64,000 bases of DNA, taken from the NCBI RefSeq assembly GCF_009687865.1, contig NZ_BLAE01000018.1:37248-101247 (forward strand). The letters are read 5' to 3'. The number at the start of each line of letters is the position of its first letter. Positions within the stretch are counted from its first letter, which is position 1. The notes beneath the pieces are model-generated. The model was not told the DNA's origin. It searched no databases and saw nothing but the letters and a program-made list of their open reading frames with translations. The translations under genes were made by a program, and so were the position numbers. This DNA is from Acrocarpospora macrocephala. Its GTDB lineage: Bacteria > Actinomycetota > Actinomycetes > Streptosporangiales > Streptosporangiaceae. Positions 1 to 64,000 of this stretch are shown here, piece after piece.

Positions 1-347
1 GTGTAGAAGGGGGTGGGGTCGGGATCGAGGGTGGCGGTCGTGATCAGGGTGGCCAGGTAGGGGTCGCCGTTCTGGGTGAGGGTGGCCTGGGTGACCGTGG
101 TCGTACGGCCGGATTTGAGCGGGGTCAGGTGCACGAGGGCGGGGCCGGGGCGGGCGGAGCGCAGGAACTGGACGCTCGTGGAGACCGGATGCGGGTGCGG
201 GGACGCGTCCACGACCGCGCGGAGCAGGGTGGCCATCAGGTAGCCGCCGTGGAGTGGACCACCGATTAAGTAGCCGTCATCCAGGCACACCTCGTAGGTC
301 GTCGCGTCGACACGCGTGGCCTTCGTCGCCTCGTCGAACCGCGTCAT
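1..347 (-). CDS. Acyl-CoA thioesterase-like hotdog protein, 3' part outside the window
   Basis: The first 115 residues of a minus-strand gene are visible, starting at an ATG (347) with a GAGGGGGG ribosome site just upstream. The segment GGPLHGGYLMA near residues 28-38 and the following helix look like the N-terminal hotdog fold of TesB/4HBT_3-type acyl-CoA thioesterases, which hydrolyse acyl-CoA to free acid and CoA. The C-terminal half, with any second hotdog and the catalytic residues, lies outside the window, so substrate cannot be judged. Its start faces the PRC-barrel-like gene, so the 127-bp gap must hold divergent promoters. Confidence 0.6.
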   Translation of the reverse strand, partial: MTRFDEATKATRVDATTYEVCLDDGYLIGGPLHGGYLMATLLRAVVDASPHPHPVSTSVQFLRSARPGPALVHLTPLKSGRTTTVTQATLTQNGDPYLATLITTATLDPDPTPFY

Positions 348-474
348 ATACCCCCCTCACCGAATGTTGTTCTGGCGGATACCTTAGGCCATATGCCTTC
401 TTGGCCGGGCCATTAGCCATCTGATCAGGGAAAACACGGCATCCACGGGCAGACTCCCATTGGGGGGATGATCT

Positions 475-810
475 ATGTTGGGTGCCCGGGACCTGATCGG
501 CCAATCGGTGTGGGATTCGCGCGGGATCTGGGTCGGCCATGTCGTCGACGTGAAGATGATCCGCGAACGCAGGGGCTGGTTCCGCAAGCCGGAAGAGCCG
601 GAATCGGCGGGATTGCTCGTCTCGCGCAACCGCGCGCCCTTCCTGCTGAGCGTGTACCGCGACGCCAACGGCAAGCTCACCGGCGCCCTCCAGAACTTCA
701 CCCGCCTGCTGTACGTCCACAGCAAGGTAGTCCCCTGGGACCTCATCGAATCCAGCCATACCGGCGAAATCCACCTCAAAGGACCAGTCACAGATCTCAA
801 ACGGGACTAA
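475..810 (+). CDS. Small PRC-barrel-like protein
   Basis: A 111-residue protein opening with MLGARDLIGQSVWD, followed by a GxxVGxVxDV segment (about residues 20-26) typical of the PRC-barrel beta fold seen in RimM and photosynthetic reaction-centre H subunits. It has no signal peptide or membrane segment. The ATG at 475 is preferred because a GGGGGGA ribosome site lies about 6 nt upstream; the ATG at 468 sits on that purine run and is in another frame. In actinomycetes such stand-alone PRC-barrel proteins are conserved but of unknown role. It could be a standalone gene or share transcripts with the DUF3352 gene 85 bp downstream. Confidence 0.6.
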   Translation: MLGARDLIGQSVWDSRGIWVGHVVDVKMIRERRGWFRKPEEPESAGLLVSRNRAPFLLSVYRDANGKLTGALQNFTRLLYVHSKVVPWDLIESSHTGEIHLKGPVTDLKRD

Positions 811-895
811 CATCAAGCACACTGCAAGCGAATCGCAGGCAATGTGGCATATTTTCAAGCTCGCCGAGATAAACCCTCTGATGTGAGTTGAGAAG

Positions 896-2725
896 ATGCC
901 TGCCGAGAACCCCCCCGGTTTCCCGTTCCCCGAGAACCAGGACCCGGATCGGACCGTCCACTACCGCACCCCTCAGCCGTCGTACGGGCCCTACGGTCAA
1001 CCGGAGAGCGACCAGCCGACGCGCATGGCGTACCCCGGACCGGCAGGACAGGATGATCACCCGACCCGGGTGCAGTACCCCAGCCAGGTCCAGCAGCCGC
1101 CGTACCCCCAGCAGCAGCCGTATCCCCAGCAGCAGCAGCCGTATGGCGACCAGACCCGGATGGACTACCCCCCGAGCCCCCAGCAGTACCAGCAGTGGCA
1201 GCAGCCTGAGGAGCTCGCCTACGGCCTGCCCCCCGTCCAGCTCGGCCCCGAGCCGAGGCGCGGCGGCGGTGGCATCGGCCGCGGCTGGATCATCGCGCTG
1301 ATCGCGGCCGTGCTCGCCGGCGTCGTCGGCGGTGGCGGTTTCTACCTGGTGAACGCGCTGAGCGGCGGCGGCACCCAGCCGCACGAGGTGCTGCCCGCGA
1401 GCGCGTTCGCCTACGTCCGCCTTGACCTCGACCCCGCCGCCAACCAGAAGCTGGCGCTGTTCACCATCGCCCGCAAGTTCAACGCCACCAAGGACGTCTT
1501 CAGCGGCGACGACCCGCGCAAGGCGCTGTTCGACTCGCTCCGGGAGAGCAGCCCGAACTTCAAGGACATCGACTACGCCAAGGACGTCGAGCCGTGGCTC
1601 GGCAGCCGCGTCGGCGTGGCGTTCTCCCAGCCCGCCAAGGCGAGCGGCGGCGACCCGCAGGCCGCCGTGGGCATCGCGGTCGCCATCCAGACCAGCAACG
1701 AGGAGGCCACCCGCGCCTTCATCGACAAGATGGACGCCACGGAGAAGCAGCAGAAGACCGGCTACGTGTTCCGCGACGGCTACGTGATCCTCGCGGAGAC
1801 CCAGGGCGAGGCCGACAAGTACGCCGCCGCCCCCACGCTGGCCGAGAACGCCGACTTCGCCGGAGACATGGAGGCACTGGGCGAGCCCGGCGTGATGTCC
1901 TTCTGGGCCAGCGCCAAGAGCCTGCTGGGCTCGGGGCTCGAGGGCAGCGTGGACAAGGCCCTGGTCGACAAGATCAAGGATGGCCGGTTCGCCGGCGCCC
2001 TCCGCTTCGACGGCGACTACGCCGAGATCGCCGGCATCACCCGCGGCGTGGATACCACCATCACCGGCGACCTGGAGCCCACCAGGATCGGCGAGCTGCC
2101 GGACAGCACCGCCGCCGCGTTCTCGATCTCCGGCCTGGGCGACGTGCTCAGCGAGCAGTGGAGCGAGATCCTGAAGACGGCGGGCGCCGCGGGCACCGAG
2201 GGCGCCTCGTTCAACCAGTTCGTGACCCAGGCCCAGCAGCAGTTCGGCCTGACCCTGCCGGACGACCTGGCCGTGGTCCTCGGCAAGAGCATCACCCTCG
2301 CGCTGGACGAGAACGGCCTGGACGGCAACCTGCCCAACGCCGGCACGGTCCTGTCCACCGACCCGGCGAAGGCCCAGCAGGTGCTGGAGAAGGTGGAGCT
2401 CGCGCTCGCCAACACCGGCACCCCGCTCCAGCTGATCAAGAAGGCCGGTGACGACAAGCTCGTCGTCGCCACCACCGAGGAGTACGCGGCCAAGCTCGCC
2501 GAAACCGGCTCGCTCAAGGACAGCGAGACCTTCCAGCTCGCGATCCCGAACGCGGCCGACGCCAACTTCGCCCTCTATGCCGACCTGGACAAGATCGAGA
2601 AGCTCTACCTGGACTCGCTCCAGGGTGAGGAGCGCGCCAACCTGGAGGCCCTGCGCGCGGTCGGCCTGAGCGCCAACTACTCGGGCGCCGAAGCCAGCTT
2701 CAGCCTCCGCGTCCTGTTCAACTAA
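896..2725 (+). CDS. DUF3352 membrane-anchored protein
   Basis: A 609-residue protein with three parts: a Pro/Gln/Tyr-rich cytoplasmic head (about 1-125, with repeats such as QQQPYPQQQ), one membrane helix at about 131-154, and a long extracellular region (about 165-609) that matches the DUF3352 architecture common in actinobacteria. The family has no established biochemical function; repeated helical modules resembling bacterial surface or lipoprotein domains are likely. The start ATG has a weak GAGAAG-like ribosome site. It ends just before a strong hairpin that separates it from convergent cysM. Confidence 0.75.
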   Translation: MPAENPPGFPFPENQDPDRTVHYRTPQPSYGPYGQPESDQPTRMAYPGPAGQDDHPTRVQYPSQVQQPPYPQQQPYPQQQQPYGDQTRMDYPPSPQQYQQWQQPEELAYGLPPVQLGPEPRRGGGGIGRGWIIALIAAVLAGVVGGGGFYLVNALSGGGTQPHEVLPASAFAYVRLDLDPAANQKLALFTIARKFNATKDVFSGDDPRKALFDSLRESSPNFKDIDYAKDVEPWLGSRVGVAFSQPAKASGGDPQAAVGIAVAIQTSNEEATRAFIDKMDATEKQQKTGYVFRDGYVILAETQGEADKYAAAPTLAENADFAGDMEALGEPGVMSFWASAKSLLGSGLEGSVDKALVDKIKDGRFAGALRFDGDYAEIAGITRGVDTTITGDLEPTRIGELPDSTAAAFSISGLGDVLSEQWSEILKTAGAAGTEGASFNQFVTQAQQQFGLTLPDDLAVVLGKSITLALDENGLDGNLPNAGTVLSTDPAKAQQVLEKVELALANTGTPLQLIKKAGDDKLVVATTEEYAAKLAETGSLKDSETFQLAIPNAADANFALYADLDKIEKLYLDSLQGEERANLEALRAVGLSANYSGAEASFSLRVLFN

Positions 2726-2785
2726 CGACCATCCGCGGTGCCCGGCCGGGACACCCACCCATAGACGCCCGGCCGGGCATCATAA

Positions 2786-2825
2786 GAAACGCCCGTCTCC
2801 CCTGAGAGTTGGAGACGGGCGTTTC
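2786..2825. terminator. Bidirectional hairpin terminator between DUF3352 gene and cysM
   Basis: A perfect 15-bp stem (GAAACGCCCGTCTCC pairing with its complement at 2811-2825) closes a 10-nt loop. It lies between two convergent genes, with A/T runs at both bases, so it can end transcription from either side. A shorter GCCCGGCCGGG palindrome is repeated just to its left (2739-2778). Confidence 0.8.
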
Positions 2826-2839
2826 GTTCGACACTCTAC

Positions 2840-3793
<954 letters not shown>

Positions 3794-4066
3794 TCAGCCA
3801 CCGGCGACGGCGGGCAGCACGGTCACCGTGTCGCCGTCGGCCACCGGGGTGCCGAGGCCGCCAAGGAAGCGCACGTCCTCGTCGTTGAGGTAGACGTTGA
3901 CGAAGCGGCGCAGCTTGCCCTCGTCGACCAGGCGGGCCCGCAGCCCCGGATGCCGGGATTCCAGGTCGCCGATCAGCTCCTCCAGCGTGCCGCCGGAGGC
4001 GTCGACGGCCTTGGCGCCGTCGGTGTAGGTGCGCAGGATGGTCGGAATGCGAACCTCGATGGCCAT
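3794..4066 (-). CDS. cysO: Sulfur carrier protein CysO (ThiS/MoaD family)
   Basis: A 90-residue ubiquitin-like sulfur carrier ending in the diglycine VAGG, whose C-terminal glycine becomes a thiocarboxylate and donates sulfur to CysM. The beta-grasp core includes NVYLNDEDVRFL (about 58-69) and DGDTVTVLP before the tail. I place the start at the ATG at 4066: an AAGGAG site sits 10 nt upstream, whereas the longer TTG start (4075) would sit almost on the ribosome site. It is followed by cysM with a 6-nt gap. The activating enzyme (MoeZ-like) is not in this window. Confidence 0.88.
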   Translation of the reverse strand: MAIEVRIPTILRTYTDGAKAVDASGGTLEELIGDLESRHPGLRARLVDEGKLRRFVNVYLNDEDVRFLGGLGTPVADGDTVTVLPAVAGG

Positions 4067-4103
4067 CTCGGTCAATCTCCTTGATCAGTTGTCGTACTTA
4101 GGA

Positions 4104-4133
4104 ACACAGGGACACGTGCGCGGATTCCTGTGT
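4104..4133. promoter_or_regulatory. Inverted repeat in the mec-cysO gap
   Basis: ACACAGG (4104-4110) and CCTGTGT (4127-4133) form 7-bp arms separated by 16 nt inside the 144-bp gap between mec and cysO. It could be an operator or a weak mRNA hairpin controlling cysO-cysM separately from the upstream genes. No regulator is known from the sequence. Confidence 0.3.
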
Positions 4134-4210
4134 CAGCGACAGTCGTAGAGGACGACCGATCGAGAATGCGCGAAGAGGAACTTCTGCACCGCCGAGAACA
4201 TGGCCCCAGT

Positions 4211-4612
4211 TTAACCGTTCGACTCCAGGATCTTGACTTCCTCCTCCTCGATGACACCGTCCACGATCCGGAAAGACCGGAACTGGTCGAACTCGGTGGA
4301 GTAAAGCACGTAGTGCGCGTAGGGCTCGGAGGCGTAACTGACGTCGGTGCGCGACGGGTAGGCCTCGGTGGCGGTGTGCGAGTGGTAGATCACCACCGGC
4401 TCCTCGTCCCGATCGTCCATGTCCCGCCAGACCCGGAACTGCTCCATCGAGTCGAATCGGTAGAAGGTCGGCGAGCGTTCCGCGTTCTCCATCCGGACGA
4501 AACGCTCCGGCACCCCGTCCCGCCCGGCGATCACGCCGCAGGCTTCGTCCGGGTGGTCCTCGCGGGCGTGCGCCACGATCTGGTCGACCAGCTCCCGTGA
4601 GATCGTCAACAT
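4211..4612 (-). CDS. mec: JAMM/M67 metallopeptidase Mec, CysO-cysteine hydrolase
   Basis: A 133-residue MPN/JAMM domain. The zinc motif is visible: glutamate in DEACGVIAG (about residue 23), then HSHTATEAYPSRTD (about 77-90) with the two histidines and the aspartate. In Mycobacterium tuberculosis the homologue cuts cysteine from the C-terminus of CysO, completing protein-thiocarboxylate-dependent cysteine synthesis. Here it precedes cysO and cysM on the same strand. It follows the DUF2017 gene by 10 nt, suggesting one transcript from clpS. The 144-nt gap to cysO may hold an extra promoter. Confidence 0.85.
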   Translation of the reverse strand: MLTISRELVDQIVAHAREDHPDEACGVIAGRDGVPERFVRMENAERSPTFYRFDSMEQFRVWRDMDDRDEEPVVIYHSHTATEAYPSRTDVSYASEPYAHYVLYSTEFDQFRSFRIVDGVIEEEEVKILESNG

Positions 4613-4622
4613 GCTGGAGAAG

Positions 4623-5144
4623 CTACCAAAGGGCGCGAACGAGCGTGTCCTGGAGGTAGGTCAGCCAGTCGTAGGTCACGAACGCGGGGTAGCGCGGATC
4701 CTCCTCCGACATGCCCGCGATCTCCTCGTGCACCTCCTCGGTCACCTCCAGCCGCACCCCGAGCATGAGGCGGACGTCGTTCAACGCCCGCATCCAGGCT
4801 TCCGCCTGCTCGGTCGTGAGCTCCACCTTGCCGCCGGCGGCGGTGTCGATCAGCGTGACCGCGTCGGCCCGCTTGGCGTCCCGCAGCGTCGCCTCGGTGT
4901 AGCGGCGGAACTCCCCCGCGTCCTTCTCGTCCTCATACGCCGAGGGGAACAGCCGGGCGAGGACCGGATCGGTGGGGACCTCGGCCGCGCCGATGCCGAG
5001 CGCGCGTTCCAGCGGGTCGTCGCCGGTGGCGCCCGGCTCGACCAGGCCGAGCACGAGCCCGACCAGAGACCGCAAAATCGACGCCTCAGCCGCGTCGAGG
5101 CGGATGGAGACGCCGGTTTTACTTGGTTTGAACCCGGTGCTCAT
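4623..5144 (-). CDS. DUF2017 family protein
   Basis: A 173-residue protein with the acidic, helical make-up of DUF2017, an actinobacterial family almost always found next to clpS. Recognisable segments are LFPSAYEDEKDAGEFRRYTE (about 68-87) and the C-terminal DWLTYLQDTLVRAL. Function is unknown; the neighbourhood suggests a link to ClpS-dependent N-degron proteolysis, which is inference. The start at 5144 is chosen because its ATG overlaps the clpS stop codon (ATGA), the usual arrangement; a longer in-frame start exists 27 nt upstream. Confidence 0.8.
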   Translation of the reverse strand: MSTGFKPSKTGVSIRLDAAEASILRSLVGLVLGLVEPGATGDDPLERALGIGAAEVPTDPVLARLFPSAYEDEKDAGEFRRYTEATLRDAKRADAVTLIDTAAGGKVELTTEQAEAWMRALNDVRLMLGVRLEVTEEVHEEIAGMSEEDPRYPAFVTYDWLTYLQDTLVRALW

Positions 5145-5431
5145 CACGAATCCCGCTGGACGGTGGCCCACAGGCCATACGAGTGGAGGATCTGCACGTC
5201 GCGTTCCATCTCCTCGCGGGTGCCGCTGGATACCACGGCGCGGCCCTTGTGGTGCACGTCCAGCATGAGCTTCTCGGCCTTCTCCCGGGTGAAACCGAAC
5301 ACGCTCTGGAAGACGTAGGTCACATAGGACATCAGGTTGACCGGGTCATTCCAGACGATGGTCAGCCATGGCAGATCGGGTCGCACGTCGATTGCCGGAC
5401 GCTCGACCTCCATTGGAGCGGTGCTACCCAC
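5144..5431 (-). CDS. clpS: ATP-dependent Clp protease adaptor ClpS
   Basis: A 95-residue ClpS. The core has [15 protein letters not shown] (about 27-41), where the DPVN segment contributes to N-degron recognition, followed by the [12 protein letters not shown] helix and strand that contact the ClpA/ClpC N-domain. It delivers proteins with destabilising N-terminal residues to the Clp protease. The GTG at 5431 has an AGGA site 8 nt upstream; an internal ATG at 5413 would remove six non-conserved residues. It is the first gene of the clpS-DUF2017-mec-cysO-cysM run and diverges from pncB with a gap of only 39 bp. Confidence 0.9.
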
Positions 5432-5458
5432 ATCCCCAATCCTGCCCTACCGCGGTCG

Positions 5459-5470
5459 TACTCTCGACTC
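5459..5470 (+). promoter_or_regulatory. Leaderless -10 element of pncB
   Basis: TACTCT (5459-5464) is followed by 6 nt and then the GTG at 5471, so transcription would start at or next to the start codon. No ribosome site is present. The same TANNNT-N6/7-RTG layout recurs before several other genes in this window. Confidence 0.5.
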
Positions 5471-6769
5471 GTGAAGATGACCATGAGCACCGCATTGCTT
5501 ACGGACCACTACGAGTTGACCATGTTGCAAGCCGCGCTGGCCAGCGGAGCGGCCCATCGGCGCGCGGTTTTCGAGGTTTTCGCGCGGCGGCTGCCCGCCG
5601 GGCGGCGTTACGGCATGGTCGCGGGGACCGAACGCATCCTTGACGCAATCCAGAACTTCCAGTTCGGAGACCGGGAGCTGGAGTTTCTCCGCGATGTGAT
5701 CGACCGTCCCACGCATGACTTCCTCGCTAGATTCCGGTTTTCTGGGGATATATACGGCTATCGGGAGGGTGAGACGTACTATCCGGGGTCGCCGATCCTG
5801 GTGGTCGAGGGGCGGTTCGCCGAAGCCGTGCTGCTGGAGACGATCGTCCTGTCGATCCTCAACCACGACTGCGCGATCGCCTCTGCGGCCGCGCGCATGG
5901 TGCACGCGGCGGGCGAGCGCCCGATCATCGAAATGGGCACCCGCCGCACCCACGAACGCTCCGCCGTGGCCGCCGCCCGCGCCGCCTACCTGTGCGGATT
6001 CGGCTCCACCTCCAACCTCATGGCCGGTCTGGAGTACGGCATCCCCACCGCCGGCACCGCCGCCCACGCCTTCACCCTGCTGCACGACTCCGAGGAAGCC
6101 GCCTTCCAGGCTCAGCTCGCGTCTCTGGGCACCGGGACGACCCTGCTCGTGGACACCTACGAAGTGGCGAAAGCCGTACAGACCGCGGTTGACCTGGCCG
6201 GACCCGCGCTGGGCGCGGTCCGCATCGACTCCGGCGACCTGGCGACCGCGGCGATCGAGGTACGGCGGCTGCTCGACGACCTGGGCGCCCGCCAGACCCG
6301 CATCGTCGTCACCAGCGACCTCGACGAGTTCGCCATCGCCGCCCTGGCCGCCGCCCCCGTGGACGGCTACGGGGTCGGCACCTGCCTGGTCACCGGCTCG
6401 GGCGCGCCCACCGCCAACCTGGTCTACAAGCTCGTCACCCGGGAGGACGCCGCAGGCACGCTCAGCCCCGTGGCCAAGAAGTCCGTCGGCAAACCCAGCC
6501 GGGGCGGCCGCAAATGGGCCTACCGGGCGCTCCGCGACGGAACCGCCACCGCCGAGATCGTCACCCGCGCCCCCGCCGAGGAGGTGGGCCGCCCCCTGCT
6601 CGCCCCGCTCATCCGCGACGGCGAGATCATCGGCCGTGAACCCCTCGCCACGGCCCGCGCCCGGGCACGTGCCTCGATGACAGAACTACCGCCAATCGCG
6701 CACAGCCTCTCGCCCGGAGACCCCGCGATACCTACTATCTTTAACTGGTCGTGGGAGACCGGCGCATGA
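5471..6769 (+). CDS. pncB: Nicotinate phosphoribosyltransferase
   Basis: A 432-residue NAPRTase, which converts nicotinate, PRPP and ATP to nicotinate mononucleotide for NAD salvage. Visible family marks are LLTDHYELTMLQA near the N-terminus, the EMGTRRTHE segment binding the phosphate, GFGSTSNL, GTAAHAF with the histidine that is phosphorylated in this family, RIDSGDL, and GVGTCLVTG near the C-terminus. The start is taken as the leaderless GTG at 5471; ATGs at 5477 and 5483 are alternatives. The nicotinamidase gene follows, so the pair channels nicotinamide to NaMN. A strong hairpin includes its stop codon. Confidence 0.93.
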   Translation: MKMTMSTALLTDHYELTMLQAALASGAAHRRAVFEVFARRLPAGRRYGMVAGTERILDAIQNFQFGDRELEFLRDVIDRPTHDFLARFRFSGDIYGYREGETYYPGSPILVVEGRFAEAVLLETIVLSILNHDCAIASAAARMVHAAGERPIIEMGTRRTHERSAVAAARAAYLCGFGSTSNLMAGLEYGIPTAGTAAHAFTLLHDSEEAAFQAQLASLGTGTTLLVDTYEVAKAVQTAVDLAGPALGAVRIDSGDLATAAIEVRRLLDDLGARQTRIVVTSDLDEFAIAALAAAPVDGYGVGTCLVTGSGAPTANLVYKLVTREDAAGTLSPVAKKSVGKPSRGGRKWAYRALRDGTATAEIVTRAPAEEVGRPLLAPLIRDGEIIGREPLATARARARASMTELPPIAHSLSPGDPAIPTIFNWSWETGA

Positions 6770-6790
6770 GGACGACGCCGGTCTCCCACG
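6750..6790. terminator. Long hairpin spanning the pncB stop codon
   Basis: A perfect 15-bp stem (6750-6764 with 6776-6790) and an 11-nt loop. The stop codon of pncB lies at the edge of the loop and the stem ends 18 nt before the pncA start. There is no long T-tract, so it may terminate, stabilise the pncB 3' end, or insulate the leaderless pncA promoter that begins 7 nt later. Confidence 0.65.
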
Positions 6791-6796
6791 ATCTCT

Positions 6797-6802
6797 TAGG
6801 CT
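6797..6802 (+). promoter_or_regulatory. Leaderless -10 element of pncA
   Basis: TAGGCT (6797-6802) sits 6 nt before the pncA ATG at 6809 and there is no ribosome site. This matches the leaderless arrangement at pncB, implying that pncA has its own start of transcription despite the adjacent upstream gene. Confidence 0.5.
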
Positions 6803-6808
6803 GAAACC

Positions 6809-7381
6809 ATGCCTACCGCGCTGGTCATCGTGGACGTGCAGAACGACTTCTGCGAGGGGGGCAGCCTGCCCGTCTCAGGCGGCGCCGAGGTGGCCGCGGC
6901 CATCACCGAGCACCTGCGAACCCACCCCTACGACCACGTCGTCGCCACCCGCGACTACCACATCGATCCCGGCCCGCACTTCGCCGCCGTCCCCGACTAC
7001 GTCAACACCTGGCCGGCCCACTGCGTGGCCGACACCCCCGGCGCCGACTTCCACCCCGCCTTCGACACCACAAAAGTCGAACAAATCTTCAGCAAAGGCG
7101 CCCACACCGCCGCCTACAGCGGCTTCGAAGGCGCCACCCCCACCGGCGACACCCTCGACTCCTGGCTCCGCTCCCACGCGATAACCCACCTCGACATCGT
7201 CGGCATCGCCACCGACCACTGCATCCGCGCCACCGCCCTGGACGCCCTCCGCCACAACTTCCACACCCACGTCCTGCTCGACCTCACCGCGGGCGTGGCC
7301 CAGGTGACGACCACCGCCGCCCTGGCCCAGCTATCCGACGCCGGCGCACACCTCACCGGCGCCCCCATCCTCCGCACCTGA
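6809..7381 (+). CDS. pncA: Nicotinamidase (isochorismatase-fold)
   Basis: A 190-residue cysteine hydrolase that deamidates nicotinamide to nicotinate. The catalytic aspartate is in VIVDVQNDF (about residues 6-14), the metal-binding residues are around DYHIDPGPHF (about 50-59, D..H.PGPHF), the catalytic lysine is in IFSKGAHT, and the nucleophile is in IATDHCIRAT (C139 or close). It lies directly after pncB on the same strand with its own likely leaderless promoter, completing nicotinamide salvage. In mycobacteria this enzyme also activates pyrazinamide. Confidence 0.92.
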   Translation: MPTALVIVDVQNDFCEGGSLPVSGGAEVAAAITEHLRTHPYDHVVATRDYHIDPGPHFAAVPDYVNTWPAHCVADTPGADFHPAFDTTKVEQIFSKGAHTAAYSGFEGATPTGDTLDSWLRSHAITHLDIVGIATDHCIRATALDALRHNFHTHVLLDLTAGVAQVTTTAALAQLSDAGAHLTGAPILRT

Positions 7382-7383
7382 CA

Positions 7384-8037
7384 TCAAACGCCATCCGGCC
7401 GCTCCCGCGAAGAAAGCGATTCATCCCATTCCCGAAAACGCCCGCGAAGCCGATCGATCTCGCTCTCGGAAAGGCCGTGATAAGCGATTGCCTGATCGGG
7501 GATACGGTCCAACGCGGAGAGCGCGACCGAGAACATACCGGTGTCGAACCCCGGATCGGCATTGGCCGCAAGCCTGGTCAGATCATCCGCCGAATAGCGG
7601 CCACTCCGTAGCACAGCGTTGACATCGACGAAGTCGCGAACCTCAGCTCTGCTGTACAAGGCGGCGACCTTGTTCCCCACGGTGTCATCCGGATGGAGCA
7701 CCGGACCGATCTCCAGTGTGACCGGCGGATGGGCGCGCCAATCCACCCCCATCTCGACCCTGACGGAGTGACCGTCCGCGTCGGTGAGGAGCAGACGAGC
7801 GAAGCCCGGATTGACCATCGTCGTTTCGGCTGTCAAACCCGCTTGGCGATACGCTTCCAGGGCTGCCACGACCGCCGCGTCAAAGTCTCCGCCGGTCGAT
7901 GTGAAGAGATCCACATCCTCGGACCGGCGTGTGAGGAAGCCATGAGCTTGCACGGCGTATCCGCCGGCCAACGCGAACCCGAAACGTTGAGTCGCGGCCA
8001 GTCCGATCTTGACGGCCTGTTCGTGCAATGGGTCCAT
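7384..8037 (-). CDS. AbiEii/AbiGii-type nucleotidyltransferase, probable toxin
   Basis: A 217-residue DNA polymerase-beta-like nucleotidyltransferase. The signature GGYAVQAHGF (about 25-34) is followed by RRSEDVDLF (about 37-45) with the paired catalytic aspartates, and a later GNKVAALYSRAEVRDFVD block typical of AbiEii. Characterised relatives (AbiEii, MenT) block growth by modifying tRNA or other targets and are held in check by a partner gene. The start MDPLHEQ at 8037 follows the partner's stop by 5 nt, so the two are co-translated or coupled. Whether it acts as phage defence or a housekeeping toxin is not shown. Confidence 0.75.
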   Translation of the reverse strand: MDPLHEQAVKIGLAATQRFGFALAGGYAVQAHGFLTRRSEDVDLFTSTGGDFDAAVVAALEAYRQAGLTAETTMVNPGFARLLLTDADGHSVRVEMGVDWRAHPPVTLEIGPVLHPDDTVGNKVAALYSRAEVRDFVDVNAVLRSGRYSADDLTRLAANADPGFDTGMFSVALSALDRIPDQAIAYHGLSESEIDRLRGRFREWDESLSSRERPDGV

Positions 8038-8042
8038 TGGTC

Positions 8043-8363
8043 TTAAGCCGCTCGTGTAAGGGCTCGGAATCGCGCTTCCCACACTTGCCTAGCTTGAATC
8101 GGAAGGTACAGCCGACCCCATAGGCGGCAAAGCGTGGCCGCGTTCAGGTAGACACGCAAGTCATCGACGCTGGCGGCTTCACGGATGACACGCTCATACA
8201 TCAGCCCGGTTTGCCTGTCGTCCGCTAGGTCATAAATACCCTGCTCAGACCAATCAAGGTGAATCGGAAGTTTCACGATCCCTTCCGAAGGTCCTGTCAA
8301 CTCAGACAAATCATCAGGCGTCAGATATTTCCGGGCAGTCGCATATCGCGAACGAGTATCCAT
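8043..8363 (-). CDS. Small partner of the AbiEii-type protein, putative antitoxin
   Basis: A 106-residue protein beginning MDTRSRYATARKYLTPDDL and ending in LWEARF-like sequence (VWEARFRALTRAA). It has no classic winged-helix or DNA-binding motif that I can name. Proteins of this kind occur next to AbiEii-like genes in actinomycetes, where they are usually called hypothetical. The start at 8363 has a GGGAG site about 7 nt upstream; a start 24 nt earlier lacks one. Its position immediately before the nucleotidyltransferase suggests an antitoxin or cofactor, which is inference from gene order. Confidence 0.6.
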   Translation of the reverse strand: MDTRSRYATARKYLTPDDLSELTGPSEGIVKLPIHLDWSEQGIYDLADDRQTGLMYERVIREAASVDDLRVYLNAATLCRLWGRLYLPIQARQVWEARFRALTRAA

Positions 8364-8603
8364 GCTTCGCTCCCTGTAGCTATCCATTCTTCAAGGGTGC
8401 GGCCCCCAAAGGAGCCTTGGACTTCCAGCTCGACGAGATCATGACTTCGAACCTGACGATGCAACCCTTCTGAGTGGCTCCGATCTGGCCGCGCGCCGCC
8501 CCGTCGAGGACTAGCGCAGTCGCGAGCCCTACCGACGGCGATCAGGGCTCGCCTACAACGATAAGGATCCTTCCCACATTTCAAGATCCGACCAGAGCAA
8601 CCG

Positions 8604-10352
8604 TTACTTTCGTTGGCTGGCCCAGCGGCGGATCATGGTGATGCGGTCGCGGATCTGGTCGGCGGAGGCCTGGGCGATGGGAGGGCCGCCGCAGGAGCGG
8701 CGGAGGTCGGCGTGGATGACGCCGTGGGGTTGGCCGGTGCGGTGGTTCCAGGCGCCGACGAGGCCGTTGAGTTCCTTGCGGAGTTCGTGGATGACCTCGT
8801 GGGGGGCGAGCTGTTCGGGTTCGGGTTTGGGCTGGCGGCGTTTGGCCGCCTGCTGGTCGGCCTGGCGTTTGCGGAGCAGGGAGGCCACCTGGTCGGGCTC
8901 CAGGAGGCCGGGCAGGCCCAGGAAGTCCTCTTCCTCGGGGGAGCCCGCCGCGGCGGAGGTGCCGAACTCGCCGCCGTCGAACAGGACTCGGTCGAAGGTG
9001 GCGGAGGCTTCCAGGGTCTGGAAGGGGAGCTCGTCGCCCAGGGCGTCGGGGCTCTTCTGCTCGCGCTGGGCCTGTTCGAGGAGGAGGTCGTCCAGCCCGT
9101 CCTCATCGCGTTTGCGGTTGAGGACGTGGTCGCGCTCGGTTTCCATCTCCGCGGCGAAGCTCAGGAGTAACGGGACCGAGGGGACGAAGACGGAGGCGGT
9201 TTCGCCGCGTTTGCGCATGCGGACGAAGCGGCCGATGGCCTGGGCGAAGAAGAGCGGGGTGGAGATGCTGGTGGCGTAGATGCCGACGGCCAGGCGCGGG
9301 ATGTCGACGCCTTCGGAGACCATGCGGACGGCGACCAGCCAGCGCTGGGTGGAGGCGCCGAACTCCTTGATCTTCTTGGAGGCGCCGGGGTCGTCGGAGA
9401 GCACGACCGTCGCGCCCTCGCCGGTGACCGTGCGCAGGTGCTTGGCGTAGGCGCGGGCGGACTCGTGGTCGGTGGCGATGATCAGGCCGCCCGCGTCGGG
9501 CATGCCCCGGCGGACCTCGGTGAGGCGGCGGTCGGCGGCGGTGATGACCTGGCGGATCCAGTCGCCCTTGGGGTCGAGGGCGGCGCGCCAGGCCTGGCCG
9601 AGCTGGTCCTTGGTGAGCGGGGTGCCGAGGGTGGCGGTGATCTCGTCACCCGCCCGGGTGCGCCACTTCATCTCGCCGGAGTAGGCCAGGAAGATGACCG
9701 GCCGCACCACGCCGTCGGCCAGGGCCGGGCCATAGCCGTAGGAGTAGTCGGAGACGCTGCGCAGGGCGCCGTCCCCGTCCTCGGTGTAGCCGACGAAAGG
9801 GATCGGGTTGTCGTCGGAGCGGAACGGCGTGCCGGTGAGCTGGAGCCGCCGGGTGGCCGGTTCGAAGGCCTCGCGGACCCCGTCGCCCCAGGATTTGGCG
9901 TCGCCCGCGTGGTGGATCTCGTCGAAGATGACCAGCGTCTTGCGCGCCTCGGTGCGCGCCCGGTGCAGCGCCGGGTGCATGGCGACCTGCGCGTAGGTGA
10001 TGGCGACCCCGATGTAGTCGCGCGAGGTCGCGCCCTGGCTGTTCTTGAACTCGGGGTCGATGCTGATGCCCACCCGGCCCGCCGCGTCGGCCCACTGCCG
10101 TTTGAGGTGCTCGGTGGGCGTGACGACGGTGATCGCCCGGATCACCCCGCGGTTGAGCAGCTCGCTGGCGATGCGCAGCGCGTAGGTGGTCTTCCCGGCC
10201 CCGGGCGTCGCCACGGTCAGGAAGTCACGCGGCTCCCGCTGAAAATAGAGGTCGAACGCGTCCTGCTGCCAGGCTCGCAGCTTGGGCGCGGTCCCCCAGG
10301 CTGCCCGGTCCGGATAGGACGGCGACAGGTGAGACGCCGCGGACACGCTCAT
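8604..10352 (-). CDS. DEAD/DEAH-box (ResIII-type) helicase
   Basis: A 582-residue superfamily 2 helicase or translocase. Walker A is ATPGAGKTT (about 48-56), motif II is DEIH (144-147), motif III LTGTP (172-176), and motif VI QAIGRFVRMRK (371-381). The C-terminal tail (about 480-582) is charged and rich in K/Q. The gene is widespread in actinomycetes and tends to lie near a DUF3039 gene, as here (12158-12406). Its substrate is unknown; a nucleic-acid repair or remodelling role is likely. The 240-nt gap beyond its 3' end (8364-8603) shows no convincing gene. Confidence 0.85.
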   Translation of the reverse strand: MSVSAASHLSPSYPDRAAWGTAPKLRAWQQDAFDLYFQREPRDFLTVATPGAGKTTYALRIASELLNRGVIRAITVVTPTEHLKRQWADAAGRVGISIDPEFKNSQGATSRDYIGVAITYAQVAMHPALHRARTEARKTLVIFDEIHHAGDAKSWGDGVREAFEPATRRLQLTGTPFRSDDNPIPFVGYTEDGDGALRSVSDYSYGYGPALADGVVRPVIFLAYSGEMKWRTRAGDEITATLGTPLTKDQLGQAWRAALDPKGDWIRQVITAADRRLTEVRRGMPDAGGLIIATDHESARAYAKHLRTVTGEGATVVLSDDPGASKKIKEFGASTQRWLVAVRMVSEGVDIPRLAVGIYATSISTPLFFAQAIGRFVRMRKRGETASVFVPSVPLLLSFAAEMETERDHVLNRKRDEDGLDDLLLEQAQREQKSPDALGDELPFQTLEASATFDRVLFDGGEFGTSAAAGSPEEEDFLGLPGLLEPDQVASLLRKRQADQQAAKRRQPKPEPEQLAPHEVIHELRKELNGLVGAWNHRTGQPHGVIHADLRRSCGGPPIAQASADQIRDRITMIRRWASQRK

Positions 10353-10514
10353 CGCGCCACCGCTTCTCGCTGATCAGCTGAGCGACCGCCGCCATGGCGG
10401 TGGATTCGCGTGCTCACCCGGCCTCCCCCGTTCAGTTGTCCACCCGACACATCCCGGCCAGAGTAGCCGCCCCCACCGACAAACACGCCGACCACCGCGG
10501 ATCCCGTCCCCGAG

Positions 10515-11180
10515 TCAGCGCACTCCCGCCATGATCAGATCGAGGTCGGCGCGCGAGCGCGGGTCGTCCGGGTGGGCGACGCCGAGCACGACCACGGTCC
10601 CGCCGGACGCCGTGGAGAGCAGGGTGACCCGCAGGAAAGCGGGCTGATTCACGACATCTCGATACTCGGCGTGCAACGCGCGGGTATGACCGCTCCGGCC
10701 GTTCGTCGTGATCGCTTTGTCCTCGACCACGTCGACCTTGTCCCCGTGCAGGAGCAGCCGAGAATACAGCTCGGTGAGCTCCAGCAGGGCCGGGCGCAGC
10801 GCGGCGGGCTCGACCTGCTCGCCGGGGCGGATCATGACGATGGCCAGGTCCTGCTTGGTGGCCACCGAGGTGAAGCCGGTGACCGGCGCCAGGACGCCCT
10901 GCCGCCAGCCGGGCGGCAGCGGATAGCTGACCCCCGCGAGGCCGTCGCTGACGGCAACCGTCTCGGGCGGCTCGTCCGGGCCGCCCAGGACCGTCAGGAC
11001 GACCACGGTGACCACCGCTCCGGCCGTCAGCAGGGCCAGCACGGCGATCAGCAAGGTGAGCGCCCATCGCGGCAACCGGCGTGGAGGCGCGGTCGGCGTG
11101 CCGTACCAGCGGGCGGAGGGGGGCAAATCCTGGTCGGGCTCGCCCCGATCGGTGGGCGGCCAGACCCTCCCATCGTCCAT
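10515..11180 (-). CDS. Single-pass membrane protein of unknown function
   Basis: A 221-residue protein: a short proline-rich cytoplasmic head, one membrane helix at about 38-66 (RWALTLLIAVLAL onward), and an extracellular domain of about 150 residues containing SYPLPPGWRQG and a two-strand pattern. This plan resembles many actinomycete single-pass proteins with a PsbP- or LpqN-like outer domain, but I cannot assign a family. No clear ribosome site precedes the ATG. It lies between the helicase and the secreted protease on the same strand, with a 42-nt gap to the latter. Confidence 0.6.
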   Translation of the reverse strand: MDDGRVWPPTDRGEPDQDLPPSARWYGTPTAPPRRLPRWALTLLIAVLALLTAGAVVTVVVLTVLGGPDEPPETVAVSDGLAGVSYPLPPGWRQGVLAPVTGFTSVATKQDLAIVMIRPGEQVEPAALRPALLELTELYSRLLLHGDKVDVVEDKAITTNGRSGHTRALHAEYRDVVNQPAFLRVTLLSTASGGTVVVLGVAHPDDPRSRADLDLIMAGVR

Positions 11181-11222
11181 TTGAGGAGTAATTCACGCCC
11201 GGGCGCCGAAGGTCAATCCGGG

Positions 11223-12080
11223 TCAGGCTTTTGGTATGCGGTACGCCGTCCACATTTGCCGCATCCGCTCCGCCTGGCCTGCGGTGAACTCGGACATGCA
11301 GGTGTCAAAGGAGTAGTCCATGAAATTGTGGACCGAGTCCACGCCGGGGGCGGGGCACGTGTCCTTGACGGCCGTCGGGCAGCCTTCGGTGGGGTGGCCC
11401 TGGGGTGGCGTGTCCTCCACCGAGTCGCCGGGCGCCTCGCAGCCGTTCTCGAAGGGGTGCAGCAGGCCGAGCCAGTGGCCGATCTCGTGGACCCCGGTGA
11501 AGCCGCGGTTGAAGTTGCGCAACGCTCCGCCGGGCAGGCTGCGCCAGTCGATGACCACGCCGTCGTACCCGGGGGCGTCCTTGTACCAGTGCGGATACGT
11601 GGAGTAGCCCAGCACCAGCTGGCTGAGCTGGCCGATGAACAGGTTGAGGGTGTTCGCGCCGCCGCGCCGGAGCTTGGTCTTCATGGGCTGCTCGTAGCTG
11701 AGCGGGTCACGGAACCAGTCCGCGTTGCGGGTCCTGGTGATCCCCAGCAGGACGAACCTGATTCCGGTGTCGGCGCCGCCGAACTTGCCGCCGTAGGCCG
11801 AGTTAAGGGTCGCGACCTGGCTTTTGACGGCGGCGTCCGGCGCGCCGCGCTGGCCGTCGGTGAGCACGTGCACCCACATCGGCACCTTGATCTCGGCCGC
11901 CACCGTGCGGGAGGCCAGCCGTTCCCGCAGCTCCACGTTGACGCGCGCGATCTCGGCGGGATCCGGATCGCCTCCCCTGGCCGCCCCCGCGCGGCAGTCA
12001 CGATCAGCGAAGGCGATCCCGGGAACCAGGCCCTGCGTGAACAGGCATGCCAAAAAAACGGCGAGTGTACGCCGGGCCAT
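11223..12080 (-). CDS. Secreted zinc metalloprotease, M43-like
   Basis: A 285-residue exported protease. A signal peptide covers about 1-25 (MARRTLAVFLACLF, cleavage near AFA-DRD). The extended zinc motif HEIGHWLGLLH gives H198, E199, H202 and H208, and a Met-turn candidate FMDYSFDTC is at about 253-261. Cysteines after the zinc motif (C214, C234, C242, C261) could form disulfides. The layout matches the pappalysin/M43 family. It probably degrades extracellular protein for nutrition. The usual N-terminal propeptide is short here (about 40 residues). Confidence 0.85.
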   Translation of the reverse strand: MARRTLAVFLACLFTQGLVPGIAFADRDCRAGAARGGDPDPAEIARVNVELRERLASRTVAAEIKVPMWVHVLTDGQRGAPDAAVKSQVATLNSAYGGKFGGADTGIRFVLLGITRTRNADWFRDPLSYEQPMKTKLRRGGANTLNLFIGQLSQLVLGYSTYPHWYKDAPGYDGVVIDWRSLPGGALRNFNRGFTGVHEIGHWLGLLHPFENGCEAPGDSVEDTPPQGHPTEGCPTAVKDTCPAPGVDSVHNFMDYSFDTCMSEFTAGQAERMRQMWTAYRIPKA

Positions 12081-12157
12081 TCGTTTCCCCCGATACGACT
12101 GGTCGGTCCAGCCTCCACACGCTAGCCGGATCGGGAACGATCAGCGGGGATCGACAC

Positions 12158-12406
12158 TCAGGCGTCGGGCTCGCCCGGGGGAAGACCGTCGTAGATCTCC
12201 TTGCACTCCGGGCAGACCGGATATTTCTTCGGGTCCCGGCTCGGCGTCCAGACCTTGCCGCAGAGCGCGCGCACCGGGATGCCGGTCACATAGCTCTCGG
12301 TGATCTTGTTGGCGTCCGCGTAGTGCGAGAACCGCTCGTGATCGCCGTCCCCGTGCGAGAGGTTCGGCGTGACTTCGCTCTCGGGAAGAATCTTCGTACT
12401 GCTCAT
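12158..12406 (-). CDS. DUF3039 small zinc-ribbon-like protein
   Basis: An 82-residue protein matching DUF3039, with RALCGKVW, then PVCPECKEIY near the C-terminus; the cysteines would bind a metal. The start at 12406 is chosen because TAAACT lies 7 nt upstream, a leaderless layout; the longer frame runs into the upstream terminator. The family is nearly confined to actinobacteria and commonly neighbours the helicase gene found 1.8 kb away. Function is unknown. Confidence 0.8.
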   Translation of the reverse strand: MSSTKILPESEVTPNLSHGDGDHERFSHYADANKITESYVTGIPVRALCGKVWTPSRDPKKYPVCPECKEIYDGLPPGEPDA

Positions 12407-12413
12407 CGCACCG

Positions 12414-12419
12414 AGTTTA
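12414..12419 (-). promoter_or_regulatory. Leaderless -10 element of the DUF3039 gene
   Basis: On the minus strand TAAACT is followed by 7 nt and the ATG at 12406, without a ribosome site. It lies just downstream of the MFS terminator hairpin, so the gene starts its own transcript. Confidence 0.45.
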
Positions 12420-12433
12420 GTCCCCACCACGAC

Positions 12434-12467
12434 GTACGGCTCCCGCCCGCGAAGGCGAGAGCCGTAC
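12434..12467 (-). terminator. Terminator of the MFS exporter gene
   Basis: GTACGGCTC (12434-12442) pairs with GAGCCGTAC (12459-12467), a perfect 9-bp stem with a 16-nt loop, 13 nt past the MFS stop codon and before the DUF3039 promoter. Confidence 0.6.
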
Positions 12468-12479
12468 CCCGAAGAGAGC

Positions 12480-14045
12480 TCAGCCAATGTGCACCGCGGC
12501 GCCCTCGGTCTTGCGGCCGGCCTTGACCAGCAGGGCCAGGACGGCGGCCAGGATCGCCACGCCCATGCTCACCACGAAGCCCAGGTGCAGGCCGTCCATG
12601 AAGGACAGGTGGGAGGCGTTGGTGATGACCCCGGCCACCTGTTCCGGCAGTCCGGGCGGGGCCATGCCGACCGAGGCCAGGCCCTTGAGGCCCTCGATCT
12701 GGTCCGGCGGGATGGCGGCCGCGGCGGGGCCGAGGTAGCCGACGTACACATCGGAGACCTTGGCGGCCACGACGGCGCCCAGGATGGCGGTGCCGAGGGC
12801 GCCGCCGACCTGCATGGCCGAGTTCTGCACGCCGCCGGCGACCCCGGCGAGGGACGGCGGCGCGTTGCCCACGATGATCTCGGTCGCGCCCACGAACACG
12901 GGGGACAGGCCGAAGGCGAGCAGGGCGAACGGGATGGCGCTGTCGACGAACTCGGCTTCGATGCTCAACCGGGACATCAGGAACATGGCCGTCGCGGTGA
13001 TGAGCATGCCGCCCGCGATCGGGATCCGCGGGCCGATCTTGCCGATCAGCAGACCGGCCAGCGGGGACGCGACGATCATGCCCGCGCTCATCGGCAGCAT
13101 CCGGAGGCCCGACTCCAGCGGGGTGAGCCCGTGCACGCCCTGGAAGAAGAACGTGAGGAAGAACATCGCGCCGAACATGGAGAAGGCCATCAGGATCATC
13201 AGGCCGGTGCCGATCGAGAACGACACGTTCCGGAACAGGGTGAGCGGGAGCAGCGGCTCCTTGGCGCGGCTCTGCCAGAACAGGAACGCCGCGCCGACGA
13301 CCACGGTGACCCCCAGGGAGAGCAGCGTGCCGGTGTCGCCCCAGCCCCATTCGGGCGCCTTGATGATCGCCCAGACCAGCGAGAACATGGTGATCGACAG
13401 CAGCACCACGCCCGGCCAGTCGACCCGGGCCAGCAGCTTCGACCGGTTCTCCCGCAGCGCCCACAGGCCCATCGCCAGCGCCACCGCGCCGACGGGCACG
13501 TTGATGAAGAACACCGACTGCCAGCTCACGTTCTCCACCAGCAGGCCGCCGACGATCGGCCCGGCCGCGCTGGACAGGCCGATGATGCCACCCCAGGCGC
13601 CCATCGCCATGTTCAGCTTGTCACCGGGGAAGGCCAGCCGGAGCAGCGCCAGCGCGGCGGGCTGCAGCAACGCGCCGAACAGGCCCTGCAGCACGCGGAA
13701 CGCGATCAGGGCCTCGATCGAGGAGGTCAGGCCGATGGCGAGCGAGGTGAGCGCGAAACCGGCCACGCCGATGAGGAAGACCCGCTTGTGCCCGAACAGG
13801 TCGCCGAGCTTGCCGGCGGTGATGAGGAAGACCGCCAGGGCCAGCAGGTAACCACTGGTGACCCACTGCAGGTCGGCCAGGCTGGCGTTCAGCTCCTGGC
13901 CGATGACCGGGTTGGCGATGGCGACGACGGTGCCGTCCAGCATCACCATGATCACACCGAGCGACACCGCGAGGAGCGTCAGCCAGGGATGTACCTGGCC
14001 GGGTTTCTCCGGTGCCTCGGATGGTGCGGCGAGCGCTTGGGCCAT
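12480..14045 (-). CDS. MFS drug exporter of the DHA2 (EmrB/QacA) type
   Basis: A 521-residue polytopic protein with about 14 membrane helices, characteristic of the 14-TMS drug:H+ antiporter family. The first helices contain LGVIMVMLDGTVVAIANPVI (motif D1-like), the loop 2-3 motif reads GKLGDLFGHKRV, and helix 5 has the antiporter motif around GGIIGLSSAAGPIVGG. It should pump toxic hydrophobic compounds out of the cell. The ATG at 14045 has a GGGGGG site 9 nt upstream. It diverges from a TetR gene 132 bp away, which is the typical repressor-exporter arrangement. Confidence 0.9.
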   Translation of the reverse strand: MAQALAAPSEAPEKPGQVHPWLTLLAVSLGVIMVMLDGTVVAIANPVIGQELNASLADLQWVTSGYLLALAVFLITAGKLGDLFGHKRVFLIGVAGFALTSLAIGLTSSIEALIAFRVLQGLFGALLQPAALALLRLAFPGDKLNMAMGAWGGIIGLSSAAGPIVGGLLVENVSWQSVFFINVPVGAVALAMGLWALRENRSKLLARVDWPGVVLLSITMFSLVWAIIKAPEWGWGDTGTLLSLGVTVVVGAAFLFWQSRAKEPLLPLTLFRNVSFSIGTGLMILMAFSMFGAMFFLTFFFQGVHGLTPLESGLRMLPMSAGMIVASPLAGLLIGKIGPRIPIAGGMLITATAMFLMSRLSIEAEFVDSAIPFALLAFGLSPVFVGATEIIVGNAPPSLAGVAGGVQNSAMQVGGALGTAILGAVVAAKVSDVYVGYLGPAAAAIPPDQIEGLKGLASVGMAPPGLPEQVAGVITNASHLSFMDGLHLGFVVSMGVAILAAVLALLVKAGRKTEGAAVHIG

Positions 14046-14086
14046 GTCGGGATTCCCCCCTGTAGAAGTCAATGCGTCGTAATTTA

Positions 14087-14101
14087 TGTCAGTGAGTGAC
14101 A
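14087..14101. promoter_or_regulatory. Candidate TetR operator between exporter and regulator
   Basis: TGTCA-GTGAG-TGACA is a perfect 5-bp-arm palindrome centred in the divergent intergenic region. Further TGACA/TGACAT copies follow at 14104-14134. The spacing and position fit an autoregulating TetR operator, but binding is not shown. Confidence 0.45.
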
Positions 14102-14177
14102 GATGACAAATCCTTTTATCCGACATAAGGTGACATCTGGCAGGACGTGAACTTTGGGTTTCAGGGAGGTGACAGGG

Positions 14178-14783
14178 ATGGGTCTGCGCGAGCGCAAGAA
14201 GCAGAAGACGCGGCTGGCGTTGATCGACGCGGCCCTCGATCTCTTCCACGATCAGGGGTATGAGGCCACGACCATTGATCAGATCGCGGCGAGCGTCGAC
14301 GTCTCGCCGCGGACGTTCTTCCGATATTTCGGTTCGAAGGAGGACGTCGCGCTGGCGCTGCCAGCGGATTCCCTGGACATATTTCTAGCGGAGCTGTCCG
14401 ACCGTCCCGAATCCGAGTCCCCCTTTGTGGCGATGTCGCAGGCCATGCGGCTGACGCTGGGGGCCATGGGCCAGCGCGACGAAGCTGATCATGAGCGGTT
14501 CGTGAAGACGCGCAAGCTGCTGGATAACAATCCCGCGTTCATGGCGGGGCAGATGCGCCTGCTGATGGCCAGCGAGCAGCGCCTGCTGGCGGAGATCAGC
14601 CGCCGCCGGGGCACCGACGACCTGCACTCGCACTTCGTGCTCGCGCTGTTCACGGCGGTCGCGCGGGTCGGCTTCGAGTACTGCCAGCCCGACGAGGTAC
14701 GCGATGCGGACGCCTTGGCCAGAAGACTGGACGAGACTCTCGCCATCGCCGAACAGTCACTAGTCCCGGGGTGGGACAAGTAG
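14178..14783 (+). CDS. TetR-family repressor of the divergent exporter
   Basis: A 201-residue regulator with an N-terminal TetR DNA-binding domain: TRLALIDAALDLFHDQGYEATTI-type start, recognition helix around VSPRTFFRYFGSKEDV (about 43-58), then a helical ligand domain. GGAGGT lies 7 nt before the ATG at 14178, so the shorter start is preferred to the one 24 nt upstream. The C-terminal domain resembles the MftR/AcrR-like group with a FEYC segment. Its divergent orientation to the MFS gene implies that it senses an exported compound. Confidence 0.88.
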   Translation: MGLRERKKQKTRLALIDAALDLFHDQGYEATTIDQIAASVDVSPRTFFRYFGSKEDVALALPADSLDIFLAELSDRPESESPFVAMSQAMRLTLGAMGQRDEADHERFVKTRKLLDNNPAFMAGQMRLLMASEQRLLAEISRRRGTDDLHSHFVLALFTAVARVGFEYCQPDEVRDADALARRLDETLAIAEQSLVPGWDK

Positions 14784-14802
14784 GACCCTGGCGGGTCGCG
14801 GG

Positions 14803-15393
14803 TCAGTTGAGCTTGGGGTCGTCCGGATATGTCGCGACCAAGGCGAGTTCGCCCGGCTGACGCCTTAACACCGAGCGCCAGAGCGTGGACGGATCCGGAT
14901 GAAACGTGTCCCCGGGTTCGGAGTCGACGACATACCAGGCGCCCTCCCGGACCTCGTTCTCCAGCTGGCCGCTGGTCCAGCCCGCGTACCCGGCGAAGAT
15001 CCGCATCTGGGAAATCTCCCCCGCCAGGATCTCGGGGGGCGCGTCGAGGTCGACCGTACCGAGCCGGGAGACGGCCGGGCGGCCGGAGTGCAGGCGCCGC
15101 CAGCCCAGCGGTTCCTCACCGCTGAGCACGGCGGCCAGCGCCAGCGCGCTGTCGGTCTGGACCGGGCCGCCCTCGAACAGCACCGAGGGACCGGAGACCA
15201 GCGCGTCCCAGACCGGCAGCACCTGGGTGACGGTGATATCGCTCGGCCGGTTGAGCACCACGCCGAGAGTGCCGCCGTCGTCATCGTGCTCCAGGACGAG
15301 CACGACACTACGCCGGAAGTTCGGGTCGTCGAGCAGTGGCGTCGCAACGAGCAACCCGCCGACGTAGATCGCGTCCGCCATACCTTCCATCAT
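14803..15393 (-). CDS. YqgE/AlgH (UPF0301) family protein
   Basis: A 196-residue protein with the family hallmarks GGLLVATPLLDDPNFRRSVV near the N-terminus, GTLGVVLNRPS, FEGGPVQ and FAGYAGWTSGQLENE. The family folds as a single alpha/beta domain; its biochemical role is not established (AlgH in Pseudomonas was described as a regulator). The start is uncertain between two adjacent ATGs at 15393 and 15390 and a third at 15381; no strong ribosome site decides. It ends 19 bp from the convergent TetR gene. Confidence 0.85.
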   Translation of the reverse strand: MMEGMADAIYVGGLLVATPLLDDPNFRRSVVLVLEHDDDGGTLGVVLNRPSDITVTQVLPVWDALVSGPSVLFEGGPVQTDSALALAAVLSGEEPLGWRRLHSGRPAVSRLGTVDLDAPPEILAGEISQMRIFAGYAGWTSGQLENEVREGAWYVVDSEPGDTFHPDPSTLWRSVLRRQPGELALVATYPDDPKLN

Positions 15394-15450
15394 GGGGCAG
15401 GAAGGACTAATCGCGCACGTCACCCAGACTCGATAATCTTCAGGCGCCGA

Positions 15451-16860
15451 TCAGGCCTCGGTGAACCCGCGAACCTTTCCCCCGGCGGACTCGCGCACGG
15501 CCGCCGCCACCGCGTTGGCCACGTCGGGATGGAACACGCTGGGCACGATGTAGTTGGGCCCGAGCTCCTCCCCCGTGACCACGGCGGCCAGCGCCCGGGC
15601 GGCGGCCAGCAGCATGTCCTGGGTGACCCCGTCGGCCTGCGCGTCCAGCAGCCCGCGGAACACCCCGGGGAAGGCCAGCACGTTGTTGATCTGGTTCGGA
15701 TAGTCGGACCGCCCGGTCGCGACCACGGCCGCGTGCTCGCGCGCGTCGTCGGGCGACACCTCCGGCTCCGGGTTGGCCAGCGCGAAGACCACCGAGTCCG
15801 GCGCCATCGTCGCGATGTCATCGCCAGTGAGGATGCCGGGCGCGGACACCCCGATGAACACGTCGGCGCCCTTCACCGCCCCGCGCAGATCCCCGGAATA
15901 CCCCTCGGCGTTGGTGTGCTCGGCGATCCACCGCAACGAATCGTCGAGGTCGTCCCGCCCCAGGTGCACCGCGCCCAGGTAGTCACAGACCACCACGTGC
16001 CGTGCCCCGGCCGCGAGCAGTAACCGCAGCACGGCGGTTCCGGCCGCGCCCGCGCCCGCCAGCGCGATCCGCACGTCGGCGAGCTCCTTGCGCACCACCC
16101 GCAGCGCGTTGGTGAGCGCCGCCAGCACCACGATCGCGGTCCCGTGCTGGTCGTCGTGGAAGACCGGAATGTCCAGCAGCTCACGCAGCCGCCGCTCCAC
16201 TTCGAAGCAGCGCGGCGCGGAGATGTCCTCCAGGTTGATGCCGCCGAACCCGGGCGCGATGGCCCGCACGATCGTGACGATCTCGTCCACGTCCTGGGTG
16301 TCCAGGCAGAGCGGCCAGGCGTCGATCCCGGCGAACCGCTTGAACAGCGCGGCCTTGCCCTCCATCACCGGCAGCGCGGCGGCGGGCCCGATGTTGCCGA
16401 GCCCGAGCACGGCCGACCCGTCGGTGACCACGGCCACCGAGTTCCGCTTGATAGTCAGCCGCCGCGCGTCCTCGGGGTTGCGCGCGATGGCCATGCTCAC
16501 CCGGGCCACACCCGGCGTGTACGCCATGGACAGCTCGTCCCGGTTCCGCAACGGCACCTTCGACTGCATCTCGATCTTGCCGCCGAGGTGCATGAGGAAG
16601 GTCCGGTCGGACACCTTGTGGATGACCACGCCCTCGATCGCGCCGAGCCCGTCCACGATCGCCTGCGCGTGGTCGGTGTCGCGGGCCGCGCAGGTCACGT
16701 CGATGCGCAGCTTCTCGTGACCGGCGTTGGTCACGTCGAGAGCGGTGACGATCCCGCCGGCGTTCTCCACCGCGTGGGTGAGCAGGCTCACGGCCTTACC
16801 CCCGGCGGGCACCTCGAGTCGGACGGTGATCGAATAAGAAACACTTGGCACGGTGGCCAC
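15451..16860 (-). CDS. NAD(P)-dependent malic enzyme with N-terminal ACT domain
   Basis: A 469-residue enzyme that decarboxylates malate to pyruvate. An N-terminal ACT-like regulatory domain (about 8-85) precedes the malic domain. The catalytic tyrosine lies in MAYTPGVARV, the lysine region in TDGSAVLGLGNIGP, the metal ligands in EDISAPRCFEVE and FHDDQHGTA, and a Rossmann GAGAAG loop follows. The ACT domain suggests allosteric control by an amino acid, a feature of several actinomycete and clostridial malic enzymes. The GTG start has an AAGGAG site 9 nt upstream. Confidence 0.9.
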   Translation of the reverse strand: MATVPSVSYSITVRLEVPAGGKAVSLLTHAVENAGGIVTALDVTNAGHEKLRIDVTCAARDTDHAQAIVDGLGAIEGVVIHKVSDRTFLMHLGGKIEMQSKVPLRNRDELSMAYTPGVARVSMAIARNPEDARRLTIKRNSVAVVTDGSAVLGLGNIGPAAALPVMEGKAALFKRFAGIDAWPLCLDTQDVDEIVTIVRAIAPGFGGINLEDISAPRCFEVERRLRELLDIPVFHDDQHGTAIVVLAALTNALRVVRKELADVRIALAGAGAAGTAVLRLLLAAGARHVVVCDYLGAVHLGRDDLDDSLRWIAEHTNAEGYSGDLRGAVKGADVFIGVSAPGILTGDDIATMAPDSVVFALANPEPEVSPDDAREHAAVVATGRSDYPNQINNVLAFPGVFRGLLDAQADGVTQDMLLAAARALAAVVTGEELGPNYIVPSVFHPDVANAVAAAVRESAGGKVRGFTEA

Positions 16861-17064
16861 GTCAATCCGCTCCTTTGCGCATTGGGTGTGGACCTATCGT
16901 GCCACCTTCAGCAGGGTGCATCAGGCCGAAATATGGAGAGAAGCAGTGTGAAACGCGCCCTATGAGCGCTTTGCCCATCAGGTTTCCGGCCTCCCGGTCA
17001 GACCGACGGCGGCGAGACGGCTCTCCAAGAGGACCGGAAGCCGTGACCTACGCCCCAGCGCCCG

Positions 17065-17994
17065 TCAGAAGAGAGCCGAAGCCAGCCCTCTGCGCGCCTT
17101 GGCCACCGCCGGGTCGTCGGCGGGCAGGGTGTCGAAGAGGCCGAGCAGGTGGAGCCGGGTTTTGTCCCGGTCCTCCCCCGCCGTGCGGCGCACCAGGGCG
17201 ATGAGCCGGGAGAAGGCGGCGTCCACGTCGCCCGCGAGCATCTCCACGTCGGCCGCCTGCGTCTGGGTCTTGACGTCGGCGGGCGCGTCCGCGGCGCGGC
17301 GCAGCACCTCCGACGGGTTGAGCCCGGTCGTCCGGCGGACCAGGCCGACCCCGGCGAGCCCGATCTTGGCTTCCTCATCGCCAGGCGAACGGGCCAGCAG
17401 GCGGCCGAAGGCGGCCTCGGCCGCGTCCAGGTCACCGTCCTCGATCGCCATGTCGGCGGCCAGCAGGTCGGGGTCGACGGGAGGTTCGGCGGGGCCTTCC
17501 TCCCCCGGCGCGGCGGGCGCGCCCAGTTCCACGCCGAGCTGCTCGAACACCTGGGTGAGCGCCTGGCGCAGCTGGGCTTCCGGCAGCGGGCCCTCGAACA
17601 GCGGCATCAGCTGCCCCTGCACCGCCAGGTAGACGGTCGGCACCGCGCGCATCCGCAGCGCCTGAGCCAGCTCCGGGTTGGCCTCGACGTCGACCCTGGC
17701 CAGCAGCCAGGACCCGCCCGCCTCAGCGGCCAGCTTCTCCATCGCGAGGCTGAACTGCTGGACCTGCTCGGCCCGCGGCACGGTCGCCTCGACGATGATC
17801 GGAACGCTCATCGAGCGCTCCACCACATCGGCGGTGAACGTCGCCGCGGTCGGTTCGATGAGCTCGGGGGTCCCGGGCGGCGCGGGGTTCTTGGCCGCGG
17901 CCTCGCGCCGCGCCTGCGCCTCCAGGGCCTGCTTGCGCGCGCCGAGATCCACGGCGCCGTAGAGCGATCCAGGTCGAGAGAAGTCCGCTGCCAT
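17065..17994 (-). CDS. ybbN: YbbN-type co-chaperone (thioredoxin-like plus TPR)
   Basis: A 309-residue cytosolic protein with a thioredoxin-like domain (about 60-165) and C-terminal TPR-like helices (about 190-309). The thioredoxin CxxC is absent: the corresponding region reads ATVPRAEQVQQ, so it is not a redox enzyme, as in the actinobacterial YbbN/CnoX-like group. The domain plan ALRMRAVPTVYLAVQGQ matches the cis-proline strand of the fold. The start at 17994 is the first that leaves a compact N-terminus; the longer open frame upstream would read through the dispersed repeat at 18049-18167. Confidence 0.82.
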   Translation of the reverse strand: MAADFSRPGSLYGAVDLGARKQALEAQARREAAAKNPAPPGTPELIEPTAATFTADVVERSMSVPIIVEATVPRAEQVQQFSLAMEKLAAEAGGSWLLARVDVEANPELAQALRMRAVPTVYLAVQGQLMPLFEGPLPEAQLRQALTQVFEQLGVELGAPAAPGEEGPAEPPVDPDLLAADMAIEDGDLDAAEAAFGRLLARSPGDEEAKIGLAGVGLVRRTTGLNPSEVLRRAADAPADVKTQTQAADVEMLAGDVDAAFSRLIALVRRTAGEDRDKTRLHLLGLFDTLPADDPAVAKARRGLASALF

Positions 17995-18048
17995 ACTCCT
18001 AATCCTGCCGCATCCCCGGAGGGCACTGTTCCATCCCCTCCGGAATTG

Positions 18049-18167
18049 GCTTGGCCGCGACTGTGTCTGGACTGAGGAACGCAGGTCGCGAAGCGGCCGG
18101 AGTGACGAGGGAAGACACAGGCTGAAGGCGGCCAAGCCCGCCGATCCGGAGGATCGGCCATAAACAC
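18049..18167. repeat. Dispersed structured repeat, copy 1
   Basis: A 119-nt element just past the icmA stop codon. Outer arms GGCTTGGCCGC (18048-18058) and its complement (18128-18138) enclose CTGTGTCT (18061-18068) paired with AGACACAG (18113-18120), an inner GGTCGC-GAA-GCGGCC hairpin, and a following CCGATCC-GGA-GGATCGG hairpin (18141-18157). A near-identical copy occurs at 53890-54007, with changes that keep the stems paired, and a partial core copy lies at 30618-30665. Confidence 0.8.
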
Positions 18168-18169
18168 GG

Positions 18170-19834
18170 TCAGAATCGCGGCGGTTCTGTGTATGTGCCC
18201 CATTCTTCGCGGAGCACATCGCAGATTTCACCCAGCGTCGCCTCGGCCCGGGCGGCCACCAGCATCGGTTCGATCATGTTCTGGTCGGTACGCGCCGCAT
18301 CCACCAGAACGGCCAGCGCCGCGTCCACCGCGCTCTGATCCCGCTTGGCCCGGCGTTCGGCCAGCACCCGCCGCTGCTCGGCCTCCACCTCGTGGCTGAC
18401 CCGCAGGATCTCCAGCGGCTGCTCGGTGGTCCCGGTGTGACAGTTCACCCCCACCACGCGCTTGTCGCCCTTCTCCAGCTGCCGCTGGTAGTCGAAGGCG
18501 GCTTCGGCGATCTCGGCCATGAACCAGCCGTCCTCGATGCCGCGCAGCAGCCCGGAGGTGATGTCACCGGTCCCCATCTCCCGGATCTTCGCGAAGATCT
18601 CCTCCGCCTCGGCCTCCAGCCGGTCCGTGAGCGCCTCCACATACCAGGAGCCGCCGAGCGGGTCGACGACGTTGACCACCTCGGTCTCCTCCATGATCAC
18701 CTGCTGGGTGCGCAGCGCGATCTCGGCGGCCTTCTCCGACGGCAGCGCCAGCACCTCGTCCAGCGCGTTGGTGTGCAGCGACTGGGTGCCGCCCAGCACC
18801 GCGGCCAGCGCTTCCACGGCGGTTCTGACGATGTTGTTGTCGGGCTGCTGGGCGGTGAGCGAGACCCCGGCGGTCTGGGTGTGAAAGCGCAGCCACTGCG
18901 CCTTCTCGGTGCGCGCGCCGTACACCTCGCGCATCCAGCGGGCCCAGATGCGGCGGGCGGCGCGGAACTTGGCGATCTCCTCGAAGAAGTCGATGTGCGC
19001 GTCGAAGAAGAAGGACAGGCCGGGGGCGAAGACGTCCACGTCCAGGCCGCGGGACAGGCCCAGCTCGACGTAGCCGAAGCCGTCGGCGAGGGTGAAGGCC
19101 AGCTCCTGGGCGGCCGTGGAGCCGGCCTCCCTGATGTGGTAGCCGGAGACCGACAGCGGCTTGTAGGCGGGCACCTCGGCGGCGCAGAACTCCATCAGGT
19201 CGCCGATCAACCGCAGATGCGGCTCGGGCGCGAACAGCCACTCCTTCTGCGCGATGTACTCCTTGAAGATGTCGGTCTGCAACGTCCCGTTCAAAGCCCG
19301 CAGCGGTACGCCCTGACGCTCAGCCGCCACCACGTACATACAGAAGATCGGCACCGCGGGTCCGCTGATCGTCATCGAGGTGGTCACCTCGCCCAGCGGG
19401 ATGCCGTCGAAGAGCAGGTCCATGTCGAGCGCCGAGTCGATGGCCACCCCGCAGTGCCCGACCTCGCCGAGCGAGTGCGCGTCATCGGAGTCACGCCCCA
19501 TCAGCGTCGGCATGTCGAACGCGACCGAGAGCCCGCCCCCGCCCGCGCCCAGAATCATCTTGTAGCGCTCGTTGGTCTGCCGCGCGTTCCCGAACCCGGC
19601 GAACTGCCGGATCGTCCACGGCCGCCCCCGATAGCCGGTCGCGTGCAGGCCGCGCGTGAACGGATACTCCCCCGGCCACCCGATCCGCTCGAACCGGGGA
19701 TCGGCGGCCTGCGGCCCGTAAACGGGATCGACCGGCAGGCCGGACAGCGTCTTGAACTCGCGGTTCCGCTTGCTCGCCGCGTCGTATCTGGCCTGCCAGC
19801 GGGCACGCCCAGCCTCGGTCTCGTCCATAGCCAA
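18170..19834 (-). CDS. icmA: Isobutyryl-CoA mutase large subunit
   Basis: A 554-residue B12-dependent acyl-CoA mutase large subunit with the TIM-barrel domain only; it lacks the C-terminal cobalamin-binding domain, which must come from a separate small subunit (IcmB), not seen here. Residues that separate the two mutases are visible: F78 in TIRQFAGFG and Q196 in EYIAQKEWL. As I recall the family, methylmalonyl-CoA mutase has Tyr and Arg at these positions and isobutyryl-CoA mutase Phe and Gln with the same 118-residue spacing. It therefore should interconvert isobutyryl- and n-butyryl-CoA. The C-terminus [12 protein letters not shown] is typical. MeaB lies 4 kb away. Confidence 0.88.
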
Positions 19835-19851
19835 GATACTAGGACGTCCTA

Positions 19852-20370
19852 CTAAAAACTGCCACCGTCCTTCTCGGTGAAGTCGCCCGCCGCCACCCGG
19901 AGGGTTCTGAGCAGGTCGAACATGGCGGTGAGGTCGGGCTCGCCGTACATGCCCAGGCCGAAGTCGGCGGCCATCAGATCGGCGGTGGCGGCCCGGACGG
20001 CGGCGCGGCCCTCGTCGGTGATCTCGGCCAGCACGCCCCGGCCGTCGTTCGGGTTCCGTCTGCGGATCACCAGACCCGCCCGCTCCAGCCGGTCCACCGT
20101 GTTGGTCACACTGGTCGGGTGCACCATCAGCCGCTCCCCGATCTTGGAAAGCGGCAGCGCCCCGGCCCGGCTGAAGGTCAGCAGCACCAGCGCCTCGTAC
20201 CTGGCGAAGGTCAGATCGTACGGCTTGAGCAGCGTGTCCAGTTGCGCGAGCAAGATCTGGTGCGCTCTCATGATCGAGGTGACGGCGGCCATGGCGGACG
20301 AGGGCCCGAAGCGCTCCCGCCAGGTCCCGGCGGCGCGCTCGATGGGATCGAACGGCAGGTTGAGAGGCAC
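19852..20370 (-). CDS. MarR-family regulator
   Basis: A 172-residue winged-helix regulator with PLSKIGERLMVHPTSVTNTV (about 90-109) as the recognition region and RRRNPNDGRGVLAEIT as the wing. It sits immediately upstream of icmA on the same strand (17-bp gap), so it may control that gene or its own operon. The GTG at 20370 is chosen because TACCGT lies 6 nt upstream, a leaderless layout; the longer ATG frame adds unconserved residues. Ligand unknown; an acyl-CoA or aromatic acid is plausible. Confidence 0.8.
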   Translation of the reverse strand: MPLNLPFDPIERAAGTWRERFGPSSAMAAVTSIMRAHQILLAQLDTLLKPYDLTFARYEALVLLTFSRAGALPLSKIGERLMVHPTSVTNTVDRLERAGLVIRRRNPNDGRGVLAEITDEGRAAVRAATADLMAADFGLGMYGEPDLTAMFDLLRTLRVAAGDFTEKDGGSF

Positions 20371-20376
20371 AGCGTT

Positions 20377-20382
20377 ACGGTA
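20377..20382 (-). promoter_or_regulatory. Leaderless -10 element of the MarR gene
   Basis: On the minus strand TACCGT is followed by 6 nt and GTG (20370), with no ribosome site. It would drive marR and, by read-through, icmA. Confidence 0.45.
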
Positions 20383-20609
20383 GCGCGGCGATCGTCCAGA
20401 TTCGCACTTCACGTAGCGTGACCAAACTCAGTCCTTGACCCAAGAATCGGCCCACCAAACATCACGCTCCGTTATGGTTGTCACGTCAAACAGTGAGGCG
20501 ACGGCAAACTCGCCCCGCGCCACGGGGAAACGGGCGCGGCCGGGCGGGTGGCGGCGTCTACACAGGCACGGGGGGTGCTTGATGGGCAGCACATTGACAT
20601 GGGCAGGTC

Positions 20610-21938
20610 GTGCGTGAGCATAGGGGCGTTTCACGCGAGGAGCTGAAGCACAGCGCGGTCGTCACGGTGACCGTGCTGATGGTGCTCGGCCTGGTGGCGG
20701 CGTGGAGCGTCCTCATTCCCGGCGTGATGGTGTGGGACAACATCGTCGTCGCCGTCATCGGCTCGCTCCGGCTGACCGGCCCGGTCGCGGCCGCGTTCGC
20801 CGCCTGGGTGGCCGTCAGGAAGCGCCGGGCGACCCGGGGCGAACGGACCATCCGGCAGGCGTTGAAGGCGCCGCTGGCGATCCTCGCCGTCGTGATCGGC
20901 TCCTTCGGAGCGACCGTGCTGGTGCTGACGCTGCGCGCGGTGCTCAGCGAGCAGGCCGGGGCGCTGCTGCCGAGCGGCCTGGCCATGGGCGCGGCCGGTC
21001 TCGCCCTCTACGTCGTGCTGGGGTGGATGCTCGGCTGGGGTGTGCCGTACGCGATCACGCCGATGCTGGCCGGGCTGGCGACCTACGCGCTGTTCACCTG
21101 GATCGCCGAGGGATCCGGCTGGGCCGATCGGCTGGCGCCGGCCCCACCCGAGCCGTACGACCTGTTCCAGGGCCTGAGCGACGGAGCCTTCCTCGACCAG
21201 ACGATCTGGCTGCTGGGCATCAGCGCCGCGTTGCTGCTCAGCTGGGCGGCCGCGGTCACGCGGCAGCCGCTCGCCCTGGCGGCGGCGATGCTCGCGGTGC
21301 TGGCGGCGGGCACCGGAGTGGCCCGCCTGGTGTCAGAACCCGATGCCCTGTCCAGCGCCCAGAAGATCGTCTACAGCTGCCAGGAATGGCCGATCACGGT
21401 CTGCGTCCACCCGGGCATGCGCGGCGGCCTCACCGAACTGGGCAGCGCGTTCACCGGCATCGCGGCCCGCCTGTCCGGCACCCCGGCCGCCTTCCAGCGA
21501 GTCGAGCAGCGCTCCCGCCTGACCGCGGGCGCCGAGGACGCCGCCCGCGGCGTGATCCCCATCCACGTCGACGACCTGGACACCGGCTACGCCGACCGCG
21601 CGGCAGCCGAGTTCGTGGAACGCCTCTCCCGCCCCTGCACCGAACCCGTCTCCGCCGGCTACCGGGCCATCGTGGCCGCATGGCTGCGCGGCGAACCGCT
21701 CCCCGCCGGACCACTACTAGAGCACCAGAACGCCTCCGCGTGGTTCTCCGGCCTGAGCGAGGAACAACGGCGCGAGTGGCTACGCATGTTCTACGCCGAT
21801 TTCGCCAACTGCCGCCTAAGCGTCAACCACTTCGGCGGCCTCGCCTACGCCCCACGACCAAGCCCAACCCCCCTGATGCCCGTCCCCCTGATGCCCGCAT
21901 CACCACCCCCGGGCGGAATGCCCTCCCCCGCAATGTGA
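20610..21938 (+). CDS. Polytopic membrane protein of unknown function
   Basis: A 442-residue protein with about six to seven hydrophobic segments in its first 240 residues (for example VTVTVLMVLGLVAAW near 19-33 and LALAAAMLAVLAAG near 220-233) and a soluble C-terminal half of about 200 residues. Two cysteines in YSCQEWPITVC may be surface-exposed. The plan resembles a transporter permease without an adjacent ATPase, but no family could be assigned. The GTG at 20610 has no strong ribosome site, so the start is uncertain. It is followed by the DUF4230 gene after 31 nt, likely an operon. Confidence 0.55.
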   Translation: MREHRGVSREELKHSAVVTVTVLMVLGLVAAWSVLIPGVMVWDNIVVAVIGSLRLTGPVAAAFAAWVAVRKRRATRGERTIRQALKAPLAILAVVIGSFGATVLVLTLRAVLSEQAGALLPSGLAMGAAGLALYVVLGWMLGWGVPYAITPMLAGLATYALFTWIAEGSGWADRLAPAPPEPYDLFQGLSDGAFLDQTIWLLGISAALLLSWAAAVTRQPLALAAAMLAVLAAGTGVARLVSEPDALSSAQKIVYSCQEWPITVCVHPGMRGGLTELGSAFTGIAARLSGTPAAFQRVEQRSRLTAGAEDAARGVIPIHVDDLDTGYADRAAAEFVERLSRPCTEPVSAGYRAIVAAWLRGEPLPAGPLLEHQNASAWFSGLSEEQRREWLRMFYADFANCRLSVNHFGGLAYAPRPSPTPLMPVPLMPASPPPGGMPSPAM

Positions 21939-21969
21939 TTGCCGCGTATTAGCGGGAAGATGTCCCTTC

Positions 21970-22653
21970 GTGAACCGCCAGACACGCGCTCCCCTGACCG
22001 AGCCGACCCCCGTCACGCGCACGTCCCGCCGTGGCTGGCGACGCCTGGCCGCAGCCCTCTTCGTCACCCTGCTGCTGGTCGTGGGCGCACGCCTGGCCTG
22101 GTCCTGGCTGGACCCTTTCCGCGAAACCACCATCGACCGCTCCCAGCCAGTCCTCCTGCAGTCAATCCACAACCTGAGCCGCTTCGAAGCCGCCACCGGC
22201 AACTTCCAGGTCGTCGTAGACCTGGAGAAAGACGCCGCCTTCCTCCCCGACGCCATCAAGGGCACCCGCACCCTCTTCGTCGGAGCCGGCAACGTCGACG
22301 CCTACGTAGAGTTCGGCGACCTAGCCAAAGACGCGATCACCGTCTCCCCCGACCGCACCTCCGTAACGGTACGGCTCCCGCGCGCCCAACTAGAAAAGCC
22401 CAACCTGGACAACAAACGCTCCTACGTCTACCACCAGGAACGCGGCATCCTCGACCGCGTCGGCGAGTTCCTCTCCGACGCCCCCGGCAACCAGCAAGAG
22501 CTCTACATCCTCGCCGAACAAAAAATCACCGAAGCCGCCATAACAAGCGACCTCCGCGCCCGCGCCGACGCCAACACCAAGTCAATGCTCGAAAACATGC
22601 TCAAAGCCCTCGGCTTCACCAAAATCACCATCACCTACACCGACGAGCCCTAG
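21970..22653 (+). CDS. DUF4230 membrane-anchored protein
   Basis: A 227-residue protein with a short basic N-terminus, one membrane helix at about 25-43 (RRLAAALFVTLLLVVGARLAW), and an outer domain matching DUF4230, including FVGAGNVDAYVEFGDL and VTVRLPRAQLEKPNLD. The family is predicted to be extracytoplasmic with no established function. The GTG at 21970 is 31 nt after the upstream gene, so the two are probably cotranscribed. Downstream lies the fold-back element at 22701-22835. Confidence 0.75.
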   Translation: MNRQTRAPLTEPTPVTRTSRRGWRRLAAALFVTLLLVVGARLAWSWLDPFRETTIDRSQPVLLQSIHNLSRFEAATGNFQVVVDLEKDAAFLPDAIKGTRTLFVGAGNVDAYVEFGDLAKDAITVSPDRTSVTVRLPRAQLEKPNLDNKRSYVYHQERGILDRVGEFLSDAPGNQQELYILAEQKITEAAITSDLRARADANTKSMLENMLKALGFTKITITYTDEP

Positions 22654-22700
22654 AGACATTCGGCTCTTAAAGACCGACGCGAAGTACGGCGGGTCACCCC

Positions 22701-22835
22701 GCGGGTGGGCAGGGCGGACACGTAGGCCGACATAAGACCGTGCCAGAGACCACCGCGCCCGCGATGGCCGCTGACCAGCGGCTAACGAGAGGCTAGCTAT
22801 CACGGTCGGCCGGAGTGTCCGCCCTGCCCACCCGC
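22701..22835. repeat. 135-bp fold-back element with perfect 21-bp arms
   Basis: The arms 22701-22721 (starting GCGGGTGGGC) and 22815-22835 (ending GCCCACCCGC) are exact inverted repeats. Inside, GGCCGAC (22725-22731) pairs with GTCGGCC (22805-22811), and a central GCCGCTG-AC-CAGCGGC hairpin spans 22767-22782. It fills the gap between convergent DUF4230 and sulfotransferase genes. TACGG flanks both sides, at 22685-22689 and 22836-22840. It may be a MITE or a strong bidirectional terminator. Confidence 0.8.
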
Positions 22836-22868
22836 TACGGACCTCAACCGTTGACACAACCCCAAAGG

Positions 22869-23738
22869 CTAGAGATAACCCCATTTGGCACACATTTCCC
22901 GCATCTCCTCAGGAACTTCATCAGGCTCGGGAAGCGCACGACCAGGCTGGACCGTACCGGTCTGGATTTTGTCGCGCCAGTCGCCAATGCCCTTGACGAA
23001 CGTCCCGTGGTCGTGGTCTCCATAGCGGAGAACGCCCGGTTCCCACGGAACGCTGAGCCGGTCGCAGATCGCGCGGAGTTCGGCCTCTGGGTTGGTTGTC
23101 AGCCTTTCGTAGGTGACCGTGAGGCCTCCCACCTTCTGGCGGGCTTCTTCGAGGTATGTGGCGTACCTGAGCGCGTGCGGGATGGCCTCCTCCATCGGCC
23201 GGGCCTCGGGGTCGGCCTCATGCCAGGAGGTGGCGATCGACAGCGGATGCCGGATCAGATAGACGAACCGCGCGTCCGGCCAGCAGGTGGAGATCCGCTT
23301 CCACGCGAAGACGTTGCTGGGAGTCTTCTCCACCAGGATCTTCTTGCCACTGCGCAGGAGCTCCCGATGCAGCATCCGATCCCACAGGATGTGCTCGACA
23401 TCGCTGTGCGTGTGCCCGAGCGCGGTCAGCGCCTGCTGGAGCGGGTCGGTGGGCAGGTTGACGGTCATCCGCCGGAAATGGGTCTCGTGCGGAGCGTGCA
23501 GGTGGGAGTGGCTGTTCAGCATCACCCGCAGCAACGTCGACCCGGAACGCACGGAAGCCAGCAGGAATACGGGCTCGCGCAGCAACCGGTCCGCCGCCGG
23601 GTCGACCGGCCCCCTGATCACGTCGTCCGGCATGCGCGGCGGCAACGGCGGCAAGGGCTTGGGCGGGAGGCGTACACGCTTGATGGCGTAGCCGGTGACC
23701 CCTTCCAGGGTCGAGTTCACAACCTGCTTCCACTTCAT
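22869..23738 (-). CDS. Sulfotransferase-family protein
   Basis: A 289-residue protein with the PAPS-binding 5'-phosphosulfate loop LLASVRSGSTLLR (about 59-71) and a 3'-phosphate loop in VYLIRHPLSIATSWHEAD. It would transfer sulfate from PAPS to a glycan, lipid or peptide acceptor. The homology class is the Sulfotransfer_3 type common in actinomycetes. Its substrate is unknown. It faces the DUF4230 gene and has 54 bp before the meaB 3' end, so it probably has its own promoter. Confidence 0.8.
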   Translation of the reverse strand: MKWKQVVNSTLEGVTGYAIKRVRLPPKPLPPLPPRMPDDVIRGPVDPAADRLLREPVFLLASVRSGSTLLRVMLNSHSHLHAPHETHFRRMTVNLPTDPLQQALTALGHTHSDVEHILWDRMLHRELLRSGKKILVEKTPSNVFAWKRISTCWPDARFVYLIRHPLSIATSWHEADPEARPMEEAIPHALRYATYLEEARQKVGGLTVTYERLTTNPEAELRAICDRLSVPWEPGVLRYGDHDHGTFVKGIGDWRDKIQTGTVQPGRALPEPDEVPEEMREMCAKWGYL

Positions 23739-23792
23739 GTCGCGAACGTAAAGAGCTGGGGTTACGCGAGGGTGAACAAGGCCTGGGAAAAG

Positions 23793-24725
23793 CTAGAGCG
23801 ATGCGATGAGTTCATCGGCGGCCGTGTAGGGATCGGTCTCCCCCGCCAGCGCGCGCTCCGCGAGCACGTCCAGCCGCCGGTCACCGTGAATCGGCCCGCC
23901 GATCCGCGCCCGCAGCCCCGCCAGCACGATCGCCTCGATCTCGTCCCGAGCCCGCGCCAGCTTGCGTACCCGGCCCTGACCTGATTTTTCGAGGTACTCC
24001 GCGTGCGCGTCCAGCGCGGCCACGACATCGTCCACACCCTCGCCGCGCACGGCCACCGTGGACACGATCGGCGGCCGCCACGACGCGCCGGAAAGAGCGA
24101 TCATGTTCCGCAACTCCCGGATCGTCGCCTGCGCCCCCTCCCGGTCGGCCTTGTTCACCACGAACACATCGGCGATCTCCAGAATGCCCGCCTTCGCCGC
24201 CTGCACGCCGTCGCCCATCCCCGGCGCGAGCAGCACGATCGTGGAATCGGCCAGCGAGGCGATGTCCACCTCCGCCTGCCCGACACCGACGGTCTCCACC
24301 AGGATCAGGTCGAATCCGGCCGCGTCCAGCACCCGGATCGCCTGCGGCACCGCCCAGGAAAGACCCCCCAGATGCCCGCGCGTCGCCATGGACCGGATGA
24401 ACACTCCCGAATCTGTCGCGTGCTCCTGCATCCGCACCCGATCACCCAGCAGCGCTCCCCCGGTGAACGGCGACGACGGATCCACCGCCAGCACGCCGAC
24501 CTTCTCGCCGCGCTTACGCGCCGCCTCGATCAGGGTTCCGGTCGAGGTGGACTTCCCCACCCCGGGCGATCCGGTCAAACCCACCACCCGGGCCCGGTAC
24601 GGCTGTCGCGTGCCGATCGCCGCGATGAGGTCACGCAGGGCCGTACCGGCGTTCTCGACCAGGGAGATGGCCCGCGCGATGGCCCGCGGCCGACCGGCCA
24701 GAACGTCGTCGGCGAGAGGCGTCAC
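23793..24725 (-). CDS. meaB: MeaB-type GTPase, acyl-CoA mutase chaperone
   Basis: A 310-residue G3E GTPase: GSPGVGKS (about 52-59) is the P-loop, [19 protein letters not shown] the switch region, [11 protein letters not shown] the Walker B and NKAD the guanine-specificity motif. It protects and reactivates the B12-dependent acyl-CoA mutases by gating cofactor loading. The start overlaps the thiolase stop by 4 bp (ATGA), so translation is coupled. It likely serves the icmA product and a methylmalonyl-CoA mutase outside the window. Confidence 0.9.
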
Positions 24726-25894
24726 GCGGGAACGCGGATGATCAGGGCGTCACCCTGGCCGCCACCGCCGCACAGCCCCGCCGCGCCGAGCCCGCCGCCG
24801 CGACGGCGCAACTCGTGAGCGAGAGTGAGCACGATCCGCGCACCCGACGCGCCGATCGGATGGCCGAGCGCGATACCGCCACCATTGACGTTGATCTTGT
24901 CGAGCGGCACCCCGAGCTCCTTCGCCGACTGCAGCACGACCTGCGCGAACGCCTCGTTGATCTCGACCAGGTCGAGATCGGCCGCGGTCAGTCCCTGCTT
25001 GCCGAGCGCATGCTTGATCGCGTTGGCGGGCTGGGACTGCAGCGAGTTGTCCGGACCGGCCACGTTGCCGTGGGCGCCGATCTCGGCCAGCCAGTCGAGC
25101 CCGAGTTCCTCCGCTTTGGCCTCGGACATCACCACGACCGCGCACGCGCCGTCGGAGATCTGCGAAGCCGAGGCGGCCGTGATCGTGCCGTCCTTCGTGA
25201 AGGCCGGCCGCAGGGTGGCCAGCGTCTCCACGGTGGTCTCGGGCCGTACGCCCTCGTCGGCAGTGAACTGGGCGCCCTTGGGAAGCGGGACCGGGACGAT
25301 CTCGGCGTCGAAGACGCCGTTCTTGGCCGCGGCGGCGGCCAGCTGATGCGACCGCGCGGCCAGAGCGTCCTGATCTTCGCGGGTGAGCCCGAAGCGGGCG
25401 TTGTGCCGCTCGGTCGACTCCCCCATCGACACCTGATCGAAGGCATCGGTGAGGCCGTCCAGCGCAGTCGCGTCCAGGATCTCGGTGGAGCCGTACTTGA
25501 CGCCCTTGCGGAGACGCGGGATCAGGTGCGGCGCGTTGGTCATGGACTCCATGCCACCCGCGACCACGATCTCGAACTCCCCCGCCCGGATCAGCTGGTC
25601 GGCCAGCGCGATCGCGTCGAGCCCCGACAAGCAGACCTTGTTGATCGTCAGCGACGGCACGGTCATCGGGATCCCCGCCAGCACCGCCGCCTGCCGCGAC
25701 GGGATCTGGCCCGCCCCCGCCTGGAGCACCTGGCCCATGATCACATACTGCACGTCGGCCGGGGCCACGCCCGCGCGCTCCAGCGCGGCCTTGATGGCGA
25801 TCCCGCCGAGTTCGACGGCGGACTGCCCGGCCAACGCGCCGAGCAATCGTCCGATGGGGGTACGAGCTCCGGCGACAATGACGGAACGGGACAT
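24722..25894 (-). CDS. Acetyl-CoA acetyltransferase (thiolase)
   Basis: A 390-residue type II thiolase. The nucleophile is C88 ([10 protein letters not shown]), the catalytic His is in [16 protein letters not shown] and the second Cys in [10 protein letters not shown] near the C-terminus. It makes or cleaves acetoacetyl-CoA. It precedes meaB on one transcript and diverges from the epimerase gene. A GAGGAGG site lies 8 nt before the ATG. The pairing with MeaB and methylmalonyl-CoA epimerase points to acetate or propionate assimilation. Confidence 0.93.
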
Positions 25895-25979
25895 GGGCGG
25901 GGCCTCCTCGATCGACCAGGGGCGACGGTGTCACGATACCTAGAGGCGGTCGGACGATCGCCAAGGAGGGTGGGCTCAA

Positions 25980-26402
25980 ATGTTGCTGCGGATCGACCAT
26001 GTGGGCATCGCGTGTCACAACCTGGAGGAGAAGATCGAATTCTATGAGTCGACGTTCGGTCTGGTGGTCGTGAGCCGGGAGGTGAACGAGGAGCAGGGCG
26101 TGCGGGAGGCCATGCTCCACGTGGCCGACGGCGACAGCGGAGCCTCCTACATCCAATTGCTCGAACCCCTTCACCCCGACAGCGCCGTGGGGAAGTATTT
26201 GAGCAAGCGCGGCGAGGGCGTGCACCACATTGGATACGGCGTGCCAGACGTGGCCAAGGCCATGGCGGACATCGGCGCCAAGGGGGTGCGTCTCATCGAC
26301 GAACGCCCACGTCACGGCTCTATGGGTGCCTCAATTGCGTTTCTACACCCCAAGGATGTGGGAGGAGTCCTAACGGAGCTGGTAGAGACATCGAGGCATT
26401 GA
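25980..26402 (+). CDS. mce: Methylmalonyl-CoA epimerase
   Basis: A 140-residue VOC-fold enzyme that interconverts (R)- and (S)-methylmalonyl-CoA. Metal ligands can be picked out: H7 in RIDHVGI, Q59 in SYIQLLEP, a histidine in GVHHIGYGV (about 82-83) and a glutamate near the C-terminus. An AAGGAGG site is 10 nt before the ATG. It is divergent from thiolase-meaB and would link succinyl-CoA to propionyl-CoA metabolism together with a mutase not in this window. Confidence 0.92.
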   Translation: MLLRIDHVGIACHNLEEKIEFYESTFGLVVVSREVNEEQGVREAMLHVADGDSGASYIQLLEPLHPDSAVGKYLSKRGEGVHHIGYGVPDVAKAMADIGAKGVRLIDERPRHGSMGASIAFLHPKDVGGVLTELVETSRH

Positions 26403-26589
26403 GCAAACGCAAGAAAGGTTCATACGTAACAAGTCGCGCAGAAAGTCCGAGGAGGCCTCCAACACGGCAGCACCGGAGTACGCTGGCCTACCACCGGACG
26501 TGGATCCCGCAATGGGCTCCTCGCCTCGGATGTCCGAAACCCCCCCGTCCGGCCCGTGTAGCCGTCTCGACAACCCAGGATCGAGCCTC

Positions 26590-27879
26590 ATGCAGTCCGA
26601 CATCGACGCCCAGTTGAACAATTTCTTTGAAGACGCCCCCTCCCGGGAATTCGACGTGGTGCTCCGCGGCTATGACCGGCACCAGGTCCACGACCACCTG
26701 AAGACGCTGGACACAGACCTGCGTCAGGCCCGGGAGCAGGTCACCGCCCTTCAGCGTGACCTTTCCGACTCCCAGCGCCAGCTGCAGGAGCAGGAGCGCC
26801 CGACCTATTCCGGGCTGGGCGCCCGCATTGAGCAACTGCTGCGTCTGGCGGAGGAGCAGGCCACCGAGCTGGTCCAGGCCGCCCGGTCGGAAGCCAACGA
26901 GATCAAGGCCGCCGCCAAGGTGGACGCCGCCGACGTCCGCGCCGCCGCCGAGAACGAGGCCGCCGAGAAGCGCGCGCTCGCCACCCGCGAGGCCGACGAG
27001 ATGCGCACCACCGCCGAGCGGGACGCGGAGGAGATCCGCTCCACCGCCAAGCGCGAGTCGGACGAACTGACCAACACCACCGAGCGTGAGGTCGCCAAGC
27101 TCCGCGCCACCGCCGACCACGAGGTCGCCGAGAAGCGCGCCGACGCCGAGCGTGAGATCGCCAAGCTGCGCACCACCACCGAGCGTGAGGTCGCCCAGCT
27201 GCGCGCGTCCACCAAGCGCGAGCGCGACGAGGTGCTGACCACCGCCAAGCGCCAGGCCGACGAGATGCGCGCCCAGGCCCAGCGGGTCCTGGAGGAGTCC
27301 GAGGCCAAGCGCGCCCAGGACGAGGCCGAGTTCGAGATCCAGCTGGCCGCCCGCCGCGAGGAGTCCGAGCGCCAGGAGTCCGAGCGTCACGCCACCGCGC
27401 AGGCCAACACGCAGAAGCTGGTCGCCGAGGCCGAGCAGCGCGCCGCCACCGCGGAACAGCGCGCCACCAAGGCCACCCAGCAGGCCGACCAGACCCGCCG
27501 CGAGGCCGACACCCACGCCAAGCAGCTCCTGGCCAATGCCCGCAAGAACGCCGACCAGCTGGTCGCCGAATCCAAGTCCAGCGCTGAGTCGATAGTGAGT
27601 GACGCCAAGGCCGAGGCCGAGCGCACCCGCTCCAACATGCAGCGCCAGGTCGACGAACTGACTCGCCAGCGGGACAGCATCACCAGCCACCTGGCCCAGC
27701 TCCGCCAGCTCCTCGGCGGCGCCGCCCTGCCCGGCATGGACCCCGAGCCCGCCCCCGTGGTGGCCGCTCCCATCAAGCCGGCCTTGTCCGCCGCGCCCAG
27801 CGTCAACGACAAGCCCACCCCGAAGCCCGCTCCGCCCGCCCCCAAGGCGGACGACGACGCCGAATGGTGGCAGGAGTAG
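26590..27879 (+). CDS. filP: FilP-like coiled-coil cytoskeletal protein
   Basis: A 429-residue coiled-coil protein. The N-terminus has the DivIVA-like EFDVVLRGYDRHQVHDHL segment (about 19-36) shared with Streptomyces FilP and Scy, followed by YSGLGARIEQLLRLAEE and a long rod up to about 390, where about 11-residue units recur (RATADHEVAEK, RADAEREIAKL, RTTTEREVAQL, RASTKRERDEV). The tail (about 385-429) is Pro/Ala-rich. FilP forms intermediate-filament-like structures for polar growth in filamentous actinomycetes. The ATG at 26590 is preferred; upstream codons are unconserved. Confidence 0.85.
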   Translation: MQSDIDAQLNNFFEDAPSREFDVVLRGYDRHQVHDHLKTLDTDLRQAREQVTALQRDLSDSQRQLQEQERPTYSGLGARIEQLLRLAEEQATELVQAARSEANEIKAAAKVDAADVRAAAENEAAEKRALATREADEMRTTAERDAEEIRSTAKRESDELTNTTEREVAKLRATADHEVAEKRADAEREIAKLRTTTEREVAQLRASTKRERDEVLTTAKRQADEMRAQAQRVLEESEAKRAQDEAEFEIQLAARREESERQESERHATAQANTQKLVAEAEQRAATAEQRATKATQQADQTRREADTHAKQLLANARKNADQLVAESKSSAESIVSDAKAEAERTRSNMQRQVDELTRQRDSITSHLAQLRQLLGGAALPGMDPEPAPVVAAPIKPALSAAPSVNDKPTPKPAPPAPKADDDAEWWQE

Positions 27880-27918
27880 GACTCACTTTCCTCGGGGCGA
27901 CGGCTACACACACTGATA

Positions 27919-27952
27919 AAAGCCCGGCGAAACTTCCGTTTCGCCGGGCTTT
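27919..27952 (+). terminator. Terminator after filP
   Basis: A 15-bp stem (27919-27933 with 27938-27952) with loop TTCC, followed by T-rich sequence, 40 nt past the filP stop. Confidence 0.8.
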
Positions 27953-28030
27953 GTCACGTTCCGTTTCTGTTGCGGCGGCTCGGGGGTGTTTGTAGCCGCT
28001 TCTCACACGGCAGAGCACTGACAAGCATCA

Positions 28031-28059
28031 AGCCTGGTGATCGTGGTGATCACCAGGCT
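28031..28059 (-). terminator. Hairpin after the small secreted protein gene
   Basis: AGCCTGGTGATC (28031-28042) pairs with GATCACCAGGCT (28048-28059), a perfect 12-bp stem with a 5-nt loop, 12 nt beyond the minus-strand stop at 28072. Confidence 0.7.
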
Positions 28060-28071
28060 CGACAGACGGCT

Positions 28072-28281
28072 TCAGAAAGCCGGACACTTGTCTCCGACGG
28101 GTACGCCATTGGGATACGTCTCCGGCTCGGGCATGTCCAGGTCCTTAATCCTGTGGTCGCACCAGTTGGGGTCGGGGTTGGCCACCACGGCATTGGCCAC
28201 CGAGGTCTGCGCCAGCACCATGACGCCACTCGCGGCGATCGAGAAACCTATTGCCAGAACCATCTTGCCCAGAAATTTCAT
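28072..28281 (-). CDS. Small secreted protein of unknown function
   Basis: A 69-residue protein with a clear signal peptide (MKFLGKMVLAIGFSIAASG, cleavage after SVANA at about 31). The mature part is about 38 residues with two cysteines (C41 in NWCDHR and C66 in DKCPAF) that could form one disulfide. A GGGGTGAG-like site precedes the ATG and TACTGT (minus strand, 28312-28317) may be the -10. It looks like a secreted peptide; no family is recognised. It has its own terminator hairpin. Confidence 0.6.
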   Translation of the reverse strand: MKFLGKMVLAIGFSIAASGVMVLAQTSVANAVVANPDPNWCDHRIKDLDMPEPETYPNGVPVGDKCPAF

Positions 28282-28658
28282 GCGCTGCTCACCCCTAGCA
28301 GGGACTTCTTTACAGTAGGTCCCGCCGAGCGTAAGTTAGCGTCACGACCTCTCGACAGATCAGCGCAAGTAACCCACTAACGGACGATGACCTGCAGATT
28401 CACTAAATAGACGCCGGTACTAACCTCTGAGCGGTTGAATCCGGTCCGCAAAGGATGGGCATGCCCTTGTGTGCACTGTCTCTGGCGGCGCCTACGGCTC
28501 CCGCGCATCATCCGTGACCTACGGGAGAATAGCTCGGAGGACACCGTGGCGGCGCGGATGGCCGAGCTCGGATCGACCGCCCGGGTGCGTCCCAAGCCAC
28601 GTTTCGCTGACCTGCCGGAGTCGGTGGGCGGCGGCGACCGCTGCCATATGCTGAGGGC
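28282..28658. other. Non-coding gap between two divergent small genes
   Basis: A 377-bp stretch with no convincing gene. It holds the promoter for the secreted protein on the left (-10 candidate TACTGT on the minus strand) and the leaderless promoter of the Uma2 gene on the right. A frame at 28435-28662 is open on the plus strand but has no ribosome site or recognisable domain. Confidence 0.5.
28647..28652 (+). promoter_or_regulatory. Leaderless -10 element of the Uma2 gene
   Basis: TATGCT is followed by 6 nt and ATG (28659) without a ribosome site. Confidence 0.5.
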
Positions 28659-29231
28659 ATGACCGCCTTGCCCGACTGGATGGTGCTGTCGCCCGAAGGG
28701 CTCAGTGCCGAGGCCTACGAAGGGCTGCCCGAGGACATCTCCAGGCGCATTGAGATCGTGGACGGAGCCATCGTCGTGAACGCCGCCCCCCGCCGCGCGC
28801 ACCAGATCCTCGCCCGCCGCCTGGCAAACGCAATCGAGTACGTCTGCGGCGATCACCTGGCTGTCTCCACCGACATCGACTTGAGACTTCGTGACATCCC
28901 GCTGCTCAACCGGCGTCCTGATATCGCCGTCTACGATGCGTCCCTCCCCGACGAGGAGATTCTGCGCCCTGGACACTGCTTGATGGTCGTCGAGGTCATG
29001 TCGCCCGCGTCGGTCACTGCGGATCAGAAGGACAAGCCTGCGGAGTACGCCGCTGCGGGGATCAAGCACTATTGGCGAGTCGAACTTGACGATCATGATC
29101 ACGGACCAGCGGTGTTCCGCTATCGGCTGGACCCCACCACCGGCCTCTACGCTTCTGCCGGCGTGGATACCGACAAACTCAAGGTGTCAGATCCGCTACC
29201 CCTAGAAGTCGACCTCATCGAACTGATCTGA
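28659..29231 (+). CDS. Uma2-family (DUF820) putative endonuclease
   Basis: A 190-residue PD-(D/E)XK-fold protein of the Uma2/DUF820 group, abundant in actinobacteria and cyanobacteria. The likely metal residues are the aspartate in RRPDIAVYD (about 84-92) and the glutamate in LMVVEVMSP (about 107-115), with K in DQKDKPAEY as the X-K lysine. Family members are thought to be nucleases with unknown targets, often in mobile or defence-rich regions. It lies in the accessory stretch between filP and nucS, consistent with that. Confidence 0.78.
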   Translation: MTALPDWMVLSPEGLSAEAYEGLPEDISRRIEIVDGAIVVNAAPRRAHQILARRLANAIEYVCGDHLAVSTDIDLRLRDIPLLNRRPDIAVYDASLPDEEILRPGHCLMVVEVMSPASVTADQKDKPAEYAAAGIKHYWRVELDDHDHGPAVFRYRLDPTTGLYASAGVDTDKLKVSDPLPLEVDLIELI

Positions 29232-29371
29232 CCCGCCCGTCCTCACTTGTGGCTCCGTAAGAGTCGAGCACTCCCAGAGATGTCTCCCCGAGCGACCATC
29301 AGACATTCAATCCGTCAACTGAGCGCAGACAGCCAGGATGACGTTAAGAGGTGGGCACCTCTGGAGAACGG

Positions 29372-30322
29372 CTAGATCCAGCCCTTTCGGGCGGCCTGTA
29401 CGCCTGCCTGGAAGCGGCCCGTGGCGCCGAGGCGGTCGAAGAGGGAGGCGATGCGGCGGCGGAGGGTGCGTTCGGAGATGCCTAGTTGGCGGAGGATGGA
29501 TTCGTCTTTCATGCCGACGGCCAGGAGTTCGAGGATTTGCTGGTCCACGCCGTCGCCGGGGGCTGCGGCGGAGGCGCCCCAGACGGGGGACGATTCTCGC
29601 CAGAGGGTTTCGAAGAGGGCGACGAGGGCGTTGGTGAGGGCGCTGCGGCCTACCACGATCGAGGTGAAGCGGGCGCCTTCCTCGTGGTCGGTGAGGGGGA
29701 GGAGGGCGGTGCGGCCGTCTACCAGGATCAGCTTGATCGGGACTCGGGAGCGAACTCGGGCCTGTTCCCCTAAGCCGGTCATGCGGCGGATCTCGTCGAG
29801 TTTCTGGGGGAGGTCCAGGACGATCGACGAGTAGATGGCGCGGCAGCGTACGCCACGGGCCAAGGCCGCCTCCTCGGCGCCCAGGGACGTGCCCGTCGCG
29901 GCGTACGGCGGGGCGTCCAGGGCGAGCACCTCGCGGGTCGCTCCGGCGAGCAGTTCCTCGACCCGGCGTCCGGCCGCCGCAGATCCCTCGACGACTTCGA
30001 TCACACGGCCGGGGTCAGCACGGAGCAAACCCTCCTGGAAGTCGGTGGCGAGTTCCTCGGCCGTCATCGCAAGACGGTCCAACTCGGCCCGGCGGCGCCG
30101 TATGGCTGAAGACAAGGCGATTCTCGGGTCCGCCGGACGGTATCCGTAGGGTCCGGCTGATTCAAGCAGGCCGAACTCCTGGAGCCGGTCCAGAGCGGCC
30201 CGAACTTCATCGTGTGAGGAGTCCAGCCGCCGGGTTGACTCCTCGGGGGAAATCTTGGGATCGCGCAGCAGAAGGCGGTACAGCCGCTCCTCCAGTCCGG
30301 ACAAGCCGATCGCTTCCCACAT
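29372..30322 (-). CDS. TrmB/LuxR-type transcriptional regulator
   Basis: A 316-residue regulator. The N-terminal part (about 1-65) is a TrmB-like winged helix, EERLYRLLLRDPKISPEEST followed by ESAGPYGYRPADP. The middle (about 95-250) is a PLD-like sensor seen in many actinomycete regulators. The C-terminus (about 255-316) is a LuxR-type HTH (SILRQLGISERTLRRRIASL). The start at 30322 has an AAGG site about 7 nt upstream; the longer frame would add nine residues. A fragment of a paralogue lies 200 bp away on the opposite strand. Ligand unknown. Confidence 0.78.
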   Translation of the reverse strand: MWEAIGLSGLEERLYRLLLRDPKISPEESTRRLDSSHDEVRAALDRLQEFGLLESAGPYGYRPADPRIALSSAIRRRRAELDRLAMTAEELATDFQEGLLRADPGRVIEVVEGSAAAGRRVEELLAGATREVLALDAPPYAATGTSLGAEEAALARGVRCRAIYSSIVLDLPQKLDEIRRMTGLGEQARVRSRVPIKLILVDGRTALLPLTDHEEGARFTSIVVGRSALTNALVALFETLWRESSPVWGASAAAPGDGVDQQILELLAVGMKDESILRQLGISERTLRRRIASLFDRLGATGRFQAGVQAARKGWI

Positions 30323-30522
30323 ACCTCTACCTTGGCAGATTCCGGCCACTGACCGGTACCGGCCAGCCCAATCGGTACATCACACGCCAGATCCACGTCA
30401 TCGTTGAGATGTCTTTCAAGGCAACACCTTGAGGGAGGAAGACCTACGGCCGGCGTTGAGGGAGGCGCCGGCCGTTGTCTGTCGTACGGCCGATCCTCCG
30501 GTTCGGCGAGCTCAGCCGCTCT

Positions 30523-30621
30523 TTAGCCTTGGCCCGCGGCGTACGCTGCCGCGTCATCTATTTGTCGATCGTCTTGGACTTCCCCCAGAAACTCGACGAG
30601 ATCCGCCGCATGACCGGCCTG
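30523..30621 (+). pseudogene. Fragment of a paralogue of the TrmB/LuxR regulator
   Basis: Translated on the plus strand, this stretch matches residues 153-184 of the adjacent regulator: LALARGVRCRVIY here against EAALARGVRCRAIY, and the same DFPQKLDEIRRMTGL against DLPQKLDEIRRMTGL. The match then stops abruptly at the point where the dispersed repeat (copy 3) begins. No start codon, upstream domain or HTH remains. This is a decayed duplicate, truncated on both sides. Confidence 0.75.
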
Positions 30622-30665
30622 CGTGCCTTCCCTCGTCTCTCCGGTCACTTCGCTCCTTCCGGAGG
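30618..30665 (-). repeat. Dispersed structured repeat, partial copy 3
   Basis: On the minus strand, positions 30653-30627 read GCGAAGTGACCGGAGAGACG then AGGGAAG, matching the core of copies 1 and 2 (GCGAAGCGGCCGGAGAGACG, AGGGAAG) with two differences. The outer arms of the full element are not present. It directly abuts the regulator fragment and overlaps the 3' end of the small membrane protein gene. Confidence 0.65.
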
Positions 30666-30893
30666 GACCCGAATGCTGGGTTTGGATCCCTTATCAGACG
30701 CGATCTTCGGTTGACCTGGTTGAAGGAGTCGAAGGATGGCGAGGGCGCGCCGTCCGCGAGCGTCGTTCCGGGAGAAGAGGGCGACCAGTCCGGCGAGCAA
30801 CCGAAGCAGGGCATCCGGGCCGCGGCGGAGCACGACGATCACCACGAGGACGGAGGTGGGGATGGCTGCCAGGATGGCCGCGATGCCGGACAT
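30645..30893 (-). CDS. Small membrane protein
   Basis: An 82-residue protein with an N-terminal hydrophobic segment (SGIAAILAAIPTSVLVVIVVL, about 2-22) and a possible second at about 29-41, then a basic cytoplasmic tail. GGAG lies 9 nt before the ATG at 30893, so it is probably translated. The last residues (about 68-82) are encoded by the dispersed repeat core and flanking sequence, and the stop codon lies inside that core (30645-30647), so insertion of the repeat may have replaced the original C-terminus. Similar short proteins are common in actinomycetes; function unknown. Confidence 0.5.
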   Translation of the reverse strand: MSGIAAILAAIPTSVLVVIVVLRRGPDALLRLLAGLVALFSRNDARGRRALAILRLLQPGQPKIASDKGSKPSIRVPPEGAK

Positions 30894-31268
30894 AGCGATG
30901 TTCTCCTACGGCTTGAGAAACATCGCTGTGCGCCATCCAGGAGGTACGGTGACGTCGGCGCGAACGCAACCGTATCCCTGGACAAACGCGCGGCGGAACC
31001 TGTTCTCTCCATCATGCAAGGTGATCCCAAACCCTCAAAGCAAGGTGAGCTGAATCTCACTGCCTGGTGTGACCCGGTTGCCTCTGGCTTTACCACGGAG
31101 AGCTGTGGCCCCCGCCATTGGGGCTTCTCCCACATATTTTCGTCTCTGGCTGGGCATGGAATTGAGGCTCACCGAGCCGTTCGGGGCCAATTGGCTCTGG
31201 TTGAGGGCTATCGAACGAGTGAACGGACGTCGGAATTGTTCCGTTGACCTGGGGTAGCCGGAAGGGGC
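30894..31268. other. Gap with no recognised gene
   Basis: A 375-bp stretch in which frames are open on both strands, but none has a ribosome site with a recognisable domain. It probably contains decayed coding material. Near its right end lie the -35/-10 elements of the downstream hydrolase. Confidence 0.5.
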
Positions 31269-31274
31269 TACCGT
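31244..31274 (+). promoter_or_regulatory. Leaderless promoter of the alpha/beta hydrolase
   Basis: TTGACC (31244-31249) and TACCGT (31269-31274) are separated by 19 nt, and the ATG follows 6 nt after the -10. The -35 match and spacer are reasonable, and no ribosome site is present. Confidence 0.5.
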
Positions 31275-31280
31275 GGGTGG

Positions 31281-32039
31281 ATGCGATTGTCTTTTCGTGA
31301 GGCCGGTCAGGGCATTCCGGTGGTGCTCCTCCATGCTTTTCCGTTTTCGTCGGCTATGTGGCTGGGGCAGCGGGAGGGACTGGCGAGCCGGTGCCGGGTG
31401 ATCACTCCGGATATGCGAGGGTTCGGTGGGTCGCAGCTCGGGGATGACGATCCGTCCATGGATGTGATGGCCGATGACGTGGCCGAGCTGCTTGATGGTG
31501 AAGGGATCGAGCGTGCTGTTATAGGTGGTCAGTCCATGGGTGGGTATGTGACCATGGCTTTCTGCCGCCGTCATCCGGACCGCGTACAGGCGGTCGTTCT
31601 GGCCGATACCAAGGCGGCACCGGACACGCTTGAAGCCGCCGCCAACCGCGAACGAGCCGCCCAACGTGTGCTGTCCGGGGGTGACCTCACCGACACGATC
31701 CCCAGTCTGGTGGGACCCACGACGCTGACCGATCGGGCCATGGTTCTCGGCCGTGTCCGTGGTCTGGTGCAGTCGGCGCCGCCCGCCGCCGTCGCTTGGG
31801 CACTCCGAGCCATGGCCATCAGACCGGACTCCTTCGACACTCTCCGCGCTCTGAAGATCCCGGCCCTGATCCTGGTAGGCGAAGAAGACGAGTTGACCCC
31901 ACTCACCGAGGCCAAGGCCATGACGGAAGCCGCTCCTGACGCTCATCTCGAAGTCCTGCCGAATGCCGGTCATCTGTCGGCGATAGAAACCCCTGAGGCC
32001 TTCAACAAAGCGGTAGCGGCGTTCCTCGCGAAACTGTGA
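31281..32039 (+). CDS. Alpha/beta hydrolase
   Basis: A 252-residue alpha/beta hydrolase. The oxyanion region is LLHAFPFSSAMW (about 16-27), the nucleophile S85 is in GGQSMGGY, the acid is in VGEEDELTP, and the base is in NAGHLSAIE near the C-terminus. The closest type is the epoxide-hydrolase/haloperoxidase-like group. Substrate unknown. It lies alone in the accessory region with a convincing own promoter, followed by an unknown 154-residue gene after 30 bp. Confidence 0.82.
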   Translation: MRLSFREAGQGIPVVLLHAFPFSSAMWLGQREGLASRCRVITPDMRGFGGSQLGDDDPSMDVMADDVAELLDGEGIERAVIGGQSMGGYVTMAFCRRHPDRVQAVVLADTKAAPDTLEAAANRERAAQRVLSGGDLTDTIPSLVGPTTLTDRAMVLGRVRGLVQSAPPAAVAWALRAMAIRPDSFDTLRALKIPALILVGEEDELTPLTEAKAMTEAAPDAHLEVLPNAGHLSAIETPEAFNKAVAAFLAKL

Positions 32040-32069
32040 CCCATTCTCGTGCCGATACAGGAAAGAAGT

Positions 32070-32534
32070 ATGGACCCAGCCATGCCAGGGACGGCCACGC
32101 CTTTCGAAAACATGTGTCATAATGCCAGCGCGGCGCTGTCGTCGTGTGTGGGCTATCTCGTTCATCGGATGTCGTTTGACATCGTAAATGACCGCGATGC
32201 ACTGGAGATCAGCCTCAGACGAGGCCCGGAGTGGCCAGATATCACCATCTCGTTGGAGGGCCTGTATCACTTGTCGGTCAGCAAGCTTCCCGAGTCCTCG
32301 GTCTGCTTCGTCGACGAGATCTTAGTGCGCCACCTTCCAGAATTACCGCACCCGTGGCCTGACGGGCCCACCAGCGTCCGACGATTCCCTGGACAAACCG
32401 AACTGGTCTGGCTGCGAGTGGTAGGCCCGATGGAGATCGAAGTCGTCGCGTCGATCCTGACGGTCCTTACCGCGATGAGCGACGAGCTGGCCGCTACTGC
32501 TCCCGACGGTGTGAGGACCGAACACGAGGATTGA
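32070..32534 (+). CDS. Hypothetical protein
   Basis: A 154-residue protein with no signal peptide or membrane helix and no domain that I can name. Acidic and mixed alpha/beta in composition, it has segments such as RRGPEWPDITISLEGLYHLS and EIEVVASILTVLTAMSDEL. The ATG at 32070 follows AGGAAAGAAG, so a short-spaced ribosome site decides it over the GTG at 32049. It may be cotranscribed with the preceding hydrolase. Confidence 0.5.
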   Translation: MDPAMPGTATPFENMCHNASAALSSCVGYLVHRMSFDIVNDRDALEISLRRGPEWPDITISLEGLYHLSVSKLPESSVCFVDEILVRHLPELPHPWPDGPTSVRRFPGQTELVWLRVVGPMEIEVVASILTVLTAMSDELAATAPDGVRTEHED

Positions 32535-32593
32535 AGCCCCTCCTGCGGTATGGGCGAGCATTCTCATCGAGTGGGTCTGTTGTCATGAGAAGC

Positions 32594-32599
32594 TATCGT
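32594..32599 (+). promoter_or_regulatory. Leaderless -10 element of the HAD gene
   Basis: TATCGT is followed by 6 nt and GTG (32606), with no ribosome site; this decides the start over the in-frame ATG at 32585. Confidence 0.45.
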
Positions 32600-32605
32600 G
32601 CCGCC

Positions 32606-33157
32606 GTGACCGGCTCTGCGCAGCGTCCGCTGCTCTTCCTCGATGTCGATGGACCACTTATTCCGTTCGGCGCCGCACCGCAGCAGTATCCGGACGGATA
32701 CTCGACTTATCGAACGAGCAGCGAACCACGAAAGGCTGACTCGAATCCGCTTCTGGCCAGGATTGATCCCGCGCACGGGCCCCGGTTGGTGGCGCTGCCG
32801 TGCGATCTGGTCTGGGCCACGGCATGGATGGACGACGCGAATGAGTGCATTGCGCCGCGGATCGGGCTGCCGCGGTTGCCGGTGGTGACGTGGCCGGAGC
32901 CGTCCGAGGTTGATGAACAGGACGAGCGGGATGGGATGCACTGGAAGACTCGGGCGCTCGTCGACTGGGCGGCAGGGCGTCCGTTTGCCTGGGTTGACGA
33001 TGAGGTCACTGACATAGATCGAGCCTGGGTGTCCGTGCACCACCGGGGGCAAGCCCTGCTCCATCGTGTCGACCCCGGTCGGGGTCTCGGCGACGCCGAC
33101 TACGCTGCTCTGGATGAGTGGTTTCGTGGTCACGGAACGCTGTCGTCGCATGGTTGA
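32606..33157 (+). CDS. HAD-like hydrolase
   Basis: A 183-residue haloacid-dehalogenase-type protein. Motif I is LLFLDVDGPL with D13 and D15, motif II may be the threonine in VWATAWMDDAN, and motif IV is the aspartate pair in FAWVDDEVTD. The family in actinomycetes (short, single-domain, HAD-like secreted-enzyme-style cap absent) has no assigned substrate. The start is the leaderless GTG at 32606. Confidence 0.7.
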   Translation: MTGSAQRPLLFLDVDGPLIPFGAAPQQYPDGYSTYRTSSEPRKADSNPLLARIDPAHGPRLVALPCDLVWATAWMDDANECIAPRIGLPRLPVVTWPEPSEVDEQDERDGMHWKTRALVDWAAGRPFAWVDDEVTDIDRAWVSVHHRGQALLHRVDPGRGLGDADYAALDEWFRGHGTLSSHG

Positions 33158-33277
33158 AACTGTTCGAGAGTCTGGGCAGCCGCGACACGTCGGGGATCCA
33201 TCGACAGACTCTCGCGGTCGCTGCGGGCCAGCCGACGTCTAGCTCCGACCGGCGTTCCCCGCTGTCGACAATTAGGG

Positions 33278-33300
33278 AAGTACGTATTAAAGTAGTGCTT
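33278..33300. promoter_or_regulatory. Candidate MarR operator
   Basis: AAGTAC and GTGCTT form imperfect inverted arms around an AT-rich centre (CGTATTAAAGTA) only 5 nt before the marR-like ATG. The AT-rich palindrome over a promoter is typical of MarR autoregulation, but the match is weak. Confidence 0.3.
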
Positions 33301-33304
33301 CATC

Positions 33305-33877
33305 ATGAAGGACGTACATAAATCATTCGAACGTGATCCCGATGGTTCCCTCTTCGACCCCCAGGCCAGGGCCGCTATGACCCGGTTCGCTGCGGGAGAT
33401 GACACCCTTGCCCTTGAGGCCGCTACTGCGGTCCGCACCGCCTTTCACGCCGTCGAGCGAATGCGTGCGCACGGGGCCGAGGGGCGTGGGCTGAGCTCGG
33501 GGGCGCTTGACGTCCTGATTCGCTTGAGCGCCGGAGCCGAAGATGGGCTCAGTATCGGTGAGCTGGCCCAGTCAGCGGGGGTGAGCTCCCGCAATGTGAC
33601 CGGGCTGGTCGACACGCTCGAACGTGACGGGCTGGTGCAGCGGGTTCCTGATCGGCGTGACCGGCGCTCGGTTCTGGCGCGGATCACGCCCGATGGGCAG
33701 GCGTGGATCGAAGCCTTTCGCCGGCCCACCCAGGCCGCCATGGCGGCGATCTTCCGGGGCTTCACGTCCGCCGAGCTGACCCAGTTTCGGCACCTGTGCC
33801 TGCTGCTCGCCGACAACCAGCACCGGGTCTCGGAGCACCTCAGGCAAGCCGATGGCGTGGAAGGCCCACAGCAGTAA
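33305..33877 (+). CDS. MarR-family regulator
   Basis: A 190-residue winged-helix regulator with a long N-terminal helix region (about 25-60), the recognition segment LAQSAGVSSRNVTGLVDTLERDG (about 87-109), and the wing RVPDRRDRRSVLARITPDG. Its layout matches MarR proteins that repress nearby genes. The SRPBCC gene 102 bp downstream is a candidate target. Ligand unknown. The ATG at 33305 lacks a strong ribosome site. Confidence 0.8.
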   Translation: MKDVHKSFERDPDGSLFDPQARAAMTRFAAGDDTLALEAATAVRTAFHAVERMRAHGAEGRGLSSGALDVLIRLSAGAEDGLSIGELAQSAGVSSRNVTGLVDTLERDGLVQRVPDRRDRRSVLARITPDGQAWIEAFRRPTQAAMAAIFRGFTSAELTQFRHLCLLLADNQHRVSEHLRQADGVEGPQQ

Positions 33878-33979
33878 AGCCGTCACCGCTTCCCGAACAG
33901 ACGACCTGTCAGTGCCGCAGGTCACCGCCCCCTGGACACGCGCGACGACATCGATGAAGCACTCGGACAGGAGATCGAA

Positions 33980-34393
33980 ATGGCTTCCATTCACACTGAA
34001 GTCGTGATTAATTCCCGGCCGGAGCAGGTGTGGGCGGCGATACGTGACGTGGGGGCGGTGCACTTACGCCTTCTGCCGGACCGCGTTGTCGACACCCGCC
34101 TGGAGGGCGATGTCAGGATTCTCGTTCTCCCCGATGGCAGAACCATTCGCGAGCTGATCGTCGATGTCGACGACACGGCTCGTCGTCTGGCCTATGCCGT
34201 GGTCGAAGGAGCACGACCGCCCATCACTCACCACCACGCTTCGTTCCAGGTCTTTCCCGAAGGTTCAGACCGCAGTCGGCTCGTGTGGATCACCGACCTG
34301 CTGCCGGATGCGCTGGCGACCGAAACCCGCGCTCGTGTCGAACGCGGAGCGCAGGACATGAAACGGACGCTGGAGGATGCCGCAATCGCTTAG
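33980..34393 (+). CDS. SRPBCC-superfamily protein
   Basis: A 137-residue Bet v1-like lipid-binding or cyclase fold: the N-terminal strand IHTEVVINSRPEQVWAAI and central strands RDVGAVHLRLLPDR through WITDLLPD. Such proteins bind hydrophobic small molecules or act as polyketide cyclases. AGGAG lies 6 nt before the ATG. It follows a MarR gene, and the pair may form a small regulated unit, which is inference. Confidence 0.7.
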   Translation: MASIHTEVVINSRPEQVWAAIRDVGAVHLRLLPDRVVDTRLEGDVRILVLPDGRTIRELIVDVDDTARRLAYAVVEGARPPITHHHASFQVFPEGSDRSRLVWITDLLPDALATETRARVERGAQDMKRTLEDAAIA

Positions 34394-34463
34394 CGCACCA
34401 ATCGGGAACGTCGCGGGGGCGTCGACGAGGGGTACACACCTGCCCTGTAGCCGTTCGATGTAA

Positions 34464-34611
34464 TCACGGGCGTACGGCGGCGGTGAAGGCGTCAAGGAGG
34501 TTGTCGGGTTTGTACGCCGTGGCGTTCGGGTTCCATGACGTTGGTCAGCAGGACGAAGCACGCGTCCAAGTCCGGATAAATCCAGTCCTGTCGAGACCGC
34601 CGATGGCCACC
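34464..34611 (-). pseudogene. Decayed serine hydrolase (beta-lactamase family) remnant
   Basis: On the minus strand, three frames together spell a plausible C-terminus of a class C beta-lactamase-type serine hydrolase: VAIGGLDRTG, then DLDACFVLLTNVM, then NATAYKPDNLLDAFTAAVRP followed by a stop. The joins need at least one frameshift (after LTNVM). The LLTN motif followed by a short C-terminal helix is the part I recognise; the rest is inferred. Nothing upstream is intact. Confidence 0.4.
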
Positions 34612-34640
34612 CGCTGTGCGCTCGCCCGATCCAAAGCGAA

Positions 34641-34970
34641 CTACCGCGGCGGCAGGCCCAGCAACCATACGATGCGAAGAACTCCAATCACGAAGAACAA
34701 GCCAGGGATTATCCAGGATGCCTTGGACCTTCTCCGGACCACCACGCCGCCGAGCAGCAAGGCTAAGCCGATACTGGTGACCAGAATTCCGGCGCCGATC
34801 CTATCCGGATCAATCTGGGGGGAATCTGTTAACTCGTACTTGTGAACTCCTATGACAAGGCTATAGGAGACCGCCAGCACGCCACCTAGGGCATAGGCCC
34901 AGTAGGTCAGACGTTCGCGGAGGCGGGCCGCCGACCGATCCATTCTCTCGGCCAGCTCCGAATTACTCAT
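34641..34970 (-). CDS. Small three-helix membrane protein
   Basis: A 109-residue protein with three hydrophobic segments (about 25-41, 60-77 and 86-105) and a charged N-terminus (MSNSELAERMDRSAARLRER). AAAGG lies 8 nt before the ATG. It has no recognised family. It lies in a lower-GC stretch next to the toxin-immunity genes and may belong to the same acquired segment. Confidence 0.5.
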   Translation of the reverse strand: MSNSELAERMDRSAARLRERLTYWAYALGGVLAVSYSLVIGVHKYELTDSPQIDPDRIGAGILVTSIGLALLLGGVVVRRRSKASWIIPGLFFVIGVLRIVWLLGLPPR

Positions 34971-35111
34971 CTCAGTAGCCTTTCAAAGCATCTTCTGATT
35001 GGCGATGATCCTGAGGGTCTCTTCAAAGTTTTAGCCATTGACTCCGCATGGAACTTCATATCTACAGTGACCTCTTAAGCACTCCTGGCACAATTGAATA
35101 ACCCTCGGTGA

Positions 35112-35567
35112 CTATGCACCGCTATACGACACATACAGACCATCGGCGACCACCTCAATCAACAGTCGCAAATCGCCGAATTCTATGACTATTCCGGAAC
35201 ACTTGTGGCCCATTTGCTCGATAACCGAATGCACCCCCGACACTTCCCTGCCAATCATTTCCCGATATGGATCTTCGACACTGACATCAAATGCCGAATA
35301 CTTCCCGTGCGTTCTAATGTACTCCTCGTTCTCGATGCTATGTGGAGGGGCGAACGGATCAACCCAGGGACCTTCCCTCGTTGCCAGCGATTCACCATCG
35401 GCACCCACATCGAAACGCACGGAAACTCCGTCGGAAAACGAGAGCTCGATCAACCCTTCGTCTCTTTCTACGGTTCCCTCAAATTCATAGAAAGCGCGCC
35501 TGACCTGGATCAGCCGTTTGCCGACCAACCCGCTCTTAGTCAGCTCATCTTCTTGGCCTGATTCCAC
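35112..35567 (-). CDS. Putative immunity protein for the Rhs toxin
   Basis: A 151-residue acidic cytosolic protein with no recognised domain. It begins within the last 28 nt of the toxin gene (GTG at 35567; toxin stop at 35540), in a different frame. This overlap and position directly after a polymorphic toxin gene are the classic position of a specific immunity protein, which would bind and block the toxin. Base composition is lower than the core genome. The start could be later, such as the TTG of LVGKRL, so the N-terminus is uncertain. Confidence 0.65.
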   Translation of the reverse strand: MESGQEDELTKSGLVGKRLIQVRRAFYEFEGTVERDEGLIELSFSDGVSVRFDVGADGESLATREGPWVDPFAPPHSIENEEYIRTHGKYSAFDVSVEDPYREMIGREVSGVHSVIEQMGHKCSGIVIEFGDLRLLIEVVADGLYVSYSGA

Positions 35568-38500
35568 CAGTTGTTACCTGTCGTTGGGAATGCGGTGACG
35601 AACTGTCCGTCTGGTCTGAGGACCACGAGCACGTTGCCCTTTCGGTAAAACCAATATCCCTCTCCTCCTCCACGCCCAGGATTCCATGGCCCTCGTCGGA
35701 CCTCATCGGGGTTCTTGTACGTATTGTTGATCTGATCCATGAACCACTTGCGCGCATTGGGATCGCCCGCGTCGAGGCCAAAATCCTCAGCGTGCTTCCC
35801 CCATTTATGTCCGAATTGTTTTCCGGAAATAGTTAGGGGAGGCCCCACGAAACAAGAACTCGCATTGTGGACGAGGGCGTCGATGGACCCTGCCTGAACA
35901 TAATAGCTGTGGACATCGGCGATCGTCAGGTTGTGGACACGCTGGTTCGGTTCGGCTCTTACGGCAGTCGCAATGATCTGAGCGCGCGTTCCCCTGCTGG
36001 TTTGGAGCCACATGCCTGGCGATGTTTGTGCGGCGTTGAACCAGCGATTGTGTGTCGAGACCCACAAGGGGTGGGTTGCAGTGGCTACGATCACGCCGGT
36101 CTGCTCACCGATGCTGCCATCGGTGTCGATGGTGATGTCAACTAAATATTTCTCACCCTGTGTGGTGATCAAGTTGATTACGGGCCGAGGTTCGGTTTGG
36201 CCGGTTATTGGGTCGGTGGCGATGACGTAATCACCGACCTCGATCTCTTCAATGGGTTTGTAGCTGCCGTCGGCGAGTAGCACCCTTGTTCCAGGCGTGA
36301 AACTGCTGCAAGCCTTGGCCACCGCTTTCCAGAGTCCTTGAACACCTTCGAGTATATCGTCGGAATAGCGTGCTAGTTTAAATCCAGGGATGAACCCAGC
36401 GGCGAGCAGAGCACATGAGCCGTAGTCGCCTGCTGCGCAATTGCTGGCGTCTTGGACGAAGAACTCCAAGACCGCAGTCAGAAATTTCTGGGCGTCGGTA
36501 TCCTCGTGTTCGAATATGTTGAAGCCAAGCAGTTCATACATGCCTTGGATGCAACTGGGATTGAGGTGACACCAAGGATAGGTGCGCAGAATGTGCAACG
36601 CTTTCTGGATTCGCGTTGTAGCCGCCGCGGCCGCTGACGCCGCATCCGCTCGCCATTCGTCACATTTCTTCTTGGTATTCTTATCCTTGCACAACTCGTA
36701 GCTAAAGATCTCCTTGCATCGTTCGGTTCTGCGGTCGGCCGCCGTCTGGCAACCATCGTCGGGAGCGAGTCCGCTTGGGTCGGACAGGTCGATGGGGTTG
36801 TTACCCGCGTATGCGTAGGGGTTGGCCCATTGGGGTTTGCGAAGATCGAGGAGGGGGTCGGTGGAGATGAACTTGGCGATGCCGGGGTCGTAGTAGCGAG
36901 CCGACAGGTAGGTGAGCCCGGTGGAGTCGTCCTCAACTTTTCCGAGGAAGCCGTGGTCGGTGAAGGGAAGGTCGTCGCCGCCGCGGCGTTGGCCGAAGGG
37001 CAGGTAGCGTTCGCGGCTGATCTGGCCGGTGACATCGTCGATGGCCACTTGGGTGGTGCCGTGCAGGCCAGAGGTCAGCCACTTGATGCCGCCGGTCTGG
37101 CCGTCGCTGGTGGATCGCATGGCGACGGTGGCACCGTCCGGGCTGGTGTAGTAGCGGGTTGCGGTGATCTGCTCGCCAACCACTTGGACTTCCATGGAGC
37201 CGAGGTAGAGGGTGACGGTTCCGTTGGGTTCGCGGCGGATGAGGCGTTCGCCGTCGGCGTCGTAGACCATCGTGGTGTCGTCGCCGTCGATGGTGGCCTT
37301 CTCCAACTGGCCGAGTTGGTTCCAGGTGAAGGTGCCGTCCTTGCCAGCAACGGTGCGGGTGGCCAGTTGTCCAGCGTTGTCGTAGGTGTAGGTGTCGGTT
37401 CCGTCTGGTGTCGGGGGTGGCGTTGGAGTGGGTGACGGGCTCGGGGTCGGAGAAGGCGACGGGCTCGGTGAGGGAGAAGGAGACGGTGAGGGGGAAGGGC
37501 TCGGTGACGGAGAAGGGCTCGGTGAGGGGGATGGTGACGGGACGGGGGTGATGGGAGTGTTCATGTCGGCGCTGATCTGCTGCTGGGTCAGTGCGTAGTT
37601 GTAGATGCGCAGTTCGTCGATCAGGCCGTCGTAGAACTCGCCCCATGTTGAGCTGCCGCCGATCCGCAGCGGTCTGTTGCTGGACTCGACGACCATCGAC
37701 ACTGCCCTGCTTGCGATCAGGGTGCCGTTGACGTAGAGGGCGGCGGTGGTGCCGTTGTAGGTGAAGGCCAGGTGGCTCCACTGGCCGGCGGGCAGCGCGG
37801 TGTTGCTCCAGACACCATCGACTTCGTCGGCATTGGCGTCCAGCAGCCCGGCGCTGGGCCCGATGCCGTCCCCGGCGGTCCAGACGGAGTAGGCGAGTAT
37901 GCCGTCGAGTTCTTTCTGGACCAGCGTGCGGTAGCCGGTGCTGGTGTCGGGTTTGACCCATGCTTCGATGGTCATCGGCCCGGTCAGATCCAGGGATGCG
38001 GAGTCGGCGACGGTGACCCAGCTGGTGCTGCCGTTGAAGTTGAGGGCCTGACCGTACTTGCCTGCCGTCCAGGTAGTGCTGCGGGTGGTGCCGTTGTTGT
38101 TCTTGCCGGAGGTGTCGGCGACGGTGCTGCCGGTGCCGGCGTCCATGGCGTAGGCGGCGACCAGTTCGGGCGCGGCTTGTACGGTCAGCCGTTCGGGCCG
38201 GGCGGCGGAGGCGGGAAGAGCGGGGGCAGTCCCGGCTGATCCGGCCGCGTCTTCACCGTCATCGGTCCGGGACTCGGCGGCTGGGACGGTGTCGGCGGTC
38301 GTGGCCTCTGGGGTGGCCTTGTAGGCGGTCCAGTGGGGAGTCGCCTGGGTCGTTTGGCCTGCGTTGGCCTGGGATTGGCCACCACCGGAGAGACCGGAAG
38401 GGGTGGTGCGAGTGATGGAGGTGACCGCGTTCGGGCGGACGGAAGCTGCACCGGAGGCGGGGTAGGTATAGGCGGCGGTCTGGTCGCCGTCGGTCAGCGT

Positions 38501-38881
38501 GGTGATATTGCCGACCCCGTCGTAGGCGAACGTCTGCCGGTAGGGGTCGATGCCCAGGTTGTCGGCGCCTGCCGTGCAGGCCGCGCCAGTGGTGGTGAAA
38601 CCGGCGGACAGGCGATGCAGTCCGTCGTAGGCAAAACATTCGGATTGGCCAGGGCTACCGCCGATGGCGGTAGTGATGTCGAGAATTCGGCTGATCTTGC
38701 CGGAGATGTCGTAGGTGTAGCGGTCGTCTTGGGCGGTGACAGGGCTAGCGGTGTCAGCGGCGGTCTGGGTTGTGACGCGGTTAAGCCAGCCGGTTCCGTT
38801 GTCCCATTCCAGGGTGCGTTTGATCTTGCCGCCCACACCGTAGCCGCGCTGGGAGACGCCGACAACGGCAACATCTGACAT
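35540..38881 (-). CDS. 5'-truncated Rhs polymorphic toxin with LamG, HINT and C-terminal nuclease-like domain
   Basis: Read from the first ATG after nucS (38881), it gives 1113 residues. YD-repeat pieces (about 1-240) precede a LamG-like domain (about 245-441, beginning near AYAMDAGTGSTV), a Pro/Ser-repeat linker (about 442-496), the Rhs core (about 497-705, with GLTYLSARYYDPGIAKFIST), a linker, a HINT domain (about 858-1007, CSSFTPGTRVLLADG to VHNA) and a C-terminal domain (about 1008-1113). That domain contains KHAEDFG and NVLVVLRPDGQFVTAF, resembling colicin D-like RNases. Full-length relatives are longer and normally carry N-terminal delivery and extra Rhs repeats. Those are missing, and the frame upstream overlaps nucS, so the gene looks 5'-truncated. 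Confidence 0.7.
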   Translation of the reverse strand: MSDVAVVGVSQRGYGVGGKIKRTLEWDNGTGWLNRVTTQTAADTASPVTAQDDRYTYDISGKISRILDITTAIGGSPGQSECFAYDGLHRLSAGFTTTGAACTAGADNLGIDPYRQTFAYDGVGNITTLTDGDQTAAYTYPASGAASVRPNAVTSITRTTPSGLSGGGQSQANAGQTTQATPHWTAYKATPEATTADTVPAAESRTDDGEDAAGSAGTAPALPASAARPERLTVQAAPELVAAYAMDAGTGSTVADTSGKNNNGTTRSTTWTAGKYGQALNFNGSTSWVTVADSASLDLTGPMTIEAWVKPDTSTGYRTLVQKELDGILAYSVWTAGDGIGPSAGLLDANADEVDGVWSNTALPAGQWSHLAFTYNGTTAALYVNGTLIASRAVSMVVESSNRPLRIGGSSTWGEFYDGLIDELRIYNYALTQQQISADMNTPITPVPSPSPSPSPSPSPSPSPSPSPSPSPSPSPSPTPSPSPTPTPPPTPDGTDTYTYDNAGQLATRTVAGKDGTFTWNQLGQLEKATIDGDDTTMVYDADGERLIRREPNGTVTLYLGSMEVQVVGEQITATRYYTSPDGATVAMRSTSDGQTGGIKWLTSGLHGTTQVAIDDVTGQISRERYLPFGQRRGGDDLPFTDHGFLGKVEDDSTGLTYLSARYYDPGIAKFISTDPLLDLRKPQWANPYAYAGNNPIDLSDPSGLAPDDGCQTAADRRTERCKEIFSYELCKDKNTKKKCDEWRADAASAAAAATTRIQKALHILRTYPWCHLNPSCIQGMYELLGFNIFEHEDTDAQKFLTAVLEFFVQDASNCAAGDYGSCALLAAGFIPGFKLARYSDDILEGVQGLWKAVAKACSSFTPGTRVLLADGSYKPIEEIEVGDYVIATDPITGQTEPRPVINLITTQGEKYLVDITIDTDGSIGEQTGVIVATATHPLWVSTHNRWFNAAQTSPGMWLQTSRGTRAQIIATAVRAEPNQRVHNLTIADVHSYYVQAGSIDALVHNASSCFVGPPLTISGKQFGHKWGKHAEDFGLDAGDPNARKWFMDQINNTYKNPDEVRRGPWNPGRGGGEGYWFYRKGNVLVVLRPDGQFVTAFPTTGNNWWNQAKKMS
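37425..37545. repeat. Pro/Ser-coding tandem hexamer repeat in the Rhs gene
   Basis: A run of degenerate GAG/GGTGA-type hexamers, about 120 bp, encoding the PSPSPS and PTPTP linker on the minus strand. Such tracts vary in length by slippage. Confidence 0.7.
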
Positions 38882-38922
38882 TGCCCATGTCAGGAACCAA
38901 GCGCCAGCCGAGCGTGCGGCGA

Positions 38923-39585
38923 TCAGAACAGTGTTGGGTTCTCGGGTTCGATGCCGCGCAATGCCGCGTAGTCGAGGGTGACGCAGTCGATGCCGCGGTC
39001 GGTGGCTAGGACGCGGGCCTGGGGTTTGATTTCCTGGGCGGCGAAGATGCCGCGGACCGGGGCCAGCAGTGGGTCGCGGTTGAGGAGTTCCAGGTAGCGG
39101 GTGAGTTGTTCGACGCCGTCTATTTCGCCGCGGCGTTTGATTTCGATGGCGACGGCGGCGCCGGTGTGGTCGCGGCAGAGGATGTCGACCGGGCCGATGG
39201 CGGTCATGTACTCGCGGCGGACCAGGGTCCAGCCGGCGCCCAGGGTGGTGATGTGTTCGGCGAGTAATTCCTGCAGGTGGGCTTCGACGCCGTCTTTCTG
39301 GAGGCCGGGGTCGACGCCGAGTTCGTGGCTGGAGTCGTGCAGGATCTCGTCGATGGTGAGGATGAGTTTCTCGCCGGTCTTGCCCTGGGTGACCGTCCAC
39401 TGGCCCTCTTCCTCGCGGACCTTGCAGGGTGGGTTCATCCAGTTCAGGGGCTTGAAGGCGCGGTCGTCGCAGTGGATCGACACGGAGCCGTCCGCCTTCA
39501 TGAGGATCAGCCGGGGCGCCATCGGGAGATGGGCCGTCAGTCTTCCCACGTAATCCACGCTGCATCGCGCGATGACCAGCCGCAT
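38923..39585 (-). CDS. nucS: Mismatch endonuclease NucS/EndoMS
   Basis: A 220-residue mismatch-specific endonuclease, the non-canonical mismatch repair enzyme of actinobacteria. The N-terminal dimer/DNA domain ([20 protein letters not shown]) is followed by the RecB-like nuclease domain, with GPVDILCRD and [12 protein letters not shown] carrying the catalytic D, E and K. The C-terminus ends in ENPTLF, consistent with the clamp-binding tail. The start at 39585 is preferred over an in-frame start three codons earlier. The Rhs fragment begins 41 bp downstream. Confidence 0.92.
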
Positions 39586-39665
39586 GACCCGCAACCCTAC
39601 CCGCGCGCGTGGCCGTACCAGGACACTCTGGGAGACTACTGAGGAGTAACCGAGGAGGGCGCGCG

Positions 39666-41132
39666 GTGGAGACTGTTGGGGTTGTCGGGCTGGGGATCAT
39701 GGGCGCGGGGATCGCGGAAGTGTTCGCCCGGGCGGGGTTGCGGGTTATCGGTGTGGATATCGATGAAGGTGCGGTGAGCCGGGGGCGCGGGCATCTTGAA
39801 TTGTCCACAGGGAAGGCGGTCGAGCGGGGGCGGCTCGGCGCTGAGGAGCGGGCGGCGATTCTGGGGCGGATCTCGCTCACCGATAAGAGGGACGAGCTGG
39901 CCGACGCGGATCTGGTGATCGAGGCGGTTCCTGAGGTGATGGAGCTGAAGCGGGCGCTGTTCGCGGATCTGGATCGCATCTGCAAGCCGTCGGCCGTGCT
40001 GGCGACCAACACCTCCTCGCTGTCCGTGACGACGATCGCGGCGAAAACCTCCCGGCCTGAGCGGGTCGTCGGGATGCACTTCTTCAATCCCGCGCCGGTC
40101 ATGAAGCTGGTCGAAGTGGTCACCACCGTGCTGACCGAGGACGGGCTGGGCGGGGAGATCGCCGAGCTGGCCACCCGGCTGGGGAAGACGCCGATCATCG
40201 TCGGGGATCGGGCCGGGTTCGTGGCCAACCGGCTGTTGCTCGGTTATCTCAACCAGGCCTGCCGGATGCTGGAGGAGGGTGTCGCGTCCCGGGACGGCAT
40301 CGACACCGCGATGCGGGTGGGCGCGGGGCTGCCGATGGGGCCGTTCCAGCTGCTCGACCTCATCGGTCTGGACACCTCGTACGAGATCTGCGAGGTGCTC
40401 TTCTACGAGACCAAGGATCGCCGCCACGCCCCCTCCCCGCTCTTGCGGGAGCTGGTCACCGCTGGAATGCACGGCCGCAAATCCGGTCAGGGCTTCCATC
40501 CCCGTACGGCCACGCCAACCGCTCCCCCGTCCTCCGGGCCGAAGCTGACCGTGACCACGATCGGGGTCGTCGGTGACGGGGCGGACGCGGAGCTGCTCCG
40601 GGAGCGGCTGGACACGGCGGGCTTCAAGACCGTCGACGGGCACCAGGACGCCGACGTGGTGCTCGCGGTGACCGCCCCGCCGGTGGTGGATGGCGCAGTA
40701 CGGCTGCCGAATCCGGAATGTGTGGTGGGCATGCACCTGGTCGGAGCGGAGGTGGCCGAGGTGGTCCGCACGGTCCTGACCGCGCCGGAGATCGCCACGG
40801 TCGCGCAGGATCTGGCCCGGGTGATGGGGCGAACCCCGGTGGCGTGCGCGGATCGGGCGGGGCTCGTGGTGAACGCGCTGCTCTTCCCGTACCTGAATGA
40901 CGCCGTTCGGATGGTCGAGTCGGGTTACGCGTCCTTCGCGGACGTGGACACCGCGATGAAGCTGGGCTGTGGTTATCCGCAGGGGCCGTTCGAGATGCTC
41001 GAGGCGTTCGGGCTGGAGACCGTACGGGATGGGTTGCGGGCGCTTTATGCCGAATACCGGGAGCCGTCGTTCGCGCCCGCGCCGCTGCTGGAGCGGCTGG
41101 TCGCGGCGGGGGTGAAGGACGTTAAAGGGTGA
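39666..41132 (+). CDS. Fused 3-hydroxyacyl-CoA dehydrogenase
   Basis: A 488-residue NAD-dependent dehydrogenase. The N-terminal Rossmann ([14 protein letters not shown]) and catalytic [16 protein letters not shown] are intact, followed by the C-terminal domain. A second, degenerate half follows (from about 300): its nucleotide loop reads [13 protein letters not shown] and its catalytic motif reads GMHLVGAEV, so only the dimerisation domain ([21 protein letters not shown]) is well kept. Homologous to FadB2/3-hydroxybutyryl-CoA dehydrogenases. GAGGAG lies about 10 nt before the GTG start. Confidence 0.88.
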
Positions 41133-41166
41133 AAAAAGGGAATACGCTCGATGGTGTGGAGGAGAG

Positions 41167-41457
41167 ATGAGCCCGCGCCGGGCCAAACGGCAGGACCAGG
41201 ATCTCGGATTCGTCGGGCGGTTCGGCATCGGCGAGGTCGAGGAGTGGCCGGACGGTGAGTGGCAGGTGCGGCGGATCGTCGGCGGCGCGGCCGATAAGGT
41301 CTACCGGTGCCCGGGCTGCGATCAGGAGATCCGGGTAGGTATGGCGCATCTGGTCAGCTGGCCCAACTGGTCCGGCGGCGAGGGCGAGCGGCGGCACTGG
41401 CACACGGCCTGCTGGCGAAACCGGATCAAACGAGGACCGGGCCGCAGCAGGTACTGA
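41167..41457 (+). CDS. Small CxxC protein, conserved in actinomycetes
   Basis: A 96-residue basic protein with YRCPGCDQEI (CxxC, about 46-55) and a HWHTACW segment near the C-terminus, together giving a possible zinc-binding cluster. In databases similar proteins are often labelled ATP/GTP-binding without proof; no nucleotide motif is visible. GAGGAGAG precedes the ATG. It lies 34 bp downstream of the dehydrogenase gene and 9 bp upstream of a hydrolase gene. Confidence 0.6.
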   Translation: MSPRRAKRQDQDLGFVGRFGIGEVEEWPDGEWQVRRIVGGAADKVYRCPGCDQEIRVGMAHLVSWPNWSGGEGERRHWHTACWRNRIKRGPGRSRY

Positions 41458-41466
41458 AAGGAACTC

Positions 41467-42168
41467 ATGGAGATCAGGGCGTCCACGGTGCTTCCGGCGA
41501 AACGGGAGAACATCGAGCTGCAGACGGGCGACGGCCTGACTCTGGTGGGCGAGTTGGCGCTCCCCCACAACGACCCGGTCGCCACGCTGGTCTGCCTGCA
41601 TCCGCTGCCCACGCACGGCGGCATGATGGACAGCCACGTCATGCGCAAGGCCTCCTACCGTTTGCCCGCGCTGGCCGACCTGGCCGTGCTCCGCTTCAAC
41701 ACCCGGGGCACGACCTCGGAGCGCGGCACCTCCGACGGCGTGTTCGAGGACGGTGTCGGCGAGCGCTTGGACGTGGCCGCCGCCCTGGAATATGCCGAAT
41801 TTCATGATCTACCGCATCCGTGGCTGCTGGGCTGGTCGTTCGGGACCGAACTGGCGCTCAGATGGGGCCGCGACCCGCTCGTCGAAGGCGCGATCCTGCT
41901 CTCTCCTCCGCTGAAGCGCGCCACCGACGAGGACCTGGACGCCTGGGCCGCCTTCGGCCGCCCGCTGACCGCGCTGGTCCCCGAATTCGACGACTACCTG
42001 CGGCCGGATGAGGCCGTCAAACGTTTCGCCCGGGTTCCCCAGGCCGAGGTGGTCGGCGTTGAGGGCGCAAAGCACCTGTGGGTCGGCGAGCCGTATGTCC
42101 GGATTGTGCTCACCGAGATCGTCAAGCGCGTCAACCCCGAAGCCCTTCCCCTTCCCACAGAGGTATAA
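41467..42168 (+). CDS. Alpha/beta hydrolase
   Basis: A 233-residue hydrolase. LLGWSFGTEL carries the nucleophile S124; the histidine is in GAKHLWVGE near the C-terminus; the oxyanion area is LVCLHPLPTHGG. The alpha/beta hydrolase group with this short form often removes acyl groups from metabolites; substrate unknown. It overlaps nothing but is followed directly by an SDR gene whose ATG comes immediately after its stop. Confidence 0.8.
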   Translation: MEIRASTVLPAKRENIELQTGDGLTLVGELALPHNDPVATLVCLHPLPTHGGMMDSHVMRKASYRLPALADLAVLRFNTRGTTSERGTSDGVFEDGVGERLDVAAALEYAEFHDLPHPWLLGWSFGTELALRWGRDPLVEGAILLSPPLKRATDEDLDAWAAFGRPLTALVPEFDDYLRPDEAVKRFARVPQAEVVGVEGAKHLWVGEPYVRIVLTEIVKRVNPEALPLPTEV

Positions 42169-42924
42169 ATGACGGCATTTGATCTTTCCGGGCAGAAGGC
42201 GTTCGTCACCGGAGCCTCGCGCGGCATCGGGCGGGCCATCGCGCTCGCGTACGCGGAGGCGGGGGCCGACGTGGCGCTCGTCTCGCGCTCCGCGGAGACG
42301 CTCGGCGAGGTCGCCAAGGAGGTCGAGGCCTTCGGCCGCCAGGCCGCGGTCATCCCGTGCGACGTCATGGACCGCGATTCCATCCCCGCCGCCGTACAAG
42401 CGGGCATCGACGCGCTCGGCCACCTCGACATCGTGGTCAACAACGCCGGGGGATCCAACTTCCTGGTCGAGTTCAAGGACCTGCGGCTGTCCGGCTGGGA
42501 CAAGCTCATGCGGCTCAACCTCGACTCCGCCATGGCGGTCAGCCACGCGGTCGCCGGGCACCTGCTGGAGCGCGGCAGCGGCACGCTCATCAACGTCGCC
42601 TCCGTCGCCGCCAAGGGCGCGCCCTTCCTCACCGCGTACGCCGCCGCCAAGGCCGGCGTGGTCGCGCTGACCAAGTCACTCGCCCTGGAATGGGCGTCTC
42701 GCGGCGTACGGGTGAACTGCCTGTGTCCCGGCTGGACGGCCACCGACCTCAACCGCACCCTCTGGCAGAACCCGAACGACACCACGACGGCGTCGGTGCC
42801 GATGGGCCGCTGGGGCACCCCTGAAGAGATCGCCGCCCCGGCGGTGTTCCTGGCGAGCCCCGCCGCCGTGTACATGACCGGCCAGGTCCTCTACGTGGAC
42901 GGCGGCCTCACGACCACGGCTTAA
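42169..42924 (+). CDS. SDR-family oxidoreductase
   Basis: A 251-residue short-chain dehydrogenase: TGASRGIG (14-21) is the cofactor loop, NNAGG the next motif, S145 region NVASVAAKG, and Y157/K161 in TAYAAAKAGV are catalytic. The C-terminus ending in YVDGGLTTTA is typical of FabG-like enzymes. It is tightly linked to the preceding hydrolase (ATG at 42169 directly after the hydrolase stop), so they may act on the same metabolite. Confidence 0.88.
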   Translation: MTAFDLSGQKAFVTGASRGIGRAIALAYAEAGADVALVSRSAETLGEVAKEVEAFGRQAAVIPCDVMDRDSIPAAVQAGIDALGHLDIVVNNAGGSNFLVEFKDLRLSGWDKLMRLNLDSAMAVSHAVAGHLLERGSGTLINVASVAAKGAPFLTAYAAAKAGVVALTKSLALEWASRGVRVNCLCPGWTATDLNRTLWQNPNDTTTASVPMGRWGTPEEIAAPAVFLASPAAVYMTGQVLYVDGGLTTTA

Positions 42925-43005
42925 TCCCGTGTCCTCCGGAAGGAGGACAATCGGGTCGGTCGGCCGATGGTGCCGCAGGAGGCGTACAGACCCGACGCTG
43001 GAGCC

Positions 43006-43836
43006 ATGACAACAGCGATACATGTACGGGGGCTCACCAAACGCTACGGCGACGTGCAGGCCGTCGGAGGGCTGGACCTGGAGATCCAGAAGGGGGAGGT
43101 CTTCGCCATCCTCGGGCCGAACGGGGCCGGCAAGTCGACCACCGTCGAGATCTTGGAGGGCTACCGGAAGCGGGACTCGGGCGAGGTCCGCGTGCTCGGG
43201 ATCGATCCGCAGAAACCGACCCGGGAGTGGCGGGCCAAGCTCGGCATCGTCCTGCAGACCGCCAACGACGCGGCCGAGCTGACGGTGCGCGAGACGATCC
43301 GTCACTTCGCGGCCTACTACCCGATGGCGCGCGACCCCGAGGAGGTCATCGCCAAGGTCGGGCTGACCGAGAAGGCCGACGTCCGGATCAGGAAGCTCTC
43401 CGGCGGCCAGCGGCGCCGGGTGGACGTGGCGCTCGGCGTGATCGGCAACCCGGAGCTGCTCTTCCTGGACGAGCCGACGACCGGCTTCGACCCGGAGGCG
43501 CGCCGCCAGTTCTGGGACCTGATCAAGGGCCTGGCCGCCGAGGGCACCACGATCGTGCTCACCACCCACTACCTGGACGAGGCCGAGGCGCTGGCCAAGC
43601 GGGTGGCCGTGATCGCGCGCGGGCGGATCGTGGCCGCGGGCGACCCGGCCACGCTCGGCGGCCGGGCCACCGCGAAGGCCAAGGTGACCTGGGCCGACGG
43701 CCTGGTCGAGACCGACACGCCGACCCGGACGGTGCTGGAGCTGTCCCGCCGCTACGACGGCGAGGTCCCCGGCCTGGCCATCACCCGCCCCACCCTTGAG
43801 GACATCTACCTGACGCTGATCGAGGCCCCCGAATGA
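43006..43836 (+). CDS. ABC transporter ATPase
   Basis: A 276-residue ABC ATPase of the DrrA/multidrug type. Walker A is GPNGAGKST (about 38-46), the signature is LSGGQRRR, and Walker B is LLFLDEPTTGFDP. The Q-loop is in GIVLQTANDAAE. The ATG at 43006 is preferred to the one at 42967, which lies in non-conserved sequence. It overlaps the permease by 4 nt (ATGA) and heads a cluster with a kinase and regulator. Confidence 0.88.
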   Translation: MTTAIHVRGLTKRYGDVQAVGGLDLEIQKGEVFAILGPNGAGKSTTVEILEGYRKRDSGEVRVLGIDPQKPTREWRAKLGIVLQTANDAAELTVRETIRHFAAYYPMARDPEEVIAKVGLTEKADVRIRKLSGGQRRRVDVALGVIGNPELLFLDEPTTGFDPEARRQFWDLIKGLAAEGTTIVLTTHYLDEAEALAKRVAVIARGRIVAAGDPATLGGRATAKAKVTWADGLVETDTPTRTVLELSRRYDGEVPGLAITRPTLEDIYLTLIEAPE

Positions 43837-44672
43837 CGACGACCGCCGCCGAGAAGGCGACCCACACCGCTCCCCTGCCCTCCGCGCTCGCCCTCGGCTT
43901 ATCCCGGGCGGCGGTGGAGACCCGGATGTTCTTCCGCGAGAAGGACGCCGTCATCTTCACGTTCTCCTTCCCGATCATCCTGCTGGTGCTGTTCGGATCG
44001 ATCTTCTCCGACCAGTTCAAAGGCACCGGCATCACCGTCTCCCAGGTCTACACGGCCGGTCTGATCGGCGCGGGCGTGATGGGCGCCGCCTTCCAGAACC
44101 TCGGCATCGGCATCGCCATCGACCGGGAGGACGGCACCCTCAAACGCCTGGCGGGCACGCCCATGCCGCGCAGCGCGTACTTCGTCGGCAAGATGCTCAG
44201 CTCGCTGGTGATCGCCCTGCTGGAAGTGCTCATCCTGCTGGCCATCGGCGTCTTCCTGTACGAGCTGGAGCTCCCCACCGACGTCTCCGCCTGGGTCACC
44301 CTGACCTGGGTGCTCGTGCTCGGCATGGCCGGGGCGGCGCTGCTCGGCATCGCGGCCAGCAGCATCCCCCGCTCGGCCAAGAGCGCGGCGGCCGTGATCT
44401 CGATGCCGTTCGTGGTGCTGCAGTTCATCTCCGGCGTCTACATCCCGTTCACCGAGCTGCCGCCGTGGCTGATCAACATCTCCTCGGTGTTCCCGCTGAA
44501 GTGGATGTGCCAGGGCCTGCGTTCGGTCTTCCTGGGCGAGGAGGGCGCGCGGCTGGAGCTGACCGGTTCGTACGAGCTGGGCAGGGTTGCCCTGGTTCTG
44601 GGAGCCTGGGTCATCGGAGGCTTGGTGCTATGCCTGATGACGTTCAGATGGAAGGGCCGCAGGGACGGATGA
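43833..44672 (+). CDS. ABC-2 type transporter permease
   Basis: A 279-residue polytopic protein with six hydrophobic segments, beginning with a cytoplasmic head and VIFTFSFPIILLVLFG (about 46-61). The order matches ABC-2 permeases paired with DrrA-type ATPases. It overlaps the ATPase and the following kinase by 4 nt each, so the four genes 43006-46482 form a tight operon. The exported substrate is unknown. Confidence 0.85.
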   Translation: MTTTAAEKATHTAPLPSALALGLSRAAVETRMFFREKDAVIFTFSFPIILLVLFGSIFSDQFKGTGITVSQVYTAGLIGAGVMGAAFQNLGIGIAIDREDGTLKRLAGTPMPRSAYFVGKMLSSLVIALLEVLILLAIGVFLYELELPTDVSAWVTLTWVLVLGMAGAALLGIAASSIPRSAKSAAAVISMPFVVLQFISGVYIPFTELPPWLINISSVFPLKWMCQGLRSVFLGEEGARLELTGSYELGRVALVLGAWVIGGLVLCLMTFRWKGRRDG

Positions 44673-45871
44673 CCGCCTTCCACGGCCGGAACCAGCTGCC
44701 CCGGGTCGCGCCTGCCGAGGGCAACGCGTGGGATTCCTTCCGGGGCTGGGAGACCCTGTTCGCGCTGGGCTGGACGGTCTCCATGATCTTCGTCCTGGTG
44801 GCCGACGACACCCCGGCCGCCGCCCGGGCGGCCACGATCGGGCTGATGTTGCTGTGCGCGGCCGGGTATCTGCTTCTCGGCCGCCCGGCGATCATGGAAG
44901 ACGAGGACAACAGCCGCCGCGCGGTCGGCTACGTGGTGCTGATCTCGGTCGCCTTCCTGCCCTCCTCGCTGCTGGTCTCCGAAGCCACCTTCGGCCTGTT
45001 CGCGCTCTGCCCGCAGATCTTCATGCTGCTCAGCGGCTGGCGTGCGGTGAGCGCGGTGCTCTTCCTGAATCTGTCCCCGGCCGTGCGGTTCCTCACTCTG
45101 CCCGGGACCGACGCCGGCGACATGGTGCTCTTCTTCGGGGTGACGCTGATCATGGTCACCTTCGCGCTGGTCTTCGGGCCGTGGATCGCCGCGATCATCC
45201 ACCAGAGCCAGGACCGCGCCAACCTCATCGCCGAGCTGGAGGCCAGCCGCGCCGAAGTGGCCCGGCTGTCGGCCGAGAGCGGCGCGCTGGCCGAGCGGGA
45301 ACGACTGGCCGGGGAGATCCACGACACCCTGGCCCAAGGGTTCACCAGCATCATCATGCTCATCCAGGCCGCCCAGTCGCGGCCGGACCCGTCCCGGCAC
45401 CTGGAGCTGGCCGTACAGACCGCGCGGGAGAACCTGGCCGAGGCGCGCGGGCTGATCGCGGCGCTCGCCCCCGCGCAGCTGGACGGCTCCACCCTGGACG
45501 ACGCGCTGCGCCGCCTGACCGAGCGGCTCGGCGAGGAGACCGGCCTCACCGTCGCCTGCACGGTGGAGGGTGAGTCCCGCCCGCTCCCGCCCAGCACCGA
45601 GGTGGTCCTGCTCAGAACCGCCCAGGAGGGCCTGGCCAACGTCCGCAGGCACGCGGCCGCCTCCGCCGCCCGCCTCTCCCTGCGGTACGCCCCTGACCAG
45701 GTGGCCCTCACGATCGAGGACGACGGCACCGGCTTCGATCCCGCCGCCTCCACCGGGTACGGCTTGCGCGGCATGCGTACCCGGATCGAGCAGCAGGGCG
45801 GCACCCTCACCGTGACCAGCGCCCCCGGCGCGGGCACCAGCCTGCGCATCACCCACCCAGGGAAGATCTGA
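44669..45871 (+). CDS. NarL-family sensor histidine kinase
   Basis: A 400-residue kinase. About six membrane helices lie in residues 28-178 without a large extracellular loop, so it likely senses membrane stress or a transported compound. The phospho-accepting H218 is in LAGEIHDTLAQG (HisKA_3), followed by a HATPase domain with NVRRHAAASAAR and DDGTGFDP. The ATG at 44669 overlaps the permease stop (ATGA) and is preferred over a distant upstream frame. It overlaps the regulator by one base. Confidence 0.85.
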   Translation: MTAFHGRNQLPRVAPAEGNAWDSFRGWETLFALGWTVSMIFVLVADDTPAAARAATIGLMLLCAAGYLLLGRPAIMEDEDNSRRAVGYVVLISVAFLPSSLLVSEATFGLFALCPQIFMLLSGWRAVSAVLFLNLSPAVRFLTLPGTDAGDMVLFFGVTLIMVTFALVFGPWIAAIIHQSQDRANLIAELEASRAEVARLSAESGALAERERLAGEIHDTLAQGFTSIIMLIQAAQSRPDPSRHLELAVQTARENLAEARGLIAALAPAQLDGSTLDDALRRLTERLGEETGLTVACTVEGESRPLPPSTEVVLLRTAQEGLANVRRHAAASAARLSLRYAPDQVALTIEDDGTGFDPAASTGYGLRGMRTRIEQQGGTLTVTSAPGAGTSLRITHPGKI

Positions 45872-46482
45872 TGATTCGCGTGATGATCGTGGACGATCAC
45901 CCGGTGGTCCGGGAGGGACTGCGCGGCATGCTCGATTCCGAGGTGTCGGTGATCGGTGAGGCGGGGTCCGGCGACGAGGCCGTGGTCCGCGCCCGCGATC
46001 TGCGGCCCGATGTGATCCTGATGGATCTGCGCATGCCTGGCGGGGACGGCGTCGGCGCGATCACCCGCATCCTCGCCGATCGGCCGGAGTCCCGGGTGAT
46101 CGTGCTCACCACCTACGAGAGCGACCAGGACATCGTTCGCGCCGTGGAAGCGGGCGCCGCCGGCTACCTCCTCAAGGACACCTCCCGCGCCGACCTCCTC
46201 AGCGCCATCGCCGCCGCCGCCCGCGGCGAAACCGTCCTGTCCCCGTCGGTCGCCACCAAGCTGGTGACCCGCCTGCGCGCGCCGGTGGCGGACTCCCTGT
46301 CCCCGCGCGAAACCGAGGTCCTCTCCCTGGTGGCCCGTGGCCTGACCAACGCCGAGATCGGCCGCGAACTGTTCATCAGCGAGACCACGGTCAAGACGCA
46401 CTTGCTCCGCGTCTTCGGCAAACTCGGCGTCTCAGACCGCACCGCGGCCGTCACCACGGCACTGGGGCGCGGCCTGTTGTGA
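45871..46482 (+). CDS. NarL/LuxR-family response regulator
   Basis: A 203-residue regulator. The receiver domain has acidic D8/D9, phosphorylation D52 in VILMDLRMP and K in YLLKDTSRA. The C-terminal LuxR HTH (about 138-203, LSPRETEVLSLVARGLTNAEI) binds DNA. It is the last gene of the ABC/kinase operon and probably controls it. Its start codon shares its first base with the kinase stop. Confidence 0.88.
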   Translation: MIRVMIVDDHPVVREGLRGMLDSEVSVIGEAGSGDEAVVRARDLRPDVILMDLRMPGGDGVGAITRILADRPESRVIVLTTYESDQDIVRAVEAGAAGYLLKDTSRADLLSAIAAAARGETVLSPSVATKLVTRLRAPVADSLSPRETEVLSLVARGLTNAEIGRELFISETTVKTHLLRVFGKLGVSDRTAAVTTALGRGLL

Positions 46483-46484
46483 GT

Positions 46485-46843
46485 TCAGACGACCGGGGGT
46501 TCGAAGTCGACTTCGAGTCGGCGGTGCTGGGTGGCCGTGACGAAGTCAGGATGTGTTGGCCCGAGCGTTCGGCCGAGGCGGTTGATCACATCGTCACGCA
46601 GTTCCTCGGCGAATAAATGGCGAACATACGCTCACCGTGTTCGTGGGCCTCCGGGTAGCGGCCGAGCAGGCACAAGTCACGAGCGATGGCGGCGCCGCTG
46701 AGCGCGACGCTTGGATGGACCTCGGTGCCGTAGTGGTCGCGGCGGATAACGTAACTCCGCTGGTCACGGCGTAACGCATCCTCATATTCCGTGGCGGGCA
46801 CCTTGTCGATGACCAGATTGCTCAGCGCCTCCTCGGTGTTCAT
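46485..46843 (-). pseudogene. Frameshifted C-terminal remnant of a TPR protein (FxsT-like)
   Basis: The upstream part (46843 down to about 46660) reads as a TPR-like segment with LLGRYPEAHEHGERMFAIYS; the frame then stops. In the next frame the sequence continues plausibly as EELRDDVINRLGRTLGPTHPD, then a C-terminus ending HRRLEVDFEPPVV. The LGPxHPD motif and the RR..V..EPP ending are those of TPR proteins of the FxSxx-COOH system and related NB-ARC proteins. One frameshift near 46625 and the loss of everything N-terminal explain the pattern. Confidence 0.5.
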
Positions 46844-47027
46844 GTGGTTGGCGATCGTAGAAGGCTCTGAGCAATTTCAGGGCACCGCGAACCGAGGCGG
46901 CAGAGGGCATTTCGCGCACGAAATACAACCGCCTCCCGCCCTCGCCTTCGCTGGTTCGGCCGATGGGTCGGTGCTGTTGTAAGTGCGGGATTACGCGCGT
47001 TATCGTGCCCGCAGGAGGAATACCGAC

Positions 47028-48509
47028 ATGTCGCTCACTGAGCTGGAAACCTTCGAGTCGTTCGATCCGGCGACCGGCGAGGTGCTCGCCTCGTATCCGC
47101 GGCACGACGCGGCGGCCGTACACGCCGCTGTAGAGCGCGCTACGGAGGCGGCGCGGTGGTGGGCAGAGTTGGGCTTCCAGGAGCGGAAGCGGCGGCTGCT
47201 GGACTACAAGGCGGTGCTGACGCGGAATCTGCCGCGGGTGGTCGCCATGGTGTCTCAGGAGACCGGGAAGCCGGAGGGCGACGCCATCCTGGAGACGGCG
47301 CTGGCGATCACGCATCTGGACTGGGCCGCCAGGAAGGCCGCCAAGGTGCTCGGGCGGCGGCGGGTGGCGAGCGGGCTGGTGGCGATGAACATGGCCGCCA
47401 CGCTGGAGTATCTGCCGCTGGGCGTGATCGGGGTGATCGGGCCGTGGAACTACCCGGTGTTCACGCCCATGGGCTCGATCGGGTACGCGCTGGCGGCGGG
47501 GAACGCCGTGGTGTTCAAGCCCAGCGAATACACCCCCGGCGTCGGCGTCCTGCTGGCCGAGTTGTTCGCCGAGGCGGTGCCGGAGCAGCCGGTGTTCCAG
47601 GTCGTGACCGGGCTCGGCGAGACGGGCGCGGCGCTGGCCGGTGACCCGGGGGTCAAGAAGATCGCGTTCACCGGGTCAGCGGCGACCGCGCGCAAGGTGA
47701 TGGCGGCCTGCGCGCAGAACCTCACCCCGATGGTGGCCGAGTGCGGTGGCAAGGACGCGTTCATCGTGGACGCGGGCGCGGACCTGGGCGCCGCCGCCGA
47801 CGCCGCCCTGTGGGGGGCGATGTCCAACTCCGGGCAGACCTGCGTGGGCGTGGAGCGGGTGTACGCGGTGGACTCGGTGTACGACGAGTTCCTGCGCGAG
47901 CTCACCGAACGGGCACAACGGGTGAAAGCCGGGGAGCACTACGGGCCGATCACCATGCCCGGACAGCTGGACATCATCCGGCGGCACATCGACGACGCCA
48001 CCGGAAGCGGGAAGGCGGTCGTGGGCGGCCCTGAGTCGGTGCGTGCCCCGTTCGTGGACCCGGTGATCGTGACAGACGTGCCGGAGGACTCGCGCGCGGT
48101 CCGGGAGGAGACGTTCGGCCCCACGGTGACCGTCAAGCGGGTCGCCGACGTGGCGGAGGCACTGGAGAAGGCCAACGCCTCCGCGTACGGCCTGGCGGGG
48201 ACGATCTTCTCCGGGGACCGGAAGCGCGCGATGGAACTGGCGCGGCGGATGCTCACCGGAATGACCGCCATCAACTCGATCATCTCGTTCGCCGGGGTGC
48301 CCGCGTTGCCGTTCGGCGGGGTGGGCGAGTCGGGGTTCGGGCGGATCCACGGCGCGGACGGCCTGCGCGAGTTCACCAGGCCGAAAGCGGTGTCCCGGCA
48401 GCGCTTCGCCATGCCCGGCATGAACCTGACCTCGTTCGCGCGAACACCAGCCGAACTTGACCGGCTTGTCAAGCTCGTGACCTTACTTCATGGTCGCAGA
48501 AGAGGCTAA
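47028..48509 (+). CDS. Succinic semialdehyde/aldehyde dehydrogenase
   Basis: A 493-residue NAD(P)-dependent aldehyde dehydrogenase. The catalytic cysteine is in SNSGQTCVGVERVY, the glutamate in VAECGGKDAFIV, and the cofactor loop in FTGSAATARKV. IGPWNYPVF is the N-terminal signature. The family includes succinic semialdehyde and other aliphatic aldehyde dehydrogenases; the substrate cannot be fixed here. AGGAGG is 9 nt before the ATG. It precedes a TetR gene in the same orientation. Confidence 0.88.
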   Translation: MSLTELETFESFDPATGEVLASYPRHDAAAVHAAVERATEAARWWAELGFQERKRRLLDYKAVLTRNLPRVVAMVSQETGKPEGDAILETALAITHLDWAARKAAKVLGRRRVASGLVAMNMAATLEYLPLGVIGVIGPWNYPVFTPMGSIGYALAAGNAVVFKPSEYTPGVGVLLAELFAEAVPEQPVFQVVTGLGETGAALAGDPGVKKIAFTGSAATARKVMAACAQNLTPMVAECGGKDAFIVDAGADLGAAADAALWGAMSNSGQTCVGVERVYAVDSVYDEFLRELTERAQRVKAGEHYGPITMPGQLDIIRRHIDDATGSGKAVVGGPESVRAPFVDPVIVTDVPEDSRAVREETFGPTVTVKRVADVAEALEKANASAYGLAGTIFSGDRKRAMELARRMLTGMTAINSIISFAGVPALPFGGVGESGFGRIHGADGLREFTRPKAVSRQRFAMPGMNLTSFARTPAELDRLVKLVTLLHGRRRG

Positions 48510-48579
48510 TTTCCCGATACTTCCACAAAAAAGATCTTGCGTCCATAATGGTGGCTTCTGGGGGGCCTGACGGCGTGAG

Positions 48580-49194
48580 GTGAAAATTTTGGCGGGACGG
48601 GACTATCGGGGGATGACGGCTGAGGAACGGTTGGCCGATCGGCGAGAACGGCTGATCCTGGCTGCGTACGCACTGTTCGCGAGTCCAGGGTTTCACGCGA
48701 CGACGATCGAGCGGCTCTGCGCGACCGCGCGGATCTCCAACCGGGCCTTCTATGAGTGCTTCTCGGGGAGGGAGGCACTCATGCGCGCGGTCTACGACCG
48801 CTGCGTGGAGGAGACGCTGCAATCGATCACCAAGGCGATCGATCAAGCACCGGCTAATTTGGACGCCCGAATAGTGGCGGGGATCACGGAGTATGTCAGA
48901 TTTGTGACCGCAGACGAGCGGCGTGCGCGGATCATGCACCTGGAGGTGCGCCGGGCCGGTGACGTGCTGAGCGGCTCCCGGCAGCGCGCGGTCACGGAAT
49001 TCACCAAGATCATCGAATTCTCGGTCGGCGATCTGCCCGTGCAGTTACCCTCCGAGCTGCACCTGCTGGCCATAGCCTTGATCGGCGCGATCACCGAGCT
49101 TCTGATCGAGTGGGTGGTGTCGGAGGATCCGCCGTCCACCGAGGTGATCATCAAGTCCGCTGTGCACGTGTTCCGCCGGTCGTTCACGCGCTGA
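48580..49194 (+). CDS. TetR-family regulator
   Basis: A 204-residue regulator with an N-terminal HTH (GFHATTIERLCATARISNRAFYEC, about 37-60) and a helical C-terminal domain. The GTG at 48580 is the longest start; an ATG at 48613 is an alternative because the first residues are not conserved. It follows the aldehyde dehydrogenase gene by 70 bp and may regulate it. A hairpin with a GGAA tetraloop follows. Confidence 0.82.
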   Translation: MKILAGRDYRGMTAEERLADRRERLILAAYALFASPGFHATTIERLCATARISNRAFYECFSGREALMRAVYDRCVEETLQSITKAIDQAPANLDARIVAGITEYVRFVTADERRARIMHLEVRRAGDVLSGSRQRAVTEFTKIIEFSVGDLPVQLPSELHLLAIALIGAITELLIEWVVSEDPPSTEVIIKSAVHVFRRSFTR

Positions 49195-49200
49195 GTTCTT

Positions 49201-49226
49201 GGCCCGCCTTCGGAAGAAGGCGGGCC
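49201..49226 (+). terminator. Terminator after the TetR gene
   Basis: GGCCCGCCTTC pairs exactly with GAAGGCGGGCC around a GGAA tetraloop (11-bp stem), 7 nt past the stop. Confidence 0.75.
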
Positions 49227-49370
49227 ACATATATGAAGGCCCGAAACCTAGGCCCGGGCTCAGATCCCGCAAGGACGGCAACACACGCGAAAAGCGCGCA
49301 ACTGCCTGATGGCATGCGTCCCTTCAGCGAAGCCTGCTATCACGCTCCGTAATCGCACAATGGCACACGA

Positions 49371-49391
49371 GAGGGCCGGACCGGAGCCCTC
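49371..49391 (-). terminator. Possible terminator of the second kinase/ABC cassette
   Basis: GAGGGC (49371-49376) pairs with GCCCTC (49386-49391) around a 9-nt loop, 27 nt beyond the response-regulator stop (49418) on the minus strand. Confidence 0.4.
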
Positions 49392-49417
49392 CGCCAACGT
49401 GGCGCGCCAAGAACTCG

Positions 49418-50011
49418 TTAGATCCAGCCCATGTCCTGGGCGGCGCGGATGGCGGTGATGCGGTTGCCCGCGCCGAGTTTGGTGATGGCGTTGGAGAGAT
49501 AGTTCCGGACCGTGCCCTCGGTGAGGTGGAGGGCGGTGGCGATCTCGCTGACGGCGGCGCCCCGGGCGGCCAGGGCGAGGGCGTCGCGCTCGCGGTCGGT
49601 CAGCGGGCTCTCGCCGGCCATCATGGCGGAGGCGGCCATCTCGGGGTCCAGGTAGCGGCCGCCGGCGTGCACCCTGCGGATGGCGGCGGCGAGCTCGTCC
49701 GCGGAGGCGTCCTTGGGGATGAAGCCGCGCACCCCGGCGGCCAGGGCGCGGCGGAGGTAGCCGGGGCGGCCGAAGCTGGTGAGGATGAGCATGGCCTGGC
49801 CGGGGAGGGACTCGGCCACGGTGAGGCCGTCCATGCCGGGCATTTCCACATCCAGGATGACGACATCGGGGCGGTGCTCCGTGACAGCGGGCTTGACCTG
49901 GTCGCCGCGCCCGACCTGGGCGACGACTTCGATGTCGCCTTCCAGGCCGAGGAGGGTGGCGATGGCCTGCCGTACCAGATGTTCGTCGTCGGCGAGGAGC
50001 ACGCGGATCAT
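49418..50011 (-). CDS. NarL/LuxR-family response regulator
   Basis: A 197-residue regulator with a receiver domain (D54 in VVILDVEMPG, K in GFIPKDAS) and a C-terminal LuxR HTH (LTDRERDALALAARGAAVSEI). The ATG at 50011 overlaps the kinase stop by 4 nt. It resembles the DesR type of regulator, paired with membrane-sensing kinases. It probably controls the adjacent ABC genes. Confidence 0.85.
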   Translation of the reverse strand: MIRVLLADDEHLVRQAIATLLGLEGDIEVVAQVGRGDQVKPAVTEHRPDVVILDVEMPGMDGLTVAESLPGQAMLILTSFGRPGYLRRALAAGVRGFIPKDASADELAAAIRRVHAGGRYLDPEMAASAMMAGESPLTDRERDALALAARGAAVSEIATALHLTEGTVRNYLSNAITKLGAGNRITAIRAAQDMGWI

Positions 50012-51198
50012 GCGGGGACCCCGGCCAGGACGGGGGCGACGGCGCGCAGGGTGAACTGGCCGGAGCCGTTCGGGCGGGCGGTGAGCGTGCCGCCGACGGC
50101 GGCGAGGCGTTCGGTCAGGCCCGCCAGGCCGGTGCCCAGGTCCTCGATCGGTTTGGGGGTGACGCCGTCGTTGCGTACCTCCAGGATGGCTTCCTCGTCG
50201 GTGAAACGAACCGTGATGTCGCAGACCGAGGCGGTGCTGTGGCGGAGCACGTTGGTGACGGCCTCCCTGATCACCCAGGCGAAGACCGGGGCCACCTCGG
50301 CAGGCACATCCCGGTACGGCAGGTGCAGGCGGCAGTCCACCCCGGCCGCCTCCAGGACGGCGCGCACGCTGCCCAGCTCGGCCACCAGGTCGAGTTCCCG
50401 ATAGCCGCGCACGGCCTCGCGGAGCTCCCGCAACGCCTTCCTGGCCAGGGACCTGACCTCGGCCATCTCGGCCGCGGCGGCGTCGGGGTCGGCGGCCAGG
50501 CGGGCCGCCAGCTCGCTCTTGACCGCGATCGCGGAAAGCTGGTGGCCGACCAGGTCGTGCAGGTCGCGGGCGAAGCGCAGGCGTTCCTCGGCGACCGCCA
50601 GGCGGGACTGGGCCTCCTTGCCGACGTGCGCCTGCTCGGCGAGCTGCCAGATCCAGACCCAGAGCCGGTTGGCCCACGGGAGGGTCGCGGCCAGCAGCAC
50701 GTTGTAGACCAGCACCCCGACGACGAGCCCGGCCACCGAGCCCTCCTCGTTGACCCCGGCCGGATCCTGGCCGCTGAGCATGGCCAGGATCACGATGGGC
50801 GAGGTCACGAGGGCGGTGCCGACGCCGAGCAGAATCGCGTTCCTGCGGCTCAGCCCGACGGCCGCCACCGAGAGCCAGCCCAGCGGGACGAAGCCCCAGC
50901 CGGTCGGGCTGGCGCCGCCGAGCGCGGCGAGGGCGAGGGCCAGGATCCCGGACAGCACGACCTCGCGGGTCGCGTAGGAGCGGTTCAGGATCGCGCGGGT
51001 GATGCGCAGGAACAGCCAGCTGAACACCACCAGGCCGATCAGCGAGAGAGCCGCCCGCACCAGGGAGATGGTCTCCAGTCCCACGTTGACCACAATGGCG
51101 AGCAGGACCACGAGCCACACGACCGCGAGCGTCATGTTCAGCATCCACTGAACGATGCGCCGCGCCCGAGTGATTCCCTTGTCTCCCATTTCCGGCAT
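50008..51198 (-). CDS. DesK-type sensor histidine kinase
   Basis: A 396-residue kinase with about six membrane helices (about 20-178) and a cytoplasmic catalytic part. H214 in RDLHDLVGHQL (HisKA_3) is the phospho-acceptor, then REAVTNVLRHS and a GTGLAGLTERL motif of the HATPase domain. The DesK/DesR pairing with ABC-2 genes resembles systems that respond to membrane state or antibiotics. It follows the permease gene with a 1-bp gap. Confidence 0.85.
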   Translation of the reverse strand: MPEMGDKGITRARRIVQWMLNMTLAVVWLVVLLAIVVNVGLETISLVRAALSLIGLVVFSWLFLRITRAILNRSYATREVVLSGILALALAALGGASPTGWGFVPLGWLSVAAVGLSRRNAILLGVGTALVTSPIVILAMLSGQDPAGVNEEGSVAGLVVGVLVYNVLLAATLPWANRLWVWIWQLAEQAHVGKEAQSRLAVAEERLRFARDLHDLVGHQLSAIAVKSELAARLAADPDAAAAEMAEVRSLARKALRELREAVRGYRELDLVAELGSVRAVLEAAGVDCRLHLPYRDVPAEVAPVFAWVIREAVTNVLRHSTASVCDITVRFTDEEAILEVRNDGVTPKPIEDLGTGLAGLTERLAAVGGTLTARPNGSGQFTLRAVAPVLAGVPA

Positions 51199-51199
51199 T

Positions 51200-52318
51200 T
51201 TACGGCTTGTTGCCCGTGACGACCTCGGCCAGCCGCACCCGGGCGCCGGTCCGCAGCACGGCCCGCTGGTAGATCCTGGCCCCCAGCGCCAGCATCCCGG
51301 CCACCGCCGCCACCATCAGGGCGCCGGAGAGGGCGACCTCCCAGAGCGGAACCTCGGCGGCGGCCGTACGCACCGGCATGACCATCGAGGAGAACGGCGG
51401 GATCAGCGACAGCACGGACGCGATGGGCGCGGTCGGGTCGGCGGAGGCGTAGAAGGAGACGCCGTAGCTGGCCACCAGCAGCAGGGTCATCGGCTGGAGC
51501 ACGTTGCCGACCTCCTCCTGCCGGGAGACCAGCGAGGCCAGCGCGCCGGCGAAGGCGGCGAAGAACGCGTAGCCCAGGATGAACCAGACCAGCGCGCCGA
51601 TCACGATGCCGGTCATGCCGGGCGGGAAGTCGGCGGCCACGCCGGACACCAGCGCCGCGCCCAGACCGGCGACCACGATCGCGGCCATGTTGATCAGGCC
51701 GACCACGCCGAGCCCGAGGATCTTGCCGCCGAGCAGCTGCCAGGGCCGGATCGAGGTGAGCAGGATCTCCACGATCCGGCTGCCCTTCTCCTCGACCACG
51801 CCCATGGCGACCATCATCACCGAGCCGATGATCATGAAGAACAGCACCAGCACGAGCACGGTGGCGACGCCCCGGCGAGCGCCCTCATAGCGGGTGTCCG
51901 CGCCAACCGACTCCATGGCGAGCGGCGTGATCGTCACCCCGGACGCCCCGATCTGGGCTTCCCGGTTGGCGCTCTGCAGCAGCAGCCCGAGCTCGTTGTC
52001 GATCTCCCCGTCGGTGAGCACCCGATTCCCCGCGACCAGGGCCGCGTCCAGGTCACCGTCCAGCACGGCGGCCTTGGCGGCCGCCTCGTCCGGGAACTGC
52101 CGCCACTCGACCTCTATATCCGGCGCGAAGGTGGTCAGCTGCAGCTCCGGCACCTGCACCCGCCCCAGCGTGTACGAATCCGGCCCGCCCAGCAGCTTCG
52201 GCGCGAACGCGAGACCCCCCACGAGCAGCACCGAGACGATCAGACCGATCACGAACGCCTTGGTCCGCACCTGGGCCCGAATCTCCCGCCCAGCAACCAG
52301 GAAAAGGTGATTTTTCAT
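51200..52318 (-). CDS. NatB-type ABC-2 permease
   Basis: A 372-residue permease. An N-terminal helix (AFVIGLIVSVLLVGGLAF, about 21-38) is followed by a large extracytoplasmic domain of about 120 residues and then five further helices. The layout is that of NatB/YhaP-like proteins working with NatA-like ATPases, moving sodium or other substrates outward. It overlaps the ATPase gene by 4 nt. Confidence 0.82.
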   Translation of the reverse strand: MKNHLFLVAGREIRAQVRTKAFVIGLIVSVLLVGGLAFAPKLLGGPDSYTLGRVQVPELQLTTFAPDIEVEWRQFPDEAAAKAAVLDGDLDAALVAGNRVLTDGEIDNELGLLLQSANREAQIGASGVTITPLAMESVGADTRYEGARRGVATVLVLVLFFMIIGSVMMVAMGVVEEKGSRIVEILLTSIRPWQLLGGKILGLGVVGLINMAAIVVAGLGAALVSGVAADFPPGMTGIVIGALVWFILGYAFFAAFAGALASLVSRQEEVGNVLQPMTLLLVASYGVSFYASADPTAPIASVLSLIPPFSSMVMPVRTAAAEVPLWEVALSGALMVAAVAGMLALGARIYQRAVLRTGARVRLAEVVTGNKP

Positions 52319-53202
52319 GACACGGCCTCCTTGAAGATCTCGGTGATGCTGGGACGCTCGGTCCCGAAGTGCTCGACCCGCCCCGCCTGTACGGCCGCCC
52401 GCAGGATCTCCTGATCGTCGCCCCCGGTCACGACCAGCGTCTCCCGATCCCCGGCCACGGTCAGCGTGCCGGGCAGCTCGTCGGCCCAGCCGGGCTTGGC
52501 GTCCCGCACCACGACCCGCAGCCGCTGCCCTTCGGCCGAACGCAGCTCGTCCACGGTCCCGCTGGCCACCATGCGCCCGGCCGAGATGATCCCGATCGAG
52601 TCGCAGAGCCTTTCGACCAGCTCCAGCTGGTGGCTGGAGAAGATCACCGGGACCCCGCCCCTGGCCCGCTCCTGCAGCACCTCGGCCAGCGCGTCCACCG
52701 CCAGCGGGTCGAGCCCGGAGAAGGGCTCGTCCAGCACCAGCACCTCCGGGTCGTGCACCAGCGCCACCGCCAGCTGCACCCGCTGCTGGTTGCCCAGCGA
52801 CAGCGCCTCGACGGTGTCGCCGCGCCGCTCGGTCAGCCCCAGCCGCTCCACCAGCTCGGTGGTCGCCTTCGCCGCGTCGGCTTGGGACAGGCCGTGCAGC
52901 CGCCCGAAGTAGTCGATCTGCTCGCCGACCTTCATCTTCTGGTAGAGCCCGCGCTCCTCCGGCATGTAGCCGAACCGCCGCCGCTCGGCGAACCCGAGGG
53001 GGCGGCCCTGCCAGGACACCTGGCCGGCGTCCGGGCTGAGCACCCCCATGACGATCCGCATGGTGGTCGTCTTCCCGGCGCCGTTCGCCCCGACGAACCC
53101 GAACATCTCCCCGGGCCGTACGGCGAAGCTCACCCCGTCGAGAGCGACCTTTTCCTGAAAGGTCTTGCGCAATCCAGTGATGTCCAACATGTCATCGATC
53201 AT
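52315..53202 (-). CDS. ABC transporter ATPase (NatA-like)
   Basis: A 295-residue ATPase. Walker A is GANGAGKTT, the signature is LSLGNQQR (differing from the usual LSGGQ, as in NatA-like proteins), and Walker B is VLVLDEPFSGLDP. The C-terminal 100 residues form an extra domain with VVVRDAKPGW. The start is uncertain between ATGs at 53202 and 53190. It heads the minus-strand operon ATPase-permease-kinase-regulator and diverges from the cobalamin adenosyltransferase gene. Confidence 0.83.
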   Translation of the reverse strand: MIDDMLDITGLRKTFQEKVALDGVSFAVRPGEMFGFVGANGAGKTTTMRIVMGVLSPDAGQVSWQGRPLGFAERRRFGYMPEERGLYQKMKVGEQIDYFGRLHGLSQADAAKATTELVERLGLTERRGDTVEALSLGNQQRVQLAVALVHDPEVLVLDEPFSGLDPLAVDALAEVLQERARGGVPVIFSSHQLELVERLCDSIGIISAGRMVASGTVDELRSAEGQRLRVVVRDAKPGWADELPGTLTVAGDRETLVVTGGDDQEILRAAVQAGRVEHFGTERPSITEIFKEAVS

Positions 53203-53273
53203 TTCTTGGTTGGGTTCTTGTGCGGTAGACGCGGATATCAAGGCGTTGAGATGGCTTTCACCCGTCCGCGAGG

Positions 53274-53288
53274 TGACAGATGTCATCT
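53274..53288. promoter_or_regulatory. Palindrome between the ABC operon and the adenosyltransferase
   Basis: TGACA-GA-TGTCA (53274-53285) overlaps AGATGTCATCT (53278-53288), a perfect 11-nt palindrome, in the divergent gap near the leaderless adenosyltransferase promoter. A GntR- or TetR-type operator is possible. Confidence 0.4.
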
Positions 53289-53290
53289 CG

Positions 53291-53296
53291 TACGCT
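53291..53296 (+). promoter_or_regulatory. Leaderless -10 element of the adenosyltransferase gene
   Basis: TACGCT is followed by 7 nt and ATG (53304) with no ribosome site. Confidence 0.5.
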
Positions 53297-53303
53297 GAGC
53301 GGC

Positions 53304-53966
53304 ATGACACGTGGGGACAACGACCAGCCGGTAGTGCTTTCCAAGATCTACACGCGGACCGGGGACGACGGCACGACCGGGCTCGGGGACATGAGCCGGA
53401 CCAGGAAGACCGATCCGCGCCTGGCCGCGTACGCGGACGTGGAGGAGGCGAACGCGGCCGTCGGGGTGGCGCTGGCCACCGGCGGGTTGCCGGTCGAGAT
53501 CGCCGAGACGCTCACGCTCATCCAGAACGAGCTGTTCGACGTGGGCGCCGACCTCTGCACCCCAGTCACGAAAAATCCGGAATTTCCGCCGTTGCGGGTG
53601 ACGCAGGCGTACATCGACCGGCTGGAGGCGCAGTGCGATCGGTTCAACGCCGATCTCAAGCCGCTGCGCAGCTTCATCCTCCCCGGCGGCGACCAGGCCA
53701 CCGCGCAGCTGCACGTCGCCCGCACGGTCGTCCGCCGCGCCGAACGCACCACGTGGTCGGCCCTGGAGGCCCACGACGACGTGAACCCGCTGACCGCGAC
53801 CTACCTCAACCGGCTCAGCGACCTGATGTTCATCCTCTGCCGGGTCTCCGCGGCGGGCGCCGAAATCCTCTGGAAGCCGGGCGCGACCCGCTTGGCCGCG
53901 CCTGCGTCTGGACTGAGGAACGCAGGTCGCGAAGCGGCCGGAGAGACGAGGGAAGACGCAGGCTGA
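53304..53966 (+). CDS. Cob(I)alamin adenosyltransferase, PduO type
   Basis: A 220-residue enzyme making adenosylcobalamin from cobalamin and ATP. The N-terminal YTRTGDDGTTGLGD loop binds ATP, followed by conserved DVEEANAAVG and RSFILPGG; the C-terminal helix RTVVRRAER carries the conserved arginine pair. Its product is the cofactor for IcmA and other mutases. Residues from about 200 on (ASGLRNAGREAAGETREDAG) are encoded by the dispersed repeat copy 2, so the native C-terminus is probably replaced by repeat sequence. Confidence 0.9.
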   Translation: MTRGDNDQPVVLSKIYTRTGDDGTTGLGDMSRTRKTDPRLAAYADVEEANAAVGVALATGGLPVEIAETLTLIQNELFDVGADLCTPVTKNPEFPPLRVTQAYIDRLEAQCDRFNADLKPLRSFILPGGDQATAQLHVARTVVRRAERTTWSALEAHDDVNPLTATYLNRLSDLMFILCRVSAAGAEILWKPGATRLAAPASGLRNAGREAAGETREDAG

Positions 53967-54007
53967 AGGCGGCCAAGCCGCCGTGCCGGAGGCGCGGCCA
54001 TAGACAC
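53890..54007. repeat. Dispersed structured repeat, copy 2
   Basis: A 118-nt copy of the element at 18049-18167, overlapping the end of the adenosyltransferase gene and ending 2 bp from the DUF2550 stop. GCTTGGCCGC (53890-53899) pairs with GCGGCCAAGC (53969-53978), CTGCGTCT (53902-53909) with AGACGCAG (53954-53961), and CCGTGCC with GGCGCGG (53981-53997, one G-T pair). Where it differs from copy 1, both sides of a stem change together. Confidence 0.8.
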
Positions 54008-54009
54008 AG

Positions 54010-54387
54010 CTAAGCGGGATCGAGATGGGCGCTGGGGGGCGCCGACTCCAGCCAGGCCAGGAAGCCGGTCAGCGCGTCCTCGCTCATGGCCAGCGCGATC
54101 GGACCCGCCTCCACCATCCAGTAGCCCTCCGGGCCCTCGCCCGCGTCCAGCGGGCGGCGCCGGGAAACGATGAGGCCGCGCCTCGCGATCGCGTGGCGCG
54201 GCCTCAGTCGCAGTCCTAGAAAGGGCACCCAGTGGAGCTCTCCGCCGGCATACCGGGCGACCCCGGATTGCCAGCCCCGCTCCCCTGTCCGTACGCTGCA
54301 GGCGACCGTGCCCCGGCGTACGTGCAGGGCCACGGCCCTGATACAGAACAGGGCGGCGAGCACCGCGATCCCCGCGATAATCTCCAT
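54010..54387 (-). CDS. DUF2550 family membrane-anchored protein
   Basis: A 125-residue protein with an N-terminal membrane anchor (MEIIAGIAVLAALFCIRAVAL) and a cytoplasmic domain rich in W and R. DUF2550 is actinobacterial and is found downstream of ATP synthase genes in several genomes. Here it follows atpC by 24 bp on the same strand. Function is unknown. Confidence 0.82.
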   Translation of the reverse strand: MEIIAGIAVLAALFCIRAVALHVRRGTVACSVRTGERGWQSGVARYAGGELHWVPFLGLRLRPRHAIARRGLIVSRRRPLDAGEGPEGYWMVEAGPIALAMSEDALTGFLAWLESAPPSAHLDPA

Positions 54388-54411
54388 CGCCGCCCCTCCT
54401 GAACCTGTTGG

Positions 54412-54813
54412 CTATACGTCTTCCCCGGCCGCGCGCAGCCGGGCCCGGTTGCGCTGGGCCTCGACCCGGGCGTCCGCGTCGTCCTGGTTCGCCTCGATGG
54501 ACGCCTGCGCCCGCTCCAGCGCGTCCTTCGCCTTCGCCACGTCGACCTCGGAGCCGAGCTCCGCCGCCTCCGCGAGGATCGACACGTCGTTGTCGGCGAC
54601 CGAGATGAACCCGCCGTGCACCGCGGCCACCAGGTCACTCTGGGAGTCGCGCTTGACGCGCAGCACGCCGCCCTCGACCAGGACGCCGAGAACAGGGGCG
54701 TGACTCGGCATAATACCGATCTCGCCGTCCACGGTCTTGGCAATCACCATGTCGGCCTCGCCGGACCAGATCTCACGCTCCGGCGAGACCACGCCTACTC
54801 GAAGCTTTGCCAC
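54412..54813 (-). CDS. atpC: ATP synthase epsilon subunit
   Basis: A 133-residue central-stalk subunit. The N-terminal beta-sandwich (VGVVSPEREIWSGEADMV onward) is followed by GIMPSHAPVLGVL and a C-terminal helical pair that can inhibit ATP hydrolysis. The GTG at 54813 has GGGAGG 6 nt upstream and is preferred to a longer frame. It is the last gene of the atp operon. Confidence 0.92.
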   Translation of the reverse strand: MAKLRVGVVSPEREIWSGEADMVIAKTVDGEIGIMPSHAPVLGVLVEGGVLRVKRDSQSDLVAAVHGGFISVADNDVSILAEAAELGSEVDVAKAKDALERAQASIEANQDDADARVEAQRNRARLRAAGEDV

Positions 54814-54863
54814 ACATACCTCCCGACCGCCGACCCGGCGCGAACCAGGCCGGCGGTTCACAT

Positions 54864-57204
<2,341 letters not shown>

Positions 57205-57207
57205 CGG

Positions 57208-58857
<1,650 letters not shown>

Positions 58858-58880
58858 CTCTTCCTGTCTCCCTATTTCGC

Positions 58881-59684
58881 CTAGCCGGCCAACCGGCGGC
58901 GGACTTCTTCAATTCGTCCAGCGATGGTGGTATCGATGATCTCGTCCCCGATCTTGATCGAGAACCCACCGAGCACCTTGGGGTCCACCTCCACGTTCAG
59001 GTGGACGTCACGGCCGTAGGTCGCCCGCAGCCAGGCGGCGAGCCGCTCCTTCTGCTGATCCGAGAGCGGTACGGCGCTGCTGACCACGGCCACCAGGCGC
59101 TGCCGCTGCAACGCGACCAGCCGGCCGTACTCGTCCAGGCCCGACTCCAGGCTACGCCCGCGCGGGTGCACCGCGAGATGCGTGAGCAGGCGAAGCGTGG
59201 CCGGGGCGACCTTGCCGTCGAGCAGTTCGGCGAGCAGCCGCTCCTTGCCGGGCTTGGCCGGGTCGGCGAGCACGCGCCGCAGCTCCGGGTTGGCGGCCAG
59301 GATTCGGCCGAACCGGAACAGCTCGTCCTCGACGTCGTCCAGCTGCTCGTGGCTTTCCGCCTCGGTCGCGGCGGCGATCACGCCGAGCCGCTCGACGGCG
59401 TCGGCCAGGTCACCCGACGACGACCACCTGGACTCGACCACGGCCACCGTGGCCTCCAGCGCGGCCGTGCTCACCTTGCCGTCCAGCAGGGCGCGGATCG
59501 CGCCCGCTTTCGCGATCGCAGGACGGGACGGGTCGGAGAGCGTGCGGCGCAGACCGTGCTCGCGGTCGAACAGGTCGGCCACCTCGAAGAGCTCGTCGGC
59601 CAGCTCGCCCAGGTCGGCCGAACCGGCGACGCTGTTGAACCGCTCCTCGACCTCGGCCAGGGACGTCCTGCTCAGACCGCGCAT
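58881..59684 (-). CDS. atpH: ATP synthase delta subunit
   Basis: A 267-residue subunit, longer than the 177 residues of Escherichia coli, as is usual for Streptomyces-type delta. The N-terminal six-helix domain binds alpha; the C-terminal part has [16 protein letters not shown]. Its ATG at 59684 overlaps the atpF stop by one base. Confidence 0.9.
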
Positions 59685-60229
59685 TACCGAACCGCCGCGT
59701 TGGTGTTCTCGAGCTCCTCGAGGAACCGGTCGACGATGCGGCGCTGGCGGGCCTCGTCCTCCAGCGACTCGCCGACGATGCGTCCGGCCAGGTCGGTGGA
59801 GAGGCGGCCGATCTCGGCGCGCAGCTGGGTGAGCGCCTGCTGCTTGTCCGCCTCGATCTGGGCGTGCGCGGCCGCGATGATGCGCTGCGCCTCGGCCTTG
59901 GCCTCCTCCTGGAGTTCGGCCTTGATCTGGGCGCCCTGCTCGCGGGCCTCGTCCCGAAGCCGGGCGGCCTCCTGGCGGGCCTCCTGGAGCCGGTCGTGGT
60001 ACTGCTTGAGCACCGACTGGGCCTCGGCCTGCGCGTCCTCGGCCTTCTTGATCCCGCCCTCGATCGCCTCGGTCCGGTCAGCCAGAGCCTTCTGGATGCG
60101 CGGGGTGAGGATACGACCGACGACGATCACGACGACCGCGAACGAGAAGACGCCGACGACCAGTTCGTACGTGTGCGGGAGTAGGGGGTTGGTGCCCTCC
60201 GCGGCCAGGAGCGTAGCTGCCAATTTCAT
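59684..60229 (-). CDS. atpF: ATP synthase b subunit
   Basis: A 181-residue stator subunit with one membrane helix (TYELVVGVFSFAVVVIVVGRIL, about 19-40) and a long charged coiled coil (about 45-165). It forms the peripheral stalk with delta. Confidence 0.93.
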   Translation of the reverse strand: MKLAATLLAAEGTNPLLPHTYELVVGVFSFAVVVIVVGRILTPRIQKALADRTEAIEGGIKKAEDAQAEAQSVLKQYHDRLQEARQEAARLRDEAREQGAQIKAELQEEAKAEAQRIIAAAHAQIEADKQQALTQLRAEIGRLSTDLAGRIVGESLEDEARQRRIVDRFLEELENTNAAVR

Positions 60230-60259
60230 GGGTGCAGCCTTCCGTCAATAAGTCGTTCG

Positions 60260-61370
<1,111 letters not shown>

Positions 61371-61434
61371 GCGGCGTTCCCTTCAGCGTGATAGTGGATC
61401 GTCAAAGAGGCTTCGTCGGCCGGACGGCCAGGGG

Positions 61435-61650
61435 CTAGCTGCCGTACTTCCGGTAGACCAGGTAGACAGCGAGGACTACGCCGAGGATCAGGCCGATGGG
61501 CGTGAACGCGACCACGCCTGTCCACCGGCTCAGCAACCAGCCTGCACCGCCATACAAGATCATCCCGCTGAGCAGATAGCTGGGGACCGACCAGGCGGCG
61601 CTGGCGAAGTCGCGGCCGTCGTCCTCGGGCCGGAGTTTCCTGTCGCTCAT
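61435..61650 (-). CDS. AtpZ/AtpI-like small membrane protein
   Basis: A 71-residue protein with two membrane helices (about 24-43 and 48-67) and an acidic N-terminus. It matches the AtpZ/AtpI group, which helps assemble the c-ring or transports Mg2+ in ATP synthase operons. It lies 64 bp upstream of atpB. Confidence 0.8.
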   Translation of the reverse strand: MSDRKLRPEDDGRDFASAAWSVPSYLLSGMILYGGAGWLLSRWTGVVAFTPIGLILGVVLAVYLVYRKYGS

Positions 61651-61700
61651 CGCGGGGCCGACGATAGCAGTCTAGGGGGTGACTAGTCATATCGGGCTGC

Positions 61701-62123
61701 TCACGCGCCATCGGAACCCGGGACTTTGGTATCCGGGTCTGCATAGAGCATCTTCAACTTCATGAATCCGCGCATCTCACCCACCGTCCAGGCCACGGTG
61801 CCGACGATGGCCGCCCAGCCGAAGGCGCGCGGCTCGAAAACGGTGGCCGTCTCGAAGGTCTTCAGCAGCACCATCAGGACGATGACCTTGACCAGGTAGC
61901 TGAGCACGGCCGCGGTCATCATCATCATCGGCGAGATCCGGCCCGCGTAGGCGACCACGACCAGGCCGACGGTAAAGAAGACGATGACCACCACCAGGCC
62001 GATCACGGCGCCGAGCGCGCCGGGGAATCCCGCCAGGACGGCCGCCATGGCGATAACGACCAGCCCCACCAGCACTGTAGGCACGGCGGCGCCCTTGAGT
62101 ACGCGCACGTCGTTGGCCTGCAT
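61701..62123 (-). CDS. atpI: ATP synthase operon membrane protein, AtpI-like
   Basis: A 140-residue protein with four membrane helices (about 13-33, 36-60, 65-90 and 98-120), matching AtpI-like proteins that head the atp operon in actinomycetes. It carries a MMMMTAA segment in helix 3. The ATG at 62123 is preferred to a GTG four codons earlier; GGGAG lies upstream. Confidence 0.82.
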   Translation of the reverse strand: MQANDVRVLKGAAVPTVLVGLVVIAMAAVLAGFPGALGAVIGLVVVIVFFTVGLVVVAYAGRISPMMMMTAAVLSYLVKVIVLMVLLKTFETATVFEPRAFGWAAIVGTVAWTVGEMRGFMKLKMLYADPDTKVPGSDGA

Positions 62124-62245
62124 CACGACTCCCAAAGCCTGTTGTCAACAACCGAGCGTTTGCTTCCCCTTACTTAGGGGACCCTGCTAGTGAAAGCTAT
62201 CACAAGCTCTGCGGGGAACGCCTTTACCTGCTTTTTCGGGGCATT

Positions 62246-63472
62246 TCACCCGGTTGTTGCCGTGGCTCTGGGGGTGGCGGTGGCGGCAGCCGTACCCGAC
62301 TGGGTGTCGGAGGAGTCGGCCGGCGGGGGCATTCTATTGGCGGCGTGCGCGCCGCCGCGCCCGTTCCTGCCGGTGGTCCGCCAGCGCTGGCGGGACAGCA
62401 GCACCAGGATGGCGAGGGCGACCGCGATGATCGGCGGGAACACCGCGACGGGGACGCCCTCGACCGAGAGCGCGACCAGGGCGAACGCGAACAGGAACGT
62501 CCAGGCGTACATGATCAGGACGCTGCGGCGGTGGGAGTGGCCGATGTCCAGGAGGCGGTGGTGCAGGTGGCCGCGGTCGGGGGCGAACGGGGACAAACCC
62601 GCCGAGGTGCGCCGGACCACCGCCATGATCAGGTCGGCCAGCGGGAGCACCATGACGGCGACCGGGAGCAGCACCGGGAGCAGCAGCGGGAACCGGTTGA
62701 CCTGCAGGGCCGCGCTCGGCACCGAGGAGATGATGGTGACCAGCGAGGTGGCCAGGATCAGGCCGATCAGCATGGCGCCGGTGTCGCCCATGAAGATCTT
62801 GGCCGGGTTGAAGTTGTGCGGCAGGAAGCCGAGGCACATGCCGATCAGGAGCGAGGCCACCACGGCGGTGAGGTTGATGCGGGTGGCCTGCAGGTTCTGC
62901 GACAGGACCATCGAGTAGACCAGGGTGGCCAGCGCGGCGATGCCGACGAGGCCGGCCGCCAGGCCGTCCAGGCCGTCGACGAAGTTCACCGCGTTGATGG
63001 TGACGACCACGATCATGATGGTGATGACGACCTGGAGGTTGTTGTCCAGGTAAAACTCGCCGCCCATGTTCGACGGCAGCGGCAGGTAGCGCAGGGTGAC
63101 CCCGAAGGAGACCAGCAGGCCGCCGGCGGCGATCTGGCCGCCCAGCTTGACCAGCGCGTCCATGCCGAGCCAGTCGTCCAGGAAGCCGGTCACCACGATC
63201 AGGCCGCCCGCCGAGAGCAGCGCCATCGCGGTCTGGCCGGACTGCTGGTCCAGCGCGCCGCCCACCCAAGGCAGATTGGTGGCCACTAACAGGCCCGCGG
63301 CCATGCCGCCGAACATGGCGAGACCGCCCAGGCGTGGGGTCGGCACCTTGTGCACATCGCGTTCCCTGACCTCGGGCGCGGCGCCGATGCGCAGCGCGAA
63401 GGCCCGGACCGGAGGCACCAGCAGATAGGTGACAACGGCGGTGACGAGGGCAACAAGGAAGTATTCCCGCAC
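62246..63472 (-). CDS. WecA/MraY-type undecaprenyl-phosphate GlcNAc-1-phosphate transferase
   Basis: A 408-residue polytopic transferase with about 11 helices. Conserved residues: GFLDDWLGMD, NFVDGLDGLAAG, MGDTGAM and the HLHHR-type motif (RGHLHHRLLD) that separates WecA-like enzymes from MraY. It starts a lipid-linked glycan or teichoic/arabinogalactan linker. The GTG start at 63472 is inferred from the first helix (VREYFLVAL). It precedes the atp operon. Confidence 0.88.
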   Translation of the reverse strand: MREYFLVALVTAVVTYLLVPPVRAFALRIGAAPEVRERDVHKVPTPRLGGLAMFGGMAAGLLVATNLPWVGGALDQQSGQTAMALLSAGGLIVVTGFLDDWLGMDALVKLGGQIAAGGLLVSFGVTLRYLPLPSNMGGEFYLDNNLQVVITIMIVVVTINAVNFVDGLDGLAAGLVGIAALATLVYSMVLSQNLQATRINLTAVVASLLIGMCLGFLPHNFNPAKIFMGDTGAMLIGLILATSLVTIISSVPSAALQVNRFPLLLPVLLPVAVMVLPLADLIMAVVRRTSAGLSPFAPDRGHLHHRLLDIGHSHRRSVLIMYAWTFLFAFALVALSVEGVPVAVFPPIIAVALAILVLLSRQRWRTTGRNGRGGAHAANRMPPPADSSDTQSGTAAATATPRATATTG

Positions 63473-63630
63473 GGACTTAGTTTCCCGGATTGAAGGACCA
63501 GTTGTGACGGTAAATCGGCACAGAATCCGACGAAACATTCGCTCGGGTGGGCGATCTGGACGACGGCCGGCGCGTCTACCGGTCTCCCGACGCTAGCGCA
63601 CCCCGCTTGCGAGGCACTTGAACCTTGCCC

Positions 63631-64000
63631 TCAGGAGTACGCGTGCGGGGCGCCCGCTTTGCTGGGCACCCAGCGCGGCGTGTCGGCCGCCTCGTCGCTG
63701 ATCGCGGTCAGCACGGCCTGGCGATACAGGCCGAGGCGGTTGCGCCACTCGCCGATATCCTCGACGTAGCGTTTCGCCACGGGAGCGTCCCAGACGTCGG
63801 TGCTTCTCGCCATCTGGTACGGCTTGTCCAGCGACGTGGTGAGCTGTTCCATCAGCGGGAGGACCTGGAACCAGAGGTCCACGAGGCGCTGGTACTCCGG
63901 GTTGAAGACCCAGGTGGTGGCCTGGCCGCCCGGGGCCAGCAGGTCGGCGCTGGACGGCGCGGGCGGGGTCTCGCCCGGCTGGAGCGGGCGCGGCGCGGGG
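63631..64000 (-). CDS. Hypothetical protein, 5' end outside the window
   Basis: A minus-strand frame open to the window edge, 122 residues to the stop at 63631. It has a proline-rich N-terminal stretch (PPAPSSADLLAPGG) and a helical C-terminal part with EYQRLVDLWFQVL and YVEDIGEWRNRLGLY. No domain is recognised. The helical character is compatible with a WXG-like partner, but that is speculation. Confidence 0.45.
   Translation of the reverse strand, partial: PAPRPLQPGETPPAPSSADLLAPGGQATTWVFNPEYQRLVDLWFQVLPLMEQLTTSLDKPYQMARSTDVWDAPVAKRYVEDIGEWRNRLGLYRQAVLTAISDEAADTPRWVPSKAGAPHAYS

Follow-up and report, generated by a model that had tools for sequence, protein, structure and literature searches.

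The window examined here, a 64,000-nt stretch of DNA from Acrocarpospora macrocephala, carries two copies of a ~118-nt sequence with the same predicted fold, which raises the question of what kind of element they represent and whether it works as RNA or as DNA. An earlier note, made from the sequence alone, had placed them at positions 18049-18167 and 53890-54007, and covariance model matches at 18049-18160 (+) and 53890-54000 (+) bore out both places. Our analysis shows that they belong to a large, mobile, strand-specific folded repeat family. Taken whole, copy 1 spans 18049-18169 (+) and copy 2 53890-54008 (+), and comparison with element-free relatives delimited the inserted DNA to ~18051-18166 and 53890-54008, respectively. 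A degenerate third copy, a remnant consisting of core and tail hairpin pieces, lies on the − strand at ~30480-30663 (covariance model E 0.18).

Copy 1 is neighbored by a methylmalonyl-CoA mutase gene (PF01642), to which it is antisense and whose stop codon (18170-18172, read on the − strand) it adjoins, and by a thioredoxin-TPR gene. Copy 2 has inserted where a cobalamin adenosyltransferase gene (PF01923; 53280-53966, +) would otherwise stop. This protein ends GATR* or GGTR* in relatives; in the window (53880-53966), the native stop is lost to copy 2 and replaced by 24 codons of it, the protein reading 24 residues into the element. Two other length differences were observed in the window. A segment of ~213 nt at 22656-22868, with a long inverted repeat (by eye), is missing at the same place in two relatives and is another small insertion or deletion. 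The extra sequence at 63622-63631 in two sister species, 121-149 nt long and differing between them, did not match the element model and possibly represents other small repeats.

The + strand of the element is laid out as a rod followed by a tail. In copy 1, the 10-bp outer helix P1 pairs 18049-18058 with 18128-18137, and the 10-bp inner helix P2 pairs 18059-18068 with 18113-18122, with one A-G mismatch in this copy. P2 leads into a conserved purine-rich internal loop, formed by GGACTGAGGA (18069-18078) opposite GACGAGGGA (18104-18112), and the rod is closed by an apical hairpin with a C(GAA)G triloop that contains GCGAAGC (18084-18098). On the 3' side of P1 follow the tail hairpin with a C(GGA)G triloop (18141-18157) and the 3' end CCATAAACACGG (18158-18169), for which the usual family form is CCAT..ACA plus CNG. 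The sequence CTGGACTGAGGA was kept exactly in 21 of the 30 rows of alignment A4, which holds copies found without the core pattern (count by eye).

Variants of this layout were observed as well. The own genome contains a 92-nt shorter subfamily, whose apical part reads approximately GGAGC-GNA-GCGAC in three copies, and a 32-nt 5' extension stands beside ten own-genome copies; one more, at L350, is joined to a deleted element. Among the matches listed, the extension occurred only beside the element, a count in which stand-alone extensions could be missed. Three copies (G000:C57:56487, C120:7306 and C79:37720) are preceded by the 5' extension, a truncated element and a common ~50-nt sequence.

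The covariance search of the own and related genomes that the earlier note had proposed revealed far more than two copies. A model built from 20 copies gave 41 matches at E<=0.01 in the own genome among 150 candidates scored, with locus C53 counted on both strands, and BLAST at E<=1 gave at least 51 matches, counting partial ones, of which the strongest other than self reached 3e-53. Such numbers lie far outside what chance would give. The element was present in all five Acrocarpospora genomes searched and matched in at least 65 of 150 genomes of the family and at least 20 of 394 of the class (17 in the window's own family, three in two other families). These copy counts are lower bounds, as the searches of own genome, genus, family and class were capped at 40, 40, 25 and 9 scored candidates per genome, respectively. 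Among the matches listed, the exact core pattern was carried by Streptosporangium, Herbidospora, Nonomuraea, Thermocatellispora, Actinomadura, Kribbella and Virgisporangium; viral contigs had no match to it, and plasmids and phages had no match to copy 1.

The fold that had been proposed for both copies was recovered with all four helices, at RNA folding z-scores of −5.88 (copy 1) and −4.76 (copy 2). The three paired differences between the copies are likewise real: from copy 1 to copy 2, T-A becomes C-G in the inner arms, and in the tail hairpin A-T becomes T-G and T-A becomes G-C. Because both tail-hairpin versions are common alternatives in the family (10/20 and 8/20 own-genome copies), copies 1 and 2 alone would be weak evidence for selection on structure. 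That claim was borne out by alignments of many copies, where the paired changes did not vanish. We used alignment A1, which comprises 20 of 30 fetched loci with tandem, truncated, divergent and inverted copies left out, and alignments A2-A4, which were fitted to the structure of the model. A3 contains 76 diverse copies, matched at E<=1e-6 in 80 loci picked by the exact core pattern, and core conservation within it is therefore given by construction. In A3, 26 of 32 pairs had changed on both sides, double-change cells numbered 537 against a shuffled mean of 160.6, and the covariation score was 0.580 as compared with 0.050-0.084 for slid partners. Between genera, the sequences of P1, P2 and the tail have diverged strongly, with pairing kept.

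The same alignment indicates which strand folds. In the three helices P1, P2 and tail of the 76 rows, we counted 53 G-T but only 8 A-C cells (p 3e-9), which identifies the + strand as the folding strand; neither palindrome correction nor a double-stranded inverted repeat is expected to give such an asymmetry. Folded as DNA, the + strand was again the better one, with −35.4 versus −29.9 and −36.5 versus −32.2 kcal/mol for the + versus the − strand. For copy 2 the DNA fold stood out less, at z −3.55 and with one of 200 shuffled sequences folding equally well.

As expected of a mobile element, empty sites were found in close relatives. The site of copy 1 was empty in three of four relatives and that of copy 2 in all four relatives of the genus, while a further site, flanked by the genes for ATP synthase beta and epsilon (assigned by Pfam), was filled in one sister species only (1/5 genomes). 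Eleven of 17 Acrocarpospora flank pairs could be aligned to fetched relatives, giving element-free relatives at eleven further sites with four exceptions: one of two relatives retained a remnant at L017, one of three a truncated copy at L018, and at L013 and L026 the flank differed over a longer stretch. Element-free relatives were also found at eight Kribbella sites (8/12 flank pairs were assigned a relative among 30 fetched loci; L180 aligns poorly). In addition, at least six of the 76 A3 rows lie inside another copy (read by eye), and head-to-tail arrays of the element are present. The empty sites, together with these nested and tandem copies, demonstrate that the element is mobile.

The best-resolved junctions were GACCC^GCTAAGC (copy 2), CTAG^AGCGG (L018), CCCTAYG^AGGCTACC (L024) and, in Kribbella, GTGCG^GTCATCGC (L168). 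The exact end of the element varies, with several nucleotides lost or gained at some sites, and the resolved sites of copies 1 and 2, Acrocarpospora and Kribbella showed no consistent target duplication; GCT or GTCA stands at both ends of some sites only, because P1 starts with the same letters. In Kribbella, TCA[T/C], the complement of a stop codon preceded by A or G, directly follows the element in 8 of 13 non-nested copies (count by eye), two of the eight, L168 and L214, appearing to be the same site in two species. At L197, also in Kribbella, the first P1 base is the A of the target instead of G, and its partner is T instead of C; this single case hints that the 3' arm of P1 may pair with the target.

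Copies occupy dozens of places and are mostly intergenic. Gene calls from a GC-frame script gave 89 of 96 copies a predicted gene on either side. Between co-oriented genes, 39 copies were sense and 28 antisense (p 0.22), and 22 copies lay between divergent or convergent genes. Copies thus show no significant preference for either orientation, which makes a cis-acting leader or trailer unlikely. Location relative to stop codons, which the earlier note had singled out for checking, was scored at up to 20 nt: 18/43 neighboring stop codons and 6/51 start codons were that close on the 3' side of the element, and 12/52 stops and 7/39 starts on the 5' side. In the near-complete chromosomes G100 and G490, copies on both strands were intermixed and no strong replication-strand bias was seen (18 matches read by eye, nine candidates scored per genome, origin positions not assigned). 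To survey the neighborhood, 600 predicted proteins from 80 loci were clustered and judged by eye; the 25 largest groups look like transport, metabolic and housekeeping families and orthologous neighborhoods, with no transposase-like group among them, and no gene linked to the element was seen. No larger autonomous version stood beside ten partial own-genome copies in a limited look at ~150-170 nt on each side.

Copies also change in place. In a sister species that is ~95% identical over the window region, orthologous copies differ by whole stem modules (L013/L421, L006/L423 and L004/L420), the modules matching other versions in the family. Copies between rplW and rplB of four Herbidospora species have kept their place, and their P2 changes are largely compensated, with some G-T. 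Five copies just upstream of rplB (L121, L123, L192, L199 and L169) come from four Herbidospora species and one Acrocarpospora, the Herbidospora ones being orthologous. Copy L027 (1501-1593; G000:C53:30062-30154) has P2 arms that enclose an inverted inner part, such as hairpin template switching could produce. The stem-module differences, the P2 changes, this inversion and the 5' extension fit, if not fully, hairpin template switching or repeated exchange among copies.

What, then, is the working form of the element? The earlier note had implied an RNA-like element by proposing a covariance model and an RNA-seq check; its claim of selection on the fold stands, and for the working form the GNA loops favor single-stranded DNA. 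The apical loop was C(GNA)G in 20/20, 21/24 and 72/76 rows of A1, A2 and A3, and the tail loop in 20/20, 22/24 and 63/76, respectively. The N of these loops is free, with A, C, G and T all occurring, and the exceptions included C(GNNA)G three times, CCT twice (A2) and some misaligned tails. Counting perfect triloop hairpins of the fetched DNA on either strand, C(GNA)G made up 28/326 away from copies and 42/62 near copies. These counts are suggestive and not proof because the copies are related: A1-A3 are related sets, and a single family passes its GNA loops on by descent, which leaves the counts without independence. GNA triloops occur in RNA too, the RNA version of a GCGAAGC-type mini-hairpin is far less stable, and GGA/GGA internal loops that contain sheared G-A pairs are among the known stable motifs of DNA. 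For DNA, PMC4686876 describes mini-hairpins with GNA or GNNA loops and at least two G-C pairs as extraordinarily stable, GCGAAGC melting at 78 C. We infer that folded single-stranded DNA belonging to a mobile element accounts for the structure better than RNA does.

Two other explanations of the folded repeat can be weighed against this one. If the working form were a structured non-coding RNA, mobile or multi-copy, that binds a protein or acts as a sponge, for instance, and spreads by reverse transcription or template copying, the strong covariation and the one-strand wobble bias would be accounted for as well as by single-stranded DNA; the purine-rich internal loop would also appear RNA-like, and some copies, such as those between rplW and rplB in the four Herbidospora species, are sense inside operons. 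An RNA is at odds, however, with the lack of a significant orientation bias and of an Rfam family at threshold, with loops that are mostly GNA triloops instead of GNRA or UUCG tetraloops, and with the finding that reverse transcriptase (PF00078) was undetected in six carriers, all draft genomes (G003, G026, G031, G036, G110 and G148), in which it may still have acted in the past. We regard an RNA working form as possible, at a chance of roughly one in four. The repeats might instead be static or cruciform, spread in ancient times and with stems kept perfect by template-switch correction and gene conversion and not by selection. The differing stem modules of orthologous copies, which match other family versions, and the inversion in L027 speak for such processes. 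Yet correction of palindromes keeps both strands complementary and would not produce the observed G-T excess, would not keep an unpaired core or GNA loops across genera, and is hard to reconcile with the many insertions that are missing in close relatives; we consider a static repeat very improbable.

A further possibility is that the element belongs to a divergent REP/REPIN system that a Y1 (TnpA-REP/RAYT) transposase mobilizes, or is left over from an IS200/IS605 element. The lifestyle is the same: intergenic location, hairpins, tandem copies and no consistent target duplication. Y1 transposase (PF01797) was found in 55 of 150 family genomes and reverse transcriptase in 62, and four of five Acrocarpospora genomes, among them the own one, possess both. 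According to PMC8266576, TnpA-REP makes its cut at CT next to the REP, and the Acrocarpospora P1 starts G|CTT. Against this origin, Y1 was undetected in carriers G003, G026, G031, G036, G085, G110, G130 and G148; five genomes of Herbidospora (g33) are among the carriers without a detected Y1. In G003, G026, G031, G036, G110 and G148 reverse transcriptase was undetected together with it; since these genomes are drafts, a gene of either kind could have been missed. Neither Y1, undetected in several element-rich drafts, nor reverse transcriptase, undetected in several draft carriers, follows the element in its distribution, and neither is supported as a required partner. Furthermore, no GTAG-type tetranucleotide is fixed before P1, where left flanks vary (read by eye), unit length and internal loop differ from 20-50 nt REPs, and the survey by eye of the 25 largest protein groups near 80 copies had yielded no transposase-like group. 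In our judgment, an origin from these Y1-moved systems is improbable, though less so than a static repeat.

No family matching the element was found in Rfam or in the literature searched. Rfam 15 gave no match at gathering score in the window and only low relaxed matches, consistent with the earlier note, which could name no family with this layout. PrrB_RsmZ in the copy 1 region (18 bits against a threshold of 44) was rejected as a chance match to GGA-rich sequence, and SAM-SAH in the copy 2 region (12.6 against 40) lies outside the element. A hammerhead-like reading of CUGAGGA was dropped as the geometry of the cleavage site is missing. The repeat is not described in the literature searched, and for a few genus and repeat words each, PMC11109978, PMC8632094 and PMC2267715 held no mention of element-carrying genera.

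Several described elements share features with the family and differ from it in others. Portions of PMC8266576 define a REP as a 20-50 nt palindrome after a conserved tetranucleotide, mostly GTAG, and portions of PMC8266576 and PMC3116915 report one strand of REP/REPIN as the substrate in vitro. Like REP/REPIN, the element is short, intergenic, hairpin-forming, non-autonomous and mobile with tandem clusters, whereas it differs in its ~118 nt, four helices, conserved internal loop and lack of a fixed GTAG, and in the carrier genomes in which the Y1 transposase TnpA-REP (RAYT) was undetected. We therefore did not file it as a REP despite its REP-like working, as both the tetranucleotide and a Y1 partner in all carriers fail. 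Non-autonomous IS200/IS605 derivatives share single-strand hairpins near the ends and insertion without clear target duplication; unlike them, the element has a fold of a single rod plus tail hairpin and a Kribbella target that matches its own 5' arm, and no Y1 or tnpB remnant was noticed. According to PMC10969869, MITEs are defined by inverted repeats at their termini and by directly repeated target sequence. The element resembles classical bacterial MITEs in being miniature, non-autonomous and intergenic, with insertions that vary between relatives, but its tail hairpin lies beyond the outer arm, so that there are no true terminal inverted repeats, it has no consistent target duplication, and one strand is favored. 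BOX elements of Streptococcus pneumoniae are likewise modular, structured, dispersed repeats whose modules multiply; the element is set apart from them by description and not by sequence, namely by its layout and its actinomycete host. HEARO, the IscB-associated RNA, is likewise structured and mobile and prefers targets adjacent to (A/G)TGA-like sequence. However, relaxed Rfam searches around both copies gave no HEARO match, and no such gene was noticed nearby (by eye).

Taken together, we consider it somewhat better than an even bet that the family is a non-autonomous ~118-bp miniature mobile element that works as folded single-stranded DNA and is REP-like in behavior. Both its single-stranded working form and a trans-acting enzyme made elsewhere are inferred. 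The + strand would be exposed as single-stranded DNA at a replication fork or another gap and would form a pair of hairpins, capped in most cases by C(GNA)G, on either side of the purine-rich internal loop. A candidate enzyme encoded elsewhere in the genome, perhaps HUH-like or another single-strand-specific recombinase, might recognize the loop and the fold and make two cuts, one immediately outside P1 and the other close to the ACA/CNG end. The released strand would then be joined into a new site, which in Kribbella would often be G^GTCA at gene ends. More tentatively, and with the odds against it, we speculate that this is a new class of miniature mobile element based on folded single-stranded DNA, with a putative enzyme that is neither Y1 nor reverse transcriptase, recognition of a purine-zipper loop, DNA-favored GNA-capped hairpins and pairing between the 3' arm of P1 and the target (ATGACC versus GGTCAT in Kribbella).

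The repeat is abundant in actinomycete lineages of soil bacteria, Streptosporangium and Kribbella among them, and its insertions at stop codons can lengthen proteins, by 24 residues in the case of copy 2. Its putative mobilizing enzyme could represent a new way of processing single-stranded DNA, and the family may be a natural case of selection on the folding of DNA rather than RNA that can be read in many copies.
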